Under the pieces are notes generated by a model that did no database searches, had not been told where the DNA came from, and worked only from the letters and a program-made list of their open reading frames with translations. Made by a program: the position numbers and the translations under genes. Below, piece after piece: positions 1 through 64,000 of a stretch of 64,000 nt of DNA (its first letter is position 1; each line of letters starts with the position of its first letter). The DNA is from an uncultured bacterium (lineage in GTDB: Bacteria; Bacillota; Clostridia; Lachnospirales; Lachnospiraceae): NCBI GenBank assembly GCA_947651225.1, contig CANSYK010000002.1:1-64000 (forward strand), written 5' to 3'.

Positions 1-40
1 CTTTTACATAGCATAATATTCTTTTATTTCTTCATGGACT

Positions 41-54
41 TTCCGAGACTACAC
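41..54. repeat. 14-bp direct repeat, left copy (right copy at 2613-2626)
   Basis: TTCCGAGACTACAC occurs here and again, same strand, at 2613-2626. The two copies bracket the Agr-like two-component pair and an orphan coding remnant. On the minus strand both copies read Cys-Ser-Leu-Gly in the same frame, followed here by a short tail and stop and at the right copy by the 2380-2643 remnant. This is compatible with a recombination or insertion junction, but no integrase or transposase is visible. Confidence 0.5.
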
Positions 55-234
55 ATATATTCTTCTTTATTCTAATGCATGTTAGGATAAAATACTACAC
101 CAATAGTAGGAATTGTTTTCAAAAAGGCTTCTGCAAGAAGACATGTATTTAACAATGACTTTCTACACCTATTATCGCCATTTTGTTTCCATAAATCCAG
201 TCTCATTACAGAATTGAAAATCTTATTGCAGAAT

Positions 235-263
235 TAAAAAAGATACTTCTTTTTGGAAGTATC
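235..263 (-). terminator. Intrinsic terminator of the two-component operon
   Basis: On the minus strand an 8-bp perfect stem (GATACTTC/GAAGTATC, loop of 6) is followed directly by a run of six T. It lies just past the stop of the frameshifted kinase gene and is oriented to end that operon. Confidence 0.85.
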
Positions 264-276
264 TATATAAAAAAGT

Positions 277-1565
277 TTATTCGGATAGATAGACTACAAA
301 ATAAAATTGTTCCTTATCATAGCGTATGGCACATGTTCCTCCATAGTTATTAACGATTTCTTTTACATTTTCTATCCCCATACCATGGAATTGCTCTTCT
401 TTTGTTGTCCTATACCTACCATCTATAATCTGTGGAATTTCCTGTATTGTATTGATTACTGAGAATATAATTGTTCCACCTTCTTTTACTGTCTTCACCT
501 TGATTATTCTCTTTCCTGTACACTTTTCACATGCCTCAATAGCATTATTCAACATGTTAGAAAGTATCACGACAATATCCTGATCCTCCATATTTAATCC
601 AGACAAATCATTAACTTTCAACACAAATACAATCCCTTCTCCTTTGCTTCCTGATGTTTTGTGTTTAAGATAGCATTTACAATAACATGGTTCGTATCAA
701 TAGCATCAATTCTATGGGCAATTTCAGCATTATATTTATTCAATAATGTATGCAATTTTTCCATTTCGTTTTGTTTTAGCAGGGAAGATATTACCATCAT
801 TTCGTTCTTATACTCATGCTCCCGTTTCTTTTGCTGGTCAAGGTTTTCTGAAATTTGTCGGTACATTGCAGTTTCACTTTTTGCACTCTCTGCAGATAGC
901 TGCTCCTTCCTGATTTTTACTTCTCTTTCTATGGCATCCCAAAGTAAATAGAACACAAAAATATTTAGAATTAACATACCAAATGCCAGGCAAATCAAGG
1001 TATTCATTTGTATTTCATTTTCCAGGCCATCAAAGTTAATCAGGATCGCAATAATAGCGGCTATTGTGAAAGCAGGAAATACGGAGAATTTTGCCCATTC
1101 CAGGTTAGTGAGAGTTTCTGTGCTATCTTGTGTAAAATGATGTCGCAGTACAATAATTAAACTAAAGACAAGAAGCTGGCTGAGTGTTCCCATAAGCAAT
1201 TCTAGCATAGTTGTTTCAACAAGCGTGACTGCCATTAATTTTTGCAGGCTCATCCATGCAATATAGTCGGTAATAAAACATAGGCCTTGATAAAACAATA
1301 TAATCAAGGAACTTTTAAGAAAACTGATTTGATAGCATAGCCATATTATAATTGTTCTTGACATTACAATTACCATCTGTTTTGCAATAAAATTATTTAA
1401 CAAAATAGATGAGGCAAAACAATCAAAAACTGTCAAAGCCATAAGGAAAGTATATATAATGCATACAGATCTATTTTCCATTTTTCTTGCAAAAGTTTCC
1501 ACAAACATTTTACACAGCACAATATATATAAATGTATAAATAATCACTGGAATAGATAGTTCCAT
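277..1565 (-). pseudogene. AgrC-like GHKL sensor histidine kinase, frameshifted
   Basis: Two reading frames together make one AgrC-type kinase. The upstream part (618-1565, 315 residues) has about six membrane segments, then a cytoplasmic helix with the phosphoacceptor motif HEYKN. The downstream part (277-624) has the GHKL ATPase: N-box ILSNMLNNAIEA and G-box HGMGIENVKEIVNNYGG. They split near 633, where the first frame reads KEKGLYLC-stop; adding one A would restore KEKGIVFVLKVNDL, the usual junction in this family. So a single-base deletion disrupts it, in the strain or in the read data. Its ATG overlaps the stop of the response regulator gene by one base, as in a translationally coupled operon. 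Known members sense cyclic peptides. No AgrB or convincing AgrD is visible, so the ligand is unknown. Confidence 0.82.
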
Positions 1566-2302
1566 TATACTTCTCCCTGATAAAAAATAAATTGTTCTTT
1601 AGCATTATTATATCTGGACTGGGAAACATTTAGATGGGATGTATGACAAATATTTTCTTTTAATTTTACAGAATATCGTTCCATTTCCTGTACATATTTC
1701 AAATTTACTAAAAAACTTTTATGAATACGACAAAAACCATAACAACATAACCTCTGATACAACACATCTAATTTTTCATACATTGAATATCTTTTCATAT
1801 TTTTTTCTGCTAAATAAAATGTTGATTTATGCAAATTACTCTCTATGTATACGATCTCATCTGGACTTAGTGTCTTTTCACCTTCTAAAAAGGCAAAAGC
1901 TTCTCTGTTTTCTTTATAATTCATTTTCAAGATAATGCAATCAAGACACTCTTCTATTGATGCCTCCAAGGAGTCACTATCTTTTAGCAAAAACCGAATT
2001 GCATCCACTTTATATCCTTCCAGAGCATATGTAATAAAGGCAGTTACAAATACAACATACGCCTGGCTGCCGCTTTCCCTTATCTTTTTTGCTGTTTCTA
2101 TGCCATCCAGCTCGTCCATATTAATATCCAAAAAGATAATGTCAAAATTCTCAATATTTTCATTCGATTGTAAAAAATCTATTCCAGATGAAAACGTGTC
2201 CACCCGATATTGGTAATCATGATTTTTCATATATGTTGACACTAATTTCTGCTCCAAAAACAAAAAGCCATCTTCATCGTCACATATAGCAATATGAATC
2301 AT
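1565..2302 (-). CDS. LytTR-family response regulator (AgrA-like)
   Basis: A 245-residue regulator with an N-terminal receiver (acidic pair Asp8/Asp9, phosphoacceptor Asp59 in FLDINMDELDG) and a C-terminal LytTR DNA-binding domain from about residue 140 (CRIHKSFLVNLKYV). It has an AAGGAGG ribosome site. It is first in the operon, with the kinase gene overlapping its stop by one base. Proteins of this class bind direct repeats upstream of peptide-signalling, bacteriocin or virulence genes; its targets are not evident here. With the partner kinase frameshifted it may be orphaned. Family assignment is firm, physiological role unknown. Confidence 0.88.
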   Translation of the reverse strand: MIHIAICDDEDGFLFLEQKLVSTYMKNHDYQYRVDTFSSGIDFLQSNENIENFDIIFLDINMDELDGIETAKKIRESGSQAYVVFVTAFITYALEGYKVDAIRFLLKDSDSLEASIEECLDCIILKMNYKENREAFAFLEGEKTLSPDEIVYIESNLHKSTFYLAEKNMKRYSMYEKLDVLYQRLCCYGFCRIHKSFLVNLKYVQEMERYSVKLKENICHTSHLNVSQSRYNNAKEQFIFYQGEV

Positions 2303-2379
2303 TAACTTCCATTACCTCCTTTTACGTTCTGAATATCAAATATATCGACAGATTTATATATAAGCCTAATCTATAATAG

Positions 2380-2643
2380 CTATTTCTTCAATAATTTAAA
2401 TCCATAAATTTCATCTATTACATCAGCTTGTGAGGTAAGGAACTCTGTTAATTTATCAGGTGTTAGAGCAAGCGCAGCCTTGAAATGGGCTATACTCTGT
2501 TGTGAATAGTTCTTGGTTTTATATGCTATCAACTTCTCATAGGAAGCAGAATGTTCTGAACTTCCACTTCTTTTATCCCAGCCGGGAAAGCAGAGTGAGT
2601 ATGGTGTTGTTCTTCCGAGACTACACTTATGGGAAAAGCGTTT
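2380..2643 (-). pseudogene. Unrecognised C-terminal coding remnant
   Basis: This open frame has no start codon: an in-frame stop lies at its upstream edge, inside the end of the YcxB-like gene. It runs about 87 codons to a stop at 2380. The composition looks like a real protein (SSEHSASYEKLIAYKTKNYS, later AALALTPDKLTEFL). The upstream part contains the 14-bp repeat (2613-2626). I do not recognise the family. It is best read as the 3' end of a gene cut at the repeat. Stretch 2303-2380 holds only the ribosome site and upstream region of the LytTR gene. Confidence 0.45.
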
Positions 2644-3136
2644 TTACAATATGAAAATCACCAGTTACGAATCCATTTTTATCAAGCAGGATGCTGGTAT
2701 GATTAGGAAAGTTAAGGATATATAAGTTCTTAGTTTCCAGAAAGTCCTGTATATTTTTGTATAGAAGGGTTGTTTCTTTTCCGGTATCTGTTATGACGCA
2801 CAGATGGTTTTGGTAGAATTTAACGGTTCTTTTTGGGATGTTATTTTCTCCTTGTGCCATAGCTTTAGATTTGCCTCGGTGCTTTGTGCGTGGGAGCATC
2901 ACAAGCAGCCAGAAAAGAAGCGCCCCAAGAAAGACAGATTCGCCTGCCAAAAAGAGCAGGGAGCCTTTTGTGTACCAAAGGAAGAAAGCAGCTGCCAGAT
3001 AGAGTATCAGCAGGATGACAGCCATCTTCTGTACTGTTTTCTGGTATGTTTTATTTCCGGCTGCACGCATTCCCTCTTCAAATAAGGTGCGGGATATGCA
3101 GATATGGTTTTCAGCAATTAATGTTGTTGGATGCAT
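2627..3136 (-). CDS. YcxB-like membrane protein
   Basis: A 169-residue protein: short N-terminus, two adjacent hydrophobic segments (about residues 39-57 and 62-82), a basic linker and a C-terminal soluble domain with the YcxB-like pattern (KTRVxFY-type KRTVKFYQNH, YKNIQDFLETKNLYIL, FHIVKTLFP). An AGGAGG sits seven bases before the ATG. The gene overlaps the end of the DUF624 gene by 26 bases, so it is probably the last gene of the operon started by lacI. The biochemical role of the YcxB family is not established. Confidence 0.7.
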   Translation of the reverse strand: MHPTTLIAENHICISRTLFEEGMRAAGNKTYQKTVQKMAVILLILYLAAAFFLWYTKGSLLFLAGESVFLGALLFWLLVMLPRTKHRGKSKAMAQGENNIPKRTVKFYQNHLCVITDTGKETTLLYKNIQDFLETKNLYILNFPNHTSILLDKNGFVTGDFHIVKTLFP

Positions 3137-3950
3137 TTGTTTCCTCCTGTTTTCGCTTTAGCCATGCTTCATCGTCCTCATAAAGCGGGATTTGCTCTGG
3201 AAAAGCACTGGCAATTTGTTCTTCAATCTGAAAGCTGTCATTTAAGGTATTGTATAGCAGGAAATTGGCAGTATAAAGAATAAACCAAAAGCCGGTTAAT
3301 GGAAGCAGCAGTACCGACCAGGGCAGGAATAAAAATAAGATAATCCAGTATATCATCTGCAGCAGGGCAGTGCCTGCAATTTTTGGGAAAAACCTGAGAA
3401 TAAAGAGCAGGCAGTTTTCGGCACATTGGCGGAAGGGCTGTGAAAATAAAGCAATCTGCGGCCAGCAGACAGAAAAGAACATGGTAAACAGTAACAGCCC
3501 GAATAGATAAAGCGCAAGTGTTCCCCATCCCGGAAAGCGGGAAGACCACCAAAAAAGCATTGCCATAAATATGTAAAATCCGAGCAGCAGACAAAACAAT
3601 ATGCCGGGCAGAAGAGACTGCCGCCAGTTTTGTTTCCATGCCAGCCTGTAGTTTTTAAGGCATTTTCCTGGTGCATCCCGAAGCCCCCGGAGAGTGGCGT
3701 CGTACATACAGGAGAGGGTAGGACCGGCAAAGATTCCCCCAATGACACAGGCTGGGATTAAAACAAGCACGCTGGAGGAGAGGATTGCTAACACAACACC
3801 GTATGCAAAAGGGAGAAAGCCTGTTAGTGTCAGTATATTTGTTATCAGGAAGTTTTTGATATTACGCTCCAAAACTTCGGTATATCTTGCAAAACCGGTC
3901 TGGCGTTTTCCATTTGAAGTAAATGAATCTTGATGAAATAAAAAAGCCAT
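3111..3950 (-). CDS. DUF624 (YesL-like) membrane protein
   Basis: About 279 residues, with five to six hydrophobic segments (including VVLAILSSSVLVLIPACVIG, ILFCLLLGFYIFMAMLFWW and ILFLFLPWSVLLLPLTGFW) and the aromatic FPGWGTLALYLF region, fitting the YesL/DUF624 family. Such genes commonly sit with LacI regulators and polysaccharide ABC transporters in Firmicutes, as here; their function is not known. I choose the second ATG at 3950 because the first (3956) abuts GGAGG, while the second lies six bases from it. The C-terminus is acidic and cytoplasmic. Confidence 0.75.
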   Translation of the reverse strand: MAFLFHQDSFTSNGKRQTGFARYTEVLERNIKNFLITNILTLTGFLPFAYGVVLAILSSSVLVLIPACVIGGIFAGPTLSCMYDATLRGLRDAPGKCLKNYRLAWKQNWRQSLLPGILFCLLLGFYIFMAMLFWWSSRFPGWGTLALYLFGLLLFTMFFSVCWPQIALFSQPFRQCAENCLLFILRFFPKIAGTALLQMIYWIILFLFLPWSVLLLPLTGFWFILYTANFLLYNTLNDSFQIEEQIASAFPEQIPLYEDDEAWLKRKQEETNASNNINC

Positions 3951-3962
3951 AAGCATCCTCCA

Positions 3963-4550
3963 TTATTCTGCCGCAAAGTGACAGCCATTCAAAAATTCGG
4001 TTAACAGTATTTCTAAATCTTGTGTATAATTTTCAAGGCAGGTAAATTCTGCACAGACAGTTGTGGTGCCACAAACACCAAAGGCAGAGATACCACGGTC
4101 ATAGGGGTTACCTTTGGAGGTACAGGAATAGGTAATCAAGGTGTAGGTTTGTTCATTTAGGGTTACGGTATCTTCTGTATTGACATTATAATTTTCTTTT
4201 GCGGCAGCCAGCCAGACATCATAACGCTTTCTGGCTTTTTCTTTACTTCCTGCTTCATCAGTAAGAAAATACAGTTGGGCATCATAAAGGTCTATTGTTT
4301 TGCCATCGCTGTTTTTATAGGGAACAGAATCACCCGAAACCCATGTTGCATAGTACAGCCCGTCAGCTGCCAGAGTATCTTTTTGATCAAGAAGTGTAAG
4401 CTGAGCTGGGACTTCAATGCCTACACTGGTTCCTATTTTTGTCCATTCCTTCTGCCATTTTTGTCCATCGGCAGCATTCTTTGGGGTAGAGGTGCAGCCG
4501 GTCAAAAGAAGTATCAGGCAGACAGGGAGCAGTAATTTTTTTGCTTTCAT
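3963..4550 (-). CDS. Putative lipoprotein, unknown family
   Basis: 195 residues with a clear lipoprotein signal: MKAKKLLLPVCLILLLTGC, with the lipobox LTGC giving Cys19 as the lipidated residue. The mature part is a compact alpha/beta-looking domain with four more cysteines (CTSKGN, CGTTTVC, CLEN) that could form disulfides. It lies between the DUF624 gene and a single-pass membrane protein gene, each within about 35 bases, so it is part of the same operon. GGAGG precedes the ATG. It is not a sugar-binding protein by length. No function is proposed. Confidence 0.65.
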   Translation of the reverse strand: MKAKKLLLPVCLILLLTGCTSTPKNAADGQKWQKEWTKIGTSVGIEVPAQLTLLDQKDTLAADGLYYATWVSGDSVPYKNSDGKTIDLYDAQLYFLTDEAGSKEKARKRYDVWLAAAKENYNVNTEDTVTLNEQTYTLITYSCTSKGNPYDRGISAFGVCGTTTVCAEFTCLENYTQDLEILLTEFLNGCHFAAE

Positions 4551-4581
4551 CTAAATCCTCCATAGCGCATTTTCTGCGCTT

Positions 4582-5268
4582 TCAATGGTGATGAAAAACG
4601 CTGTTTTTGTGTTTTTCGGGTTTATAAAATAGTGTATTCCAAAGTTCGCTGCATTCTTCTGCATGTCTGGAATGTTTCTTATTGTAGAAGCAGCGTCTTC
4701 CCAGGTAGAGGTTTGCCAGAAGTTCCTGGTTGCTGCCAGACTTTGTTTGTCCAAACAGTGTTGTGGTATAGTTTCCAAGATCCTTTTCAGATAAAGAGCG
4801 GCAGGTTTTCCATTGAAATACTTTGTTGTCTGTTGAGAAATCTGTATCATCTGGACAGCTTCCATCCGGCATTGCTAATACCTGGAATTCTTTCTGGACA
4901 TCTTCCGGAGTTTCCATCAGAAAAAAGTAGCTTTCGCAATTATTGATATCTCCCATAAGGGCGACCATGGAAGCCTGCTGGTAGGAAAGGGCATCTGCAT
5001 CGTTTGCGTCGGGGCTTCCACTGACAAATTGGTTTACCTGTATGCGTGTTTCTCCGTCATGGTTGTAGTCATCTGCAAGAGAAGCAAATGCATTTTCTAA
5101 AGCAGCAACGGTGTCTTCGGGCAGCTTTGTTTTTCCTATGTAAGCGATTTGGATATCCGGGGCTTTCTTAAACCAGCCAAAAGCATTGCCGATAAGGTTG
5201 ATTAATATAAGAATGAGAATGGCTCCGCAAATAACATACCATTTATAGTAGTACCACCAGTTTTTCAT
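4582..5268 (-). CDS. Single-pass membrane-anchored protein of the LacI/DUF624 cluster
   Basis: 228 residues: a short aromatic N-terminus (MKNWWYYYKWYV), one membrane helix (about residues 11-31, CGAILILILINLIGNAFGW) and an extracytoplasmic domain with acidic calcium-loop-like patches (DDYNHDGETRI, SPDANDADAL). It ends with HHH. It lies five bases upstream of the lacI stop boundary and before the lipoprotein gene. The three envelope proteins of this operon probably act together, but no enzymatic motif is visible. Confidence 0.6.
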   Translation of the reverse strand: MKNWWYYYKWYVICGAILILILINLIGNAFGWFKKAPDIQIAYIGKTKLPEDTVAALENAFASLADDYNHDGETRIQVNQFVSGSPDANDADALSYQQASMVALMGDINNCESYFFLMETPEDVQKEFQVLAMPDGSCPDDTDFSTDNKVFQWKTCRSLSEKDLGNYTTTLFGQTKSGSNQELLANLYLGRRCFYNKKHSRHAEECSELWNTLFYKPEKHKNSVFHHH

Positions 5269-5273
5269 AAAAA

Positions 5274-6281
5274 TTAATCCTGCCTTTCTGCAGATTCTTT
5301 TGTGGTTCCTCCATACTTATAGGAAACGGGCAGGCAGATCAGGGGTGGTTTTGCTGCCGTGTTGTCCTGAAGTAAAATTCTGACGCACATTTCTGCAATA
5401 TCCTGTACAGGCTGTATGATGGTGGAACAGATATAATCGCTGTGGCCAAACATCTGGATGCCATCAAAACCAATCACCTGTACATCATCGGGGACTTTTA
5501 TGTTTAGTTTCTTTAGTATTTTCATCACCTCATAAGCAATGTAGTCTGTAACACAGAAAAGACCATCAAAATCTAATTTTCCATCATGTATATGTTCTGT
5601 AAGGAAAATCTCAAATTCATGGATAGAATCACCGTCCTGCAGAATCTTTAAATGGTATTGCAGATTTCTGGCAAGGCATCCATTCTCAAACCCTGCTTTT
5701 CTTTTATTGGGTTCATTGCTAAGCGAAGAGCCGATGCGCAGAAATGCAACATTTTTGCAGCCAAGGTCAGCGAGCTTTTCAGCTGCCATCTGTCCTCCAG
5801 CGAAATGGTCGCTGGCAATGCAGGGAATATGGGAGCCAATGGAGCGGTCTATAGAAACAAAAGGAACATTATCTCCAACCTGCAGGTCGGGGTTATAGGT
5901 CAGTCCGATAATGCCATCTACTTTGTTCTGCTGTGCCATCATAATATATTCCTGCTCTGCACCAGGGTCAAAATCAGTAGTGCAAAGCATCATTCTGTAT
6001 TTTCTTTTTATAAGCGAAAGATTAATCTGATAGGTAAGCTTTGCAAAAAATGGGTTCAGTGTATTGGGGATGAGCAGTGCAACCGTATAAGTCTTGCTGG
6101 CTTTTAATCCCTGGGCATAGCTGTTGACCTGGTAATTTAGTTTATCAATTGCTTCTTCTACACGGATTCGGTAAGATTCGCCTACAGGAAGCCCGTTAAT
6201 CACTTTTGATACCGTGCCAAGTGCAACACCTGCTTCCAAAGCAACATCTTTCATTGTGGGGGTAGAATTTTTCTTCCTCAT
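5274..6281 (-). CDS. LacI-family transcriptional regulator of the sucrose/fructan locus
   Basis: 335 residues. The N-terminal helix-turn-helix is canonical (TMKDVALEAGVALGTVSKVI, then the hinge YQVNSYAQGLKASKT), followed by a periplasmic-binding-protein-like effector domain (VALLIPNTLNPFFAKL, GIIGLTYNP, VPFVSIDRSI, QVIGFDGIQMFG). It is transcribed away from the sugar transporter operon and shares with it a 350-base regulatory region containing LacI-type TTTCACGAAA sites. It is expected to repress the transporter/GH32/fructokinase operon and itself until a sugar or sugar phosphate binds. It also heads the minus-strand operon of three envelope proteins and the YcxB protein. Confidence 0.92.
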   Translation of the reverse strand: MRKKNSTPTMKDVALEAGVALGTVSKVINGLPVGESYRIRVEEAIDKLNYQVNSYAQGLKASKTYTVALLIPNTLNPFFAKLTYQINLSLIKRKYRMMLCTTDFDPGAEQEYIMMAQQNKVDGIIGLTYNPDLQVGDNVPFVSIDRSIGSHIPCIASDHFAGGQMAAEKLADLGCKNVAFLRIGSSLSNEPNKRKAGFENGCLARNLQYHLKILQDGDSIHEFEIFLTEHIHDGKLDFDGLFCVTDYIAYEVMKILKKLNIKVPDDVQVIGFDGIQMFGHSDYICSTIIQPVQDIAEMCVRILLQDNTAAKPPLICLPVSYKYGGTTKESAERQD

Positions 6282-6319
6282 TCATATATCCCTCTTTTCT
6301 CTTTACGTTTGATAAAGCA

Positions 6320-6348
6320 ATTATAATACATTTTTGTGTGGTTGTAAA
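6320..6348 (-). promoter_or_regulatory. Promoter of lacI operon
   Basis: On the minus strand TTTACA (6348-6343) and TATAAT (6325-6320) are separated by exactly 17 bases, a near-consensus vegetative promoter about 40 bases upstream of the LacI start. LacI-type half sites lie just upstream at 6357-6383. Confidence 0.75.
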
Positions 6349-6356
6349 GAGAAATT

Positions 6357-6383
6357 TCATGAAATTTCACGAAACGTTACGCG
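6357..6383. promoter_or_regulatory. Candidate LacI operator, upstream copy
   Basis: This stretch contains TCATGAAATTTCACGAAACG, a palindrome-rich block of TTTC/GAAA half sites. The core TTTCACGAAA recurs at 6519-6529, downstream of the plus-strand promoter. Two spaced copies flanking a divergent promoter region fit looping by a LacI-family repressor. Confidence 0.6.
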
Positions 6384-6469
6384 AAGTAATTTTTGTACAA
6401 AATATCTATATTTTTCTTGTGAAAAACGAATAAAAGTAGAAAGTTTCACAAGAATTTTAAGTAAAATAC

Positions 6470-6498
6470 TTGACTTGAAATAGAGAAAATGATATTTT
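6470..6498 (+). promoter_or_regulatory. Promoter of sugar transporter/GH32 operon
   Basis: TTGACT (6470-6475), a 17-base spacer and TATTTT (6493-6498) make a good vegetative promoter on the plus strand. The AACGTTTCACGAAAT block at 6516-6530 lies about 20 bases downstream of the -10 element, where a bound repressor would block transcription. Confidence 0.65.
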
Positions 6499-6515
6499 AA
6501 TGCCAACAGCAAAAT

Positions 6516-6530
6516 AACGTTTCACGAAAT
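6516..6530. promoter_or_regulatory. Candidate LacI operator, downstream copy
   Basis: AACGTTTCACGAAAT carries the same TTTCACGAAA core as the 6357-6383 block. It sits just after the -10 of the plus-strand promoter, a typical repressor position. Confidence 0.55.
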
Positions 6531-6550
6531 CATGATTGGAAAACGCTGAC

Positions 6551-6618
6551 ACAGTTAAGCGGCGCCACTTAGCTGTAAAGGAAAATCTGCCGGGGGTATG
6601 GTATTGGGGTTTCGGCAG
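6551..6618 (+). promoter_or_regulatory. Leader hairpins of sugar operon
   Basis: ACAGTTAAGCGGC (6551-6563) and GCCACTTAGCTGT (6564-6576) are nearly perfect complements. A second pair, CTGCCG (6587-6592) and CGGCAG (6613-6618), closes a larger loop ending next to the ribosome site. No known riboswitch class is recognised. These may stabilise the mRNA or be relics of an operator. Confidence 0.4.
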
Positions 6619-6639
6619 GAAGAAGAAAGGAGAGATTAC

Positions 6640-7578
6640 ATGAGTAATTCAAAAACAACAGCTCCAACAAAAACTGTCAGAAAGAAGCCGCTGTTAGAAC
6701 GCATAGGTACATATTGGCAGTTATATTTGATGCTTCTGGTTCCTGTTGTGCTGACAATTATTTATAAGTACATACCAATGTATGGCATCCAGATTGCGTT
6801 CCGTGACTACAAGTCAGTTCGCAGTATGTGGGGGAGCGAGTGGGTAGGGCTGAAATGGTTTATGCGGTTTTTCAGTTCACCAAACTGTGTCCGCATGATC
6901 AAGAATACGATATTGTTAAGTCTTTATAGTTTGCTTTGGAGTTTTCCGATTCCGATTATTCTGGCGTTGATGATTAATCAACTGCGGTTTAGCAAATTTA
7001 AAAGAACCATACAGACAATCCTGTATGCACCGCATTTCATTTCTATTATGGTAGTTTGTGGTATGCTGCGTATCTTTTTAAGCCCTTCAGGTGGATTGAT
7101 TAACCTGATTGCAAATACCAGTATTGATTTCCTTTCGGAGGCATCTGCATTCCGGACGATTTATGTTGCATCGGGCATCTGGCAGGATGCAGGCTGGGGA
7201 ATTATTGTATATATGGCGACATTGGCAAATATTGATACTTCCCATTATGAAGCAGCTAAAATTGATGGGGCATCCATGTTCCAGAGGATTCGATTCATTG
7301 ATTTGCCGGAGCTTGTGCCACAGATTGTTTTGATGTTGATTATGAGTGCGGGCAGTCTTATGAACGTTGGATTTGAAAAAGTATTCCTGCTCCAGACAGA
7401 CCTGAACAAGGCAACCAGTGATGTGATTGCAGTATACGTTTACCAACAGGGTATTGAGCATGCAAAATACAGTTATTCTACTGCTGTAGGACTTTTTAAC
7501 ACGGTAGTCAATGTCATACTGCTGATTGTTGTGAACAAGATAACAAGCAAGATTTCAGAAGATGTAAGCTTTGTATAG
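6640..7578 (+). CDS. Sugar ABC transporter permease (LplB/YteP type)
   Basis: 312 residues from the ATG at 6640, preceded by AAAGGAGA. Six membrane segments (first YLMLLVPVVLTIIYKYIPMY) and the cytoplasmic EAA loop HYEAAKIDGASMFQRIRFID identify a binding-protein-dependent permease of the polysaccharide/oligosaccharide (CUT1) class. It would pair with the second permease, which is broken, and an ATPase encoded elsewhere (an MsmX-like shared ATPase is usual). It is first gene of the transporter-GH32-fructokinase operon. Upstream in-frame codons to 6598 are open but lack a ribosome site. Confidence 0.9.
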   Translation: MSNSKTTAPTKTVRKKPLLERIGTYWQLYLMLLVPVVLTIIYKYIPMYGIQIAFRDYKSVRSMWGSEWVGLKWFMRFFSSPNCVRMIKNTILLSLYSLLWSFPIPIILALMINQLRFSKFKRTIQTILYAPHFISIMVVCGMLRIFLSPSGGLINLIANTSIDFLSEASAFRTIYVASGIWQDAGWGIIVYMATLANIDTSHYEAAKIDGASMFQRIRFIDLPELVPQIVLMLIMSAGSLMNVGFEKVFLLQTDLNKATSDVIAVYVYQQGIEHAKYSYSTAVGLFNTVVNVILLIVVNKITSKISEDVSFV

Positions 7579-7588
7579 GAGGTGCCGT

Positions 7589-8310
7589 ATGGGAAAGAAG
7601 AAAAAGGAAGGGCAGTTAAAAGGTTTTTCAGATAAAACCAGCGATATTGTTCTGGTAGTGATTTGCCTTGTCATTGTACTTATCGTTGCATATCCGCTTT
7701 ATTATGTACTGGTTGCTTCCGTTTCAAATCCATATGATGTGTATGCAGGAAAAACCTTCCTGTTTCCAAGTGGGTTTACCCTGGATGGTTATAAGGCGGT
7801 GTTTGCAGATAAGAGCCTTATTACTGGTTATATTAACAGTATAAAGTATACGGTAGTGGGAACGGTATTTTCCGTTGTTATGGTATATCTGGCAGCATAT
7901 CCTTTGAGCACAGTATTCCAAAGGAAATGATTGAGGCAGCTGAAATAGATGGCGCTTCAAAATGGACTACATTTATTAAAATTGTTGTTCCGTTGAGCCG
8001 TTCGATTATGGCGGTTATGGTTGTATTCAGTATGGTTGCTTACTGGAATGACTGGTTTACTGCATTGATTTATCTGCCGGGACAGGAAAATGCCCCGCTT
8101 CCGCTTGTTCTGAGGAATATTTTGATTAAAAGCTCTGCAAGTGCAAGCCAGGCAAGCACAATTTCCGGTGGTTACGCTGAATTGAACAAATTAACAGAAA
8201 TGATTAAATTTTCATCCATTATCGTTGCGGCTGCACCAATGCTTATAATTTATCCATTTGTACAGAAGTATTTTGAGAAAGGTTTTATGGCAGGTGCAGT
8301 AAAAGGCTAA
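7589..8310 (+). pseudogene. Sugar ABC transporter permease (YtcP/LplC type), internally deleted and frameshifted
   Basis: The ATG at 7589 follows TAGGAGGTG. The frame codes for the normal N-terminus through LAAYPLS, then runs to a stop at 7930. The family's C-terminal half resumes in another frame at IPKEMIEAAEIDGAS (from about 7912) and continues normally to the end at 8310 (FEKGFMAGAVKG). Intact relatives (about 290 residues) have roughly 60 more residues between these blocks, including one membrane helix. So there is an internal deletion of about 60 codons that also shifts frame, and the importer cannot be functional as read. Junction near 7905-7912. Confidence 0.85.
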
Positions 8311-8362
8311 GAAACTGTTCAGGAACAGGCAGTCAGAATGCAGGGCTATGTTTAACAGTTTC
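8311..8362 (+). repeat. Inverted repeat between permease and binding-protein remnants
   Basis: GAAACTGTT (8311-8319) starts right after the permease stop and is complementary to AACAGTTTC (8354-8362). It is not followed by T residues. It may be an mRNA-stabilising hairpin; the missing signal-peptide region of the next gene has been replaced by this spacer. Confidence 0.45.
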
Positions 8363-8364
8363 TG

Positions 8365-9935
8365 AAAAGATTTGCAAAAACGGATACATCCCAGACAGAG
8401 TTCACAGTGATGGGTGCTATCAGTGCATTGAGCAAAGGATATGATGATAATGAGGTCTTAAACCAGATGCAGGAAAAGGCAGGCGTTAAAATCAACTGGA
8501 ATGTTATGAGTGACTCTTTAAGTGAACAGGTGAATATCCGTATTGCAGGAAGACAGCTTCCAGATGCATTTCTTGCAGTAGGGTTTAATAACTACGATAT
8601 TTACACTTATGGCAGCGATGGTGATTTATTGATTTAACACCATATTTGACAGAGGAATATATGCCAAACCTATATAAGATTCTGGAGGAAAATCCAGATA
8701 TCAGAAGTGCGATTACTATGAGTGACGGGTGTATTTATGGGCTTCCGTCAGGAGAAAAAATGGGTACTGCAGGTATCGGCGCCAAAGATGACTATAGTAT
8801 CTATACCATTCCGCAGTTTAGTATGATTAATAAGGCATGGTTAGATGAACTTGGGCTTGAGGTGCCAAAAACATTAGATGAGCTGCATGAGGCTCTCAAG
8901 GCGTTTAAAGAAAATGACATGAGTGCAACCTATTATGGGAATGATAAAGGGAGTACAATTCCGATGAGTACAGGACTTGACCAGTGGTGCTGGGGACAGA
9001 ATATTTTTTATGCAGGTTTTGGTTTTACAAACTGGCCAAATGATGTTATCAACGATTTGGTGTTAAACCCGGATGGAAAGGTTGAATTTGTCTGTGCTTC
9101 TGATAACTACCGGAAGGCGATGACATATTTTCATGACTGGTACAAAGAAGGGCTGATGGATGTGGAGATGTTCAGCCAGAGTGATACCCAGTTGATTTCA
9201 AAATGTTCTCAGGGATATGTAGGAGTATCAACATGGTGGTATATTGAGGAACTGATGGGAGAGTATGCGAAAGATTATGTATTTCTTCCGGTTCTTGACG
9301 GCCCGGACGGAACGCATAATGTAACAGTCCGTACAGGAGGGGCTACAGTCAGCGGCAACTTAAGTATTACCAGTGCATGTAAAAGCCCGGCAAATCTGCT
9401 GAAATTCTTTGACCAGTGGTATGCGCCGGAAAATGTAATGCAATTACAGTATGGCCCGATTGGGACTTATTTTGTAGAGCAGGATGAAAACGGTTTATGG
9501 AAGAGTATTTCAGATGATGAGGCAAAAGAGAAATTTGGTAAGACAGCAGGAGAAGTAAAAGGCGAATGTGAGGTATATGGCCCGAAGCTGATACTCAGTG
9601 ATTACTACAGAACTACTTTTAAGATGGAAGACCGTGCTATTGAAAGGCTGACAGATTTGAACGATTTCTGGATGCCATATGTTGACAGTGCGGTGACTTA
9701 TCCTGTAGACTGTGTTTACACCGAAGATGAACTGGATGTGATTGACCGGTATAAGGCAGATTTTGAAAGCAGCGTATCTGAGCAGGAAGGTTTATGGCTG
9801 AAAAATGGCGGACCGAGTGATGCAGAGTGGAAAAGCTATCTTTCCAAGCTGAATGATAAGTGTGGTATGCAGGAATTACTGAAGGTTTATCAGGAGGCAT
9901 ACGAACGCTATATGGCGGCAAAAGAGGCAGAATAA
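8365..9935 (+). pseudogene. Extracellular sugar-binding lipoprotein (LplA-like), lacking signal peptide and frameshifted
   Basis: The frame opens with KTDTSQTEFTVMGAISALSK and has no start codon with ribosome site and no lipoprotein signal, because an in-frame stop lies at 8353. It then breaks near 8630: the first frame ends GDLLI-stop while one extra base would give GDLIDLTPYLTEEYMPNL, and the second frame continues to 9935. The body has features of LplA-type proteins (WLDELGLEVPKTLDELHEAL, YGPIGTYF). Two independent lesions, loss of the N-terminus and a single-base deletion, make export and function unlikely. Confidence 0.85.
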
Positions 9936-9946
9936 TAGTTATAGCT

Positions 9947-9971
9947 GGCACACTGCTTTTGGCGGTGTGCC
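9947..9971 (+). promoter_or_regulatory. Intercistronic hairpin upstream of GH32 gene
   Basis: A 10-bp stem (GGCACACTGC/GCGGTGTGCC, one G-T pair, 5-base loop) lies between the binding-protein stop and the GH32 ribosome site. No T-run follows, so it looks like an RNA-stability or partial-attenuation element, common downstream of abundant binding-protein genes. Confidence 0.5.
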
Positions 9972-9996
9972 TTGTGAAAAAGGATAGGAGATTATT

Positions 9997-11493
9997 ATGA
10001 CAAGTCAGACACTGCGTGAAGCGCGAAAATATGAAGAGGCTTCTGAAAAATTAATTGCAAAAGAGGAACGTCCCGATTTCCATTTGTCTGCACGTACAGG
10101 CTGGATGAACGATCCGAATGGGTTTTCGTATCATAATGGAAAATATCATATGTTTTATCAATACCACCCATATGATTCAAAATGGGGGCCAATGCACTGG
10201 GGACATGCGGTAAGTGAAGACCTTCTGCACTGGGAGTATCTTCCAGCGGCATTGGCGCCAGATGAAGCTTATGACAGGGATGGCTGTTTTTCAGGGAGTG
10301 CAGTTACGCTTCCGGATGGCAGGCAGCTTTTGATGTACACAGGTGTATTAAAAGAACATCAGGCAAATGGTGCATTTTGTGAGGTTCAGACACAATGTCT
10401 TGCAGTTGGGGATGGAGTGGATTATGAAAAGTATGAAAAGAATCCTGTGCTTGATGCAAAGGATTTACCAGAAGGATGCAGCAGGTTTGATTTTCGTGAC
10501 CCGAAGGTATGGCAAAAGGAGGATGGGACATATTGCTGCGTTGTAGGAAACCGCCCTGCGGATGGCAGTGGACAGATTTTGCTGTTTCACAGCGTGGATG
10601 GCTTTGCGTGGAATTTCCGAAAAATATTAGCAGCGAATAACAATCGGTTTGGAAAAATGTGGGAATGCCCGGATTTTTTTGAACTGGATGGTAAATGGGT
10701 GCTTCTTACCAGTCCTCAGGATATGTTGCCGTCGGGGTTTGAGTACCACAATGGAAATGGAACCCTTTGCCTGATTGGGGAATTTGATGAAGAAACAGAA
10801 ACTTTTACAGAGCAGCACGACCAGTCAATTGACTATGGCATTGATTTTTATGCTCCCCAGACGGTATTGGCTCCAGATGGACGGAGAATTATGATTGGTT
10901 GGATGCAGAACTGGGATACCTGTAATCTCCATTCGCCTGAGAAGTCATGGTTTGGACAGATGAGCATTCCAAGAGAATTGTTTTTGAAAAATGGGAGGTT
11001 ATATCAGAGACCGGTAAAAGAGCTGGATAAGATGCGCTGCAATCAGGTGGTGCATGAAAATGTATCGTTCTCAGGAACCATTCATCTGGATGGAGTTAAA
11101 GGAAGGAGAGTTGATTTGGAAGTGATGCTGCGTCCGGGTGATGTAGAGGAATTGTACCGGAAATTTGCTATACGTTTTGCGCAGAATGACCAGTATCATA
11201 CGTCTTTAAGCTTTCGTCCATATGAGTCTGTTCTAAAAGTGGACAGGAAATGTTCCGGTTCCAGAAGGGCGATTATTCATCAGAGACGTTCCCTGGTGAA
11301 CAGTTCAAATGGAGAATTAAAATTGCGGCTGATTTTAGACCGCTTTAGCGTGGAAGTTTTTGTAAATGATGGGGAGCAGGTTCTGTCAATGACGATGTAT
11401 ACCAGTCAGGAGGCAGATGGGATTTCCTTCTTTGCAGACGGAAGTGTAAGCATAGATGTGGTGAAATATGACTTAGGAACTGTGGAAAAATAA
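9997..11493 (+). CDS. GH32 sucrose-6-phosphate hydrolase / beta-fructofuranosidase
   Basis: 498 residues with no signal peptide, hence cytoplasmic. The GH32 catalytic blocks are all present: nucleophile Asp39 in GWMNDPNG, transition-state stabiliser in FRDPK (about residue 168), and acid/base Glu223 in MWECPDFF. A C-terminal beta-sandwich follows (LILDRFSVEVFVNDGEQ). It hydrolyses sucrose, sucrose phosphate or short fructans to release fructose, which the kinase next door can phosphorylate. AGGAG precedes the ATG. It appears intact although the transporter genes just upstream are broken. Confidence 0.93.
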   Translation: MTSQTLREARKYEEASEKLIAKEERPDFHLSARTGWMNDPNGFSYHNGKYHMFYQYHPYDSKWGPMHWGHAVSEDLLHWEYLPAALAPDEAYDRDGCFSGSAVTLPDGRQLLMYTGVLKEHQANGAFCEVQTQCLAVGDGVDYEKYEKNPVLDAKDLPEGCSRFDFRDPKVWQKEDGTYCCVVGNRPADGSGQILLFHSVDGFAWNFRKILAANNNRFGKMWECPDFFELDGKWVLLTSPQDMLPSGFEYHNGNGTLCLIGEFDEETETFTEQHDQSIDYGIDFYAPQTVLAPDGRRIMIGWMQNWDTCNLHSPEKSWFGQMSIPRELFLKNGRLYQRPVKELDKMRCNQVVHENVSFSGTIHLDGVKGRRVDLEVMLRPGDVEELYRKFAIRFAQNDQYHTSLSFRPYESVLKVDRKCSGSRRAIIHQRRSLVNSSNGELKLRLILDRFSVEVFVNDGEQVLSMTMYTSQEADGISFFADGSVSIDVVKYDLGTVEK

Positions 11494-11554
11494 TATTGCC
11501 TGATTGCATAGGATATTTCCTCTCCGTTTCTTATGTTGAAAGGATGGTATTTTT

Positions 11555-12523
11555 ATGGAAAAATTTGACGTGACAGCATTGGGGGAACTGTTGGTGGATT
11601 TTACAATGAATGGGGTTAGCGGACAGGGGAATCCTGTGTTTGAGGCCAATCCAGGTGGTGCGCCCTGCAATGTTTTGTCAATGCTGCAGCAGTTAGGAAA
11701 GCGGACGGCATTTTTGGGGAAGGTCGGAAAAGATTCTTTTGGTGAAATGCTAAAGAGGACGGTACAGGAGCAGGGAATTGACATAAGCGGGCTGGTGATG
11801 GATGAGGAAGTTCCTACAACGTTGGCATTTGTGCATACTGCTCCAGATGGGGACCGCAGCTTTTCATTTTATCGCAGCCCAGGGGCAGATATGATGCTCA
11901 AAAAAGAAGAAACAGAGATTTCTTTTTTACAGAATACCCGTATTTTTCATTTTGGAAGCTTGTCAATGACAGAGGAAGGGATTGAGGCGACAACGAAAAT
12001 GGCAGTGGAGACTGCAAAAAAGGCAGGTGCTTTGCTTTCCTTTGATCCGAATCTGCGCCCGCCGTTGTGGAAGAGCCTTGATATAGCAAAAGAGAAGATT
12101 GCTTATGGCATCAGCCAGTGTGATATCCTTAAAATTTCAGATGATGAGATTTTGTTTTTTACAGGAGCATCAGATATTGATGAAGGCGTAGCAAAAATTC
12201 AGGAGGAATTTCATACTCCGCTTATTTTTGCAACAATGGGAAAAGAGGGAAGCAGGGCTTATTACCAGGGCGGCCGTACAGTATGTGGGCCATTTTTGAA
12301 CCAGAATACAGTTGAAACAACAGGGGCAGGGGATACCTTTATGGCCTGTGTGTTAAATGGGGTTCTGGGCTATGGTATAGAAGAGCTAAATGAGCAGAAA
12401 CTGTATGGAATGTTAGAATTTGCCAATGCTGCCGCCTCTCTGATTACAACAAAGAAGGGCGCATTAAAGGTTATGCCAGAAGAAAAAGAGGTACGGGATT
12501 TTATACAAAGCCAGCGTTCTTAG
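11555..12523 (+). CDS. Fructokinase (PfkB family)
   Basis: 322 residues. PfkB signatures: the N-terminal GELLVDF start, substrate-binding NPGGAPCNVLSMLQQLG (around residues 36-52) and ATP/catalytic motif TVETTGAGDTFMACVL, where the Asp is the catalytic base. Placement directly after GH32 points to fructose as substrate, giving fructose-6-phosphate. AAAGGA precedes the ATG. The TAG stop at 12521-12523 coincides with the first bases of a palindromic repeat copy (TAGAG), so the repeat may have supplied the stop codon. Confidence 0.9.
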   Translation: MEKFDVTALGELLVDFTMNGVSGQGNPVFEANPGGAPCNVLSMLQQLGKRTAFLGKVGKDSFGEMLKRTVQEQGIDISGLVMDEEVPTTLAFVHTAPDGDRSFSFYRSPGADMMLKKEETEISFLQNTRIFHFGSLSMTEEGIEATTKMAVETAKKAGALLSFDPNLRPPLWKSLDIAKEKIAYGISQCDILKISDDEILFFTGASDIDEGVAKIQEEFHTPLIFATMGKEGSRAYYQGGRTVCGPFLNQNTVETTGAGDTFMACVLNGVLGYGIEELNEQKLYGMLEFANAAASLITTKKGALKVMPEEKEVRDFIQSQRS

Positions 12524-12655
12524 AGTATGTTTGAAAACTGTTTTTTACAATATGTGCTTCACGCTTTGCAAGAGATTTGTTCCCAATTTAGAAGGTGCAG
12601 TGGGCTGCCGGATTTGGGGGTAAAAATAGCGCAAAGCGGGGAGCACATATTTTTT
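12521..12655. repeat. Degenerate copy of the 164-bp palindromic element
   Basis: It starts TAGAGTATGTTTGAAAACTG, like the ends of the copies at 36934-37097 and 63114-63277, and shares the later block AATAGCGCAAAGCGGGGAG. The middle is diverged and the far terminal repeat is missing. It sits between convergent fructokinase and YczE-like genes. Confidence 0.7.
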
Positions 12656-12662
12656 TTTACAT

Positions 12663-13400
12663 TTATTTTTTTCTGATTTCATTTTCGCTTTTGCCAAACT
12701 GCTGCTCAACGGCGATGATATTTGTGTCAGAAAGGGGAGCGGCGGCACTGGCAGCTTGCAGTGGTGTTCCAAACAAGAGCGATGGTGCAAAAGAAAAAAT
12801 GCGGCCAAAGAAACGTGCAATAAATCCTACTGACAATGCTGCAAGGATGGTTCCTTCCCGGACACCGTCAAGCCTTTGCGCAAAGCAGAGGGAGAGAATA
12901 GCAGCAATTACTGTCATGGATACGTCAAAGATAATTTTAGTGATACCAAAGTCTGTATTCCATACAAAGGTAACTGCCCGGACAAAGGATTCGCCTGGGA
13001 GCATGGCAACATCTGCCAGGACTTCCAGATACACGCCAAATCCAAGAACAAGACATCCCGTCAGCAGAGTGATTACACTGAAAATATAGGAATGCGGATG
13101 AATAAGTTTAAGAAGTATCATGGTCAGGTCAATGAAATAGCCAAACGCAATAGAAACAGGGACCTGAAGCAAATGTTCTAACTTAAAATTCTGACGCAGA
13201 ATGAAAAGCTGCAGTAAAATCAGGAAAAGGCTGAAAATAATAGTGAATTGCCCTAAAGTAAGCGGGAGATTCAGGCTTAATACGTAGGGAATGGATGAAA
13301 TAGGGGAAGTTCCCAGATTTGCTTTTGTAACAAGGCTGACCCCTAAAGAATTGATGAATAATCCGATGAAGAAAATAGTGTAACGTTTCAATTTTTCCAT
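12663..13400 (-). CDS. YczE/DUF6198-like integral membrane protein
   Basis: About 245 residues from the ATG at 13400, which follows AAAGGAGA; a TTG in the same frame at 13418 lies inside the ribosome site and is rejected. The protein starts with the family pattern YTIFFIGLFINSLGVSLVTKANLGTSPISSIPYVLS and has five or six membrane helices. The related YczE and YitT families are uncharacterised; YczE has been linked to antibiotic production in Bacillus. It is a single gene with no operon partner. Confidence 0.75.
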   Translation of the reverse strand: MEKLKRYTIFFIGLFINSLGVSLVTKANLGTSPISSIPYVLSLNLPLTLGQFTIIFSLFLILLQLFILRQNFKLEHLLQVPVSIAFGYFIDLTMILLKLIHPHSYIFSVITLLTGCLVLGFGVYLEVLADVAMLPGESFVRAVTFVWNTDFGITKIIFDVSMTVIAAILSLCFAQRLDGVREGTILAALSVGFIARFFGRIFSFAPSLLFGTPLQAASAAAPLSDTNIIAVEQQFGKSENEIRKK

Positions 13401-13495
13401 TTTTATTTCTCCTTTCAATTATTAGAATTATTATTAAAATATATATAATTGTTAGAATTATAACTATATTAATTCTATTTGTCAATATCCGACTT

Positions 13496-13590
13496 CAAAA
13501 TGTGTACATACAGTGCTGAAAGCGAAGATGTGGGTTACTAATCATGTCTATTTGAAACATCATGCGAAAAACCAGCGATGAATAGTAATA
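13496..13590. repeat. GTTACTATTC-type intergenic repeat
   Basis: Positions 13533-13590, read on the minus strand, match 27203-27258 over most of about 57 bases (shared blocks TTACTATTCAT, GCTGGTTTTTCGCA and GATGTTT). The adjacent 13496-13515 (CAAAATGTGTACATACAGTG) recurs with one change at 58739-58758, next to another GTGAATAGTAAC. Apart from this and the ilvC promoter, stretch 13401-13704 holds nothing I can name. Confidence 0.6.
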
Positions 13591-13618
13591 GATGTCGAAG
13601 AAGTTGCAGGAACAGTTC

Positions 13619-13664
13619 TTGACAAAAATGTATTGAAATGATATAGTTACCACGATAGTGGTAA
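13619..13664 (+). promoter_or_regulatory. ilvC promoter with palindromic operator
   Basis: TTGACA (13619-13624), a 17-base spacer and TATAGT (13642-13647) form a strong promoter. Immediately after the -10, overlapping the expected start site, lies the palindrome TTACCACGATAGTGGTAA (13647-13664; 7-bp arms, 4-base centre). The placement is that of a repressor operator. The regulator is not identified. Confidence 0.75.
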
Positions 13665-13689
13665 ATAAAATAAAAACATAATCGATTAA

Positions 13690-14706
<1,017 letters not shown>

Positions 14707-14845
14707 AATAGCATATAGAATTAGCAAAATAATTTTTTTAAATTGGCCACGATTTCTTTGGAAAATACAGGCATCGTTGTGTTTTTGGTATCCACGGGCA
14801 AAAAAGAACGGACTAAAGAGAGAAGAATTAAAAGATAAAGCATAT

Positions 14846-14872
14846 TAAGGAACTGTAAATAAATTAAATGAA
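14846..14872. repeat. Solo end of the 30271-30470 repeat element
   Basis: TAAGGAACTGTAAATAAATTAAATGAA here is identical, on the opposite strand, to the right end of the element at 30271-30470 (about 30444-30470). Only this terminal 27 bases is present. The ilvC-to-terminator spacer 14707-14845 has no clear gene, though one frame reads like a coding tail (SLENTGIVVFLVSTGKKERT). Confidence 0.65.
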
Positions 14873-14912
14873 TAAAGCCCTGACATTTTATATTTGTTGT
14901 CAGGGCTTTTTA
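14873..14912. terminator. Bidirectional intrinsic terminator
   Basis: AAAGCCCTGACA (14874-14885) pairs with TGTCAGGGCTTT (14898-14909), with A-runs before and T-runs after. It can end ilvC transcription on the plus strand and the small exported peptide gene on the minus strand. Confidence 0.88.
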
Positions 14913-14974
14913 TTGATTAAGCTATGGTGAACGGGTAGTGGCTCTGAAGTAATGTATACCAACGATATGTATTA

Positions 14975-15175
14975 TTATGCCGATGTTGCATAAGAAACAA
15001 TCTTCCCATTTTTTGTCCAGAAATATACACAAGGGAAATGGTAGCCTTCCATTTTTTTTGTTTTGATACTGGTTTTGCTTGCCTTAATAAATGCTGTTTT
15101 TCTTGCTGCTTTTGAAACTGCTGTAGCATTTACGAACAATGCAAATGCAACTGCCAATACCAGGATTTTTTTTAT
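14975..15175 (-). CDS. Small exported peptide with apparent ATA start codon
   Basis: A 66-codon frame with a textbook N-terminal signal peptide (KKILVLAVAFALFVNATA) followed by a basic, lysine-rich mature part and an aromatic C-terminus (VYFWTKNGKIVSYATSA). AAGGAGG lies six bases before codon ATA at 15175-15173, exactly where ATG should be; the first in-frame alternative, TTG at 15157, would cut off half the signal peptide. Either the start has mutated from ATG to ATA, silencing the gene, or ATA is used weakly. Family not recognised. Confidence 0.55.
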   Translation of the reverse strand: MKKILVLAVAFALFVNATAVSKAARKTAFIKASKTSIKTKKMEGYHFPCVYFWTKNGKIVSYATSA

Positions 15176-15419
15176 GTATTGCCTCCTTTTTCATTAAAAA
15201 AACATATTTTTATGGTGATATTATATATATCTGGTGAAATAAAGTCAAGCGGATGACATCTCACAGTTTTTTGTGAAAAGGTATTGCCATGAATACCGTT
15301 ATGGCTGCGGAAAGCACATCGGCAATCGGCTGGGCATACAAAAAAGAAAAGAAGTTTTTGATAATGTCAGTGAAACGGATAGGAAAATGTAACAAAGTAT
15401 AATGAATAAGGAAAAGCAT

Positions 15420-16175
15420 ATGAATAGTTTAGATAATATAACAAAAAGTTTCGTTGAGCAAAGTCAGAATATTTTAGAGGATAATTTGGTTGGGATATAT
15501 CTCCATGGTTCGGCCGCAATGGGATGCTTTAATATCCAAAACAGTGATATTGATTTACTGGTTGTAGTGCATGAAGATATCCCTGATGAAATAAAACGCC
15601 GATATATGGATATGGTTGTAGAGTTAAATGCATATGCGCCAAAGAAGGGAATTGAATTAAGTGTTGTTAAAAAAGATGTATGTAACCCTTTTGTTTATCC
15701 TACTCCTTTTGAATTACATTTTTCTAATGCACATTTAGAATGGTATGAAAAGAATCCATCAGAGTATATTGATAAGATGAAAGGAACAGATAAGGATTTG
15801 GCGGCTCATTTTACTATAATCTATCATCGGGGAAAATGCCTTTGTGGGAAAGAGATTAGAGATGTTTTTGAAAAGGTTCGTCGAGAATTTTATTATGACA
15901 GTATTTGGTGTGATGTTAAGGATGCGGAAGAAGAAATAAAAGAAAATCCCACATATGTGATTTTGAATTTGTGCAGAGTGTTGGCATACAAGGAGGAGGG
16001 AATTATTTTGTCAAAACAGGAAGGTGGAAAATGGGGACTAGACAATCTTCCTCCTATATATCAATCACTGATTTTACAGGCATTGAATGAGTACTCATTG
16101 AATGAGCCGATAGAACTGGACAATGACTGCGCTCATAACTATGCCGCATATATGATAAATCAAATGAAAGAATAG
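15420..16175 (+). CDS. Nucleotidyltransferase, aminoglycoside adenylyltransferase-like
   Basis: 251 residues. The N-terminal nucleotidyltransferase fold shows the GSAAMGCFNIQNSDIDLLV motif (GS-x(n)-DxD, metal-binding aspartates). The C-terminal helical domain resembles the DUF4111 domain of ANT(3'')/ANT(9) enzymes (ILNLCRVLAYKEEGIILSKQ, KWGLDNLPPIYQSLI). Such enzymes adenylylate streptomycin or spectinomycin, but many chromosomal relatives have untested substrates. The ATG at 15420 follows AAGGA and is preferred over 15402. It is a single gene; the region 15180-15400 upstream shows no clear feature. Confidence 0.78.
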   Translation: MNSLDNITKSFVEQSQNILEDNLVGIYLHGSAAMGCFNIQNSDIDLLVVVHEDIPDEIKRRYMDMVVELNAYAPKKGIELSVVKKDVCNPFVYPTPFELHFSNAHLEWYEKNPSEYIDKMKGTDKDLAAHFTIIYHRGKCLCGKEIRDVFEKVRREFYYDSIWCDVKDAEEEIKENPTYVILNLCRVLAYKEEGIILSKQEGGKWGLDNLPPIYQSLILQALNEYSLNEPIELDNDCAHNYAAYMINQMKE

Positions 16176-16301
16176 TAACGGAGCGGACAGTAACCGGAAC
16201 CATAATTCCACTTGCTTTAGACGGCGGGTTAAGGTATCCAAAAGTGGAAAGTTGTGATATACTTCTCTTATGGGAAAACGGAAATCTAAAAGAGGTAGAT
16301 A

Positions 16302-16982
16302 ATGAAATACGATTGTTTGATTATTGATGATGAGAAGCTCCTTGCAGACAGTACATCAGAGTATTTTAATTTATTTGGTGTAAAGACAGCAGTTGTGTAT
16401 ACCGCTGCGGAATGCAAGGAATTTTTTTATGAAAATACGGCCAAACTGCTGTTACTTGACATAAATCTGGGTGACAGCAGTGGTTTTGAGCTATGCAAAG
16501 AACTTCGTGAAAAGACGAATATTCCGATTTTGTTTATTTCTGCAAGAACGAGTGATGATGATAAAATTATTGCGCTTAATATTGGAGGGGATGATTATGT
16601 TCAAAAGCCATATTCGCTTGGTGTTCTTTTAGCAAAGGTGAAGGTGGTATTAAAACGGTTTGGGCAGAGCGGCGATACAAAATATTCTGATGGCAGACTG
16701 GAAGTTGATTTTAATGCAAAGCAGGTCTCTGTTGATGGAGTTGCTATTAAGCTGACATCATTGGAGTTTCGCCTGTTATCCTATTTGATGAAAAATGAAA
16801 ATAAAGTCATTTCCAAGCAGGAGTTGTTTGAAAAAATCTGGAAGGATAAATTTACCAGTGATGGAACGTTAAACGTGCATATCCGAAAGATTCGGGAAGC
16901 GATTGAGCAGAATCCGGGCAAGCCGGAATATATCATTACTGTCTGGGGTGATGGCTATAAGTTTATTGGGAGGAAGCAATGA
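16302..16982 (+). CDS. OmpR-family response regulator of an ABC export module
   Basis: 226 residues: receiver domain with Asp53 in LLLLDINLGDSSG and Lys in YVQKPYSLGVLL, then a winged-helix DNA-binding domain from about residue 130 (LTSLEFRLLSYLMKNENKVI, VHIRKIREAIEQNPGKPEYI). Its stop overlaps the kinase start by four bases. With the kinase, ATPase and FtsX permease it forms the arrangement used by Firmicutes to sense and expel antimicrobial peptides (BceRS-BceAB type). Confidence 0.9.
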   Translation: MKYDCLIIDDEKLLADSTSEYFNLFGVKTAVVYTAAECKEFFYENTAKLLLLDINLGDSSGFELCKELREKTNIPILFISARTSDDDKIIALNIGGDDYVQKPYSLGVLLAKVKVVLKRFGQSGDTKYSDGRLEVDFNAKQVSVDGVAIKLTSLEFRLLSYLMKNENKVISKQELFEKIWKDKFTSDGTLNVHIRKIREAIEQNPGKPEYIITVWGDGYKFIGRKQ

Positions 16983-18244
16983 AAAAGCGAATTTTTCTGG
17001 CAAGTCTGTTATTTTCTTTTGCGATAGAAATTGCAATTCTTCTTTTTTTCATCGTTCAGAATACAGAAGAAGCACAGGATACTGTACTGGTGAACGAGGC
17101 AGTCCAAACGGTACAAAATGACTGGCATACGATAAAAAACCATAAAAATAAAACGTCTCTTGACTATGTTGTAATTGATACGAATGAAAGGGTGCTGTTT
17201 CGAACAAAGGCAGGGTTAAGTGAAAATATCAATAAGGCAATAAGACACAGGGATACGATACTTGATATTGAAGCGGATGGTTTGGTGGCAGGAAAAATAA
17301 TTGTTGCTAACGACAGGATGCAGAGTTTTGAGAGACAGAAAAAGACAATGGTTCTTTTTCTGTCTGCTGTCATATTGATACAATGCATTTTCTGTGTGGG
17401 ATATTTTTGCTATCTAGAACATTATATTATAAAGCCTTTTTACAAGCTAAAGGGATTTGCAATGCGTGTTGCAGGTGGTAATTTTGATATTCCGCTTATG
17501 ATGGACAGGCAGAATCTTTTTGGCGCATTTACAGAAAGCTTTGATATTATGCGCTCTGAATTGAAAAGAGCAAGAATAGCAGAAGCTAAAGCGAATGCAG
17601 ATAAAAAAGAACTGGTTGCCAAACTTTCCCATGATATTAAAACGCCTGTTGCAAGTATAAAAGCAGCTTCCGAAGTGGGTGCTGCATTAACTGACAATGA
17701 AAAAAGTAAAGATAACTATACTCAGATTATCCGCAAGGCAGACCAGATTAATACGCTTATTACTAATTTGTTTTCGGCTTCCTTAGAAGAGCTTCGGCAG
17801 CTTTCCGTTACCCCTGAAGAAATAGAAAGTAAAGAATTAAGGATATTGCTTGAAAACTCTGATTATTTCCATCGTTCCACAATCCCTGATATTCCTGGTT
17901 GTATTTTGTATCTGGACAGGCTTCGTCTGCAGCAGGTATTTGATAATATTTTTGCCAATTCCTACAAATATGCTGACACAAGGATTGATGTAGCAGTACA
18001 AAGAGATAAACGCTATCTTTCTGTTGTAATGGAGGATTATGGTGGAGGGGTTCGTATAGAAGAGCTTGCCCTTCTGAAAGAAAAATATAAACGGGGAAGT
18101 AATATAAAAGATAAGGAAGGTGCAGGTCTGGGGCTTTACATTTCGGATTATTTTATGAAAGAAATGCATGGAAAACTTATCGTTGAAAATGGAGATAATG
18201 GATTAAAGGTGACGGTGATGATTGCTTTAGGTGGTGGGATTTAA
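16979..18244 (+). CDS. Sensor histidine kinase of the export module
   Basis: 421 residues: membrane helices at about 5-27 and 123-145 enclosing an extracytoplasmic domain of about 95 residues, a HAMP-like linker, phosphoacceptor His218 in AKLSHDIKTPVASIK, and a HATPase domain (N-box IFANSYKYAD, EDYGGGVRIEEL, AGLGLYISDYFM). The large external loop differs from the very short loop of classical BceS, so it may sense its ligand directly. Translationally coupled to the regulator. Confidence 0.88.
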   Translation: MKKRIFLASLLFSFAIEIAILLFFIVQNTEEAQDTVLVNEAVQTVQNDWHTIKNHKNKTSLDYVVIDTNERVLFRTKAGLSENINKAIRHRDTILDIEADGLVAGKIIVANDRMQSFERQKKTMVLFLSAVILIQCIFCVGYFCYLEHYIIKPFYKLKGFAMRVAGGNFDIPLMMDRQNLFGAFTESFDIMRSELKRARIAEAKANADKKELVAKLSHDIKTPVASIKAASEVGAALTDNEKSKDNYTQIIRKADQINTLITNLFSASLEELRQLSVTPEEIESKELRILLENSDYFHRSTIPDIPGCILYLDRLRLQQVFDNIFANSYKYADTRIDVAVQRDKRYLSVVMEDYGGGVRIEELALLKEKYKRGSNIKDKEGAGLGLYISDYFMKEMHGKLIVENGDNGLKVTVMIALGGGI

Positions 18245-18343
18245 GGAATATTTAAGAGTTGGCTAAAGACATTTAAGAATTGCAAAAGTAAAATAGGACT
18301 TGTAAATGAGATACAGTTAAAAAGTGTGATATGGAGGAGTCTT

Positions 18344-19102
18344 ATGAAAGAAATATTATTAAAGACTGAAAGCTTAAGCAAGTCCTTTTCGAATGACGGG
18401 ACTATGCAGCATGTTCTTAAAAATATTGATGTACAGCTTTACAAGGGTGATTTTACTGTAATTATGGGAGCAAGCGGCGCAGGAAAATCTACATTTTTAT
18501 ATGCGCTTTCAGGGATGGACACACCTACTCTGGGGACGATTACATTTGGAGATAGCGTGATATCAGATTTCAGTTCTGATGAACTTGCAGTTTTCAGGCG
18601 TGAACATTGCGGATTTGTATTTCAACAAATTTATTTGATTGACGGAATGAGTGTAATGGACAACATACTTACTGCAGGGTTTCTTGTAAATAAGGATAAA
18701 AAGGCAGTAATACAATGTGCCAGGGAATTGTTAAAGGCAGTTGATATTTCAGTGGAAACGCAGAATAAATTTCCAACACAGATTTCGGGTGGTGAGGCAC
18801 AGCGTGTTGGGATTGTACGGGCGTTAATTAATTCACCCGAAATCCTTTTTGCAGATGAGCCGACCGGGGCGCTTAATTCAAAGACAGGCCTGGATGTCCT
18901 TGATACGCTTACAGCATTTAATGAGCAGGGACAAAGTATTGTTATGGTAACACATGATATGCGTTCTGCCAGACGTGGAAATCGTATTTTATATTTAAAG
19001 GACGGCATGATTTTAGGGGAATGTGATTTAGGAAAATATGTACATGAGGATACAGAGAGACATAAAAAGCTTTCTGCATTTCTTACAGAAATGGGTTGGT
19101 AA
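18344..19102 (+). CDS. ABC transporter ATP-binding protein (MacB/LolD/BceA type)
   Basis: 252 residues from the ATG at 18344 after ATGGAGGAG. Walker A is GASGAGKST, the Q-loop FVFQQIYL, signature ISGGEAQRVGIVRAL and Walker B ILFADEPTGALNSKTG with the D-loop, all typical of the MacB/LolD/BceA class that energises FtsX-type permeases by mechanotransmission. It lies 80 bases after the kinase and just before the FtsX permease gene. Confidence 0.92.
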   Translation: MKEILLKTESLSKSFSNDGTMQHVLKNIDVQLYKGDFTVIMGASGAGKSTFLYALSGMDTPTLGTITFGDSVISDFSSDELAVFRREHCGFVFQQIYLIDGMSVMDNILTAGFLVNKDKKAVIQCARELLKAVDISVETQNKFPTQISGGEAQRVGIVRALINSPEILFADEPTGALNSKTGLDVLDTLTAFNEQGQSIVMVTHDMRSARRGNRILYLKDGMILGECDLGKYVHEDTERHKKLSAFLTEMGW

Positions 19103-19168
19103 GTGTGAAATGGAAAGACTGTATTTTTTAGTATTATTTGAACTGCAGTGCAGTATGGAGGAATTAGT

Positions 19169-21550
19169 ATGAAAGAGAATTCTAAGAAATGTGGCAAGTC
19201 TGTTTACTCTCAGTTTTTGATTGCCCGGTGTAACCTTTGTAAAGCAAAAGCACAGACAGCAGCAATCGTCGTGCTTATATTAGTAGCAGCTTTTATGTTA
19301 AATTTATGGCTTATGCTGTCTACTGATTATAAGAAAAATTTTGACCGTTACCATGATAAGCTGAATGCAGAGCATGTTACACTTGCAATAGAAGGACATC
19401 GGGATGCTAAAATAAAGGAGTTTATTTCGGAAACGCTTGAAAAAAATGCGAATATGTCACAGTATTATATGAGTGATGTATTAACCTCGTATGGCACATT
19501 GGCGTACAATGGCGGTGAGGTAAATATGGAATTTGTTTTTATTGAAAAAGAAGAAGCACAGAATCGTCTGGTAGGAAGTACGGAGATTGTGGAAGAAGGT
19601 GAAGCAGAAAGCGGTATTTATCTTCCTATGATTTATGGTATAGATGACAATATTGCAGTTGGTAAAACGATAGAACTTACGATGGGAGATCATGTAGTAA
19701 GTTACCCGATTTGCGGTTTTTTAAACAGCGTAATGACAGGTTCGCATAACTGTTCTCTGTGTGCATTTATGCTTACCAGTGATTTGTATCAGGAGTTGGA
19801 GGAAAAGGGGTTTGCTTTTAAGTCTACTTTAGTTTCTATTCGGCTGAAGGATAAAACGGAGAGTGAGGATTTTGAGGCGAGGCTTAAAGATGAAATATCT
19901 TCAAAATACCCTTCGGTTCATCCTACTAGTAATTCCTATGAGCTTGTATCAACTTCCCGCTATATTTCACAGATGATATGTGCAGGTATTGTCAGTGTTA
20001 TGGCATTTTTGGTAACTTTGATTTCTCTGGTTGTGATTGTGTCTAATGTGATAAATTATATTCAGGAAAATATGAGGCAGCTTGGCGTTTTGAAGGCTAT
20101 TGGGTATAAAAGCAGACAGATAATTTTTGCGTTGATGTTACAATTTTTAGGAATAACGGTTATTGCAGTTGTAGTTGGTGTCGGTCTTTCTTATTGTTTA
20201 TTTCCTGCAATTAATGAAATGATGATTTCTCAAACAGGAATTCCGTATACAATAAGATTTTTACCTTTGCCATTTGCAGTTACAATTTTATTCCTAGGAG
20301 GGGCTGTTGCTTTTTCTGTATGGCTGTCATCACGGCGGATAAAAAAGATTGAGCCTGTTATTGCACTTCGTCAGGGTATCCAGACACATAATTTTAAGCA
20401 TAATCACATTCCTCTTACAAAGTCACATGTACCATTGAATTTTGCGCTTGCACTGAAAACAACTCTTTCCGGCCTGAAACAGAACATTACTATTTGCATT
20501 ACGATGTTTGTTCTTTCGATTGCCTTGGTTTTTTCGGGACTTATGATAAAAAACGTAATTATTGATATGCAGCCTTTCGTTGATTTAGTTATGGGCGAGA
20601 TGGCAGATTCTTGTATTAATATCAATGCAGAGATAGAAGATGAATTTTTAAAGGAGATGAAGGAAAGAGATTGTGTTTCAAATTGCTATCTTTTTACTAT
20701 GGAAGAAGTGCGCCATATGGAAGGAGTTGCCTTGCGGGCGACACTGTCTGACGACTTTTCAAAAGTGAATAATCAGGACATGTGTATAAAGGGGCATTTT
20801 CCGCAGTATGACAATGAAGCAGTAATTGGGGCAAAATATGCAAGAGAAAAGGGGTTAGAGGTTGGAGATGAAATAACTTTGACGGCAGATGGCCATGAGG
20901 CAAAGTATATTATTTCTGGATTTACGCAGATATCTAATAATTTCGGTAAGGATTGCCTGCTGACCCGCAGTGGCTATGAACGGATGGGTGAGCTGCAGGC
21001 TTTGAGCTATTATATCAATATTACCAATGGAAAGGATATTGATATATTTAATGAAGAGATAAGTAAACAGTTTGAAGATCGTGTTAATGATTCGATAAAC
21101 CAGCTGTCACTGTTGAATGGCGCAGCTTCCGTTTATGTTGCACTTATGGAAATTATTGTAATTGCTATCCTTGTATTAAGTGTAGTTGTTATTACATTTG
21201 TATTATACCTTCTTGCAAGGACGCTGTTAAATAATAAAAAACAGGATTATGGAATTTTAAAGGCACTTGGATTTACTACAAAACAGCTTATTTTGCAGAC
21301 AGCCGTTAGTTTTATGCCTGCTGTTATACTTTCAGCAGTTGTAGGGCTTATTGTAAGCAGTTTAATTATTAATCCTTTAACAGCTCTTTTTTTAGGAGGA
21401 CTTGGCATTGTGAAATGTACGTTTGCCCTTCCGGTTGGTTTTATCATAGCAGCGGGAGTTGGATTGGTAGTGCTTGCCTTTGGGATTGCGAGTTTTTTAT
21501 CTTTGCGAATCAGGAAAATTGCTCCAAGAGCGTTGCTTTTGGGAGAATGA
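19169..21550 (+). CDS. FtsX-family ABC transporter permease, duplicated core
   Basis: 793 residues from the ATG at 19169 (GGAGGAATTAGT). Architecture: N-terminal helix (AAIVVLILVAAFMLNLWLML), an external domain of about 220 residues, three helices with an FtsX core (NYIQENMRQLGVLKAIGYKS), then a second helix (about residue 440), second external domain and a second FtsX core (KKQDYGILKALGFTTKQLI). The two cores show an internal duplication with the conserved xLGVLKAIGY-like motif in each. Partner of the preceding ATPase; likely exports or releases a peptide or lipid at the membrane under control of the adjacent two-component system. Confidence 0.9.
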   Translation: MKENSKKCGKSVYSQFLIARCNLCKAKAQTAAIVVLILVAAFMLNLWLMLSTDYKKNFDRYHDKLNAEHVTLAIEGHRDAKIKEFISETLEKNANMSQYYMSDVLTSYGTLAYNGGEVNMEFVFIEKEEAQNRLVGSTEIVEEGEAESGIYLPMIYGIDDNIAVGKTIELTMGDHVVSYPICGFLNSVMTGSHNCSLCAFMLTSDLYQELEEKGFAFKSTLVSIRLKDKTESEDFEARLKDEISSKYPSVHPTSNSYELVSTSRYISQMICAGIVSVMAFLVTLISLVVIVSNVINYIQENMRQLGVLKAIGYKSRQIIFALMLQFLGITVIAVVVGVGLSYCLFPAINEMMISQTGIPYTIRFLPLPFAVTILFLGGAVAFSVWLSSRRIKKIEPVIALRQGIQTHNFKHNHIPLTKSHVPLNFALALKTTLSGLKQNITICITMFVLSIALVFSGLMIKNVIIDMQPFVDLVMGEMADSCININAEIEDEFLKEMKERDCVSNCYLFTMEEVRHMEGVALRATLSDDFSKVNNQDMCIKGHFPQYDNEAVIGAKYAREKGLEVGDEITLTADGHEAKYIISGFTQISNNFGKDCLLTRSGYERMGELQALSYYINITNGKDIDIFNEEISKQFEDRVNDSINQLSLLNGAASVYVALMEIIVIAILVLSVVVITFVLYLLARTLLNNKKQDYGILKALGFTTKQLILQTAVSFMPAVILSAVVGLIVSSLIINPLTALFLGGLGIVKCTFALPVGFIIAAGVGLVVLAFGIASFLSLRIRKIAPRALLLGE

Positions 21551-21584
21551 ATTTATAATGGAAAATTCTATATATATGGAATTA

Positions 21585-21621
21585 AAAAAGCTCTCACACG
21601 GAAATAGGGTGAGAGCTTTTT
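21585..21621 (+). terminator. Terminator of the two-component/FtsX operon
   Basis: AAAAAGCTCTCAC pairs with GTGAGAGCTTTTT around an 8- to 10-base loop, followed by a T-run, 35 bases after the permease stop. Confidence 0.88.
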
Positions 21622-21698
21622 TTATGGTAATACTTGCTTGCATTGCATCTGTCCAGTATTATATACAGAGGTCGTTTTGTGATATATTAAAACATCTC

Positions 21699-21764
21699 TT
21701 GACACTATCTGGGAAAAGTGCTAATATCATTAACTGCTAATAGTATTAATAATTAATGTTATTA
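21699..21764 (+). promoter_or_regulatory. Promoter and probable MarR operator of the ABC exporter operon
   Basis: TTGACA (21699-21704), a 17-base spacer and TAATAT (21722-21727). Eleven bases downstream is an imperfect palindrome of two 13-base arms (TAATAGTATTAAT at 21738-21750 and ATTAATGTTATTA at 21752-21764, 11 of 13 paired). This placement fits autorepression by the MarR protein encoded 20 bases further on. Confidence 0.75.
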
Positions 21765-21784
21765 AAGAAAGGAGAGAAATCAGA

Positions 21785-22228
21785 TTGGATTACAAGAGGT
21801 ATAGAGAGAAGTTTGTGGAATCCTCCTCTCATATTTTAGCTGCCAGAAGTATGTGTGATGTAGGCAGATTTGCAAAAGGTGAGGCAAGGCTGCTTGCAAA
21901 TCTTCATTGTAATGGCGGAGAAATGCAGGCGAAGAAGTTAGCTTCCATGGCGGGAATCACGACTGCGAGAGTAACAGCAATCTTAAATATGGAAGAAGAC
22001 AAGGGATATATCCGGCGGGAAGCAATTGCCGGGGACAGGAGAAAAGTAAATGTGATTTTAACAGAGGCTGGGGAGAAAGAGTTTCAGAAGCGGCATCAGG
22101 AGATAGAGAACCAGCTCACGGAATATTTTGAGTTTCTTGGTGAGGCCGATACAGAAAATCTTCTTCGGATTATGGACCGCACAAAGGAATTTTTTGAAGA
22201 AAAGAGAAAGGGGGAAGAAGGAAAATGA
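21785..22228 (+). CDS. MarR-family transcriptional regulator
   Basis: 147 residues starting at a TTG preceded by AAAGGAGA. Winged-helix core with recognition region KLASMAGITTARVTAILNM and wing YIRREAIAGDRRKVNVILT. Its stop overlaps the start of the first exporter gene by four bases, so it is first gene of a three-gene operon. Presumably it represses the operon and is released by a drug or metabolite. Confidence 0.9.
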   Translation: MDYKRYREKFVESSSHILAARSMCDVGRFAKGEARLLANLHCNGGEMQAKKLASMAGITTARVTAILNMEEDKGYIRREAIAGDRRKVNVILTEAGEKEFQKRHQEIENQLTEYFEFLGEADTENLLRIMDRTKEFFEEKRKGEEGK

Positions 22229-24474
22229 TAAATATTTTTCGAAATTTAAAGAAGTATTGGTATTTTGTTATACTGATACTGGCGCTTTTGCTCGTCCAGG
22301 CATATTGTGACCTGTCACTGCCTGATTATACGTCAGATTTGATTGATGTAGGAATTTCCAATTCAGGAATTGAACATGCAGTTCCTGAATATTTATCGGA
22401 AAGCGGTTTTATTGGAATGGAGGTTTTTCTTACAGAGGATGAAAAAGAAGCATGGGAAGCCGCCTACCGGCATGATGAGAAAAATGGATATTACACTTTG
22501 GTTTCTACAGATAAAGAGAAATGGGAAAATCTGGATCAAGAATTTAGCAGGACAATTGCAATTGTGTATATGATGACATTACAGCAGGATTCTAAGTTTG
22601 GGAGTATAGATTTTTCTGACATGGATATGTCTGCTGCTGATCCAGATCAGATGAGCGGGGAGCAGTTGGAACAGTTTCAGAAGATGCAGCAGGCATTGGA
22701 AGAGATTGGGGTAGACATTACAAGTGACACGCTTATGTTAGATATTCGCCATGCGTTTGAGGAAAAGCTGGTAGCACTGGGAGATTCTATTATACGTTCT
22801 ATGTCTAAAAATTTTGCGAAAGACCAGTATGAACTTTGTGGAATTGATTTGGAAGAATTGCAGAAAGATTACCTGTGGAGGACAGGTGGAAAAATGTTAA
22901 GCATGGCACTTCTGATGGCTTTGGTGGCTATTTTGGGTGGATTTTTTGCTTCAAAAACTGCGGCGGCTGTCGGACGTGATTTGAGAAACCGGGTGTTCCG
23001 AAAGGTTATCGGATTTTCCAATGCGGAGTTAGATAAATTTTCGACAGCATCATTGATTACCAGAAGTACTAATGATGTGCAGCAGATTCAGATGGTGACG
23101 GTTATGCTGCTTCGAATGGTACTGTATGCACCGATTTTGGCAATTGGCGGTATTTACAATGTCAGCCGCTATAATTCTGGTATGAACTGGATTATTGTGT
23201 TGGCGGTTGCGTTGGTTGTATGCCTGATTGCAGTTCTGATGTTTGTAGCGATGCCTAAGTTTAAGATTATGCAGGTATTGGTTGACAGGGTAAATCTTGT
23301 GGCAAGAGAAATATTGACTGGTCTTTCTGTAATACGCGCTTTTGGAAGGGAACAGAAAGAAGAAGAGCGTTTTGATGATGCAAACCAAAGCCTGACAAAG
23401 GTTATGCTCTTTGCAAACAGGACAATGTCATGTATGATGCCGTTTCTCATGTTTATTATGAATGGTATATCTATTCTGATTGTATGGGTTGCCGCACAGA
23501 AAATTGATGAGGGTGTTCTGGAAGTCGGAGCTATGACGGCGTTTATCACGTATTCTATGATGATTATTATGGGATTTTTGATGCTGACCATGGTATCCGT
23601 TATGCTTCCAAGAGCTGGTGTCGCAGCAGACCGCATTCAGGAAGTTCTTGATACAAAAGTAACGGTTAAGGATTCAGAAAATGCGGTTTCTGTTTTACCT
23701 GCAGATGCGACTGTACGGTTTGACCATGTAAGTTTTAAGTATTCTGATAGTGGTGAGAATGTTCTTACAGATATTGATTTTGTAGCAAAGCCGGGACAGA
23801 CTACGGCAATTATAGGAAGTACAGGTTGCGGAAAGTCAACACTTGTAAAGCTGATACCAAGATTTTTTGATACGACAGAAGGTTCCGTTTCAATCGGAGG
23901 AAAAGATATCCGGGAGTTATCGATTGATACGTTAAGGGGGCAGATTGGCTATGTGCCACAGAAAGCGATTCTGTTCTCAGGGGACATTCAGTCCAATATT
24001 GCTTACGGTGCGCCGGATGCGACAATGGATGACATTAAGGAAGCAGCAGCTATTGCGCAGGCTGCTGAATTTATTGAGGAAAAAACAGAACAATATAGCA
24101 GTGTGATTGCGCAGGGTGGAACGAATGTATCTGGCGGACAGAAGCAGAGGCTTTCGATTGCAAGAGCCATTGCCAGGAAGCCGAAGGTGTATATATTTGA
24201 TGACAGTTTTTCAGCGCTTGATTTCAAGACAGATACGGCGCTTCGGAAAGCTCTTTCAGAAAAAACAAAAGATTCTACAGTATTTATTGTTGCACAGCGT
24301 GTCAGCACAATCTTAAATGCAGAGCAGATTATTGTTCTGGAGGAAGGTCGAATGATTGGCAGGGGAACGCATAAAGAACTGGTGGAAAATTGCGAGGAAT
24401 ACAGGCTGATTGCGCAGTCACAGTTGTCTGAGAAAGAGTTTCTTGCAAGTATTGGTGGAAAGGGGGAATTGTAA
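22225..24474 (+). CDS. ABC exporter half-transporter, long external loop form
   Basis: 749 residues, longer than usual because about 170 residues are inserted between helices 1 and 2 (an acidic, Met/Gln-rich segment with MDMSAADPDQMSGEQLEQFQ). Membrane domain follows, then the ATPase: Walker A GSTGCGKST, signature NVSGGQKQRLSIARA, Walker B VYIFDDSFSALD. The Walker B ends in Asp rather than the usual catalytic Glu (IFDDS for ILDEA), so this subunit carries the degenerate half of a heterodimeric exporter. Its stop abuts the ATG of the partner. Probable multidrug or peptide export. Confidence 0.9.
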   Translation: MINIFRNLKKYWYFVILILALLLVQAYCDLSLPDYTSDLIDVGISNSGIEHAVPEYLSESGFIGMEVFLTEDEKEAWEAAYRHDEKNGYYTLVSTDKEKWENLDQEFSRTIAIVYMMTLQQDSKFGSIDFSDMDMSAADPDQMSGEQLEQFQKMQQALEEIGVDITSDTLMLDIRHAFEEKLVALGDSIIRSMSKNFAKDQYELCGIDLEELQKDYLWRTGGKMLSMALLMALVAILGGFFASKTAAAVGRDLRNRVFRKVIGFSNAELDKFSTASLITRSTNDVQQIQMVTVMLLRMVLYAPILAIGGIYNVSRYNSGMNWIIVLAVALVVCLIAVLMFVAMPKFKIMQVLVDRVNLVAREILTGLSVIRAFGREQKEEERFDDANQSLTKVMLFANRTMSCMMPFLMFIMNGISILIVWVAAQKIDEGVLEVGAMTAFITYSMMIIMGFLMLTMVSVMLPRAGVAADRIQEVLDTKVTVKDSENAVSVLPADATVRFDHVSFKYSDSGENVLTDIDFVAKPGQTTAIIGSTGCGKSTLVKLIPRFFDTTEGSVSIGGKDIRELSIDTLRGQIGYVPQKAILFSGDIQSNIAYGAPDATMDDIKEAAAIAQAAEFIEEKTEQYSSVIAQGGTNVSGGQKQRLSIARAIARKPKVYIFDDSFSALDFKTDTALRKALSEKTKDSTVFIVAQRVSTILNAEQIIVLEEGRMIGRGTHKELVENCEEYRLIAQSQLSEKEFLASIGGKGEL

Positions 24475-26283
24475 ATGGCAGGACCAAAAGGGCCAATGGG
24501 AGGATTTAACCCGACAGCAAAAGCGAAAGATTTTAAGGGAACTGTTAAGAAAATAATTAATTACCTGGGCGGATATAAAATCGGTGTTATTGCCGTTATG
24601 GTTTGTGCAATCGTAAGCGCTGTGCTTTCTATTATAGGACCTAAAGTATTGGGTGAAGCAACAACGGCATTGTCTGAAGGTCTGATGAGAAAGATTGCGG
24701 GCAGTGGTGAAATTGATTTTTCTTATATTGGGAAAATATTGCTTACTGTTTTGTGCCTGTATGGAGGAAGTGTTATATTCGGTTTGATTCAGGGAGTTAC
24801 CATGTCCAACATTACCCAGAAACTCTGTTATAAACTCCGAAAAGAGATTACAGAAAAAATCAACCGTATGCCGATGAAGTATTTTGAGAGCAGGACAACA
24901 GGGGAAGTACTTTCCTGTATTACAAATGATGTGGATACTTTTGGCAATGGGTTCAATCAAAGTATTACGCAGCTTATTACATCAATTGTAACGATGATTG
25001 GCGTGCTGGTGATGATGCTTACCATCAGTCCGCTTATGACACTGATTACTCTCCTGATACTGCCGATAAGTTTAATCTTTATTAGCTTTGTAATGAAGAA
25101 ATCGCAGAAATATTTCAAGCAGCAGCAGGAATATCTGGGGCATATCAATGGTCAGGTGGAGGAAAATTATTCTGGCCATCTGGTGGTAAAAGCGTTTGGT
25201 AAGGAAAACGATGTGATTGATGAATTTGACCGCACCAATAATATTCTTTTTGAATCGGCATGGAAGTCCCAATTCCTGTCAGGACTTATGATGCCTGTTA
25301 TGCAGTTTGTCGGGAATCTGGGGTATGTTGGTGTGGCAATTTCCGGCGCATTTCTTGCAATTAACGGAAGGATTACGATCGGTGATATTCAGGCATTTAT
25401 CGCATATGTAAAGAACTTTACACAGCCAATTCAGCAGATGGCGCAGGTTACCAATATGATGCAGTCTATGGCAGCAGCGGCTGAGAGAGTGTTTGAGTTT
25501 CTTGGGGAGGAAGAAGAAGACCAGACAACGGAGAATGCAGTATCGATTGACCGTGTAGATGGTATTGTAGACTTTAAGCATGTGCAATTTGGTTATAAGG
25601 AAGATCAGATTATTATTCAGGATTTTAATGCCCATGTAAAGCAGGGGCAACAGATAGCAATAGTCGGTCCGACTGGTGCGGGCAAAACCACTATGGTAAA
25701 ACTGCTTATGCGTTTTTATGATGTGAATAGTGGTTCCATTGAGTTGGATGGACATAATCTGAAAGAATATAACCGTAATGAACTCCGCAGTGCTTTTGGT
25801 ATGGTGCTTCAGGATACATGGTTATTTAAGGGAAGCATTATGGAAAATATTCGATACGGGAGATTGGATGCCACAGAGGAGGAAATTATTGCGGTTGCCA
25901 AATCAGCACATGCTGACCATTTTATTCGGACTCTTCCGGGTGGATATGATTTTGAACTAAATGAAGATGCCACGAATGTTTCTGTGGGGCAGAGACAGCT
26001 CCTTACTATTGCAAGAGCAATTTTGGCAGATAATCCTGTGTTGATTCTTGATGAAGCGACTTCTTCTGTAGATACCAGAACGGAACACAGAATCCAGAAA
26101 GCGATGGATAACCTGATGAAAGGCAGAACCAGTTTTGTCATTGCCCATAGGTTAAGCACAATCCGTAATGCAGATTTGATTCTGGTTATGAAGGACGGAG
26201 ATATTATTGAACAGGGGAACCACGATGAATTGATGGAGCAGCAGGGATTTTATGCCGATTTGTATAATGCGCAGTTTGCATAA
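24475..26283 (+). CDS. ABC exporter half-transporter, canonical ATPase
   Basis: 602 residues: Gly/Pro-rich N-terminus, six-helix exporter membrane domain, ATPase with Walker A GPTGAGKTT, Q-loop VLQDTWLFKGSI, signature here NVSVGQRQLLTIARAI (SVGQR instead of SGGQ) and Walker B LILDEATSSVD with the catalytic Glu intact. Together with the preceding subunit it makes a heterodimeric exporter with one consensus and one degenerate ATP site, as in BmrCD or TM287/288. Directly adjoins the preceding stop codon. Confidence 0.92.
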   Translation: MAGPKGPMGGFNPTAKAKDFKGTVKKIINYLGGYKIGVIAVMVCAIVSAVLSIIGPKVLGEATTALSEGLMRKIAGSGEIDFSYIGKILLTVLCLYGGSVIFGLIQGVTMSNITQKLCYKLRKEITEKINRMPMKYFESRTTGEVLSCITNDVDTFGNGFNQSITQLITSIVTMIGVLVMMLTISPLMTLITLLILPISLIFISFVMKKSQKYFKQQQEYLGHINGQVEENYSGHLVVKAFGKENDVIDEFDRTNNILFESAWKSQFLSGLMMPVMQFVGNLGYVGVAISGAFLAINGRITIGDIQAFIAYVKNFTQPIQQMAQVTNMMQSMAAAAERVFEFLGEEEEDQTTENAVSIDRVDGIVDFKHVQFGYKEDQIIIQDFNAHVKQGQQIAIVGPTGAGKTTMVKLLMRFYDVNSGSIELDGHNLKEYNRNELRSAFGMVLQDTWLFKGSIMENIRYGRLDATEEEIIAVAKSAHADHFIRTLPGGYDFELNEDATNVSVGQRQLLTIARAILADNPVLILDEATSSVDTRTEHRIQKAMDNLMKGRTSFVIAHRLSTIRNADLILVMKDGDIIEQGNHDELMEQQGFYADLYNAQFA

Positions 26284-26299
26284 CTCTGTTACCTGTATG

Positions 26300-26401
26300 A
26301 AAAGCCCTTCAACGGGGTGGTCACCTCCCGAGCTGTCACTGTAAAATTAGCCGGTGTAATCTATGATTAGCCGGATTTACACCAGATGGGAGGTGACGCT
26401 G
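26300..26401 (+). promoter_or_regulatory. Leader of toxin-like ORF with sequestered ribosome site
   Basis: GTCACCTCCC (26320-26329) is a perfect complement of GGGAGGTGAC (26388-26397), which contains the ribosome site of the following short ORF. Between them GGTGTAA (26353-26359) pairs with TTACACC (26377-26383). The folded RNA would hide the Shine-Dalgarno sequence, as in leaders of type I toxin mRNAs. Confidence 0.65.
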
Positions 26402-26452
26402 ATGACAGATTATGAAACCATTATGGTTTTTCTGGGAATACTGGCTTTGTGA
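26402..26452 (+). pseudogene. Truncated putative holin-like (type I) toxin
   Basis: The 16-residue ORF MTDYETIMVFLGILAL matches the N-terminus of the small putative holin-like toxins common in Firmicutes (usually 30-40 residues, one membrane helix and a charged tail). Here TGA follows Leu16, and the next base is the end of the convergent HAD gene, so the second half of the helix and the basic tail are missing. The strong ribosome site and structured leader are retained. Probably an inactive remnant. Confidence 0.6.
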
Positions 26453-27103
26453 TTAATCGGAAAGTATAATTTTGGTCAGTTCTTTTGGTTCCCTTATTAA
26501 ATATTCAGGCTTTAACGCCTGCAGCAACTTTTCTTCCCGAAAGCCCCAAGTGACAGAAACGCAGTCCAGTCCGGAATTTGCCGCAGTTTCCCTATCTACA
26601 TCGGAATCACCAACATAAACGGTATGATTTTTTTCGCTCTTTAACAGCCGCATTGCCTCAAAAACAGAATCTGGTGCAGGTTTTTTTTGAATTCCTTCAC
26701 GCTCCCCAATCGCTACATCAATATAGTCTGCGAAATAGTATTTGGAAAGTTCCTTTACTGCAGCATCGTTTTTATTTGAAACAATTGCCATTGCGATGTG
26801 ATTTTGTTTTAAGACTTGCAGCAGTTCCATAATGCCAATATAAGGGCGTGTTTTAATCCGGCAATGAGAGGTGTAGTAGGAACGAAATTCCTGAAAAACG
26901 ATTTGCTGTTTTTCTTTTTCTGTCCCTGCCGGTACAGCACGTTCTATCAGTTTTTGGATTCCATTTCCGACAAAGTTTCGTACTTCATCCAAGCTTCGCT
27001 CTGGATAATTTTGAAGCTTAAGGGCATGATTTACGCCATCTTTTAAATCCTCTAATGTGTCTAATAATGTTCCGTCCAAATCAAATATAACAGCCTGGTA
27101 CAT
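26453..27103 (-). CDS. HAD-superfamily phosphatase (phosphoglycolate phosphatase-like)
   Basis: 216 residues from the ATG at 27103 (GGAGGATTACT before it; the longer frame lacks a ribosome site). HAD motifs: I VIFDLDGTLLDT (nucleophile Asp and acid/base Asp), II MAIVSNKND, III Lys in QKKPAPDSVFEA, IV VYVGDSDVDRETA. A helical cap lies between I and II, so it belongs to the Gph/PGP-like subclass. Its substrate cannot be fixed from sequence. It is convergent with the toxin remnant and ABC exporter operon. Confidence 0.88.
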   Translation of the reverse strand: MYQAVIFDLDGTLLDTLEDLKDGVNHALKLQNYPERSLDEVRNFVGNGIQKLIERAVPAGTEKEKQQIVFQEFRSYYTSHCRIKTRPYIGIMELLQVLKQNHIAMAIVSNKNDAAVKELSKYYFADYIDVAIGEREGIQKKPAPDSVFEAMRLLKSEKNHTVYVGDSDVDRETAANSGLDCVSVTWGFREEKLLQALKPEYLIREPKELTKIILSD

Positions 27104-27202
27104 AGTAATCCTCCATGTTGAATTAGTCGTTGTTATTTTAACATAAAATATGATATAATAAAACAGGTTTATTGTTTCAGGCAATGACTTTAAACGTTTT
27201 AC

Positions 27203-27258
27203 GTTACTATTCATGGCTGGTTTTTCGCAGGATGTTTAGAATAGCCGTAATAGTAACC
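27203..27258. repeat. GTTACTATTC-type intergenic repeat, second copy
   Basis: GTTACTATTCATGGC (27203-27217) is a near complement of GCCGTAATAGTAAC (27244-27257), giving a hairpin, and the whole unit matches 13533-13590 in inverse orientation. It lies in the 250-base gap between the divergent HAD and AIM24 genes. Confidence 0.6.
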
Positions 27259-27357
27259 GTTTTAATGAGAAAAATGGAAATTCACGAAACAGTTTTGCGT
27301 TTGTGCCATTCCCGCATGACTGTGTGCAGGAAAATGGTACAGAATAGAGGAGAGAGA

Positions 27358-28038
27358 ATGCAGTATAAAATTATTGGGGACACGATGCCGGCGGTAGAGG
27401 TTTTATTTGATCAGGCAGGGGAGTCAATGTATACACAGTCAGGGGCTATGGCGTGGATGTCAGAGGGAATCTCAATGAATACCAGTACAAACGGTGGTAT
27501 TTTAAAAGGTGTGGGCAGAATGTTTGCCGGAGAATCCATGTTTATGGCAAATTATACAGCACAGGCAGCAGGGGCTAAGATTGCATTTGCATCGACTGTT
27601 GCAGGAGAGATTCTTCCTATTAATGTTGGAGAATCAGGCGGTCTGATCTGCCAGAAAGGTGCTTTCCTTTGCGCAGAGCCAGGTGTAAATCTGAATGTAA
27701 CATTGACAAAGAAATTTTCCAGCGGATTGTTTGGTGGAGAAGGATTTATTTTGCAGGATATTTCTGGCCAGGGTATGGTATTTTTGGAAATTGATGGTGA
27801 TAAGGTTATTAAGGATCTTGCGCCGGGTGAAGTAATAAAAGTAGATACCGGTAACGTTGTAGGATTCCAGAGAAGTGTAAAATATGAAGTTGAAACAGTA
27901 AAAGGGATTAAGAACATATTCCTTGGCGGGGAAGGTTTATTCCTCACAAAGTTGACAGGGCCAGGAAGAGTTATTTTACAGACACAGAATTTCAATGACT
28001 TTGCTGGAAGGATTGCACGGTTCATTCCGACAAGATAA
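27358..28038 (+). CDS. AIM24/TIGR00266 family protein
   Basis: 226 residues from the ATG at 27358 (AGAGGAGAGAGA). Beta-rich, glycine-rich sequence typical of the family: GDTMPAVEVLF, SGAMAWMSEGISMNT, GESMFMANYTA, SGGLICQKGAFLCAEPGVNL, FLEIDGDKVIKDLAPGEVIKVDTG, GGEGLFLTKLTGPGRV. Bacterial members have no established function; the fold resembles tryptophan RNA-binding attenuator-like beta assemblies. Single gene ended by a hairpin. Confidence 0.85.
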   Translation: MQYKIIGDTMPAVEVLFDQAGESMYTQSGAMAWMSEGISMNTSTNGGILKGVGRMFAGESMFMANYTAQAAGAKIAFASTVAGEILPINVGESGGLICQKGAFLCAEPGVNLNVTLTKKFSSGLFGGEGFILQDISGQGMVFLEIDGDKVIKDLAPGEVIKVDTGNVVGFQRSVKYEVETVKGIKNIFLGGEGLFLTKLTGPGRVILQTQNFNDFAGRIARFIPTR

Positions 28039-28059
28039 GAATCTGTTAAAAATTTTAAT

Positions 28060-28093
28060 AAGGATTGCAGCTTTTGTGGTGCAATCCTTTTGG
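28060..28093 (+). terminator. Terminator after AIM24 gene
   Basis: AAGGATTGCA (28060-28069) pairs perfectly with TGCAATCCTT (28080-28089) and is followed by TTGG; the T-run is short, so readthrough to the HD gene 12 bases on is likely. Confidence 0.65.
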
Positions 28094-28101
28094 TATTGGA
28101 T

Positions 28102-28914
28102 ATGAATAAAAAAGAAGAAAATATATTTATAAAAGAACGTCAGAAAGTGAAAGATGCATTTGCTGAATATACCAGCCATTATGATAATTCTGACGGAAAA
28201 ATCAGATTAAAAGTGAACCACACATACCGTGTTGCAGCTCTGTGTGAACGGATTGCCCGAAGTCTTGGGTTAAGCAGCAAAGATGTGCAGCTGGCATGGA
28301 TTACTGGTATGCTCCATGATGTGGGGCGGTTTGAGCAGTTAAGGCAGTATGGCACTTTTTCAGATGCTGATTCGATTGACCATGCGCAATATGGTGTGCA
28401 GATTTTATTTGAGGAAAAAAAGATTTTTGATTATCTTTCCATATCGGAGCAGGATGAAGCCTATCCTATCATTCGCATTGCAATCTGGAATCACAGTGCA
28501 TTTCGGATTGAAGAAGGACTTTCGGACAGAGAAAAGATGTTCTGCAATATATTGCGTGATGCCGACAAGATTGACATTTTAAAAGTAAACCATGATATAC
28601 CAATTGAAGTTATCTATGATTCCAGCATAGAGGAAGTAAAAAAGGAAGCAGTGACGCAGGAAGTAATGAAGCAGTTTTTGGAAAAACATGCTATTTTACG
28701 GAGTGTGAAGCGTACTTGTATTGATAACATTGTCGGACATGCAGCACTGGCTTTTGAACTGGTATTTGAGGAAAGCCTTGAAATTGTCAGAGAGCAGGGG
28801 TATCTGGAAAGACTGCTCCAGTTTGAATCAGAAAATCCGGTGACGAGAGAACAGTTTGTGCAGTTGAGAAATTGTATGGAAATGTATCTGAAAGAGCGGG
28901 AATCGGCAAAATAA
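28102..28914 (+). CDS. HD-domain phosphohydrolase
   Basis: 270 residues from the ATG at 28102; no strong ribosome site is visible because the start lies right behind the terminator hairpin. HD-domain metal ligands: His in VNHTYRVAALC, the HD pair in ITGMLHDVGRF, DHAQYG, and Asp in LRDADKIDILKVNHD. This is the arrangement of stand-alone HD hydrolases acting on nucleotides or other phosphoesters. Substrate unknown. Confidence 0.82.
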   Translation: MNKKEENIFIKERQKVKDAFAEYTSHYDNSDGKIRLKVNHTYRVAALCERIARSLGLSSKDVQLAWITGMLHDVGRFEQLRQYGTFSDADSIDHAQYGVQILFEEKKIFDYLSISEQDEAYPIIRIAIWNHSAFRIEEGLSDREKMFCNILRDADKIDILKVNHDIPIEVIYDSSIEEVKKEAVTQEVMKQFLEKHAILRSVKRTCIDNIVGHAALAFELVFEESLEIVREQGYLERLLQFESENPVTREQFVQLRNCMEMYLKERESAK

Positions 28915-28915
28915 A

Positions 28916-28946
28916 AAAACCATTCTACAATAGAATGGTTTTTTTA
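28916..28946 (+). terminator. Terminator after HD gene
   Basis: AAAACCATTCTA pairs with TAGAATGGTTTT around CAA, followed by a run of T. It separates the HD gene from the convergent tRNA gene. Confidence 0.88.
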
Positions 28947-29019
28947 TGCGCGATCAGGGGTTCGAACCCTGGACACCCTGATTAAGAGTCAGGTGCTCTG
29001 CCAGCTGAGCTAATCGCGC
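28947..29019 (-). tRNA. tRNA-Lys (anticodon CTT)
   Basis: On the minus strand a complete 73-base cloverleaf: acceptor GCGCGAT/ATCGCGC with discriminator A, D-loop AGCTCAGCTGGCAGAGC, anticodon stem-loop CTGACTCTTAATCAG with CTT at the centre (reads AAG), T-loop GGTTCGAACCC. CCA is not encoded. It stands alone, close to the degenerate ATPase gene cluster. Confidence 0.95.
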
Positions 29020-29044
29020 TTACATTGTTTCAAACAACGACACT

Positions 29045-29073
29045 ATAATATCAAATATTGTAAAATAATGCAA
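29045..29073 (-). promoter_or_regulatory. Promoter of tRNA-Lys
   Basis: On the minus strand TTGCAT (29073-29068), a 17-base spacer and TATTAT (29050-29045), about 25 bases upstream of the mature tRNA 5' end. Confidence 0.6.
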
Positions 29074-29131
29074 GCTTTTTTTGACTTTTTTTGTAATCAT
29101 TTTAGCAAAAGTGTTACTATTTACGGCTGAT

Positions 29132-30257
29132 TCATCCAATCAATACATTTTTTCCTTCAAATGCAAAACCATATGTTCTGATGCGTTCTGCAGGAATCCC
29201 TTTTGCCTTTAAAGCTGCAACGTATCCTTTTTCCTCAATCTGCAAAAGCGCCGCTTTCACGGTATCTTCCATGTTTTTTTCCTTTTGAGGGCGGTAAAAC
29301 TTAAATTCCAGGACAATCGCGTCATCCGTTTCATTATCTTTTAAGGGCTCAAGCATAACATCATAACGTCCAAAACCACTTTTGCGGTTTGAAGTAATGG
29401 CATATCGGTCAGATAAATCTACCATCAGCCCTAAAACAAAACCATGGTAAAAATGCTCTGGATGCGATTTTCCGGAAGGCTTTCTGCCAGTGTCAAAGTT
29501 ACTGAAGGTGTCAAAAGCAACCTGGTTCATATATTCATTCATTGCATCAATATCACCTTCTAACAACGCCTTGATAAAATCATTATATTCCGGTGAATAA
29601 TTTTTAAACCAGCCTTCAATCATATTCTGGAACATCAGCCGGACTTCTTTGTTTGTAAGCTTCAAATCATATTCTTCAATTCCTTCCTTCAGGGTATATT
29701 TTTCTACTTTTAAATAGCCGCTTGCAAGCAGCAGGCTCCAAATAGCATATTCGTTGTGGTCAAGCTGGTTAAAGACAATCTGTTCGTCGATTCTTGTATG
29801 GAGGGTGCCGCCGTTTATCAAATCTTCCATATCTTCCAGTTCAAATTCTTTTAGTGCTTCTGACACCTCTTCTTGTGTAAATCCAAAAGTGTCTGCATAT
29901 TTATTGGAAGTGGTTGTCACTACTTCCAGATTGTTCAGGTCAGAAAAGATGCTTTCTTTACTAACTCTTGTAATTCCTGTCATAATTGCCCTGTCAAGAA
30001 ATGGGTTTGTCTTAAAGGTTGAATTAAATAGATTTCTTATAAATGACACAATTTCATTCCAGTACCCATTTACATATGCTTCCTGCATTGGTGTATCGTA
30101 TTCATCTAACAGAATGATTACCTTCTGTTTATAATGAGGTTGCATAAAATCACACAGTTTATGCAGGGAAATCACTGCATCGGTTTCTGCCATTGCTTCT
30201 GAAACCCTGTTAAAATAGTTTAAGTCATTCTCTGTAAGGATACTGCTGTTTTTTTAA
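29132..30257 (-). pseudogene. AAA-ATPase/PD-(D/E)XK protein, N-terminally truncated and internally deleted (copy 1)
   Basis: The frame reads in from an in-frame stop near 30258 without a start and lacks the Walker A domain. It includes KVIILLDEYDTPMQEAYVNG and MTGITRVSKESIFSDLNNL, then jumps from LKEFELEDM to EDLINGGTLHTRIDEQ, missing about 60 residues present in relatives (the WYDGF/YNPWS region). The C-terminal nuclease-like domain is whole: [11 protein letters not shown] and AIVLEFKFY carry the D...ExK motif. Typical members are about 550-580 residues. The upstream edge abuts the palindromic repeat at 30271-30470. Confidence 0.82.
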
Positions 30258-30270
30258 AATTGTCTTTTAT

Positions 30271-30470
30271 TATATAAGAATGAAACAACTTGCTTGCCTG
30301 TTTTTTTCGATTGCACCATCAAAAAGCCTCGCCGTAGCCTGCTACGTTGCTAAGCGCCAATGGCGCTTGTTTAGCAAGGACCGAAGCGGAGCGTAGAACT
30401 ACGTTTTTTTCTTTGCACTCGGAAAAACATTCTTCGCAACTTGTTCATTTAATTTATTTACAGTTCCTTA
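30271..30470. repeat. Palindromic repeat element with short terminal inverted repeats
   Basis: Ends are AATGAAACAACTTGC (30279-30293) and GCAACTTGTTCATT (30436-30449), inverse complements with one gap and one mismatch. Inside are palindromes such as AAGCGCCAATGGCGCTT and CGTAGCCTGCTACG. It separates two divergent AAA-ATPase genes. Its outermost 27 bases recur alone at 14846-14872. There is no coding capacity; it looks MITE-like. Confidence 0.7.
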
Positions 30471-30493
30471 GATTAGTTTTGGGAGGGTACAGT

Positions 30494-31651
30494 ATGGCAA
30501 GGACAGTTGGAATTGGTTATCAAAATTATCAGGAATTGGTAGAAAACGATGTATTTTATATTGATAAGACATTGTTTATTAAAGAGTGGTGGGAGAATTT
30601 TGATAAGGTAACATTAATTACCCGCCCAAGGCGTTTTGGGAAGACGCTTAACATGAGTATGATAGAGCAGTTTTTTTCCCTTGAATACACAGGGCGAAGT
30701 GATTTGTTTGAAACAATGAATATTTGGAAGGAAGAAAAATACCGCGATATGCAGGGGAAATTTCCGGTTATTGTGTTAAGCTTTGCCGGAGTAAAAGGGG
30801 TAAATTATATTGATACCAGGAGGCAGGTCTGCCGGGAAGTTGTAGAGGTGTATGAGAAACATCGGTTTCTTTTAGAAGAGAAGGGTTTCTTAAGTGACAG
30901 GGAAAGGGAATTTTTTAACACGGTGTCAAGGGATGTAAAAATAGTTATGGGGGATTTGCTGGCGGGAGGGATGCTATATACAAAAATAGATGAGCAGATT
31001 GTATTTAGCCAGCTTGCTTACAATGAATATGCCATTTGGAGCCTGTTGCTTGCAAGCGGGTATTTAAAGGTGGAGGAGCATACATTTGATGCAGATACAG
31101 GAAAAGAAGAGTATGTTTTGAAGCTTACAAACAAAGAAGTAAGGCTGATGTTTGAGAGTCTGATAGAAGGCTGGTTTAAGAATTATTCCCCAGCGTATAA
31201 CGACTTTATCAAGGCTCTGCTTCTTGATGATAAAAAAGCAATGAATTATTATATGAACAAGGTCGCCCTGGAGACTTTCAGTAGTTTTGATACAGGAAAC
31301 AGGCCATCGGAACGTGCAGAACCAGAACGTTTTTACCATGGTTTTGTGCTTGGGCTAATGGTGGAACTGTCGGGCAGGTATGCAGTTACCTCAAACCGTG
31401 AGAGCGGCTTTGGACGTTACGATGTAATGCTGGAACCATTAAATGGGAATGAAAAAGATGATGCCATTATTATGGAGTTTAAGGTACATGATCCAGAGGA
31501 TGAAAAAACATTAAAGGATACCGTAGAAGCAGCGCTGTCACAGATTGAAGAAAAGCATTATGCGGCTTCCCTGGAGGCAAAAGGAATTCCCTTTTCCCGC
31601 ATTAGAAAATATGGATTTGCGTTTAAAGGAAAAAATGTGTTGGTTGGATAG
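30494..31651 (+). CDS. AAA-ATPase/PD-(D/E)XK protein with large in-frame internal deletion (copy 2)
   Basis: 386 residues from the ATG at 30494 (GGGAGGGTACAGT). The N-terminus is complete: [14 protein letters not shown], then Walker A-like [20 protein letters not shown]. At about residue 148 the sequence goes directly from [10 protein letters not shown] to [21 protein letters not shown]. Roughly 180-200 residues found in full-length relatives (including the LLDEYD Walker B-like block) are absent, without loss of frame. The C-terminal nuclease-like domain is intact ([21 protein letters not shown]). Translatable, but ATPase activity is unlikely without the DEYD segment. Confidence 0.78.
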
Positions 31652-31657
31652 TTTTGG

Positions 31658-32401
31658 AATACAAGCAAGATATTACCATGGTATTCTTTTAAGGATTCAC
31701 AGTATTTCCGTTCTTTGATTTGTTTAATGGCGCCTCTGGAACTTTTATCCCATTTTAATTCAACAATGATGGCAGGGGTATCTGGAAATTTCCTTTTAGA
31801 GTATTGGACGAATTTTTTAATGCTTTGGATACTTCACCCCACTTTGATACAGAAACAGCATTGGCATATTCCATTCGGATTTCGTTATTTGGAATATATA
31901 CGGTTCCCGGAAAATGCAATCCCATTCATCAATAATTACCACGAATGGACGCTTGCTGTTCTGGTAAATATCTTTCATTGTTCTGGTCAGATTTTTTGTA
32001 TCAAAATACCGGTAGGAAGGGTACTCTTCTAAAAGTTCCCATAACACGCTTTTCTGTATGAAAGATACCATTTCTTTTATACTTTCACTTTGGCTTAAAA
32101 ATTCCTGCATATTTAGAAATATTGTATCATATTGATTCATATATTTTGTAAAATTATATTCATCTGCGATATGCAGTTTTGAAAATAATTCTTTTGAGTC
32201 ACAGCCCCTGCTATAATATGCTGTCAGCATATCTGCAGTTATTGATTTTCCAAAGCGACGTGGGCGGCTGACACACAAACATTTTTGCGTTGTATGTATT
32301 ACCTGGTTTGTATATCTGATTAGGTCAGATTTATCCACATAAACCGCTGAATTTAATGCTTCTTGAAATTTATCATTTGATGGATTTAAGTATATTCCCA
32401 T
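31658..32401 (-). pseudogene. AAA-ATPase/PD-(D/E)XK protein, three fragments (copy 3)
   Basis: The intact N-terminus (MGIYLNPSNDKFQEALNSAV, VSRPRRFGKSITADML, VVIIDEWDCIFREP) breaks near 31910. Two more pieces follow in other frames: NNEIRMEYANAVSVSKWGEV, from the domain before the nuclease, and then FPDTPAIIVELKWDKSSRGA with its downstream helix, from the nuclease domain. At least two deletions, the first of about 200 residues, have joined them, and the 3' end is cut at the stop of copy 2. It belongs to a different subfamily from copies 1 and 2 (IDEWD rather than LDEYD). Confidence 0.78.
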
Positions 32402-32851
32402 GTGTTATACCTCTTTTATATTAAAGTGTATGTGAATTTTGTTGACAAAATAAATACTGTTGTTACTGGTTACGGAGTGAACAGCAATCGGGCAATAACT
32501 AGATTTTTCGAATATGGTAAATTATACCTGTACCGACAGGGCAAATATGGTACAATCATGTTTGAGAAAATTCAAGGACAATAATGGTGTACCGCCTGAC
32601 ACTGTGCCCGCAGTGCCAGGCAAAGGATGGTAATGCAGCTACCACACAATACAGTTTTACCTGCGATACACGAAAAGTTATTATAATATATTTTGTTTAT
32701 AATTACAACTCTTTGCGTTTTGAGCCCAGGCATGCGTTTTATCATTGCTATGCACCTGCCCGGCAGAAGTTTTTGCCTGGGCAGGTATTTTTGTTATAGG
32801 AAATTGTGGCAGATAGCCACTATTCAAGGCAGGTATCGTGAGGAACGTTGG
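32402..32851. other. 450-base gene-free stretch with several hairpins
   Basis: No convincing gene. GCCTGACACTG (32594-32604) pairs with CAGTGCCAGGC (32611-32621). ACCTGCCC (32754-32761) pairs with GGGCAGGT (32779-32786), followed by ATTTTT, a plus-strand terminator. GCCCAGGC (32724-32731) can pair instead with GCCTGGGC (32775-32782), which would break the terminator stem. A TTGACA lies at 32442-32447 without a good -10. The region might encode a structured RNA or be the wreck of a gene. Confidence 0.45.
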
Positions 32852-34547
32852 TTACTTTTTCATTACCAGACATTCCTTTTTATAAAAGCAAATTCCATAT
32901 TTACTGATCTCTGTATAACCTTCTTTTATCAGGTCATTATCATAATGAAACTTTTCGATTTGTTCCAATGCGTCCATGCAGCCTTTTTCCAGGCCATGTA
33001 TGTTATCAGCTAATTTAAATTCAAGTATGATTGCCCTGCCTTTGCATATTCTTTTGGTTTTAAGGATTAAGTCATATCTGCCAAGCCCGCTTTCCCGATT
33101 GGATTTTATAATATATTTTCCATTATGCTTTAAAAGACCTGCGGTAAAACCATGGTAATAATCTTCTTTATAATCATAAAAACTGATTGTTTCCATAAGT
33201 TGTTCTGTAATAACATCTGCAGCCGTTTCACAGTCGCCCTCTTCCAGTGCTTTTGTAAGAATTGATAAATCCTGCTTTTCTATACATTGTAGAAACCATT
33301 CCCTGATATGGTTTTTGTATATATATACAATTTCTTCGTTAGGTATTGTCATGAAGAGGAATATCCGCTGTTCCCTGAAATTTTTTTTCTGCGGCTTTAA
33401 GGTAGCCTGTAAAGAACAGGAAATTCCACAAATTATCTGTGATTTATAAATGTCTGCATAAGTAATATCCTCATGTACAGGTTTTTCTATTGTACCGCCT
33501 GCAATCAGCTCTTCAAGTTCCTGTTTTATAGCAGCATCTGCATTTTCAATTAATTCACGTACAATGCTATTTGAAGAGGTGTTTGACCAGTAAGGTTTTG
33601 GAAATTCTGTATTTTTGTAGGCGATATCAGAGACATAGTTAATTACACTCCATGGATTATATACTTCTGTATTGCCGAAACGATAACCATCATACCAGTT
33701 TTTTACTTCGTCACTTTTTTGCATTATGCCATAGGCGTTAAGAAAGCTGTCAACTTTATGCTGCGTAAAACTAAAATATTCTGCATAACTGTCATCTAAT
33801 ACAGAAACGGTTTTTAAATTATTCAGCCCTGTAAATATGCTCTCTTTGCTTATGCACAAACAGCCTGTAATAACGGCAAATTTGAGGCTTTCATTTGTTT
33901 TGAGCGCAGATTCAAACAAGGAACGGATAAATGTAACCATTTCATCGTAAAAGCCATGAAAATAGGCGTTTTCAAGTGGTACATCATATTCATCAAGAAG
34001 TATGATTACTTTCCGTTTGTGGTATTTTTCAAGGCACTCCGATAAAATTGTAGCGCTGTGGAATATTCAGAGAAGAATGCCGTTTTTTCCATAATAGAAA
34101 GGAATTCTTTTTTTCTGATGGGAACAATATAGTATCGTTTAGTATATAACTATGGCGTTTATATTCTTTAGCGATTTCTCTTTGCAATTTTTCACATGAT
34201 ATTTCATAGGTTGGCTGTTTTGCTGATTTAAGCGACAGGAATATGACCGGATACTGTCCCATATGTTTTGTATATTCTTCCCCTTCTGCTATAATTTTTT
34301 TCCCTTGAAAGTAAATGGAATTATCTGCTACTGTGCCATTCGGCAAAACTTCTTTTTCAAAGAAAGTACGCAGCATACTTTGTGCCAGTGTTTTTCCAAA
34401 TCGCCGTGGATGTGTAAATAATGTAACTGTATTTTTCTGTGCCAGCAAATCACGTATGAGTAGTGTCTTATCTATATAGTAGTATCCTTCGCTTATCATT
34501 TGCTTATAAAATTCTACTCCGATTGGTATTGGCGTTATATGTTGCAC
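32852..34547 (-). pseudogene. AAA-ATPase/PD-(D/E)XK protein with multiple frameshifts (copy 4)
   Basis: Nearly full-length gene (about 560 codons) in pieces. The N-terminal piece from 34547 has [16 protein letters not shown] and fails at a run of seven A (near 34113), where an eighth A would restore SEKKEFLSIMEKTAFFSEYS. A second shift near 34065 leads into ATILSECLEKYHKRKVIILL. A third and fourth pair near 33440 and 33360 put about 30 residues in the wrong frame; the displaced frame reads DNLWNFLFFTGYLKAAEKKF, the family sequence. The rest includes NWYDGYRFGNTEVYNPWS and a nuclease domain (GLGRYDLIL, AIILEFKLAD). No large deletion. Decayed gene or poor local base calls. Confidence 0.82.
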
Positions 34548-34768
34548 AACAATTACCTCCTTATCAAGCGTTCAGGTTCTATTCTTTAAACATAGTATAA
34601 GTTTTTTTCTGCAACTATCAATGTTTTATCATATATTTTGTGGCAGTTATGGGCAGACTGTCTGCATAAAAAACATGCTGACCTGTTTTCGTTGAGTAAA
34701 TCACTCTATAAATTTTTTATTGTCTGTGTTAATGTTTAATAGTACTTAGGATCTGGAGGGGATGCAAT

Positions 34769-35350
34769 ATGACAAGAAAAGAACAAAAGGAAGTCAGGAA
34801 ATCTCAGATTATTCAGGCGGCATTGGGTTTATTTTTAGAACATGGGTATTATGGGACAAAAACAAGTCAGATATCCAGGCGGGCAGGGATTAGTGAAGGT
34901 CTGCTGTTCCATTATTTTCCTACGAAAGAAATTTTGTTGGAAGAGTTGATAAACATTGGACTTGAGGGGATGCGTATGCCGGTGCAGATTCATGCAGAGA
35001 GTGGCCTGGATTTTTTCTATCAATTTACTGCAATGCTGTTTTTGCAGGCAGAGAAAAATCCTCTGATTGCGAAAATGTTTGTATTTATGGGGCATGTGGT
35101 GCGGGCTGAGGATATACCAGAGAGGCTTCGCAAACTGGCGGCTTCTGTAGATACAGTAGCATATAGTCGAAGCAGGGTGGAAGCAGGGCAGCAGGATGGA
35201 AGTATTCGGAAAGGAGATGTAATGTCATTGTCAAATATGTACTGGTGTTCTATTCATGGCATTATGGAACAGTATGCTTTGCGGCCCGAAATTCCGCTGC
35301 CGGAAGCAAGTTGGGTGGTAGGGATGTTGCGCAATGATAGGACTGATTAA
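34769..35350 (+). CDS. TetR-family transcriptional regulator
   Basis: 193 residues; the N-terminal helix-turn-helix is standard (IIQAALGLFLEHGYYGTKTSQISRR then GISEGLLFHYFPTKEILL). GGAGG precedes the ATG. Forty-odd bases downstream starts the phytoene desaturase-like gene, with which it probably forms an operon and which it may regulate. The ligand-binding domain is not diagnostic. Confidence 0.88.
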   Translation: MTRKEQKEVRKSQIIQAALGLFLEHGYYGTKTSQISRRAGISEGLLFHYFPTKEILLEELINIGLEGMRMPVQIHAESGLDFFYQFTAMLFLQAEKNPLIAKMFVFMGHVVRAEDIPERLRKLAASVDTVAYSRSRVEAGQQDGSIRKGDVMSLSNMYWCSIHGIMEQYALRPEIPLPEASWVVGMLRNDRTD

Positions 35351-35407
35351 AAATGTGTATTCTGCTATTGAGTGAATGTCCTTTGAAATGGAGAAAGGGT
35401 GAAAGCA

Positions 35408-36907
35408 ATGAGTGAAAGTAAAAAGAAAATTATAGTTGTGGGCGGTGGTATTGCAGGGCTTACAGCAGGAATTTATGGAAGGCAGGCAGGTTATGAAGTG
35501 GATATTTACGAGAAAAATCCCATAGCCGGTGGCCAGTGTATGGGGTGGAATCGGAAAGGATGCCACATTGATAACTGTATTCATTGGCTCACCGGAACGA
35601 AAAAGGGAACATCTCTTCGCAGGGTATGGGAAACAGTAGGAGCATTGGAGGAACATACGGAATTTGCGGACTGCGACAGTTTTTATACAGGCATTACAGG
35701 AAATTCATGTGTAACACTGTGGAAAGATTTAGAAAGGACGGAGTCGGAGCTTCTTAAATTATCACCTGAGGATGAAACGGAAATAAAGAAATTTGTAGAA
35801 CACGTGAAATATGCAGAAGAATGTGATATGCCGGCTGAAAAACCCATGGATGCTTTCGGAATTAGTGATTATATTCATATGGGTGCTTCCATGGCAAATA
35901 TGCCGAAGGTAATGAAAGAATATGGTTCCATTGATCTGCAGGAGATGGCCGGGCGCTTCAAACACCCTGCACTGAAAGCGTTGTTTACAGACTATTTGCC
36001 AAAAGAATATGTTGCAAGCTCATTTCTTGTTTCTTATGCTACTATTACATCTGGTAACGGAGAAATTCCAAAAGGTGGTTCTTTGGCGATGGTAAACCGT
36101 ATGGTGAAACGTTTTGAAAGTTTAGGTGGAAAATTATATTGTAATACTCCTGTATTACGGATTCTGATAGAAAACAAAAAAGCAGTAGGAATTGAGACAA
36201 CAGATAAAAAAGTGATGTTGGCAGATTATATAATTTCCTCAGTAGACACTATGGAAATGTTTGGTAAATTAATTGGGAAAAAGTATATGGATGCAAAATG
36301 GCAGTCCTGTTATAAAGATATGGATAAGTACCCTCTCTTTAGTGGAGTTCAGGCCGCATTTATGGTGGACCAGGAGGTATATGATGAGAAAGGAACTATT
36401 TTCTTTGACTGCCCTTCTTTTAAAATAGGGGAAAGAAAAGTCGACAGGATCTCAGTGAAAGGTTATGAATATGAGCCGGAATTTGCTCCAAAAGGAAAAA
36501 TAGTTCTCCAGGTAAATATACCACAATTCGACAAGGAATACCTGTATTGGAAAGGATTGACAAAGGAGCAATATAAAAAATTGAAGGAGGAGGCAGCAGC
36601 GGCGATAAAAGAACGGCTGCTGATACAGTTTCCAAAACTTCAGGGACACATAGAATTTCTTGACTGTTGGACGCCGATAACCTATGAACGGTACTGCAAC
36701 GCATATCATGGAGCATATATGAGTTTTATTACAAGAAAGGGAGTGAAGTCTTTTCGTGTCAAGGGAATTGTAAAAGGAATCAAAAATCTGTATATTGCCA
36801 GTCAGTGGATTATGGCGCCGGGAGGACTTCCAGTGGCGGTAACAGCAGGGAAGTTTGCCATCTGGCGGATTGCAAGAAAAGACAAAAAGTCACTATCCAT
36901 GGTTTAG
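35408..36907 (+). CDS. Phytoene desaturase-family FAD oxidoreductase
   Basis: 499 residues from the ATG at 35408 (GAGAAAGGG upstream). The N-terminal dinucleotide motif is IIVVGGGIAGLTAGIYGRQAGYEVDIYEKN, followed by AGGQCMGWNRKG. The C-terminal FAD motif is NLYIASQWIMAPGGLPVAV. Members in gut Firmicutes are annotated as NAD(P)/FAD oxidoreductases of the CrtI/retinol-saturase group; no carotenoid genes are nearby, so a carotenoid substrate is not implied. Linked to the upstream TetR gene. Confidence 0.82.
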   Translation: MSESKKKIIVVGGGIAGLTAGIYGRQAGYEVDIYEKNPIAGGQCMGWNRKGCHIDNCIHWLTGTKKGTSLRRVWETVGALEEHTEFADCDSFYTGITGNSCVTLWKDLERTESELLKLSPEDETEIKKFVEHVKYAEECDMPAEKPMDAFGISDYIHMGASMANMPKVMKEYGSIDLQEMAGRFKHPALKALFTDYLPKEYVASSFLVSYATITSGNGEIPKGGSLAMVNRMVKRFESLGGKLYCNTPVLRILIENKKAVGIETTDKKVMLADYIISSVDTMEMFGKLIGKKYMDAKWQSCYKDMDKYPLFSGVQAAFMVDQEVYDEKGTIFFDCPSFKIGERKVDRISVKGYEYEPEFAPKGKIVLQVNIPQFDKEYLYWKGLTKEQYKKLKEEAAAAIKERLLIQFPKLQGHIEFLDCWTPITYERYCNAYHGAYMSFITRKGVKSFRVKGIVKGIKNLYIASQWIMAPGGLPVAVTAGKFAIWRIARKDKKSLSMV

Positions 36908-36933
36908 CATAATTGCAGCGGCATAGGAGATGT

Positions 36934-37097
36934 TAGAGCGTGTTTGAAAATTCATTCTCACAATCTGCACTCCCCATTTTGCGCTATATTTGGCTCAAAT
37001 TTAGTCAATGTAGCCCGCTACACCTCCTAAATTTGAGCCAAATCTCCCACAAAGTGGGAAGCACATCTTGCAAAAAGCAATTTTCAAACACGCTCTA
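36934..37097. repeat. 164-bp palindromic MITE-like element, copy A
   Basis: Terminal inverted repeats TAGAGCGTGTTTGAAAATT / AATTTTCAAACACGCTCTA and an internal palindrome around TAGCCCGCTACA, with TTTGGCTCAAATTTAG and its complement on either side. The copy at 63114-63277 has the same length, lies in the opposite orientation and differs at only a handful of positions. No ORF. It lies 26 bases after the desaturase stop and may act as its terminator. Confidence 0.88.
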
Positions 37098-37105
37098 GCT
37101 CTGGC

Positions 37106-37133
37106 TTGAAAAAGTTGGTGAATCTGCTACAAT
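37106..37133 (+). promoter_or_regulatory. Promoter of Uma2 gene
   Basis: TTGAAA (37106-37111), a 16-base spacer and TACAAT (37128-37133), eight bases after the end of the MITE-like element, about 40 bases before the Uma2 ATG. Confidence 0.5.
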
Positions 37134-37171
37134 AATATCTAAGAAATTGCATAAAAATTGGAGGTGAAGCA

Positions 37172-37672
37172 ATGGGGGGATTATCAGTGGAGGATATGAG
37201 TAAGACATATATAGAACATTCTATGGTTATCGATAATTTTGTAATCAAAATAGGAAATCAAATTAAAGATAGTTTATGTCGTGTCTTTAGTGATGGGGTA
37301 CAATATCAATGGAAAGAAAATAATGATAAAGTTGTAATACCAGATGCGTCTATCATGTGCAATATCAGAGATAGAAGAAATGTCTCATTTACAGGAGTTC
37401 CACGTTTCGTGATGGAAGTTCTGTCAGATGCCACAGAAGAGTATGACAGAACTGAAAAAATGGATATATATAATAAAGTCGGAGTTTCTGAATATTGGAT
37501 TGTAGATTGGCGAAAAAAGCAAGTTGAAATATATATGTTTGATTTTAAAGAAGATGATACAAGTTATGCATACTTGTTTAAAAAAGTAACAGTAAAAAAT
37601 AAGGAAGAATTGCAGTTGGTAATGTTTCCTAATCTGCATATTTCCTTTGATGAATTATTTAATATTGAGTAG
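37172..37672 (+). CDS. Uma2-family (DUF820) PD-(D/E)XK nuclease-fold protein
   Basis: 166 residues. Family landmarks: VVIPDASIMCNIRD (conserved Asp), PRFVMEVLSDATEEYDRTEK (the ExxS/T-x-E-D-R motif), MDIYNKVGVSEYWIVDWRKK (WIVD with Lys). The fold is the restriction-endonuclease-like one; biochemical targets of the family are unknown. GGAGG lies seven bases before the ATG. Single gene next to a MITE-like repeat, consistent with an accessory location. Confidence 0.85.
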   Translation: MGGLSVEDMSKTYIEHSMVIDNFVIKIGNQIKDSLCRVFSDGVQYQWKENNDKVVIPDASIMCNIRDRRNVSFTGVPRFVMEVLSDATEEYDRTEKMDIYNKVGVSEYWIVDWRKKQVEIYMFDFKEDDTSYAYLFKKVTVKNKEELQLVMFPNLHISFDELFNIE

Positions 37673-37707
37673 GATATGGAAAACAAACTGAGAAAGTAAC
37701 TTAAAAA

Positions 37708-37763
37708 GAAACGGTATGAAAATACCAAATTGCGTTGCATAGGATATTTTTATACCGTTTTCT
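37708..37763. terminator. Bidirectional terminator between Uma2 and NUDIX genes
   Basis: GAAACGGTATGAAAATACC pairs, with small bulges, with GGATATTTTTATACCGTTTTC across a short loop; A- and T-rich flanks allow termination from both convergent genes. Confidence 0.65.
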
Positions 37764-37768
37764 ATCAA

Positions 37769-38254
37769 TCATCTATTTCGCTGATCTACAATAATATGTT
37801 TCACATAATCACATGGATTTGCCAATTCTGTTCTGAAAAATTCTGGAAAATATTTTATATCGCTATCTGCGGTAATCCAGGCGAGTTTTTCTTTGCAATG
37901 GTCTTCCGTAAAACTTTCACAAACTGGCCCAAAGTCTTCTGGTACTTTCATATAGAAATAAAACGATATTTCATAAATCAGTTTATTTTTTCTAATCGAC
38001 TCATTTCCATAAAAATAATTTTCGTGGATAAATCCCAGATGGTCAATTTCCATGTGAACACCTGTTTCTTCAAATACTTCCCGCACAATTGCCTGCTCTG
38101 CGGTTTCGCCAAATTTAATGCGGCCGCCCACGGAATATAAGTAATGATCTCGCTCGTTTCCCGCCATTAAAAATTTATCATCTTTCATAATGATGGCTCC
38201 TACACGAATATTTATAAGACCATCATCAATTGCCACGGTACAATCTGAACCCAT
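37769..38254 (-). CDS. NUDIX hydrolase
   Basis: 161 residues with a complete NUDIX box (GGRIKFGETAEQAI followed by VREVFEETGV; pattern G-x5-E-x7-REVxEExG). It hydrolyses a nucleoside diphosphate linked to another moiety; the substrate is not evident. It starts 11 bases after the response regulator stop, so it is the last gene of the transferase-kinase-regulator operon. Confidence 0.85.
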   Translation of the reverse strand: MGSDCTVAIDDGLINIRVGAIIMKDDKFLMAGNERDHYLYSVGGRIKFGETAEQAIVREVFEETGVHMEIDHLGFIHENYFYGNESIRKNKLIYEISFYFYMKVPEDFGPVCESFTEDHCKEKLAWITADSDIKYFPEFFRTELANPCDYVKHIIVDQRNR

Positions 38255-38265
38255 ATTTTTCTCCT

Positions 38266-38955
38266 TTACACTTTAAACCGATATCCAACCCCCCATATGG
38301 TCTCAATATATTGAGGTTTTGAAGTGGATTTCTCGATTTTCTCACGTATTTTTTTGATATGAACGGTTACGGTTGCAATATCACCGACTGATTCCATTTC
38401 CCATATTTCTTTAAAAAGTTCCTCTTTTGAGAAAACATGGTTTGGATGCTGGGCCAGAAAGGTGAGCAGGTCAAATTCCTTTGTGGTAAATGTTTTTTCC
38501 TCCCCGTTGATGTAGACTCGGCGTGCGGTTTTATCGATTTTAAGCCCACGGATTTCAATCATTTCGTTTTCTGGCATGCCGGAAGTTGTCAGTCTTTTGT
38601 AACGCGCCAGGTGTGCTTTGACGCGTGCGACCAATTCACTTGGACTGAATGGTTTTGTTATATAGTCATCGGCACCAAGGCCAAGCCCACGAATTTTGTC
38701 GATATCGTCTTTCTTTGCGGTAACCATAATAATTGGTGTATTTTTCTTTTCACGAATCATTTTGCAGATTTCGAAGCCATCCATATTAGGCAGCATCAAA
38801 TCCAGAATAATCAGATCAAAGTCTTCGTTTAATGCACGGGCAGCACCTTCGCAGCCGTCATTTTCGATGGTAACATCAAAGTTACTCAGCTCCAGATAAT
38901 CCTTTTCCAGTTCTGCAATTGCAGTTTCATCTTCAACAATCAATATTGTACTCAT
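38266..38955 (-). CDS. OmpR-family response regulator
   Basis: 229 residues: receiver with Asp52 in LIILDLMLPNMDG and Lys in DYITKPFSPSELVARV, then a winged-helix output domain (TFTTKEFDLLTFLAQHPNHV, VTVHIKKIREKIEKSTSKPQ, IWGVGYRF). It lies 76 bases downstream of its kinase gene (kinase first, the reverse of the usual order), with a hairpin in the gap. Similar to VanR/ResD-type regulators of cell-envelope functions. Confidence 0.9.
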   Translation of the reverse strand: MSTILIVEDETAIAELEKDYLELSNFDVTIENDGCEGAARALNEDFDLIILDLMLPNMDGFEICKMIREKKNTPIIMVTAKKDDIDKIRGLGLGADDYITKPFSPSELVARVKAHLARYKRLTTSGMPENEMIEIRGLKIDKTARRVYINGEEKTFTTKEFDLLTFLAQHPNHVFSKEELFKEIWEMESVGDIATVTVHIKKIREKIEKSTSKPQYIETIWGVGYRFKV

Positions 38956-38997
38956 AAAACCCCCATTTCTGCGTTGTTTTTATTGTAGAAAGCAAGT

Positions 38998-39023
38998 TTG
39001 CGCCAAACAACGCCCAGGCGCAA
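38998..39023 (-). promoter_or_regulatory. Hairpin between kinase and response regulator genes
   Basis: TTGCGCC (38998-39004) and GGCGCAA (39017-39023) form a 7-bp perfect stem with a 12-base loop in the 76-base kinase-regulator gap. There is no T-run on the minus strand, so it is more likely an RNA processing or stability element than a terminator. Confidence 0.5.
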
Positions 39024-39031
39024 GCTGTCAG

Positions 39032-40609
39032 TTAATTTGTTGTCACTTCCTTACGATCTTTTTTTAAGGTAAAATAAAAACTGGTGCCAACCCCTTCAAT
39101 GCTTTCCGCCCACACTTTTCCTCCGTGGTCGGAAATAATCATTCTCACAATAGCAAGTCCAAGTCCGCTGCCACGTTTGGAGGAATTACGCGAAGCATCT
39201 GCCCGGTAAAAGCGGTCAAATATATGAGGAATGTCATTGGCAGCGATACCTGGCCCATTGTCTTCGATTTGTACCTGAATAAATTCATCTGGTTTTTTCT
39301 GTGGAAATAAATCAGAGCCATCCTCTTTAAGCTGGCGGTAAAGAGGCGGGGCAGCAGGTTTTGTTTTTGTTTCTTCAATGCGGACAGAAATGTGTCCGTC
39401 TGGTTTGTCATTATATTTTACAGCATTTTCTATAATGTTGTGAAGTACTCTTTTTAATTGTTCAGTATCAACTAAAATGCATGTATTTTTATCAGTTGTA
39501 TTGTAATAATCAATCGTTATATTTTTAGATTCTAAATCTAAAGAAACATCTTCTATACAGTCTGTAAAATAATTTTCTAGATTGACAGAAACAAAGTTAT
39601 AGGCAAAGGAATTGCGCTCAACTTTGGAAAAAAGCGATAATTCATCAATCAGATAAGTGACATCATTTGCTTTTGCGTATATTGTTTGAAGATATTTCTG
39701 CTGTTTTTCAGGAGTGTCAGCCACACCATCGAGAATTCCCTCTGCATAGCCTTTGATTGCGGTAATCGGTGTTTTTAGGTCATGGGAAATATTGCTGATC
39801 ATTTCACGTATATTTTCTTCCGATTGAATCTGTTCTTCCACCATACTTTTTAACCGAATCCTCATTTCCTCAAAATCACGACAGAGTTTTCCGATTTCAT
39901 CAGAAGAAGATACATGAATTGGCTCATTGAGGTTTCCGGTGCCGATTTGCATAGTGGCAAGCCGCAAAGTGTCAAGTGGCCGCAAGATACTCTGGTAAAT
40001 CCAAATTACTAATAGAGTACCCGTTGAAAATAAAATCAAAAAAATTGCCAGTACAATATCTTTGACAGCACTAAACCAGCGTGATGGTACATTAGAAAAA
40101 TCAACTACTAATAGAGCTTGTCCCAGTGCATGGTCAGTAAAGTAAAAAGAAATTTCTTTGATAATAGAAGAAGTTTTATTATCAATATAAGTCAGATGGC
40201 TTGCAGGTTCATCATAGCTGCTTTGTATAGGAATATCTTCCAGTTTTTCAAATTTCTTTTTGTTGCCGATATAGTAAAATTGGCTATCTTTTATAATGAT
40301 TATATAAGCCCCTCTTTTTAAGAGGGATTTATTTGCCTTGTCCAAAAACTGTTTGTCCAGAAATTGATCTGGTGATTCTTCTGTCAATTTAGTAATGGCC
40401 TGGTAATCAGCAAGGGCAATATGGTGAAAAAACGAAACCGGATTTATAACAATGTCATAATTGTGGAAAGTTTCTTCATTTATATTATAAGTATCGGCAA
40501 GGACAGAATTTTCTTTATTTAAAATGGCCGTGACACAAAGGAAAATCAGTGCAATTGGAATAATGGTCATTATAAAAAAAGCTGTAATGAGTTTACCTCG
40601 TATTTTCAT
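39032..40609 (-). CDS. HAMP-domain sensor histidine kinase
   Basis: 525 residues: membrane helices at about 9-29 and 184-205, a 150-residue extracytoplasmic sensor, HAMP (PLDTLRLATMQIGTGNLNEP), phosphoacceptor His276 in ISNISHDLKTPITAIKGYAE, and HATPase boxes (IIENAVKYNDKP, IEDNGPGIAANDI, GSGLGLAIVRMIISDHGGKV). About 25 bases after the sugar-phosphate transferase stop and followed by its regulator. Probably controls envelope or exopolysaccharide functions, judged by the upstream gene. Confidence 0.9.
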   Translation of the reverse strand: MKIRGKLITAFFIMTIIPIALIFLCVTAILNKENSVLADTYNINEETFHNYDIVINPVSFFHHIALADYQAITKLTEESPDQFLDKQFLDKANKSLLKRGAYIIIIKDSQFYYIGNKKKFEKLEDIPIQSSYDEPASHLTYIDNKTSSIIKEISFYFTDHALGQALLVVDFSNVPSRWFSAVKDIVLAIFLILFSTGTLLVIWIYQSILRPLDTLRLATMQIGTGNLNEPIHVSSSDEIGKLCRDFEEMRIRLKSMVEEQIQSEENIREMISNISHDLKTPITAIKGYAEGILDGVADTPEKQQKYLQTIYAKANDVTYLIDELSLFSKVERNSFAYNFVSVNLENYFTDCIEDVSLDLESKNITIDYYNTTDKNTCILVDTEQLKRVLHNIIENAVKYNDKPDGHISVRIEETKTKPAAPPLYRQLKEDGSDLFPQKKPDEFIQVQIEDNGPGIAANDIPHIFDRFYRADASRNSSKRGSGLGLAIVRMIISDHGGKVWAESIEGVGTSFYFTLKKDRKEVTTN

Positions 40610-40633
40610 AAATGCACCTCTCCTCCCAAAGCG

Positions 40634-42064
40634 CTAATAAGCGTTTTTATTGACGTTTCTTCCAAAAAATGTCAGAAATAATATCTTAAAATCAAGCATA
40701 AGCGTCCAGTTTTCTACATAATACAAATCACATTCAATTCGTCGTGTAATGGAAGTATCACCACGATATCCGTTGACCTGTGCCCAACCAGTCATACCAG
40801 GACGCACCTGATGCTTTACCTTATAACGAGGAATTTCGTCTTTAAATTTTTCTACAAAATAAGGACGCTCCGGGCGCGGGCCAACTAAACTCATATCACC
40901 TTTTAATACATTAAAAATCTGTGGAAGCTCGTCCATATTTGTTTTCCGCATAAATTTTCCAACTGGTGTAACACGGGGGTCGTCCTTGGTTGTCCATGCT
41001 TTTTTTTCTTCCTTTTCATCTTGTACACGCATGGAGCGGAATTTGTACATTGGAAATTCCCTATTGTGCAGTCCAATTCGCATTTGCTTGAAAATAAGAG
41101 GCCCTGGAGAAGTAATTTTAATAATGCAGACGAGAATCAGCATTGGAATTGCAAAAACAATCAATGCAACGAGGGAACCGAAAATATCCACAGCACGTTT
41201 GATGGCATTGTTAAAGGAACTGCTTAATGGTACATGGCGTACATGAATTACTGGAAGCCCGTCCAAATCTTCTGTATAAGGCTTTGTAGGGATAATATTA
41301 TTGTAATCAGGAATAAATTTTGTGTGCACACCTGATTTTTCGCAGACTGCAACAATGCGCTCCAGCTTGGAAAACTCATCAATACTGAGGGTAATGGCAA
41401 TTTCATCATATTTATTTGTTTCCAGAAGTTTCTCTAAAATACTGGTATTGCCAATAACCCGTACATTGCGGTATGTGTCATTGACAGCATGGTTATCATC
41501 CAGAATCCCATGCACCATGTAACCCCATTCTGGGTGGACACGCAGACGGTCAATGTAACGTTCTGCCATTCGCCCATAACCTACCAGAAGAATATGCTTG
41601 AGGTTTTTACCGGAGCGGCGCATCTGGCGGAGCACACGCATAACAAACAAACGAAAAAGGAAATCAATGCATAAATTGGTTCCGGCAAAAAAGATAAGAA
41701 ACAGACGGGCAAAGTCTGGTTCCTTGATCAGGTACAGCACTGCAACGCAATAAACTAAACCAAGTGTATTGACCTTTATCAGGTTAAAAAGCTCCCGACG
41801 CCGTCCAGCAGTTCGCTTTGGATCATACATTCCAAACATTCGGTATAAAATCAAATAGCATGGAATCAGAAGAATCAGCATGGTTTCATAATCTTCCAGT
41901 GGACGTACATAGCCGATGGTAGGCTCTAAAAATCCATACTTGAATAAAGGACTCCATGTGTCATCAAAACGCAGGTTGTAGGCTAGTAGGAAAGAAAATG
42001 CAATAATAATCGCATCTACCACCATTTGTAATATATTTAACAGTTTCTGATTTTCTTTAATCAA
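40634..42064 (-). CDS. Undecaprenyl-phosphate sugar phosphotransferase (exopolysaccharide initiation)
   Basis: About 476 residues from the TTG at 42064, which follows AAGGTGA; the frame is open further upstream without a ribosome site. Four to five N-terminal helices, a Rossmann-like middle domain (HILLVGYGRMAERYIDRL) and the C-terminal bacterial sugar transferase domain (KRAVDIFGSLVALIVFAIPM, GPLIFKQMRIG, NMDELPQIFNVLKGDMSLVG then PRPERPYFVEKF). It transfers a hexose-1-phosphate onto the lipid carrier to start exopolysaccharide or capsule synthesis. No other glycan genes follow, so it may serve a locus elsewhere. Confidence 0.9.
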   Translation of the reverse strand: MIKENQKLLNILQMVVDAIIIAFSFLLAYNLRFDDTWSPLFKYGFLEPTIGYVRPLEDYETMLILLIPCYLILYRMFGMYDPKRTAGRRRELFNLIKVNTLGLVYCVAVLYLIKEPDFARLFLIFFAGTNLCIDFLFRLFVMRVLRQMRRSGKNLKHILLVGYGRMAERYIDRLRVHPEWGYMVHGILDDNHAVNDTYRNVRVIGNTSILEKLLETNKYDEIAITLSIDEFSKLERIVAVCEKSGVHTKFIPDYNNIIPTKPYTEDLDGLPVIHVRHVPLSSSFNNAIKRAVDIFGSLVALIVFAIPMLILVCIIKITSPGPLIFKQMRIGLHNREFPMYKFRSMRVQDEKEEKKAWTTKDDPRVTPVGKFMRKTNMDELPQIFNVLKGDMSLVGPRPERPYFVEKFKDEIPRYKVKHQVRPGMTGWAQVNGYRGDTSITRRIECDLYYVENWTLMLDFKILFLTFFGRNVNKNAY

Positions 42065-42382
42065 TTTATCACCTTCTTTTTTCAGTATAAGATAACCAAT
42101 ATATGACAATACATTATATAGGTTTTGACAGGAAAATTCAAGGACGTAAAAAGGTGTAAAGTTTTTCTGAAATCGGGATACATATAGTAAATCCGTCAAT
42201 TATTTCCTGTATATCATTTATTATATGGTTATATTGTTTTCTATTGGATATAAAGATAAAAATAGTGAAACGAAAAATACATGGTATATGTATTAAAAAC
42301 TATTAATAACCTCAAAAAACTCGTTTATATTTGAGCCTTTTTTCCTAATTTTTCCCAATTATAGATAGTAGAAACCTTGATT

Positions 42383-42523
42383 TCATATACATTTTTTGAT
42401 AGAAAAGTTATTAGTAATAAATTGGTTGTCTTTTCTTAACAACGAGAGCATCAAGTCGCTGGAGTTTCCTCCTTCACAAAAAACTTTGAAGTTCTTTTTT
42501 GCCTCACGTACTTTTCTACTCAA
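42383..42523 (-). pseudogene. RloB-like remnant
   Basis: A 46-codon ORF starting at TTG 42523, with AGGAGG eight bases upstream lying inside the last codons of the preceding ATPase gene (TTGAGTAG overlaps its stop). It begins SRKVREAKKNFKVFCEG, like RloB-family proteins, then departs from the family and stops. Relatives are about 200 residues, so it is truncated. Upstream of it 42065-42382 is AT-rich spacer. Confidence 0.5.
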
Positions 42524-42853
42524 TAGCTGTACCTCCTAAAATGCCTTTCATGTAAATTTCATATATTTTGGTAGTTTCATATCATATTTCTGGAAAATCC
42601 GCTAATGAATATAGTTCTGATTTTAAAGTTTCGGTATCTTTCGTAATAAAATATATTTGTTCTTTCATATAATTCTTTAAGTCAAGATGTAAAACATTAT
42701 GCGTAGTAAAGATAAATTGTCCAAAATGTTCTTTTCCACATATGAATGAAATTACCCGATCGGACAAAACAGGATTTAGTACCCTATCCATTTCGTCGGC
42801 AAAGACAACCTTACAGGTATCTGAAGTGTGAAATTTAAAATATAAAATTTTAC
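42516..42853 (-). pseudogene. RloA-like AAA ATPase, C-terminal remnant
   Basis: Only the C-terminal part of an AAA_15-type ATPase remains: FKFHTSDTCKVVFADEMDR (Walker B region), QFIFTTHNVLHLDLKNYM (H-loop) and LYSLADFPEI. One lost base near 42582 shifts the frame, after which YETTKIYEIYMKGILGGTAI reads to the stop at 42516. There is no Walker A or N-terminus. Family members are about 400 residues and are typically followed by RloB, as here; the pairs are regarded as candidate phage-defence modules. Confidence 0.65.
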
Positions 42854-42945
42854 ACTATTTTGTAATTTCTTCCTCTTTTTATGATAGTAAAAATATGCAA
42901 TAATTATAAAACTAGAAGTAAAAAATGAACGTGAGGAGGGAAACT

Positions 42946-44933
42946 ATGAGAAATTATAAAAAGTATGGCAGCCGTATTACGGCGGTCGCCATGGCAGCAG
43001 CTATGGTAGTAACAAGCGTGCCATCAGCAGTAAGTGCGATGGCAGCATCAGGAACAGATGCACTGGCAGATGTGGAAGATACTGTTAGTGAGCCTGATCC
43101 GGTAAGAATCGACGGAGGCGTAGACATCGAGGCATATAATGGAAAGGTAGAAAATGAATATGCACAGCCTTTGAACGGTTCCTTTAGCAGCAATGCTGTT
43201 AACCTGGAAGTGCCAGACAAAGATGGTGATGAAGACATCAGCGTTATGGAATGGGATGGGACAAAGCAGTGGGCAAATGGCAGGCATACTTCCGTCAGGC
43301 AGGAACATATGATGTAGCCTTGACGATGAAGGTGACGGAACCTGATCAAGGTGATTTCACAAACTTCAAGTTTGGTGTATATGAAAATGTAGATGATGAA
43401 AACCCAACAGATGAGACCCCAATGGATTCGGAGGGGACAGTGATTACGGAAGATGCAGTAAAGGTATGGATGACATCAACAGAGAAGTCTCAGGATATGT
43501 TGTGGTATAAAGAGCCTACAGAGATGAAAAATCAGTTAGCTGAAAAGACTCTTTGGATATTACAACAGTTGATAATCAGGAAATGACACGGATTAATGTA
43601 GATCCAAACACGACATACCAGACATTTCTTGGAATGGGAAGTTCTTTGGAAGAATCTTCCGTATACAATCTGAATCAGTTAAAGGATGATGTAAAGCAAT
43701 CCTTTATTGAGGATCTTGTAAATCCGGAAAAAGGTGGTATGACACTGTTCCGTGTAACAATCGCTACGGCAGATTTCACATCACGCAGATTCTATACCTA
43801 TTATGACATTGACAATATTAATGCACTGCCGGCAGATTTTACACCAAACTGGTATCCGGCAGATGGAGAAACAGGATTTACGATTCAAAAAGACAGAGAT
43901 TATGGAATCATTGATACGATTAAGATGGTTCAGGCTGCAGCAAAGAAGTAAGATGAAAGAACTGATTCAGGGGAGTGAAATTTTAAAGAAGAACAATATT
44001 ACAGATGTAAAGCTTTGGGCATTTGACCATAATTGCAGCATTGCAGAAAATTATGTAAAGGCAATTGCGTCTGTACCTGGTGCAATGGATGCAATTGATG
44101 GTATTGCTTTCCATGACTATGGTGGAGATTTGGCTACCATGCAGAAAATTTTAGACACATATCAGAATCAGGGTGAGAAGAAAGACCAGACTGTAAACCT
44201 GACAGAGCGTTCTGTATGGGGAACAAAAGGCGCAAATTCTATGGTTACTTATTTGCGTAACAGTGCAATCAGCTACAATGCATGGGTAACAATGTTAGAT
44301 AGTGATGTTAATTATCACCAGTGGTCTACTGGGGGAAATGATGATGGTACAACGCAATATGGTACATCAGATCCTACAATGTTTGCAAGATTGGCTGGAA
44401 GTGATACAGAATACTGGGCAGCACCGGAATTCTATATTACTGGTCAGTTCTCAAGATTTATCCGTCCAGGATATGTGCGTGTAGCATCTGACGAAGGTAC
44501 TACAGCTACAATCAGAAACGTTGTATTCCAGAATCCGGAAACAAAGGAACTTGTTGCAGTTGTTGTAAATGCGTCAAAGAAGAAACAAAACTTTAAGTTT
44601 GTAATTGGTGATGAGCAGTTTATCGGTGCAGTTCCGGCAGGAAATGTTGCAACGTATGTCTGGGGCGCAGTTGAGGAAGAAAAACCAAAAGTTTCATCTA
44701 CAAAGGTTACTCTAAATAGAAGTAAAGTCTGCCTTGTAAAAGGAAAGAGTGTTAAGATTAAGGGTGTTATGGCACCTGCAAGCACAACAGATAAGCTTAC
44801 ATGGAGCAGCTCTAAAAAATCAGTTGCTACAGTAAGTAATGGCAAGATTACTGCAAAGAAAGTTGGAACAGCAACAATTACTGCAACTACAAGCAGTGGT
44901 AAGAAAATAACATGTAAGGTTACTGTAAAATAA
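42946..44933 (+). pseudogene. Secreted GH30-like glycosidase with Ig-like domain, broken
   Basis: The ATG at 42946 (GAGGAGGGAAACT) opens a signal peptide (AVAMAAAMVVTSVPSAVSAM). The coding frame shifts near 43290 and 43570 and the GH30 N-terminal barrel appears (FLGMGSSLEESSVYNLNQL). At 43951 it stops at AAAKK. Coding resumes with MKELIQGSEILKKNNITDVK, skipping the stretch where GH30 enzymes carry the acid/base Asn-Glu-Pro. The rest has AFHDYGG, the nucleophile region NLTERSVWG, the beta domain, and a C-terminal BIG2-like domain (STKVTLNRSKVCLVKGKSVK, TWSSSKKSVATVSNGKITA). At least two frameshifts and one deletion; inactive as read. Confidence 0.8.
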
Positions 44934-44998
44934 CTTTAAATTCTTTGGGAATTTTGCCCAGTAAAAAGCCAATGAAGGAAAAATAAAATAGTTATCTT

Positions 44999-45040
44999 AT
45001 TCCACTTTCTGTGATATAATCAGAGGAAGTGGAATTTTTT
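44999..45040 (+). terminator. Terminator after GH30-like gene
   Basis: ATTCCACTT pairs with AAGTGGAAT, reinforced by TCTG/CAGA inside, and is followed by TTTTTT on the plus strand. Confidence 0.82.
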
Positions 45041-45042
45041 GC

Positions 45043-45432
45043 TTACTCTGAAACAACATTTTCCGGGTAGCCAAAAAAGCGTAGACTTCCCCTATACCCC
45101 ATTTTCTTGCTTTTCACAGCAGAATGTGCACATACAACCAGTGTTTCACGGAGCAGGGCATTCCCTTTCCGCATCTTTCCAGACTTTCGTTTGTGTGCGC
45201 TTTCATTATTTCCCGGGCAAAGCCCTGATCATGACGCCATTCAGGTCATCAATGAACTGCTCTTTTGCTGCTTTCAGGTTATGTGCAATAACCTTTTTTC
45301 ATATAAAATATCATATTGTGCAGAGTCAGTCTGTCTGCCAGACAAGATATATTCCAAAATATTTCTGGCGCTTTTTCCGTTTATGTCTGTAATGGTGCCG
45401 GATATTTTGATGTTAGCACCCTCCAGCATTAA
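45043..45432 (-). mobile_element. IS110-family transposase remnant
   Basis: Minus-strand fragments match the C-terminal half of IS110 transposases: MLEGANIKISGTITDINGKS, NLKAAKEQFIDDLNGVM, then after a gap KSGKMRKGNALLRETLVVCA and HSAVKSKK. They lie in shifted frames with an internal deletion and no N-terminal DEDD catalytic region. No element ends can be defined. It abuts the start of the glnQ-like remnant. Confidence 0.72.
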
Positions 45433-45942
45433 ATATAAGGCATATTGTAAAAAAATATGAAGAGCATCCAATATTAGATGACTTTAGCTTAGAAGTGAAG
45501 GAAGGGGAGGGTGTGGTAATTGTCGGTCCAAGCGGCTGTGGAAAAAGTACGCTTCTTCGGTGCATTAATGGGCTGGAACCGATTCAGTCTGGCAGTATTG
45601 CAGTGGATGGGCAGGAGACAATTGGCAGCACAAGAAATTTATCGTTTCTCAGGCAAAAAGTCGGCATGGTCTTTCAGAGTTATGAATTATTTCCACATCT
45701 GACTATATTGAATAACATTATGCTGGCACCGGTTAAAGTACAGAAAAGGGTAAAAGATGAAGTGAATAAAGGGGCTATGGAACTTCTGGCAAGAGTAGGG
45801 CTGGAGGATAAGGCTGGCAGCTATCCAGGGCAGTTATCTGGTGGACAGAAGCAGAGAGTAGCTATTGTCAGGGCATTGGTTCTGCATCCGGAGATTTTGC
45901 TGTTTGATGAGGTGACTGCGGCATTGGATCCGGAAATGGTCA
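45429..45942 (+). pseudogene. Amino acid ABC transporter ATPase (GlnQ-like), truncated at both ends
   Basis: The frame reads LNIRHIVKKYEEHPILDDFS without a start codon, the 5' end being cut by the IS110 remnant. Walker A is VGPSGCGKST, the Q-loop VFQSYELFPHL, the signature QLSGGQKQRVAIVRAL and Walker B ILLFDEVTAALDPEMV. Right after LDPEMV it runs into an ISAs1 transposase tail; the two share the bases GAAATGGT at the joint. About 70 C-terminal residues are lost. No permease or binding protein gene remains. Confidence 0.85.
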
Positions 45943-46122
45943 GTGGAAATTATGCACTGGCATTTGGATGTAACGTTTAAAGAAGATGCCAACACTACTT
46001 TGGATAAAACAGCAGCACAGAATCTGAATATCATAAATAAGTGGTGTTTATCCATATTAAAACTTTTTGATGTGGGGAAGAAAATAAAGGCACAAATATC
46101 CATACTTGAATATCTATTATGA
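45937..46122 (+). mobile_element. ISAs1-family transposase C-terminal remnant
   Basis: In the frame offset from glnQ, 45937-46122 reads WSVEIMHWHLDVTFKEDANT followed by TLDKTAAQNLNIINKWCLSI and a stop. This is the conserved C-terminal region of ISAs1-type DDE transposases. The N-terminus and both element ends are missing. Confidence 0.75.
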
Positions 46123-46237
46123 TTCTGTTATATTATATAGAAAGAAAGGCATCTGCGGGAACAGATACCTCTCCGGCGGATAGTGTAGTATCGTTTTTTA
46201 CAATACAGATAGAATTTGAAATGTTAATATAGCACTC

Positions 46238-46287
46238 ATAAAAGCAAGGCAACGGCGCCAAGGGAACAGCCGTTGCCTTGCTTTTAT
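46238..46287. terminator. Perfect 19-bp inverted repeat
   Basis: ATAAAAGCAAGGCAACGGC (46238-46256) and its exact complement (46269-46287) enclose a 12-base loop. It separates the IS/pseudogene zone from the intact oxidoreductase operon. The right arm ends CTTTTAT, giving a weak T-tract; it may be a terminator of an older plus-strand transcript or an element end. Confidence 0.55.
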
Positions 46288-46375
46288 GTATTATAGAAAA
46301 ATGCCTGCTATACAGCGGATACCCATTAGAAAGTACCCGCAGGGCAGCATCGTGCCAGCAAAAAGGGGGATGATT

Positions 46376-46699
46376 ATGGAAATGAGAATTAAGGAACATC
46401 CGATTCTGGGTGTGCAGGAGAAAGAAAAAGAAGTAACTTTTTTCTTTGACGGACAGGAAATAAAGGGGTATGAAGGGGAGCCGATTGCGGCAGCGTTAAA
46501 AGCAGCAGGATTTATGGTTCACAGATATACTAAGAAAGAGCATAAGCCCCGTGGAATTTTTTGTGCGATTGGACGCTGCACCGATTGTGTTATGGTGGTA
46601 GATGGAAAACCGAATGTGAGGACCTGCGTCACACCATTGAAGGAAGGTATGCAGATTCAGACGCAGGACGGCGTAACAGCTTTAAAACAAATGAAGTAA
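46376..46699 (+). CDS. 2Fe-2S subunit of an HcnA/opine-oxidase-like dehydrogenase
   Basis: 107 residues from the ATG at 46376, preceded by AAAAAGGGGG. It matches the small 2Fe-2S subunits of hydrogen cyanide synthase (HcnA), opine oxidase and dye-linked proline dehydrogenase: VTFFFDGQEIKGYEGEPIAAAL, PRGIFCAIGRCTDCVMVVDG (CxxGxCxxC cluster motif) and NVRTC (fourth Cys). First gene of the 46.4-53.8 kb operon. It would pass electrons with the FAD/4Fe-4S subunit encoded 90 bases downstream. Confidence 0.85.
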   Translation: MEMRIKEHPILGVQEKEKEVTFFFDGQEIKGYEGEPIAAALKAAGFMVHRYTKKEHKPRGIFCAIGRCTDCVMVVDGKPNVRTCVTPLKEGMQIQTQDGVTALKQMK

Positions 46700-46790
46700 G
46701 ATAACGGGAAAATGCAGAAACGGTGCCATTTACAGGCAGACTGTCAGTTTTGCAATTATGGACGTTTTAGTCGACATGGGGGAAATATAT

Positions 46791-48368
46791 ATGAAGAGAT
46801 ACGATTTAATTATTGTGGGTGCAGGACCATCCGGTCTATCCGCAGCAGTAGAAGCGGCAAAAAGGGGGATACAGGTTGTAGTATTTGACGAAAACGAAAA
46901 ACCAGGCGGACAGCTTTTTAAGCAGATTCATAAGTTTTTTGGTTCAAAAGAACATAAAGCAAAAATTAGGGGATTCCGTATAGGGGAGGATTTACTGAAA
47001 GAGGCGTCAGAGTGTGGCGTAGAAGTTGTGCTGAATGCTACAGTAATCGGACTGTATCTGGAAAAAGAAGTTACTGTCCGGATTGGGGATGCGGTGGAGC
47101 ACTATAAAGGGGATGCCATTATTGTTGCTTCTGGTGCATCTGAAAATATGGTGACATTTGACGGTTGGACACTGCCCGGCGTGATTGGTGCTGGTGCCGC
47201 CCAGACAATGATGAATCTTCATGGCGTGAAGCCGGGCAGGAAGATTCTGATGTTAGGTTCAGGAAATGTTGGGCTGGTGGTCAGCTTCCAGCTGTTGCAG
47301 TGCGGCTGTGATGTAGTGGCGTTGGTAGATGCGGCTCCGCACATAGGTGGGTATGGTGTTCATGCAGCGAAAGTTGCAAGAACGGGAGTGCCGTTCTATT
47401 TATCGCATACGATTGTGAAAGCGGAGGGGGAAGACAGGGTAACGGGGGTCAGGATTGCTGAGGTGGATGATAAATTCCAGTTTATTCCTGGAACAGAGAA
47501 ACACTTTGAGGTGGATACAATCTGTCTGGCAGTGGGGCTTTCGCCTATGTCCCAGCTTCTTAAAATGGCAGGCTGCAAAATGGAAGACAATCCAAAGAAA
47601 GGCGGCCAGGTTCCAATCTGTGATGAGATGGGAAGGACATCTGTGGAAGGTGTTTTTGTGGCGGGAGATGTATCTGGAATTGAGGAAGCCAGCTCCGCAA
47701 TGATTGAGGGAAGAATTGCTGGAATAACGGCAGCAGAATATCTGGGGTATATGGACAGCATAGAATCGGGGCAGAGAGTAAAGGGGCACGAAGAAGCATT
47801 AGAGGGGCTGCGGCAGGGTATGTTTGCTCCAAAGAATCGTGGAAAGAAAATAGAAACGACAGACGAAGGAATACAAATATCAGAGAACCTGTTAAAAAGA
47901 GGTTACATAGCAGATGATGAGATAGGTCGTTATCCAGGCATAAGACAGGCAGCAGGCGTGCATCCGGTTATGGAATGTACACAGAATATACCATGCAATC
48001 CCTGTCAGGATGCATGTCCAAAAGGATGCATCAGCATCGGGGAAAATATAACATCGCTTCCAATAGCGGTGGAAGGGGCAGAATGTGTTGGCTGTGGAAT
48101 GTGTGTGGCTTCCTGTTCCGGTCAGGCGATTTTTCTGGTAGATGAACAGGCAGGAGATGGATATGCCAGTGTTACCATGCCATATGAGTTTCTTCCGCTT
48201 CCTGAAGTGGGGGCAAGGGGGAAAGGGCTTGGGCGTGACGGCAGGCCGGTATGTGAGGCGGAGGTTTTAAAAGTACAGACGGCAAAAGCATTTGACCAGA
48301 CACATTTGCTGACGGTTAAGGTTCCTGTATACATGGCAATGAAAGCGAGATTTTTCGTAGCAGATTAG
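46791..48368 (+). CDS. FAD/4Fe-4S pyridine nucleotide-disulfide oxidoreductase subunit (HcnB-like)
   Basis: 525 residues from the ATG at 46791 (GGGGGAAATATAT). The N-terminal FAD motif is DLIIVGAGPSGLSAAVEAAK. A second Rossmann motif is KILMLGSGNVGLVVSFQLL. FAD-binding GVFVAGDVSGIEE follows. The last 130 residues add a ferredoxin-like module with cysteine clusters IPCNPCQDACPKGC and CVGCGMCVASC for two 4Fe-4S clusters. That is more iron-sulfur than canonical HcnB, which carries a BFD domain; here BFD is a separate gene next door. Core electron-transfer subunit of a multisubunit amine, amino or imino acid dehydrogenase. Confidence 0.88.
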   Translation: MKRYDLIIVGAGPSGLSAAVEAAKRGIQVVVFDENEKPGGQLFKQIHKFFGSKEHKAKIRGFRIGEDLLKEASECGVEVVLNATVIGLYLEKEVTVRIGDAVEHYKGDAIIVASGASENMVTFDGWTLPGVIGAGAAQTMMNLHGVKPGRKILMLGSGNVGLVVSFQLLQCGCDVVALVDAAPHIGGYGVHAAKVARTGVPFYLSHTIVKAEGEDRVTGVRIAEVDDKFQFIPGTEKHFEVDTICLAVGLSPMSQLLKMAGCKMEDNPKKGGQVPICDEMGRTSVEGVFVAGDVSGIEEASSAMIEGRIAGITAAEYLGYMDSIESGQRVKGHEEALEGLRQGMFAPKNRGKKIETTDEGIQISENLLKRGYIADDEIGRYPGIRQAAGVHPVMECTQNIPCNPCQDACPKGCISIGENITSLPIAVEGAECVGCGMCVASCSGQAIFLVDEQAGDGYASVTMPYEFLPLPEVGARGKGLGRDGRPVCEAEVLKVQTAKAFDQTHLLTVKVPVYMAMKARFFVAD

Positions 48369-48434
48369 CATGGGGTATTTGGTTTTAATAGTGAAACGCT
48401 GTGCTGACTGTGATATAGAATGGAGGAAAGGGCA

Positions 48435-48764
48435 ATGTGTAAAATAAATGACAGGTCGAGGAATATTGGGCAGTATATTCCTGCGCCGGATGACGATATG
48501 ATTATCTGCCGGTGCGAGGAAGTGACAAAGGGAGAAATCCGCAGGGCAGTACATGCAGGGCTGTATACCATTACAGAGATTCGGAGATATCTGAGGGCAG
48601 GCATGGGTCTGTGTCAGGGGCAGACCTGCGCAAAACTGGTCAAAGGTATTGTGGCAAAGGAATTGGGGGTATCGCCTGCAGAATTAGAGCCTGCCGGTTC
48701 CAGAGCACCTATGCGTCCAATAGAAATGGAAGTGTTTGGCAATGAGAGGGCGCAGGGCAGGTAA
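48435..48764 (+). CDS. BFD-like 2Fe-2S protein
   Basis: 109 residues from the ATG at 48435; the ATG at 48420 overlaps GGAGG and is rejected. The bacterioferritin-associated ferredoxin-like domain has its cysteines in MIICRCEEVTKGEI and GMGLCQGQTCAKL. In HcnB and sarcosine/opine oxidase alpha subunits this domain is fused; here it is free-standing and probably completes the electron path in the same complex. 66 bases after the previous gene, 32 before the next. Confidence 0.85.
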   Translation: MCKINDRSRNIGQYIPAPDDDMIICRCEEVTKGEIRRAVHAGLYTITEIRRYLRAGMGLCQGQTCAKLVKGIVAKELGVSPAELEPAGSRAPMRPIEMEVFGNERAQGR

Positions 48765-48796
48765 GTCAGGAAGAAATGACAGAATGGAGGTAAATT

Positions 48797-49918
48797 ATGG
48801 CAGATACAGCAGAAGTTATTATTATCGGGGGTGGGATTATCGGAAGTGCTGCTGCATATTATCTTGCGAAAAATGGAACTTCAGTAATTGTTCTGGAAAA
48901 GAGCAGTAATATCGGGGATGGCGGTTCTTCAAGAAATGGTGGTGGAGTAAGGCAGTCGGGACGTGATCCGAGGGAGTTGCCTTTGGCGATGTATGGTGTA
49001 GAGCATATGTGGCCAACACTTTCCGAGGAGCTTGGGATAAATGTGGAATATCACAAAGAGGGAAATTTAAGGTTAGGAAAGACGGCAAGGCACAAGGAAA
49101 TCCTACAGGGACTGACAGACAGGGCTGTGGCATGCGGTCTGGATGTGACAATGATTGATGGGGCGGAGGTGAGGGAGATTAATCCTTATCTGTCAGAAGA
49201 GGTAATCTGTGCAAGCTGGTGTCCAACAGACGGCCATGCAAACCCTCTTGCTGCTACACTCGGCTTTTATATGAAAGCAAGAAGCCTTGGGGCAAGGTTT
49301 ATCACCGGGGAAGAGGCCCTCAGGATTGAGAAGGTTAAAAGCAGGGCAAGAAAAGTAGTGACTAAAGCAAATGTCTATGAGGGGGAAAAAATTATCGTGG
49401 CATGCGGTTATGAGAGCAGAGCTCTGGTAAGAACAGTGGGCATTGATGTGCCAATGCGCAAAGAGTTAATCGAGGCATTGGTGACGGAGGCAGAACCGCA
49501 GATGTTTCCACAGATGCTTGGAACCGCAGATGCTGATTTCTATGGGCATCAGACAGAACATGGATCTTTTGTGTTTGGCGGTGCATCGGGATATGAGGAG
49601 ATGAATGAGGATGGTGGCAGGAATATGACAATGAGTATTACTGCTCCAAGTATCTGCCGCGGTATTATGAAATATGTTCCGAAGCTGTCCCAGACAAAAA
49701 TTGTCCGTACATGGGCAGGATATGAGGATGTGTGTGTAGACGGGATTCCGGTCATCAGTCCGGTAGAGGAAGTTTCGGGGCTGATACTGGCATGTGCTTT
49801 TACTGGACATGGATTTGGAATTGCGCCTGTTGTTGGAAAACTGCTGTCGGAGCTGACGATGGAGCAGGAAACATTTTTGGATCTGACGGAATTTCGTTAT
49901 GACCGTTTTCGGGGATAA
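48797..49918 (+). CDS. FAD-dependent amino/imino acid oxidase subunit (DAO/HcnC-like)
   Basis: 373 residues, DAO fold: dinucleotide motif VIIIGGGIIGSAAAYYLAKN, then SRNGGGVRQSGRDPRELPLA, active-site region WCPTDGHANPL and C-terminal VDGIPVISPVEEVSGL with FTGHGFGIAPVVGKLLSELT. It resembles sarcosine oxidase beta, HcnC and proline dehydrogenase beta subunits that oxidise the C-N bond. With the iron-sulfur subunits it should form a membrane-independent dehydrogenase complex. The true substrate is not evident; secondary or cyclic amino acids are likely candidates. Confidence 0.87.
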   Translation: MADTAEVIIIGGGIIGSAAAYYLAKNGTSVIVLEKSSNIGDGGSSRNGGGVRQSGRDPRELPLAMYGVEHMWPTLSEELGINVEYHKEGNLRLGKTARHKEILQGLTDRAVACGLDVTMIDGAEVREINPYLSEEVICASWCPTDGHANPLAATLGFYMKARSLGARFITGEEALRIEKVKSRARKVVTKANVYEGEKIIVACGYESRALVRTVGIDVPMRKELIEALVTEAEPQMFPQMLGTADADFYGHQTEHGSFVFGGASGYEEMNEDGGRNMTMSITAPSICRGIMKYVPKLSQTKIVRTWAGYEDVCVDGIPVISPVEEVSGLILACAFTGHGFGIAPVVGKLLSELTMEQETFLDLTEFRYDRFRG

Positions 49919-49930
49919 AGGAGGATGTTT

Positions 49931-51061
49931 ATGGATACAGGGATTAAATTTTTATATTTGAGTGAACCAGATATGATAAAAGCTGGTGTGAAAGATATGG
50001 CACAGTGTGTCGGGGTAATGGAGGATATGTTGGTCACATTAAGTGCAGGGGACTATGTAATGGCAGGGGAGAACCATAATTCCCATGGGGCGCAGGTAAG
50101 TTTTCCAAATAATCCGTTGTTTCCGGGAATGCCGAAAAATGCGGATGACCGCCGTTTTATGGCAATGCCGGCCTATCTTGGCGGGAAATACCAGATGGCA
50201 GGAATGAAGTGGTATGGTTCAAACTGTGACAATAAGCAGATAGGACTGCCGCGTTCTATTTTGATGATGATGTTAAATGACAAGGATACTGGGGCGCCTC
50301 TGGCATTGATGTCTGCTAATTTATTAAGTGCGTACCGTACAGGTGCGATTCCAGGGGTGGGTGCGAAATATCTTGCAAAGAAGGATTCCAAAACAGTTGC
50401 GGTTCTTGGGCCTGGTGTAATGGGAAAGACATCTCTGGCGGCATTTATGAGTGTTTGCCCACAAATTGATACTGTAAAAGTGAAGGGAAGGGGACAAAAA
50501 TCACTGGATTCTTTCGTGGAGTATGTGAAAACAGAGTTTCCGCAGGTAAAAAACATTATCATATGCGCTACGGAAGAAGAAGCTGTCAGGGGCAGCGATA
50601 TCATCAGTGTCACTTCTACAGCGCCTGTCAGGGAGAAAGATTTTACATATATTGATGGGAATTGGGTTAAGAAGGGGGCATTGATTTCACTGCCGTCGGC
50701 TGCCCGATTTGATGAAGATTTTCTGGTGAGCCGATGCCGTAAGGTAGTTGATAATTATAAGCTTTATGAGGCATGGGCAGAGGAATTTCCATATCCAAGC
50801 TACGAACTGGTACAGATTATCGGTGCCAAATTTACAGATTTTCTGCACGAAGGGAAAATAAAGCGGGAAGATATTATAGAGATTGCTGACGTGGTTCAAG
50901 GAAAAGCAGCCGCCAGAGAGAGTGAGGATGAAATTATCGTATATTCTGTAGGAGGGATGCCGGTGGAAGATATCGCATGGGGTGGTACAGTTTACCATAA
51001 TGCATTGGAAATGGGCATTGGTATAGAATTACCGCTTTGGGAGAAACCAGAGTTGGCATAG
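49931..51061 (+). CDS. Ornithine cyclodeaminase/mu-crystallin-family protein
   Basis: 376 residues. The first ATG (49925) abuts GGAGG; the second at 49931 has correct spacing. Family features: MAMPAYLGGKYQMAGMKWYG, NLLSAYRTGAIPGVGAKYLA, Rossmann motif VAVLGPGVMGKTSLAAFM, and SDIISVTSTAPV. Longer than ornithine cyclodeaminases of about 330-350 residues. Members may deaminate ornithine to proline, reduce delta1-pyrroline-2-carboxylate or act on other imino acids; some databases call close relatives tyramine oxidase subunit B. Its place directly behind an imino acid oxidase suggests it handles the same substrate or product. Confidence 0.8.
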   Translation: MDTGIKFLYLSEPDMIKAGVKDMAQCVGVMEDMLVTLSAGDYVMAGENHNSHGAQVSFPNNPLFPGMPKNADDRRFMAMPAYLGGKYQMAGMKWYGSNCDNKQIGLPRSILMMMLNDKDTGAPLALMSANLLSAYRTGAIPGVGAKYLAKKDSKTVAVLGPGVMGKTSLAAFMSVCPQIDTVKVKGRGQKSLDSFVEYVKTEFPQVKNIIICATEEEAVRGSDIISVTSTAPVREKDFTYIDGNWVKKGALISLPSAARFDEDFLVSRCRKVVDNYKLYEAWAEEFPYPSYELVQIIGAKFTDFLHEGKIKREDIIEIADVVQGKAAARESEDEIIVYSVGGMPVEDIAWGGTVYHNALEMGIGIELPLWEKPELA

Positions 51062-51075
51062 CAAGGGGAATTGCC

Positions 51076-51906
51076 ATGAAAAAACAAAACCTACAACAGG
51101 TACAGTTGTTACAGCCTTATTTAGAGTTTCGGACAAAAGATTATCGGGAAATTATAGAAAATAGCGAAGGGATATCACACTTTTACGAGTTTCAGTTGCG
51201 AAATGGGAAAAATTGCGGTTTACAGGCAGTGCCAGATGGTAGCGTGGATTTGTTGTTTGGAATAGGTGAAAAGCAGGTTCGTACGTTTATCGGTGGAACG
51301 GTGCTTCAGGCAAAGGCGTGGGAACTGCCAGAAGGGGGATTGCATTTTGGAATACGTTTTTTCCCAGGGCAGTGTAAGCTTCCGGCAGATTTGAAAATGG
51401 AAGAGATTATTGACAAAGATGTGGAAATCAGCGATGACCATTTTATTAAGGAATTTTCCGAACAGTTATTAGAGAAAAAAACGGCAAAAGAGCGCTCAGA
51501 GTTTTTCAGGGAATGGTATTGGAAAAAATTCTCATCAAAGAAGGAGAAAAATGCGGCAGCTATGCTTGAGCCGTATATCAGAAAAAGAATCTACGAGACA
51601 AAGGGGACAATCAGTATGAAGGAACTGGCAGCAGATACGGGATATTCTGCATGTTATATCAGACGTATATTTTCAAAGGTACATGGTGTGCCGCCGAAAG
51701 TATTTGGGAAATTTATCCGGTTCCAGAATGTACTTGATTATCTGACTTATGGTGGGCAGGCGGCAGGAGAAGCTTGTCCAGATATGGGCGAAATTGCATT
51801 GGAGTACGGATACAGCGACCAGCCCCATATGATTCATGAGTTTAAACATTACATGGGAACTACACCAGAAGCATATATGCGGTTGGTGAGAAGCCATAAG
51901 TTTTAA
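51076..51906 (+). CDS. AraC-family transcriptional regulator
   Basis: 276 residues from the ATG at 51076 (AAGGGG), 14 bases after the cyclodeaminase-like stop. N-terminal domain of unclear ligand; C-terminal double helix-turn-helix (TISMKELAADTGYSACYIRR then IFSKVHGVPPKVFGKFIRFQ, and ALEYGYSDQPHMIHEFKHYM with GTTPEAY). Probably the activator of this operon, sensing its substrate. Confidence 0.88.
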   Translation: MKKQNLQQVQLLQPYLEFRTKDYREIIENSEGISHFYEFQLRNGKNCGLQAVPDGSVDLLFGIGEKQVRTFIGGTVLQAKAWELPEGGLHFGIRFFPGQCKLPADLKMEEIIDKDVEISDDHFIKEFSEQLLEKKTAKERSEFFREWYWKKFSSKKEKNAAAMLEPYIRKRIYETKGTISMKELAADTGYSACYIRRIFSKVHGVPPKVFGKFIRFQNVLDYLTYGGQAAGEACPDMGEIALEYGYSDQPHMIHEFKHYMGTTPEAYMRLVRSHKF

Positions 51907-51991
51907 AGCAGAAAATGTAAATACTGTGCTCACGCATAGAACAGCAAGCTGTTCATGAAGTTTTTGGGCAGCGCAGGAATGGAGGATTAAT

Positions 51992-52336
51992 ATGGGATTA
52001 ACTAAAATTGAAGTAATTACAGGAATGTCAAAGTTTACCAGCTTAAAACATGCACTCAGCAAAGCAGGAGTCGGAGGGATGACTTTTATGCAGGTGCTTG
52101 GATGCGGTGTGGAAAAGGGAACCAGAGAGTATGAGGTGGATGAGCAGTACGAAATGGAACTGCTTCCAAAGCAGCAGATTAATATTGTGGTAGAGAGCGA
52201 GAAAGTAGACGATATTGTGGAGCTGATTAAACAGGAACTCTACACGGGGCATATCGGTGATGGGAAAATTTTCCTGTATCAGATTGATAATGCAATCCGT
52301 GTGCGTACCGGCGATGAAGGTGCTGATGCCCTGTAG
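51992..52336 (+). CDS. PII-family signal protein with altered T-loop
   Basis: 114 residues aligning along the whole length of GlnB. Conserved: GMTFMQVLG, TGHIGDGKIFLYQ (B-loop region with GDGK) and IRVRTGDEG (C-loop). The T-loop has the right length, but the segment corresponding to LYRGAEY reads YEVDEQY, so Tyr51, the uridylylation site, is Glu, and Arg38 is Val. It lies between AraC and an amino acid permease instead of an ammonium channel gene. It probably binds ATP/ADP and regulates the permease or the dehydrogenase. Confidence 0.87.
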   Translation: MGLTKIEVITGMSKFTSLKHALSKAGVGGMTFMQVLGCGVEKGTREYEVDEQYEMELLPKQQINIVVESEKVDDIVELIKQELYTGHIGDGKIFLYQIDNAIRVRTGDEGADAL

Positions 52337-52412
52337 GGCTGCTGTTCCAGATTTGTTGTATACAGCGAAACAAAAGTGGTTAAGGTTTATCTTGCAGAAA
52401 TGAGGGATTTAC

Positions 52413-53816
52413 ATGGAAGAAAAGAAATTAGGGTTGCGGAATGTGATTTCTGTGTCAGTTGGTTTAGTAATTGCTACGAGTTGTCTGGTTTCTCTTGGCG
52501 AGGGAGCAGGAACCATCGGTGTAGTATTTATTGTGGCTATGGTTATAGCATGTATTTTGAATATGATTACAATGGCTTCCGTATCTGAACTGAATGCCCT
52601 GATGCCGGATACAACGGGCGGGCTGGCACAATATACGCTTGCGAGCGTGGGGCCGGTGCCAACAATTGTTACAATGGTAGGGGGCTATCTGATTAGCAAT
52701 GTGCTCTCCTGCGGTGTGGAGGCATCTATCTTTGCATTTGCTATGAAGGAAACAATACCACTGCCAATTCCGTCGTTTGCGTATACTGTCATTGTTACAG
52801 TGATTTTATGGATTGCAAACCTAAAAGGTGTCGATATGTTTGCAAAACTTCAGGATGTGGTAGCGTTCCTGCTGCTTGGATCTATGGTTGTTATGGGATT
52901 GATTGGGATGTCTGGCATGGGAACCGGAGTAAAAGTAGACCAGCCAATGGTGTTAGAAAGTGACTTCTCTACGATTGTTTCCATGACAGCAGTTGCATTT
53001 TGGCTGTTTATCGGGGCAGAGTATGCAATTCCGATATCAAAAGATGTGAAAAATGCAAAGCGCAATGTTCCGCTGGGCATGTTCATTGGCCTTGGGCTAA
53101 TCTGCCTTGTGCAGTCGATTCTTGTGTTTGGATTTTATCATTACACAGACTGGGGGGAACTGGCAAATTCAGCGGCTCCGCACATGTTGTATGGAATGAA
53201 TCTTCTGGGCAGGCCGGGAAAGATATGGATGACATTTGTAGCGGCATTGGCGGTTATCAGTTCCCAAAACTCGGCGGTGCAGGCGTTGCCGGTGATTTGT
53301 CAGGGTATGGCAAAAATGAATATGATGCCGCAGTTTTTTGCAAAGACAAACAAAAATAATGTTCCATATATTGGCGTATGCCTAATTAGTGCATTGCTTT
53401 TAGTGTTTGGATATATCAGTGACAGTTCATCCGATATGATTAGTTTTCTGATTCTGGTGGGTTCTGTGTTCTGGATGTTTTCTTATATTTTCGTACATAT
53501 TGATGTGCTCGTACTGCGTCACAGGCTGCCAAAAGCGCCCCGGAGCTTCAAGGTACCCTTTGGTCCGGTGTTTCCGGTTATTGGTATTTTAGGTACCTCC
53601 TATATGGTGGTAAATATTTCAACAGACCCGAAAGAGAGATTGATGATCTGGGCTATTACCGGTGTGGCATTTTTGTTGTTGTTCATCTATTCTGTGGTCT
53701 GGATTAAGAAGAAGATGAACATGCCGGTATTTAAGAGTGTGCCAATGGAGAAGGTTCTTGCCATGGAAAATGATATGTATTATCAGATTAGAATACGAAA
53801 AGGGATTTGGAGATAA
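52413..53816 (+). CDS. APC-family amino acid permease
   Basis: 467 residues with about twelve membrane helices. APC signatures: GLVIATSCLVSLGEGAGTIG in helix 1, ELNALMPDTTGGLAQYTLAS in helix 2-loop, and FIGAEYAIPISKDVKNAKRN in helix 6. Last gene of the oxidoreductase operon; it should import the amino acid or amine that the complex oxidises. GAGG lies seven bases before the ATG. PII is encoded 76 bases upstream. Confidence 0.88.
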   Translation: MEEKKLGLRNVISVSVGLVIATSCLVSLGEGAGTIGVVFIVAMVIACILNMITMASVSELNALMPDTTGGLAQYTLASVGPVPTIVTMVGGYLISNVLSCGVEASIFAFAMKETIPLPIPSFAYTVIVTVILWIANLKGVDMFAKLQDVVAFLLLGSMVVMGLIGMSGMGTGVKVDQPMVLESDFSTIVSMTAVAFWLFIGAEYAIPISKDVKNAKRNVPLGMFIGLGLICLVQSILVFGFYHYTDWGELANSAAPHMLYGMNLLGRPGKIWMTFVAALAVISSQNSAVQALPVICQGMAKMNMMPQFFAKTNKNNVPYIGVCLISALLLVFGYISDSSSDMISFLILVGSVFWMFSYIFVHIDVLVLRHRLPKAPRSFKVPFGPVFPVIGILGTSYMVVNISTDPKERLMIWAITGVAFLLLFIYSVVWIKKKMNMPVFKSVPMEKVLAMENDMYYQIRIRKGIWR

Positions 53817-53817
53817 A

Positions 53818-53845
53818 AAAGGGCACAGACTTCGCTTGTGCCCTT
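53818..53845 (+). terminator. Weak terminator-like hairpin after permease
   Basis: GGGCACAG pairs with TTGTGCCC (8 bp) and is preceded by AAAAAA, but only TTGTG follows on the plus strand. On the minus strand TTTTTT follows, so it would terminate better in that direction. Confidence 0.5.
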
Positions 53846-53905
53846 GTGTACCACCACATAGCGAGAATTTTCCTGATAGATAGCAAAGGGGGCAGATGAT
53901 GCCCC

Positions 53906-53968
53906 CTATTCATGTTGATCATAAAAAACAGCAAGCTGTGTGCGGTCACGCAGGTTTAACTTTTCTAA
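53906..53968 (-). pseudogene. NarL/LuxR response-regulator tail remnant
   Basis: The minus strand reads LEKLNLRDRTQLAVFYDQHE and stop. This is almost the same as the last residues of the regulator at the end of the window (LEKLQLRNRTQLAVFYYQHL). Only the final helix of the DNA-binding domain remains. The rest of 53846-54130 shows nothing but the upstream region of the protease gene. Confidence 0.6.
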
Positions 53969-54130
53969 TGGGATATATATAAAGAATTCTTTTCCCTAAA
54001 GCAATACTTTTTTTTAGTTATAAAGAAAAACTTTAAAAAAACTTCACATGTTTTACACATTTCATTGCTAGACTATGGTACATAGCCACTGGTTACGATG
54101 CAGGCAGTAACATACAAGGAGGTTTTAATA

Positions 54131-55990
54131 ATGGAAGAAAATAACAATGGTTTAAATATTAATGAGGAAAGCAACGTGAACGAAAATAGTGTGGAAGAAA
54201 ACAGTGTTGAGGTGAACAATAGTACAGAATCTCCTGTTAATGAGCAGGAACACAGCAGATATACAGGAGAATATGGCAATTCTGTATCAGGGGATTATCA
54301 GGATCATAATCAGTCCGTTTATCGTTACTCTTACAAAGATGGAAGTGGAGAAAGTACCCATTCTGGTGATTATTATGAAAATAAAAATACACAGGAGAGT
54401 ACAGAAAGTACTGCTTCCCAGGCAAGCGCACAGGAGAGCGGACAGACAGACCAGGGCTATCAGGCAGGCGGGTATTCCAATAGTGGTTATCAAAATGGCA
54501 GCTACCAGAATAATGGATATGCAGGCGGCTACCAGAATAACAATGCATATCAGAATACAGGCTATCAGAACAATATGTATCAAAATAATAATGAAACGCC
54601 GCAGAAAAAGGAAAAGAAACCATCTACTTTTGGAAAGAAGGTTTTGATTACGGCTGCATGCGCTGTTGTATTTGGTGTTGTTGCCAGCATATGTTTTAAT
54701 GGAGTTAATTATGTAACAGATAAACTTTTAGGGACGACTTCGAAACAGGAAGTGCAACAGTTGGATAAGACGACGACAGACAATCAGACAGGCGAAAATA
54801 ATGAGAATACGGTAAGTAAACCAGCAACCACATTAGGTGCAAGTGATGTTTCTAGTATTACAGAGCAGTGTATGCCAGCGATTGTGGCGATTACAAGTAC
54901 CACACAGGGGGCAGATTATTATGACTTGTTTGGACAGTATTATCAGGGGCAGGATACAACGAGCTGTGGCAGTGGGTTTATTATCGGACAGAACGACAAA
55001 GAGCTTTTGATTGCAACAAACAATCATGTGATTTCAGGGGCTAAGACGATATCTGTGCAGTTTATAGATGGGGAGATTTATGGAGCTGTTGAAAAAGGTG
55101 CAGATTCCTCAAATGATTTAGCAGTTATTGCTGTAAAAGTATCTGATGTGAAAAAAGATACGATGAACAAGATTAAAATTGCCGATATTGGCAACTCAGA
55201 TGATACAAAAGTTGGTGAGATGGTAATTGCGATTGGTAATGCATTAGGATATGGCCAGTCTGTGACCGTTGGCTATATCAGCGCAAAAGACCGTGAAATT
55301 ACAGAAAGTTCTGAAAATGGACAGACACAGAAGAAGATTAAGGCAATTCAGACAGATGCGGCAATCAATCCGGGAAACAGTGGCGGAGCCCTTATTAATA
55401 TGCAGGGGCAGGTAATTGGCATTAATTCAGCTAAAATTGCAAATTCCGCAGTAGAGGGAGTTGGCTATGCAATTCCGGTTTCTGTTGCAACACCGATTAT
55501 GGATGAACTTATGAATCGTGAAGCATTGAGTGATGACGAAAAGGGTTATCTGGGTATTTCAGGAATAACTGTGTCAGAAGAAGCAGTTGCCTATAATGTT
55601 CCTTATGGAGTTCATGTAAAAGAGGTTGCAGAGGGCGGTGCGGCAGAAAAGGCAGGAATCAAGGTCAATGATGTTATTACGGCAATAAACAAAATGGAAG
55701 TTACAACGATGGAGAGCCTGCAGGAAAAGGTCAACAGTTATCGGAAGGGGACAGGGGTTGAAGTTACTCTGCAGAGAAGTAATAACGGTAAATATGAAGA
55801 GAAAAAAGTAACCGTAACATTACAGGGTGTGGAATCGTTGGATAAGCTGCCAGATGATAGCAGCAGCCAGGAAAATGATTCGCAGGATAATAAAGATAGA
55901 AATAATGACGATTATGACAGCAGGCGTCAGAATCCATATGGTAAGGACGATGACAATGGTTCTGGAAGTATCTGGGACTTCTTCAATTAA
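54131..55990 (+). CDS. HtrA/DegP-like membrane serine protease
   Basis: 619 residues from the ATG at 54131 (AAGGAGGTTTTAATA). A long cytoplasmic N-terminus of low complexity, rich in Asn, Gln, Ser, Gly and Tyr (YQNxxY-like repeats at about 109-153), one membrane helix (170-192), a trypsin-like domain with His299 (ATNNHVISGA), Asp329 (SSNDLAVIAV) and Ser417 (INPGNSGGAL), then a PDZ domain (GAAEKAGIKVNDVITAINK) and an acidic tail. It degrades or refolds damaged proteins at the outer face of the membrane. Residues and order match HtrA-type proteases of Firmicutes. Confidence 0.93.
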   Translation: MEENNNGLNINEESNVNENSVEENSVEVNNSTESPVNEQEHSRYTGEYGNSVSGDYQDHNQSVYRYSYKDGSGESTHSGDYYENKNTQESTESTASQASAQESGQTDQGYQAGGYSNSGYQNGSYQNNGYAGGYQNNNAYQNTGYQNNMYQNNNETPQKKEKKPSTFGKKVLITAACAVVFGVVASICFNGVNYVTDKLLGTTSKQEVQQLDKTTTDNQTGENNENTVSKPATTLGASDVSSITEQCMPAIVAITSTTQGADYYDLFGQYYQGQDTTSCGSGFIIGQNDKELLIATNNHVISGAKTISVQFIDGEIYGAVEKGADSSNDLAVIAVKVSDVKKDTMNKIKIADIGNSDDTKVGEMVIAIGNALGYGQSVTVGYISAKDREITESSENGQTQKKIKAIQTDAAINPGNSGGALINMQGQVIGINSAKIANSAVEGVGYAIPVSVATPIMDELMNREALSDDEKGYLGISGITVSEEAVAYNVPYGVHVKEVAEGGAAEKAGIKVNDVITAINKMEVTTMESLQEKVNSYRKGTGVEVTLQRSNNGKYEEKKVTVTLQGVESLDKLPDDSSSQENDSQDNKDRNNDDYDSRRQNPYGKDDDNGSGSIWDFFN

Positions 55991-56058
55991 TTGAAAAGAC
56001 ACGGTAAATTTGAAGGTTACTAATTTAAAGTGCCTGGGAGAAAGGGGTAAATGTTGCA

Positions 56059-57906
56059 ATGTGGCAGTTGGAGGGAGAGCGTAGCGAAAACAGATGGCAG
56101 AAACTTCGCTATAACATCTATTTTCAGATTGTTTTCTTTCTATTGGTAACACTCCTTGAATTTGTCATATTAGAGATTTATTTTGGAGTTTATGCATTTG
56201 ATTATGAGTGGAAACTTGTGTTAAAAAATGTGCTGATTTTTGGCGGCGTTAATCTCTTTCTGACGGGGGTGTTCCATAGCATAAAGCTTCCACTTCTTAT
56301 CTCTGTAGCATTTTTTACCTTTGTGGGAGCTGCAAACTATTTTGTAGCTGCATTCCGTGGTTATGGAATTGTGTTTATGGATTTTTATGCAGTAAAGACA
56401 GCGGCAGAGGTAGCTGGCGGTTACAGCTACCATGTAGAGTGGAATTTTATTGCAGCGCTGCTTTTAGATATTGCATTATTTGGAGCGTGTTTTCTTCTTC
56501 CGGGGAGAAAGCACGCTTATCGTCATGCAAAATATACACTGGTATCCATGATCGGGATGGCAGCAAGTGTTTTTTTCTTTTTCTGGGTAGATTCTGATAC
56601 CATTTTTTTTAAAGATGTCAGTGGGTTAACCTGGGATCATAATATTGGAATGAAAGATTATGGATATGTTTTGTATTTTTTGTCCAATGCAGGAAAGGCA
56701 ACTGTGTCGGAGCCGGCGGGATATTCTGTAAAAAAGGCGGATGAAATTTTGTCCCGCTATAAAGAGGATAATCAGAAAGGAAGTAAACAGCAGATTCTCA
56801 AGGAACTGCCTAATCTGATTATGATAATGAATGAATCTTATGCGGATTTAAGTGTTTTGGGGAAAATAGATACCAGTCAGGAGGTTATGCCCTTTTATCA
56901 CAGTTTAAAAAAGAATACTATCAAAGGTTATGCTGAGTCTTCGGTTTATGGAGGTTATACGGCAAATTCGGAGTTTGAGTTCCTGACAGGATGTACCAAA
57001 GCATTTTTGCCGGGCAATCCTTATCTGCAATATATTGATGATTATATACCATCTTTGATTACAAATTTAAAGGAACAGGGATATAAAGAGGCCATTGCAA
57101 TGCATCCTTACAATCCTTCTGGTTACAATAGAAATCGTGTTTATCCGCTGTTAGGTTTTGACCATTTTTTGTCTTTGGAGGATTTTGGGCAGGAAAATCT
57201 TGTGCGGAGCTATGTTGGTGATATGGAGGATTATTTAAAAATTGAGGAGCTTTTTGAGAAGAAAGCTTCTGGAAGTAAACTTTGCCTTTTTAATGTTACA
57301 ATGCAGAATCATAATCCGTATGATAATGTAAATTATCGTTTTAAAGATCCGATACATATTACCAATTTTTCGGCAGATATGACGGCAAACCAGTATCTTT
57401 CCCTGATAAAAATGTCAGATGATGCGTTAGAGGAACTGATTTCTTATTTTGAGGGAGTAAAAGAACCAGTTATGGTTGTTCTTTTTGGAGACCACCAGCC
57501 GCATCTGAAAGATTCTTTTTATAAAGAAGTGACTGGAAGTGTTCCTGACGTGTTTTCGCAGGAACAGGTAATGAAAAAACATCTGGTACCTTTTTTGATT
57601 TGGGCAAATTATGATATTGAGGAACAGGAAATCGAAAGAATATCCTTGAATTATCTGCCTGCTTTGGTATTGAAGACAGCGGGGCTTAAAATGAGCAGTT
57701 TTGAACGCTATCTTTTGGATTTGCAAAAAAAACTCCCTTCTATCAGCGCCAGTGGCTATTATGATGAAAAGGGAGTACTTCATGAATATTCGGAAGAAGA
57801 TTCAGAATATCAGGAACTTTTAAAAGAATATAAAATCATACAATATCACTATCTTTTCGACGAAAAAAATCGTTTGCAATATCATTTTTCTGTAACTGAT
57901 GATTAA
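56059..57906 (+). CDS. LTA synthase-like sulfatase-fold membrane protein
   Basis: 615 residues: five N-terminal helices within residues 20-180, then an extracytoplasmic alkaline-phosphatase/sulfatase domain. Predicted catalytic residues are Glu259 (NLIMIMNESYAD), Thr301 (GGYTANSEFEFLTG, nucleophile position of LtaS), and the metal-binding GDHQPH motif. LtaS enzymes polymerise glycerol phosphate from phosphatidylglycerol; relatives also transfer other head groups. It follows the HtrA gene by 68 bases, a plausible envelope-maintenance pair. Confidence 0.87.
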   Translation: MWQLEGERSENRWQKLRYNIYFQIVFFLLVTLLEFVILEIYFGVYAFDYEWKLVLKNVLIFGGVNLFLTGVFHSIKLPLLISVAFFTFVGAANYFVAAFRGYGIVFMDFYAVKTAAEVAGGYSYHVEWNFIAALLLDIALFGACFLLPGRKHAYRHAKYTLVSMIGMAASVFFFFWVDSDTIFFKDVSGLTWDHNIGMKDYGYVLYFLSNAGKATVSEPAGYSVKKADEILSRYKEDNQKGSKQQILKELPNLIMIMNESYADLSVLGKIDTSQEVMPFYHSLKKNTIKGYAESSVYGGYTANSEFEFLTGCTKAFLPGNPYLQYIDDYIPSLITNLKEQGYKEAIAMHPYNPSGYNRNRVYPLLGFDHFLSLEDFGQENLVRSYVGDMEDYLKIEELFEKKASGSKLCLFNVTMQNHNPYDNVNYRFKDPIHITNFSADMTANQYLSLIKMSDDALEELISYFEGVKEPVMVVLFGDHQPHLKDSFYKEVTGSVPDVFSQEQVMKKHLVPFLIWANYDIEEQEIERISLNYLPALVLKTAGLKMSSFERYLLDLQKKLPSISASGYYDEKGVLHEYSEEDSEYQELLKEYKIIQYHYLFDEKNRLQYHFSVTDD

Positions 57907-57949
57907 AAAAGTTGGCGTGCTAAAATTTCTGACGATTTATCCATTGTTT

Positions 57950-58669
57950 TCAAGGGAGGTTTCCAAAGACCTCTCCAAGCCCCTGTTGGATTAAAAGGTC
58001 GGCATTGGAATCGTAAGGGGTGGCTGATTTATTAATCAGGACAAGATTATCCCCGTTGTAATATTGCAGCATACCGGCAGCTGGATAGACCGACAGGGAA
58101 GTGCCGCCTACAATCATCAAATCTGCATTGGAAATAGCACGGATGGCGCCGCTTACTGTAGCATCGTCCAGGCCTTCTTCATATAAGACAACATCTGGTT
58201 TAATTGTGCCGCCGCATTCGCACTTCGGAATTCCGGTACTGTTAATAATGGTTTCAATCGGATGGAATTTGTGACATTTGGTGCAGTAGTTTCGGTGAAT
58301 GGAACCATGCAGTTCAAATACTTTTTTATTGCCGGCAAGCTGGTGCAGGCCGTCAATATTCTGTGTAACAATTCCTTCCAGTTTACCTTCTTTTTCCCAT
58401 TGTGCCAGTTTGTTATGTGTTGTATTCGGCTTTGCATCAAGATAAATCATTTTGTCTCGATAAAAGTTATAAAAATATTCCGTATTTTGAAGAAAAAAGC
58501 TGTGGCTTAAAATGGTTTCCGGCGGATAGTCATATTTTTGATGGTAAAGTCCGTCTACACTGCGAAAGTCAGGAATTCCGCTTTCTGTGCTGACGCCTGC
58601 TCCGCCAAAGAATACGATATGACTGCTTTTTTTGACCAATTCTGTTAATTTTTCTATTTTTTCATCCAT
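57950..58669 (-). CDS. NAD-dependent protein deacylase (sirtuin)
   Basis: 239 residues with all Sir2 features: NAD-binding [27 protein letters not shown], catalytic His in [11 protein letters not shown], zinc cysteines CTKC and [15 protein letters not shown] and [13 protein letters not shown]. It removes acyl groups from lysines using NAD+. Single gene convergent with the LTA synthase-like gene. Confidence 0.93.
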
Positions 58670-58738
58670 ATTAGAACCCCCATTCTTAGAAATTTAATAT
58701 AAGTATAGCATAGTAATTTACTTTTGGTAATGATTTTT

Positions 58739-58775
58739 GCAAAATGTATACATACAGTGTATAGTGAATAGTAAC
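58739..58775. repeat. GTATACATACAGTG/GTGAATAGTAAC repeat fragment
   Basis: GCAAAATGTATACATACAGT followed by GTATAGTGAATAGTAAC repeats the left part (13496-13515) and end motif of the element at 13496-13590. It lies upstream of the chemoreceptor gene. No promoter of high quality was found in 58670-58906; TAAAATAG...GATAA at 58817-58840 only loosely resembles a flagellar sigma site. Confidence 0.5.
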
Positions 58776-58906
58776 CCGAATAGCAATTTATTGCTATATG
58801 TAAAAAAATTACACTGGTAAAATAGTGCAGTGCATGATAAGATAGAATAAGGTATGGAAAACTTAGTAGGATGTAAAAAAAGACTTAATCATTTAGGAGG
58901 AGAAGT

Positions 58907-60913
58907 ATGAAGAAAGAGGAGAAGCAAAAACAGAAAAAGACCCACTCAGGTTCCATTAAGACCAAAATTATTGGAACTATAGTGCCGGTTGTTGCGATTC
59001 TGATTGTTGTTATGATTGTGCTTGCCTACACAATTTCAAGCAGCATTATTCAGAGAAACGCATCGGAGTTGTTAGCATCTTCCATCAGTTATCAATCTAA
59101 GAGCATTGCGGCATGGCTGGATGAGAATTTGGCGTCTTTTTCAGGAGCAAAAAGGATTATTGAGCAGACAAAGCCCTCGGATGAAGAGCTGCAGGGGATT
59201 TTAGACTCTTATGCAAATTACAATGCGAATTATCCAAACGGGATATATGTGGCAGATTCGACAGGAAATGTTATGAAGGCTGCCGATTCGCAAAGTACAT
59301 TTAATGATGTATTGAATTCGACATGGTATAAAGAAGGCATGTCACGTGTAAATTTGCGTTATGGAAGCGCCTATGAAAGCGCTGATGGCACTAAACAGGT
59401 AAGTGCATCTGCCATGATAGACGATGGTTCAGAAAATATTCGTGTATTATCTGGTGATGTGTCGCTGGAAAGAATTACCGTTATTGTTAATTCTTTCGTT
59501 AAAATGAATGATGCAGAAGCGTTTTTGGTAGACAGCAACGACGGGACAATATTGGCACACCGTGATGCATCATTCATTTCTACAAAGCTGGATTCTTCAA
59601 ACAAGGATAAATTTCTTGCTGCAGTAGCAAAAAAACTGGATAAGCAGGAATATTTAAGCTGTAATCTGGAAGGAAACCTAACCAGTTTTGATCTGGTAGA
59701 TGGGACGGACTGGGTTCTGGTATCTTTTATCCCTCATGAAATTATTTATTCTGATGTAAATAATCTGCGTACGAAGATGATTGTGATTGCAATTATTTCC
59801 CTGCTTATTTTGATTCTTTTAGTGGAAAGAATTATTCATATGGTAGTAAAACCAGTCCGCAGTCTGACCAATACGATTACAACAATGGCAGATGGCGATT
59901 TTACAGTAGGTGTCAAGGTAAAGGGCAAAGACGAGATTGGAAAAATGGGACGGAGTGTGGAAGCATTTCTTGTGTCGATACGGGGTATGCTGCATGAAAT
60001 ACAAGATATTTCTGGAAAAGTGTCCAGTCAGTCTGAAACAACAAACAGCTTGTCTATTGATATGAATGATATTGCTAAGGTACAGGCAGAGTCTATGAGT
60101 GACTTGAATACGACGGTAGACCAGCTTTCTGAATCAATCAGTGAAATTGCAGATAACGCAACGTCGCTTGCTATGGTAGTTTCCGATACAAAATCAACTA
60201 GTATGGAAGTTGAGAAATGTATGGGGCAGACGGTTGCTGCATCTGAAAAAGGAAAGAGTGACATGCGTCAGGTAAATGCTGCTATGAGTAACATAAGCAA
60301 TTCGATTCAGAAGTTGGATATAGCAATTGATAAAGTAGGAAAGGCATCAGAAGAGATTACGAATATTGTTGCTGTCATTGGAAATATTGCCGAGGAAACA
60401 AACCTGCTTTCCTTGAATGCTTCGATTGAAGCAGCAAGGGCAGGAGAGGCAGGAAGAGGCTTTGCGGTTGTTGCTTCAGAAATTGGAAAACTGGCACAGA
60501 CAAGTACGGAATCGGTGGATAATATCGTACAATTGATTGGCGAAGTGACAGGGCTTGTAAAAGAAACAGTTGCACAGGCAGAAGACAGTATGAAGAGTAT
60601 TGATGAGAGCAGTGAAATGATTGATACTGCGCTTCAGACGTTTGATGAAATCTTTAATGATATTCATACGACAGAAGATTTGATTGGGCAGATGATGGTT
60701 AAAGTTAGTGAAGTTGATGAGGTTGCAACGAATATGGCGGCGATTTCAGAGGAACAGGCAGCCAGTACCGAAGAAATTAATGCGACTTCTGAAAATATGG
60801 TAGTCCAGGCAAATAATATAGCAAATAGCAGTAATGCAGTAATGGACGATGCACAGGAATTGTCCGAAAGTGCAGAAAGTCTGAAAGAGAGGATTGGACG
60901 CTTTAAAATGTAA
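58907..60913 (+). CDS. Methyl-accepting chemotaxis protein (Cache-HAMP-MA)
   Basis: 668 residues: basic cytoplasmic start, helix at about 24-46, extracytoplasmic double-Cache-like domain, helix at about 288-309, HAMP ([20 protein letters not shown]), then the signalling domain with the hairpin tip [20 protein letters not shown] and [20 protein letters not shown]. It passes ligand information to CheA/CheW, so the organism has, or had, motility. AGGAGGAG precedes the ATG. The next gene encodes a binding lipoprotein without any ABC transporter. Confidence 0.94.
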
Positions 60914-60955
60914 AAGCTTTGTGCCGCAGCCAGAAGCGGCAGAATGGAGGTTCGT

Positions 60956-61936
60956 GTGAAAAAGATTTGTAAAATAATGACAGCAATGCTGCTTTGCTTT
61001 AGTATACTGACAGGCTGTGCAGGTGGCGGTATTGGTGATGATGATTCAGCAAAAGGTGTAAAGATGTATCTGACAGTAGCTTCTTATGATACGTTCCGTG
61101 AGAGCCTGATTAATGCAGCAGAGAAGACAGCGCAGGAGATGGGGGCAGAATTTGTTGCAAATGATGCTGAAGGTTCTTTGGAAAAGCAGCTTGCCCAGAT
61201 TAAAGAAGCGGTAGATGGCGGATATGATGTAATTCTCTGCAGTCCGGTTGATATAGATACAACCTTGCAGTTAAAAGTAGCGGCAGGGGATGTTCCACTG
61301 GTATTTTTCAATTCCTGCCCGGATGAAGAATATCTGGAGGCAGATACCTGTATTTATGTTGGTTCAGAAGAAGCAGAAGCAGGAAAGTTTCAGGCAGAAT
61401 ATATTTTGGATAAGTTTGCGGGAAAGGACACAATTAATGTGGTTCTTTTCAGAGGCCAAAAGCTGCATACGGCAACACTTGGAAGGACAAACGCATTAAA
61501 GGCAGCTTTAAGGGCTTCTGGAAAAACAATTAACTATGTTTTTGAAGATTATGCTGATTGGGATACAGAGATGGCAAAACATCAGTTTGAAATCTTATTG
61601 CAAAATGGCCAGCAGGTAGACGTGGTTGCCAGCAATAATGATTCTATGGCAATTGGGGTAATTCAGGCATGCGAAGAAAATGGAATCAGTTTTGATAATC
61701 TGGAGATTATTGGTATTGATGCAACTGTTGATGGATGTCAGGCAATTGAAGATGGAAAGATGTCATTTACAGTATATCAATCAGCGAGCGGCCAGGGCAG
61801 TTATTTAGTCAAGGCGGGAGCACGTCTTGGTCAGGGAAAGACTTTGGATGGACTGGAGTATCTTGATAAAGATAAAAAACATGTTTGGATTCCTTTTGAA
61901 AAGGTAGATAAAGGAAATGTAAAGGATTATGAATAA
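60956..61936 (+). CDS. Sugar-binding lipoprotein (ribose/galactose-type periplasmic-binding fold)
   Basis: 326 residues; I prefer the GTG at 60956 because the ATG at 60944 overlaps GGAGG. Lipoprotein signal MTAMLLCFSILTGC with lipobox LTGC. Type I binding-protein fold (Peripla_BP_4): LAQIKEAVDGGYDVILCSPV, VPLVFFNSCPD, DVVASNNDSMAIGVIQACEE, EIIGIDATVDGCQAIEDGKM. 42 bases after the chemoreceptor stop, no permease or ATPase nearby. A role as chemoreceptor co-sensor is likely. Confidence 0.88.
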   Translation: MKKICKIMTAMLLCFSILTGCAGGGIGDDDSAKGVKMYLTVASYDTFRESLINAAEKTAQEMGAEFVANDAEGSLEKQLAQIKEAVDGGYDVILCSPVDIDTTLQLKVAAGDVPLVFFNSCPDEEYLEADTCIYVGSEEAEAGKFQAEYILDKFAGKDTINVVLFRGQKLHTATLGRTNALKAALRASGKTINYVFEDYADWDTEMAKHQFEILLQNGQQVDVVASNNDSMAIGVIQACEENGISFDNLEIIGIDATVDGCQAIEDGKMSFTVYQSASGQGSYLVKAGARLGQGKTLDGLEYLDKDKKHVWIPFEKVDKGNVKDYE

Positions 61937-62010
61937 CAGTGGACATTTTTCAAAAAAAGTGATAAACTGGTTAACGTAGTGTGTGAGTTCAGCACAGACA
62001 GGGGGATACC

Positions 62011-62304
62011 ATGATTCGTGAGGGAAAACAGGCAAAGGTTACATATGCTAAGCACGGAGAGGTGATTTCGCCAGTTGAGGCATCAGTAGGTACTGTGCAG
62101 GATGCTGCAATCACACAGGCAAATATTAGAAAACAGGAAAAAGCAAAAGTATCATCAGCGTCGTTTCAAAGTGTAAAGAGCACGGAAGCGATGGAGGGAG
62201 AAGCGGTTCTATGTAATGAAAGCAGGATGTCTCTAAAAGCGGTAAATTGTAAAAGCGTTTCAGAGGACATTACATTGCAGGCATTATTTCCTGATAAGAA
62301 ATGA
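62011..62304 (+). CDS. Small protein of unknown function
   Basis: 97 residues, no signal peptide or membrane segment, polar and Ala/Ser/Lys-rich (SVGTVQDAAITQANIRKQEK, SSASFQSVKSTEAMEGEA) with two cysteines. GGGGG lies five bases before the ATG. It lies between the binding lipoprotein and the transglycosylase genes, both in the same direction. I do not recognise a family; it may be co-transcribed with the transglycosylase gene. Confidence 0.55.
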   Translation: MIREGKQAKVTYAKHGEVISPVEASVGTVQDAAITQANIRKQEKAKVSSASFQSVKSTEAMEGEAVLCNESRMSLKAVNCKSVSEDITLQALFPDKK

Positions 62305-62414
62305 AAGAGTATGCCGGACATGCTCTGGATGGTTACTGTTTATGGTTAAAGGGATAGAGCAGGTTTGCTTTATCTTTAAGGAATGAAAGTTTATGTAGCA
62401 GGGAGGAGAGCGTT

Positions 62415-63110
62415 ATGCTCGAAAGTGTATCATACTTACATATCAAGCCAATTGTAGCTTATAAAAATGGGGATAATCATCAGTCAAAGCTTACAGAAGT
62501 TAAGTTTCAGGATGTGTTGGATGATGAGGCAGAAGCGAAGAAAACGGAAAACAGCGAGAAGGCTTCTGAGGAGACAGCCTCTGAGCAGAAATCAGATTCG
62601 GTTTATAAAGATCCGGTTACTGGAAAAGAAGTTGTCTATGTAGATGTTGCAAAAAGTGCTGCAACAGATAAATCATCTTCCAGCAGCAATACGACGTCTG
62701 CCGATGCAATGCAAAAGACGAAATATGATGAATATTTTAAAGAGGCAGCGAAAAAGTATAATGTTTCAGAAAGCCTGCTGAAGGCAATTGCAAAGGCAGA
62801 GTCAAATTTTAATCCGAAGGATGTCTCCAGTGCAGGGGCAATTGGAATTATGCAGTTGATGCCAGGAACAGCAAAAGAACTGGGTGTTTCAGATCCATAT
62901 GACCCAAGGCAGAATATTATGGGTGGTGCAAAATGTATTGCCCAGAAATTAAAAGAATTTAATGGAAATGTAAGCTTGGCTCTTGCAGCGTATAATGCTG
63001 GTAGTGGTGCTGTTAAGAAATATGGTGGAGTTCCATCTTACTGTAAATCTTATATTTCCAAGGTATTAAGTTATAAAGAAGCATATGAAACGGCAGCGGC
63101 TGTGGGTTAA
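62415..63110 (+). CDS. Lytic transglycosylase, SLT domain
   Basis: 231 residues: N-terminal polar region of about 100 residues rich in Glu, Lys, Ser (low complexity, no signal peptide), then the SLT domain with catalytic Glu129 (AIAKAESNFNPKDVSSAGAI), GIMQLMPGTA and ALAAYNAGSGAVKKYGG. It cleaves peptidoglycan glycan strands. The lack of a signal peptide suggests export with the flagellar apparatus or another route, as for some flagellum-associated muramidases. GGAGGAG precedes the ATG. Confidence 0.87.
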   Translation: MLESVSYLHIKPIVAYKNGDNHQSKLTEVKFQDVLDDEAEAKKTENSEKASEETASEQKSDSVYKDPVTGKEVVYVDVAKSAATDKSSSSSNTTSADAMQKTKYDEYFKEAAKKYNVSESLLKAIAKAESNFNPKDVSSAGAIGIMQLMPGTAKELGVSDPYDPRQNIMGGAKCIAQKLKEFNGNVSLALAAYNAGSGAVKKYGGVPSYCKSYISKVLSYKEAYETAAAVG

Positions 63111-63113
63111 TTC

Positions 63114-63277
63114 TAGAGCGTGTTTGAAAATTGCTTTTTACAAGATGTGCTTTACACTTTGTGGGAGATTTGGCTCAAATTTAGGAGGTGTAGCGGGCTA
63201 CATTGACTAAATTTGAGTCAAATATAGCGCAAAGTGGGGAGTGCAGATTGTGAGAATGAATTTTCAAACACGCTCTA
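63114..63277. repeat. 164-bp palindromic MITE-like element, copy B
   Basis: Near-identical inverse of 36934-37097, same length, with ends TAGAGCGTGTTTGAAAATT and its complement. It begins four bases after the transglycosylase stop. The two copies are 26 kb apart in opposite orientation. Confidence 0.88.
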
Positions 63278-63292
63278 GGCGCTGTTAAGCGG

Positions 63293-63328
63293 GAGCTGTG
63301 TATAAGCCATTGATACACAGCTCTTTTT
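63293..63328 (+). terminator. Terminator downstream of transglycosylase gene
   Basis: GAGCTGTGTAT (63293-63303) pairs perfectly with ATACACAGCTC (63313-63323), followed by TTTTT. Confidence 0.9.
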
Positions 63329-63386
63329 GCTAAATTGGTGTATTTAATTATTCGGCTATTGTTTTTAGGACTGTTGAAACGTGCTT

Positions 63387-64000
63387 TTAAAGGTGCTGAT
63401 AATAAAAGACAGCGAGTTGTGTGCGGTTGCGCAGTTGTAATTTTTCTAATATCGTGCTTAAATAATTGCGCACAGTACCTTCACTTAAGAAAAGTTCTGA
63501 TGCGATTTCCCTGTTGCTGTAGCCATCTGCAACAAGCTGGATGATTTTGAGTTCTTTTTCATTAATGTTGTAGGAAGAATAATCAAATCCAGAAGAGGGA
63601 TGCAAAAGCTCTGGGATTTTTGAAATAATTTCTGTACCAAAGACAGTCTGACCGCTTTCTACTGCCTCAAGAGCAGGCAGAATACTTTCATATTCCTGTT
63701 TTAAAAGATAGCCCTTTGCACCAAGTTTTAAAGCTTTTACAATATATTCGTCATCGGAAAAGGTAGTTAAAAGCAGAATTTTGGCATCGGGAAAATCAAG
63801 CAGAATTTCCTCTGTTGCTTCTAGTCCGCTCTTGGCTTTCATCTGAATATCTGTCAGCAAAATATCGGGTTGGTGCTTACGATAAAGTGCGACAGCGTCT
63901 TCTCCGTCTGTTCCTGTGGCAAGAACGGTGACCTTTTTACTGGCTTCCAGTATTGTTTTCAGGGCGGTGGTCACTAAAAAATCATCATCTACAATTATAA
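63387..64000 (-). CDS. NarL/FixJ-family response regulator, start outside window
   Basis: At least 204 residues; the frame continues upstream past the window edge (IIVDDDFLVTTALKTILEAS gives the acidic pocket). Phosphoacceptor Asp in ILLTDIQMKAKSGLEATEEI, then a LuxR-type helix-turn-helix (NINEKELKIIQLVADGYSNR, EIASELFLSEGTVRNYLSTI). It presumably has a partner kinase beyond the end. Its C-terminus is duplicated as a remnant at 53906-53968. Confidence 0.9.
   Translation of the reverse strand, partial: IIVDDDFLVTTALKTILEASKKVTVLATGTDGEDAVALYRKHQPDILLTDIQMKAKSGLEATEEILLDFPDAKILLLTTFSDDEYIVKALKLGAKGYLLKQEYESILPALEAVESGQTVFGTEIISKIPELLHPSSGFDYSSYNINEKELKIIQLVADGYSNREIASELFLSEGTVRNYLSTILEKLQLRNRTQLAVFYYQHL

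Follow-up and report, generated by a model that had tools for sequence, protein, structure and literature searches.

The eight-gene operon

The window, meaning the whole stretch of 64,000 nucleotides that was analysed, comes from an anaerobic bacterium that probably dwells in the gut. On its + strand we found an operon of eight co-directional reading frames, all open and intact. The first four encode a 2Fe-2S subunit (107 aa, 46376..46699; Fer2_4 PF13510, 109.7 bits), a large FAD/NAD(P)-type subunit whose C-terminal part carries two 4Fe-4S motifs (536 aa, 46758..48368; Pyr_redox_2 PF07992, 125.6 bits), a free-standing BFD 2Fe-2S protein (114 aa, 48420..48764; Fer2_BFD PF04324, 53.5 bits, and SO_alpha_A3 PF17806, 41.3 bits), and a DAO-type flavoprotein that is presumably the catalytic subunit (373 aa, 48797..49918; DAO, 222 bits). 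These are followed by an OCD/mu-crystallin-family protein, presumably an NAD(P)-dependent enzyme (378 aa, 49925..51061; OCD_Mu_crystall, 264 bits), an AraC-type regulator of uncertain start (276 aa, 51076..51906; HTH_18 PF12833, 48.6 bits, and DUF6597, 28 bits), a PII signaling protein (114 aa, 51992..52336; P-II PF00543, 83.4 bits), and an APC-superfamily permease (467 aa, 52413..53816; AA_permease_2 PF13520, 110.8 bits). An earlier note on this DNA had described redox genes joined in an operon to a permease and a PII protein of their own, and the frames and their Pfam families confirm that description.

With the starts chosen here, the gaps from the first gene to the eighth are 58, 51, 32, 6, 14, 85, and 76 bases. 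The chosen starts are those of the 2Fe-2S subunit (46376, with another in-frame ATG at 46370) and of the AraC regulator (51076). The permease scored best with NCBIfam TIGR00909, at 108.6 bits against a cut-off of 556.8. In PII, residues G89, D90, G91, K92, and R105 are conserved in 97% or more of the 56 sequences aligned; the genome has three P-II matches, of which the operon PII is one. There are no alcohol dehydrogenase (ADH), aldehyde dehydrogenase (ALDH), or Rid genes within the operon. An Rfam scan of the window at gathering thresholds returned tRNA only, and a promoter scan of positions 45900-54200 gave 16 against 16.3 in shuffles. The terminator scan of the same region gave 12 against 6.1, and we base no claim on either scan.

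We then compared the best 80 of 125 confirmed matches, fetched via the OCD-family protein. The complete eight-gene set stood in the window order at 29 of these 80 loci. Thus, the association of the eight genes is not due to chance, and the co-occurrence that the earlier note had proposed to check is found in Lachnospiraceae and beyond. The operon occurs in Roseburia, Anaerostipes, and Agathobacter, which are gut butyrate producers, and in others. At 32 more loci (3+20+9), the four redox genes and the OCD-family gene were present in other arrangements, and seven loci held partial sets. The DAO and large-subunit genes were absent above the bit thresholds at 12 loci, several of which end at contig edges (L011, L020, L044, and L070); all 10 genomes searched from these 12 loci contained a relative of the DAO subunit, with 58-63% identity for the best match and one match partial. 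The coarse ORF caller was unreliable on GC-rich loci, where a codon-scored caller was used, and the DAO frames of L097 and L098 that the coarse caller missed were placed by the DAO-relative search. Gene labels at the GC-rich loci come from BLAST against a query set of our own.

Tree distances were also compared for the two halves of the operon. Across 26 loci, r(OCD,APC) was 0.93 and r(DAO,APC) was 0.60. In a 20-locus set, from which four rearranged loci were removed by name and which lost L003, L023, and L038 by also requiring the 2Fe-2S frame, the bootstrap interval of the difference was -0.12 to 0.09. The signal had vanished, and the idea that the halves co-evolved was dropped.

The four-subunit redox complex

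Nine cysteines of the large subunit (C407, C413, C416, C420, and C424, then C443, C446, C449, and C453) were present in all 63 aligned sequences, the window included. Pfam alone is weak at this site (Fer4_7, 24.3 bits; cut-off, 27), and it is because of the conserved cysteines that we assign two 4Fe-4S motifs. The extra 4Fe-4S module that had been proposed for this subunit is thus upheld. Cysteines C63, C68, C71, and C84 of the 2Fe-2S subunit were found in 53 of 53 aligned sequences, as were the four cysteines of the BFD protein in 56 of 56.

The top NCBIfam model for the large subunit was soxA, at 134 bits against a cut-off of 1164. In the operon, the soxB model reached 132 bits against 529, so that both scores lie far short of those expected for a heterotetrameric sarcosine oxidase. 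The structure closest to the DAO profile was 1y56_B, and in a fold comparison glycine oxidase ranked alongside SoxB and 1y56_B. An invariant Gly341 in the DAO subunit replaces the Lys of the GHGF region of SoxB, which we take to have a carboxylate role.

The nopaline oxidase cluster of pTiC58 has the same three redox building blocks as the window operon, together with an OCD-family gene. The 2Fe-2S proteins are 28% identical over 87 residues, the window large subunit is 27% identical to the pTiC58 FAD subunit over 367 residues, and the BFD protein matches residues 373-463 of that FAD subunit at 33%. However, the BFD domain is fused to the FAD subunit in pTiC58, whereas it is a separate gene in the window, and the two 4Fe-4S motifs were not seen in the pTiC58 subunit. 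Sarcosine oxidase SoxA/SoxB and the dye-linked L-proline dehydrogenase (1y56) share with the window the DAO fold and a soxA-like FAD subunit; they and HcnABC, the latter compared through its known features, differ from the window operon in subunit split and Fe-S content. In the window, as in opine oxidase and HcnABC, the DAO, 2Fe-2S, and FAD subunits are encoded together. Judged by sequence, the complex is of the opine-oxidase/HcnABC kind, differing by its separate BFD protein and two added 4Fe-4S motifs. The kinship to opine oxidase or dye-linked proline dehydrogenase in another split, claimed earlier, is supported by the pTiC58 comparison and, for HcnABC, by its known features.

The OCD-family protein and its gene partners

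The OCD-family protein matched NCBIfam PRK06199, "tyramine oxidase subunit B," at 580 bits (cut-off, 362). The link to tyramine is the title of this model, the one source to which we could trace the name. PRK06199-type proteins were found in Bacillota, Actinomycetota, and Pseudomonadota; genomes G280 and G291 contained one with no close DAO relative. The closest proteins were SbnB (approximately 29% identity over the aligned part), alanine dehydrogenase, and pyrroline-2-carboxylate (P2C) reductase. Lys95 and Arg138 are invariant (101 of 101 sequences) and align with a Lys and an Arg of SbnB, structures of which, by their PDB titles, were solved with an opine-like secondary amine. According to PMC3179956, SbnB works with SbnA to make L-2,3-diaminopropionate, a staphyloferrin B precursor. 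SbnB is thus paired with SbnA and not placed beside an oxidase, whereas the window gene sits by one.

The function suggested earlier for this protein was that of a cyclodeaminase. In an alignment with the pTiC58 Ocd protein, the position of the cyclodeaminase Glu is Met79 (Met in 89 of 101 sequences, Asn in 12), and the Asp of the Ocd motif GGDCPGK falls in a gap. These two residues presumably hold the side-chain amino group in the cyclodeaminase active site. The cyclodeaminase models scored below their cut-offs (NF005762, 70 bits against 350; NF006141, 72 against 408). We rejected an ornithine/lysine cyclodeaminase function on residues, model scores, and fold rank. The label "ornithine cyclodeaminase" is misleading because the protein belongs to the PRK06199 family, lies nearest to the three enzymes named above, and lacks the residues typical of cyclodeaminases.

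In aerobic bacteria, the same protein has a simpler partner. Among actinobacterial genomes, drawn from the phylum of a Coriobacteriales genome and taken as Actinomycetota, the OCD-family gene directly adjoins a DAO flavoenzyme encoded by a single gene at 9 of 14 places and is one gene off at a tenth; four have no DAO gene within two genes. On plasmids, the order was OCD-family gene, Rid protein, and FAD oxidoreductase in 14 of 16 regions (identity, 52.8-56.9%). An APC permease lay within four genes in 9 of the 16, and the aerobe OCD-DAO sets often included a regulator of the AraC type or with another helix-turn-helix. An ALDH-family gene directly followed the triad in 3 of 16 plasmid regions and lay farther away in two more, and one further region contained a semialdehyde dehydrogenase and an iron ADH. 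Two Agrobacterium/Rhizobium plasmid regions (OCD-family protein, 44%) had no nearby DAO gene. The aerobe sets share with the window the OCD-family protein and, often, a permease and regulator, but their partner is a single flavoprotein, whereas the window has a four-gene Fe-S complex, an added PII, and no Rid gene. No Fe-S partner gene was annotated beside the aerobe flavoprotein in the regions examined. In open-licence PMC papers, we found no description of the proteobacterial OCD-Rid-DAO set, the actinobacterial OCD-DAO pair, or the window gene set.

Five actinobacterial partners were scored with the N-methyl-L-tryptophan oxidase model (cut-off, 257): three passed (288, 285, and 275 bits), and two fell below (248 and 213). 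The label "NMTO" denotes BLAST likeness to the flavoenzyme of L123; its NCBIfam check covered L123, L140, L142, L148, and L149. Four proteobacterial partners reached just 104-116 bits with this model; their top model was glycine oxidase ThiO (127-140 bits; cut-off, 251), followed by soxB. Therefore, it is only the actinobacterial partners that suggest an N-alkyl amino acid as the substrate.

Sister operons and other relatives contain further genes. PotD-like clusters were present at 22 of 80 loci; the PotD-like (245 bits; cut-off, 582) and PotC-like (274; cut-off, 326) names are family level, and the PotA-like protein passes one subfamily model (378; cut-off, 356). Clusters with an Fe-ADH-like gene, likewise a family-level name (300 bits; cut-off, 645), occurred at 18 of 80 loci, among them L034, where window-type AraC, PII, and APC genes stand alongside. 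AguA (agmatine deiminase) and AguB (N-carbamoylputrescine amidase) clusters occurred at four loci, and the L047 operon holds both genes (574 bits, cut-off 382; 461 bits, cut-off 410). Agmatine deiminase is missing from the window's genome; it was present in 8 of 36 related genomes, in six of them away from the fetched locus. A sister-operon Rid gene is named at family level (46 bits; cut-off, 106), as are the ALDH-family neighbors scanned, all under NCBIfam cut-offs; one of the latter adjoins the gene set at L149. Amt (376 bits; cut-off, 343), which points to ammonia, lies near the OCD-DAO pair of L123, and an agmatinase is among the neighbors at L167. The LuxR, Dpp, and NhaC names and the Amt of L099 were assigned by look. 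Together, the AguA, AguB, PotABCD-like, Fe-ADH-like, ALDH-family, Rid, and agmatinase neighbors in relatives suggest that the compounds handled are an amine and an aldehyde.

A proposed route for amines and its alternatives

The computation establishes the composition, conservation, and gene partnership of the operon. Because the core protein adjoins a DAO flavoenzyme in aerobes and the sister operons carry amine and aldehyde genes, we read the operon as, most likely, an amine-to-aldehyde module in a form that works without oxygen, and regard this as probable. Of the substrates suggested earlier, a secondary or cyclic amino acid is weakened, and the alternative of an amine is favored by the neighbors in relatives. 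Searches of open-licence PMC papers turned up no characterized substrate. If the amine-to-aldehyde reading is true, many gut-type anaerobes would oxidize amines without oxygen by a conserved, regulated route. This would matter for what becomes of polyamines and other biogenic amines in the gut, and it would provide the PRK06199-type family with a testable function.

For the order of reactions, we tentatively propose an opine-type shuttle, in which an amine and a keto acid would be joined reductively and the adduct then split by the sarcosine-oxidase-like complex. The APC permease would import a primary amine, perhaps one of the polyamines or biogenic amines, under regulation by AraC and PII. 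The PRK06199 enzyme would be an N-substituted amino-acid dehydrogenase running reductively, converting amine, 2-oxo acid, and NAD(P)H to an opine-like secondary amine. By homology, the four-subunit complex may oxidize this product on its alkyl side, and hydrolysis of the imine would yield an aldehyde and an amino acid. Electrons would pass through FAD, 2Fe-2S, and 4Fe-4S centers to NAD(P)+ or ferredoxin and not to O2. An alcohol or aldehyde dehydrogenase, encoded in sister operons and absent here, could clear the aldehyde. The proposed shuttle would resemble the N-methylglutamate and saccharopine routes in its working while using other proteins, and we found no opine-shuttle pathway of this kind in open-licence PMC papers. 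Several results speak against the proposal: the proteobacterial partners score low with the N-methyl-L-tryptophan oxidase model, several neighbor names are family level, the operon has no ADH, ALDH, or Rid gene and its genome no agmatine deiminase, PRK06199-type genes also occur away from DAO genes, glycine oxidase ranks alongside SoxB in fold, and Gly341 stands where SoxB has its Lys.

The shuttle would explain why an imine-reductase-type enzyme is kept beside an amine-oxidase-type enzyme in bacteria with differing oxidases. That there is a general oxygen-independent opine shuttle for amines, made of an SbnB-like reductase and a 4Fe-4S-extended sarcosine-oxidase-type dehydrogenase, is slightly more doubtful. 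In that case, Roseburia, Anaerostipes, Agathobacter, and others would consume putrescine-like amines, and in aerobes the OCD-Rid-DAO sets labeled "tyramine oxidase" would carry out this pathway in a form that uses O2.

A direct amine dehydrogenase is a serious but rather unlikely competitor. The complex would oxidize the primary amine to an imine, giving aldehyde and ammonia, and the PRK06199 enzyme would fix the ammonia with NAD(P)H and a keto acid, like archaeal alanine dehydrogenase, so that the pair is redox neutral. However, this leaves unexplained why aerobes keep a dedicated aminating enzyme beside the oxidase, and the actinobacterial partners score with an N-methyl amino acid oxidase model. 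We consider it improbable, although this was the main reading of the earlier note, that the OCD-family enzyme reduces a cyclic imino acid, or cyclizes a diamine or diamino acid, to a proline-, pipecolate-, or pyrrolidine-type product for oxidation by a proline-dehydrogenase-like complex: the Glu and Asp typical of cyclodeaminases are not conserved, and the neighbors in relatives indicate amines and aldehydes.

If the substrate were instead taken up ready-made, as an opine or N-carboxyalkyl amine such as a plant opine or glycation product, its catabolism would resemble that on pTiC58, which has genes for opine oxidase, arginase, and ornithine cyclodeaminase grouped together. For carboxymethyl-lysine degradation, a lead for this reading, the portion of PMC9501902 used here names no genes. 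We give this reading a small chance, since the Ti plasmid Ocd is far from the PRK06199 protein (only 25% identity over 301 residues; end branch, 8.67) and the aerobe partners are single flavoproteins. Least probable is a D-to-L amino acid inversion of the DauA/DauB type, in which the complex would dehydrogenate a D-amino acid and the OCD-family enzyme reduce the imino acid to the L-form; it leaves the agmatine deiminase, PotABCD-like, and alcohol dehydrogenase-like genes of sister operons unexplained, and DauA is remote in sequence, at 38 bits with the DAO profile against 201 for 1y56_B.

Composition and conservation of the operon

The operon (46376-53816, + strand) consists of eight open frames, which encode, in order, a 2Fe-2S subunit, a FAD/NAD(P)-type large subunit, a BFD protein, a DAO flavoprotein, an OCD/mu-crystallin-family protein, an AraC regulator, a PII protein and an APC permease. 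These families are those of the parts list drawn up in an earlier note, which had also placed an extra 4Fe-4S module on the large subunit. We found nine cysteines in two groups in the C-terminal part of this subunit, kept in all 63 aligned sequences (the window counted); the Pfam score for the 4Fe-4S part was below the cut-off. This conservation gives good support to the predicted 4Fe-4S module. The redox complex belongs with the sarcosine/opine/proline oxidoreductases, in a form that is re-split and 4Fe-4S-extended. A search of the window's own genome with its DAO protein returned only that protein, and there were three P-II matches in this genome. Upstream of the operon, a GlnQ-like ABC ATPase fragment (45495-45980; profile positions 25-171 of 240) looks like a truncated gene. 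Nearby, several overlapping frames (42925-44933) carry a Big_2 domain and pieces of a GH30-type glycosidase, probably through a frameshift in the gene or an assembly error.

The earlier note had called for a check on whether the eight genes co-occur in Lachnospiraceae. Using the OCD-family protein as query, we scanned one genome for each species, obtained 125 confirmed matches and fetched the best 80 of them. All eight genes were present in window order at 29 of these 80 loci, which by record title include Roseburia, Anaerostipes, Agathobacter and other Lachnospiraceae, as well as two Coriobacteriales/Coriobacteriaceae and one Olsenella; the set is conserved in Lachnospiraceae and beyond. At 3/80 loci, part of the remaining set came after the four redox genes plus the OCD-family gene, and at 20/80 the OCD-family gene preceded the four redox genes. 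Another gene order was seen at nine loci and a partial set at seven; Acetobacterium and a Clostridium are among the loci whose order differs from that of the window. At the other 12, neither DAO nor large subunit exceeded the bit thresholds, for some of them owing to a contig end. Ten of these 12 genomes were searched, and all ten contained a DAO relative (best matches 58-63% identical, one of them partial). In 13 stretches around DAO genes from such genomes, other redox genes were mostly present, often with an OCD-family gene, Fe-ADH-like genes, and PotABCD-like genes or other transporters. Therefore, even where they are not neighbors, the OCD-family protein and the redox genes occur in the same genomes in these cases. 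This association does not extend to every carrier of the OCD-family protein. The cut-off of its model, PRK06199, was passed by 4 of 299 genomes sampled from the phylum, including the window's own, and two of the four (G280 and G291) lack a close DAO relative (best identities, 28% and 30%).

Sister operons

Among the best 80 of 125 matches, we observed sister operons with other neighbors: a PotD-like cluster at 22/80 loci and an iron alcohol dehydrogenase-like cluster at 18/80. The usual order is a LuxR-type regulator (named by look), PII, PotABCD-like genes, two OCD-family genes, the four redox genes and an Fe-ADH-like gene. PotA was above the cut-off of a polyamine-transporter subfamily model (378 versus 356). 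PotC (274 versus 326), PotD (245 versus 582) and Fe-ADH (300 versus 645 for its best model) were not, and therefore these names are family-level. One locus, L034, combines the AraC, PII and APC genes of the window type with a second OCD-family gene and an Fe-ADH-like gene, which links the window type with the aldehyde-handling type. N-carbamoylputrescine amidase and agmatine deiminase clusters occurred at four loci (L047, L060, L064 and L066); in L047, the two OCD-family genes flank both the amidase gene (461 bits, cut-off 410) and the deiminase gene (574 bits, cut-off 382). These neighbors point to amines. Agmatine itself is not the general substrate, since the window's genome lacks agmatine deiminase and the enzyme occurs in 8 of 36 related genomes, six of which do not have it on the fetched locus.

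In a tree of 68 OCD-family rows, the second OCD-family gene of the operons with PotABCD-like genes grouped with genes from DAO-less contexts (L124, L125, L157 and L170), with moderate support (93/94). Therefore, this copy may do something else.

Partners in Actinobacteria and on plasmids

We sampled 120 genomes from the family of one genome in the phylum of a Coriobacteriales record. PRK06199 matched at E 1e-100 or better in ten genomes, at 14 places. A DAO flavoenzyme directly adjoined the gene at nine places and was one gene apart at a tenth. Five partners were scanned with the N-methyl-L-tryptophan oxidase model (cut-off, 257 bits): those of L142, L148 and L149 exceeded it (288, 285 and 275), and those of L123 and L140 fell under it (213 and 248). 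The order in L149 is ALDH-family gene, OCD-family gene, DAO, regulator (by look) and APC permease.

The window OCD-family protein also matched 625 plasmid records, and we examined 16 regions among the 25 matches listed. In 14 of these (52.8-56.9% identity), a Rid protein and then a FAD oxidoreductase were encoded downstream; this was not seen in the other two, at 44% identity. Four of the FAD oxidoreductases were scanned. Their best model was glycine oxidase ThiO (127-140 bits, cut-off 251), and they scored 104-116 bits with the N-methyl-tryptophan oxidase model. An APC permease lay at most four genes away in 9/16 regions. An ALDH-family gene was directly 3' of the triad in three regions (L159, L165 and L168) and more distant in two (L154 and L169); L158 contained a semialdehyde dehydrogenase and an iron ADH, and L167 had agmatinase nearby. 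In the Sphingobium plasmids (L159 and L165), the OCD, Rid, FAD oxidoreductase and ALDH genes lie amid ndp genes annotated for nicotine degradation. The named hosts among these plasmid and actinobacterial records live aerobically, and the others presumably do as well. The operon is an anaerobic counterpart of this OCD-DAO gene set, which databases list by name. We traced no paper behind the set's database name in open-licence PMC; a subscription-journal description may exist.

Proposed chemistry

Composition, conservation and gene partnership are what this analysis establishes. From them, we infer that an imported primary amine would be converted to an aldehyde. Among ways of combining the two enzymes, we prefer an opine shuttle. 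The SbnB/AlaDH-like enzyme would join the amine to a keto acid with NAD(P)H, giving an N-substituted amino acid, and the sarcosine-oxidase-like enzyme would then cleave this adduct oxidatively to the aldehyde and an amino acid. We favor the shuttle because it gives both enzymes a role matching their nearest relatives and because the partners in Actinobacteria score with an N-methyl amino acid oxidase model; those in Proteobacteria add nothing to this argument. It is almost as likely that the amine is dehydrogenated directly and the ammonia fixed. Several results count against the proposed chemistry: the proteobacterial partners are glycine-oxidase-like, the co-evolution test failed, the fold comparison gave a tie, the window operon contains no aldehyde-handling or Rid gene, and some PRK06199 contexts (in the phylum sample, at actinobacterial places and in two plasmid regions) lack a DAO gene nearby. 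Judging by the Fe-S content and by the relatives, which are anaerobic, electrons would pass to NAD(P)+ or ferredoxin. PII presumably couples uptake to nitrogen or energy state.

Other gene runs were observed around these families. In or adjoining the redox clusters of five loci (L096, L100, L101, L102 and L104) is a 501-511 aa membrane protein, by look an NhaC-like antiporter; that of L100, the sole one scanned, had no NCBIfam match. In L103 (264-12948), the DAO is more divergent (43%); its redox partners, two genes of the aldehyde dehydrogenase family and a class III aminotransferase-like gene lie in the same run. In L124 (1491-13299), from a genome that has no close DAO relative, a PRK06199-family gene (472 bits) shares a run with GcvPA, an ABC transporter that by look is Dpp-type, and caprolactamase/hydantoinase-like A and B genes scoring below cut-off; this run may point to another substrate class for the family.
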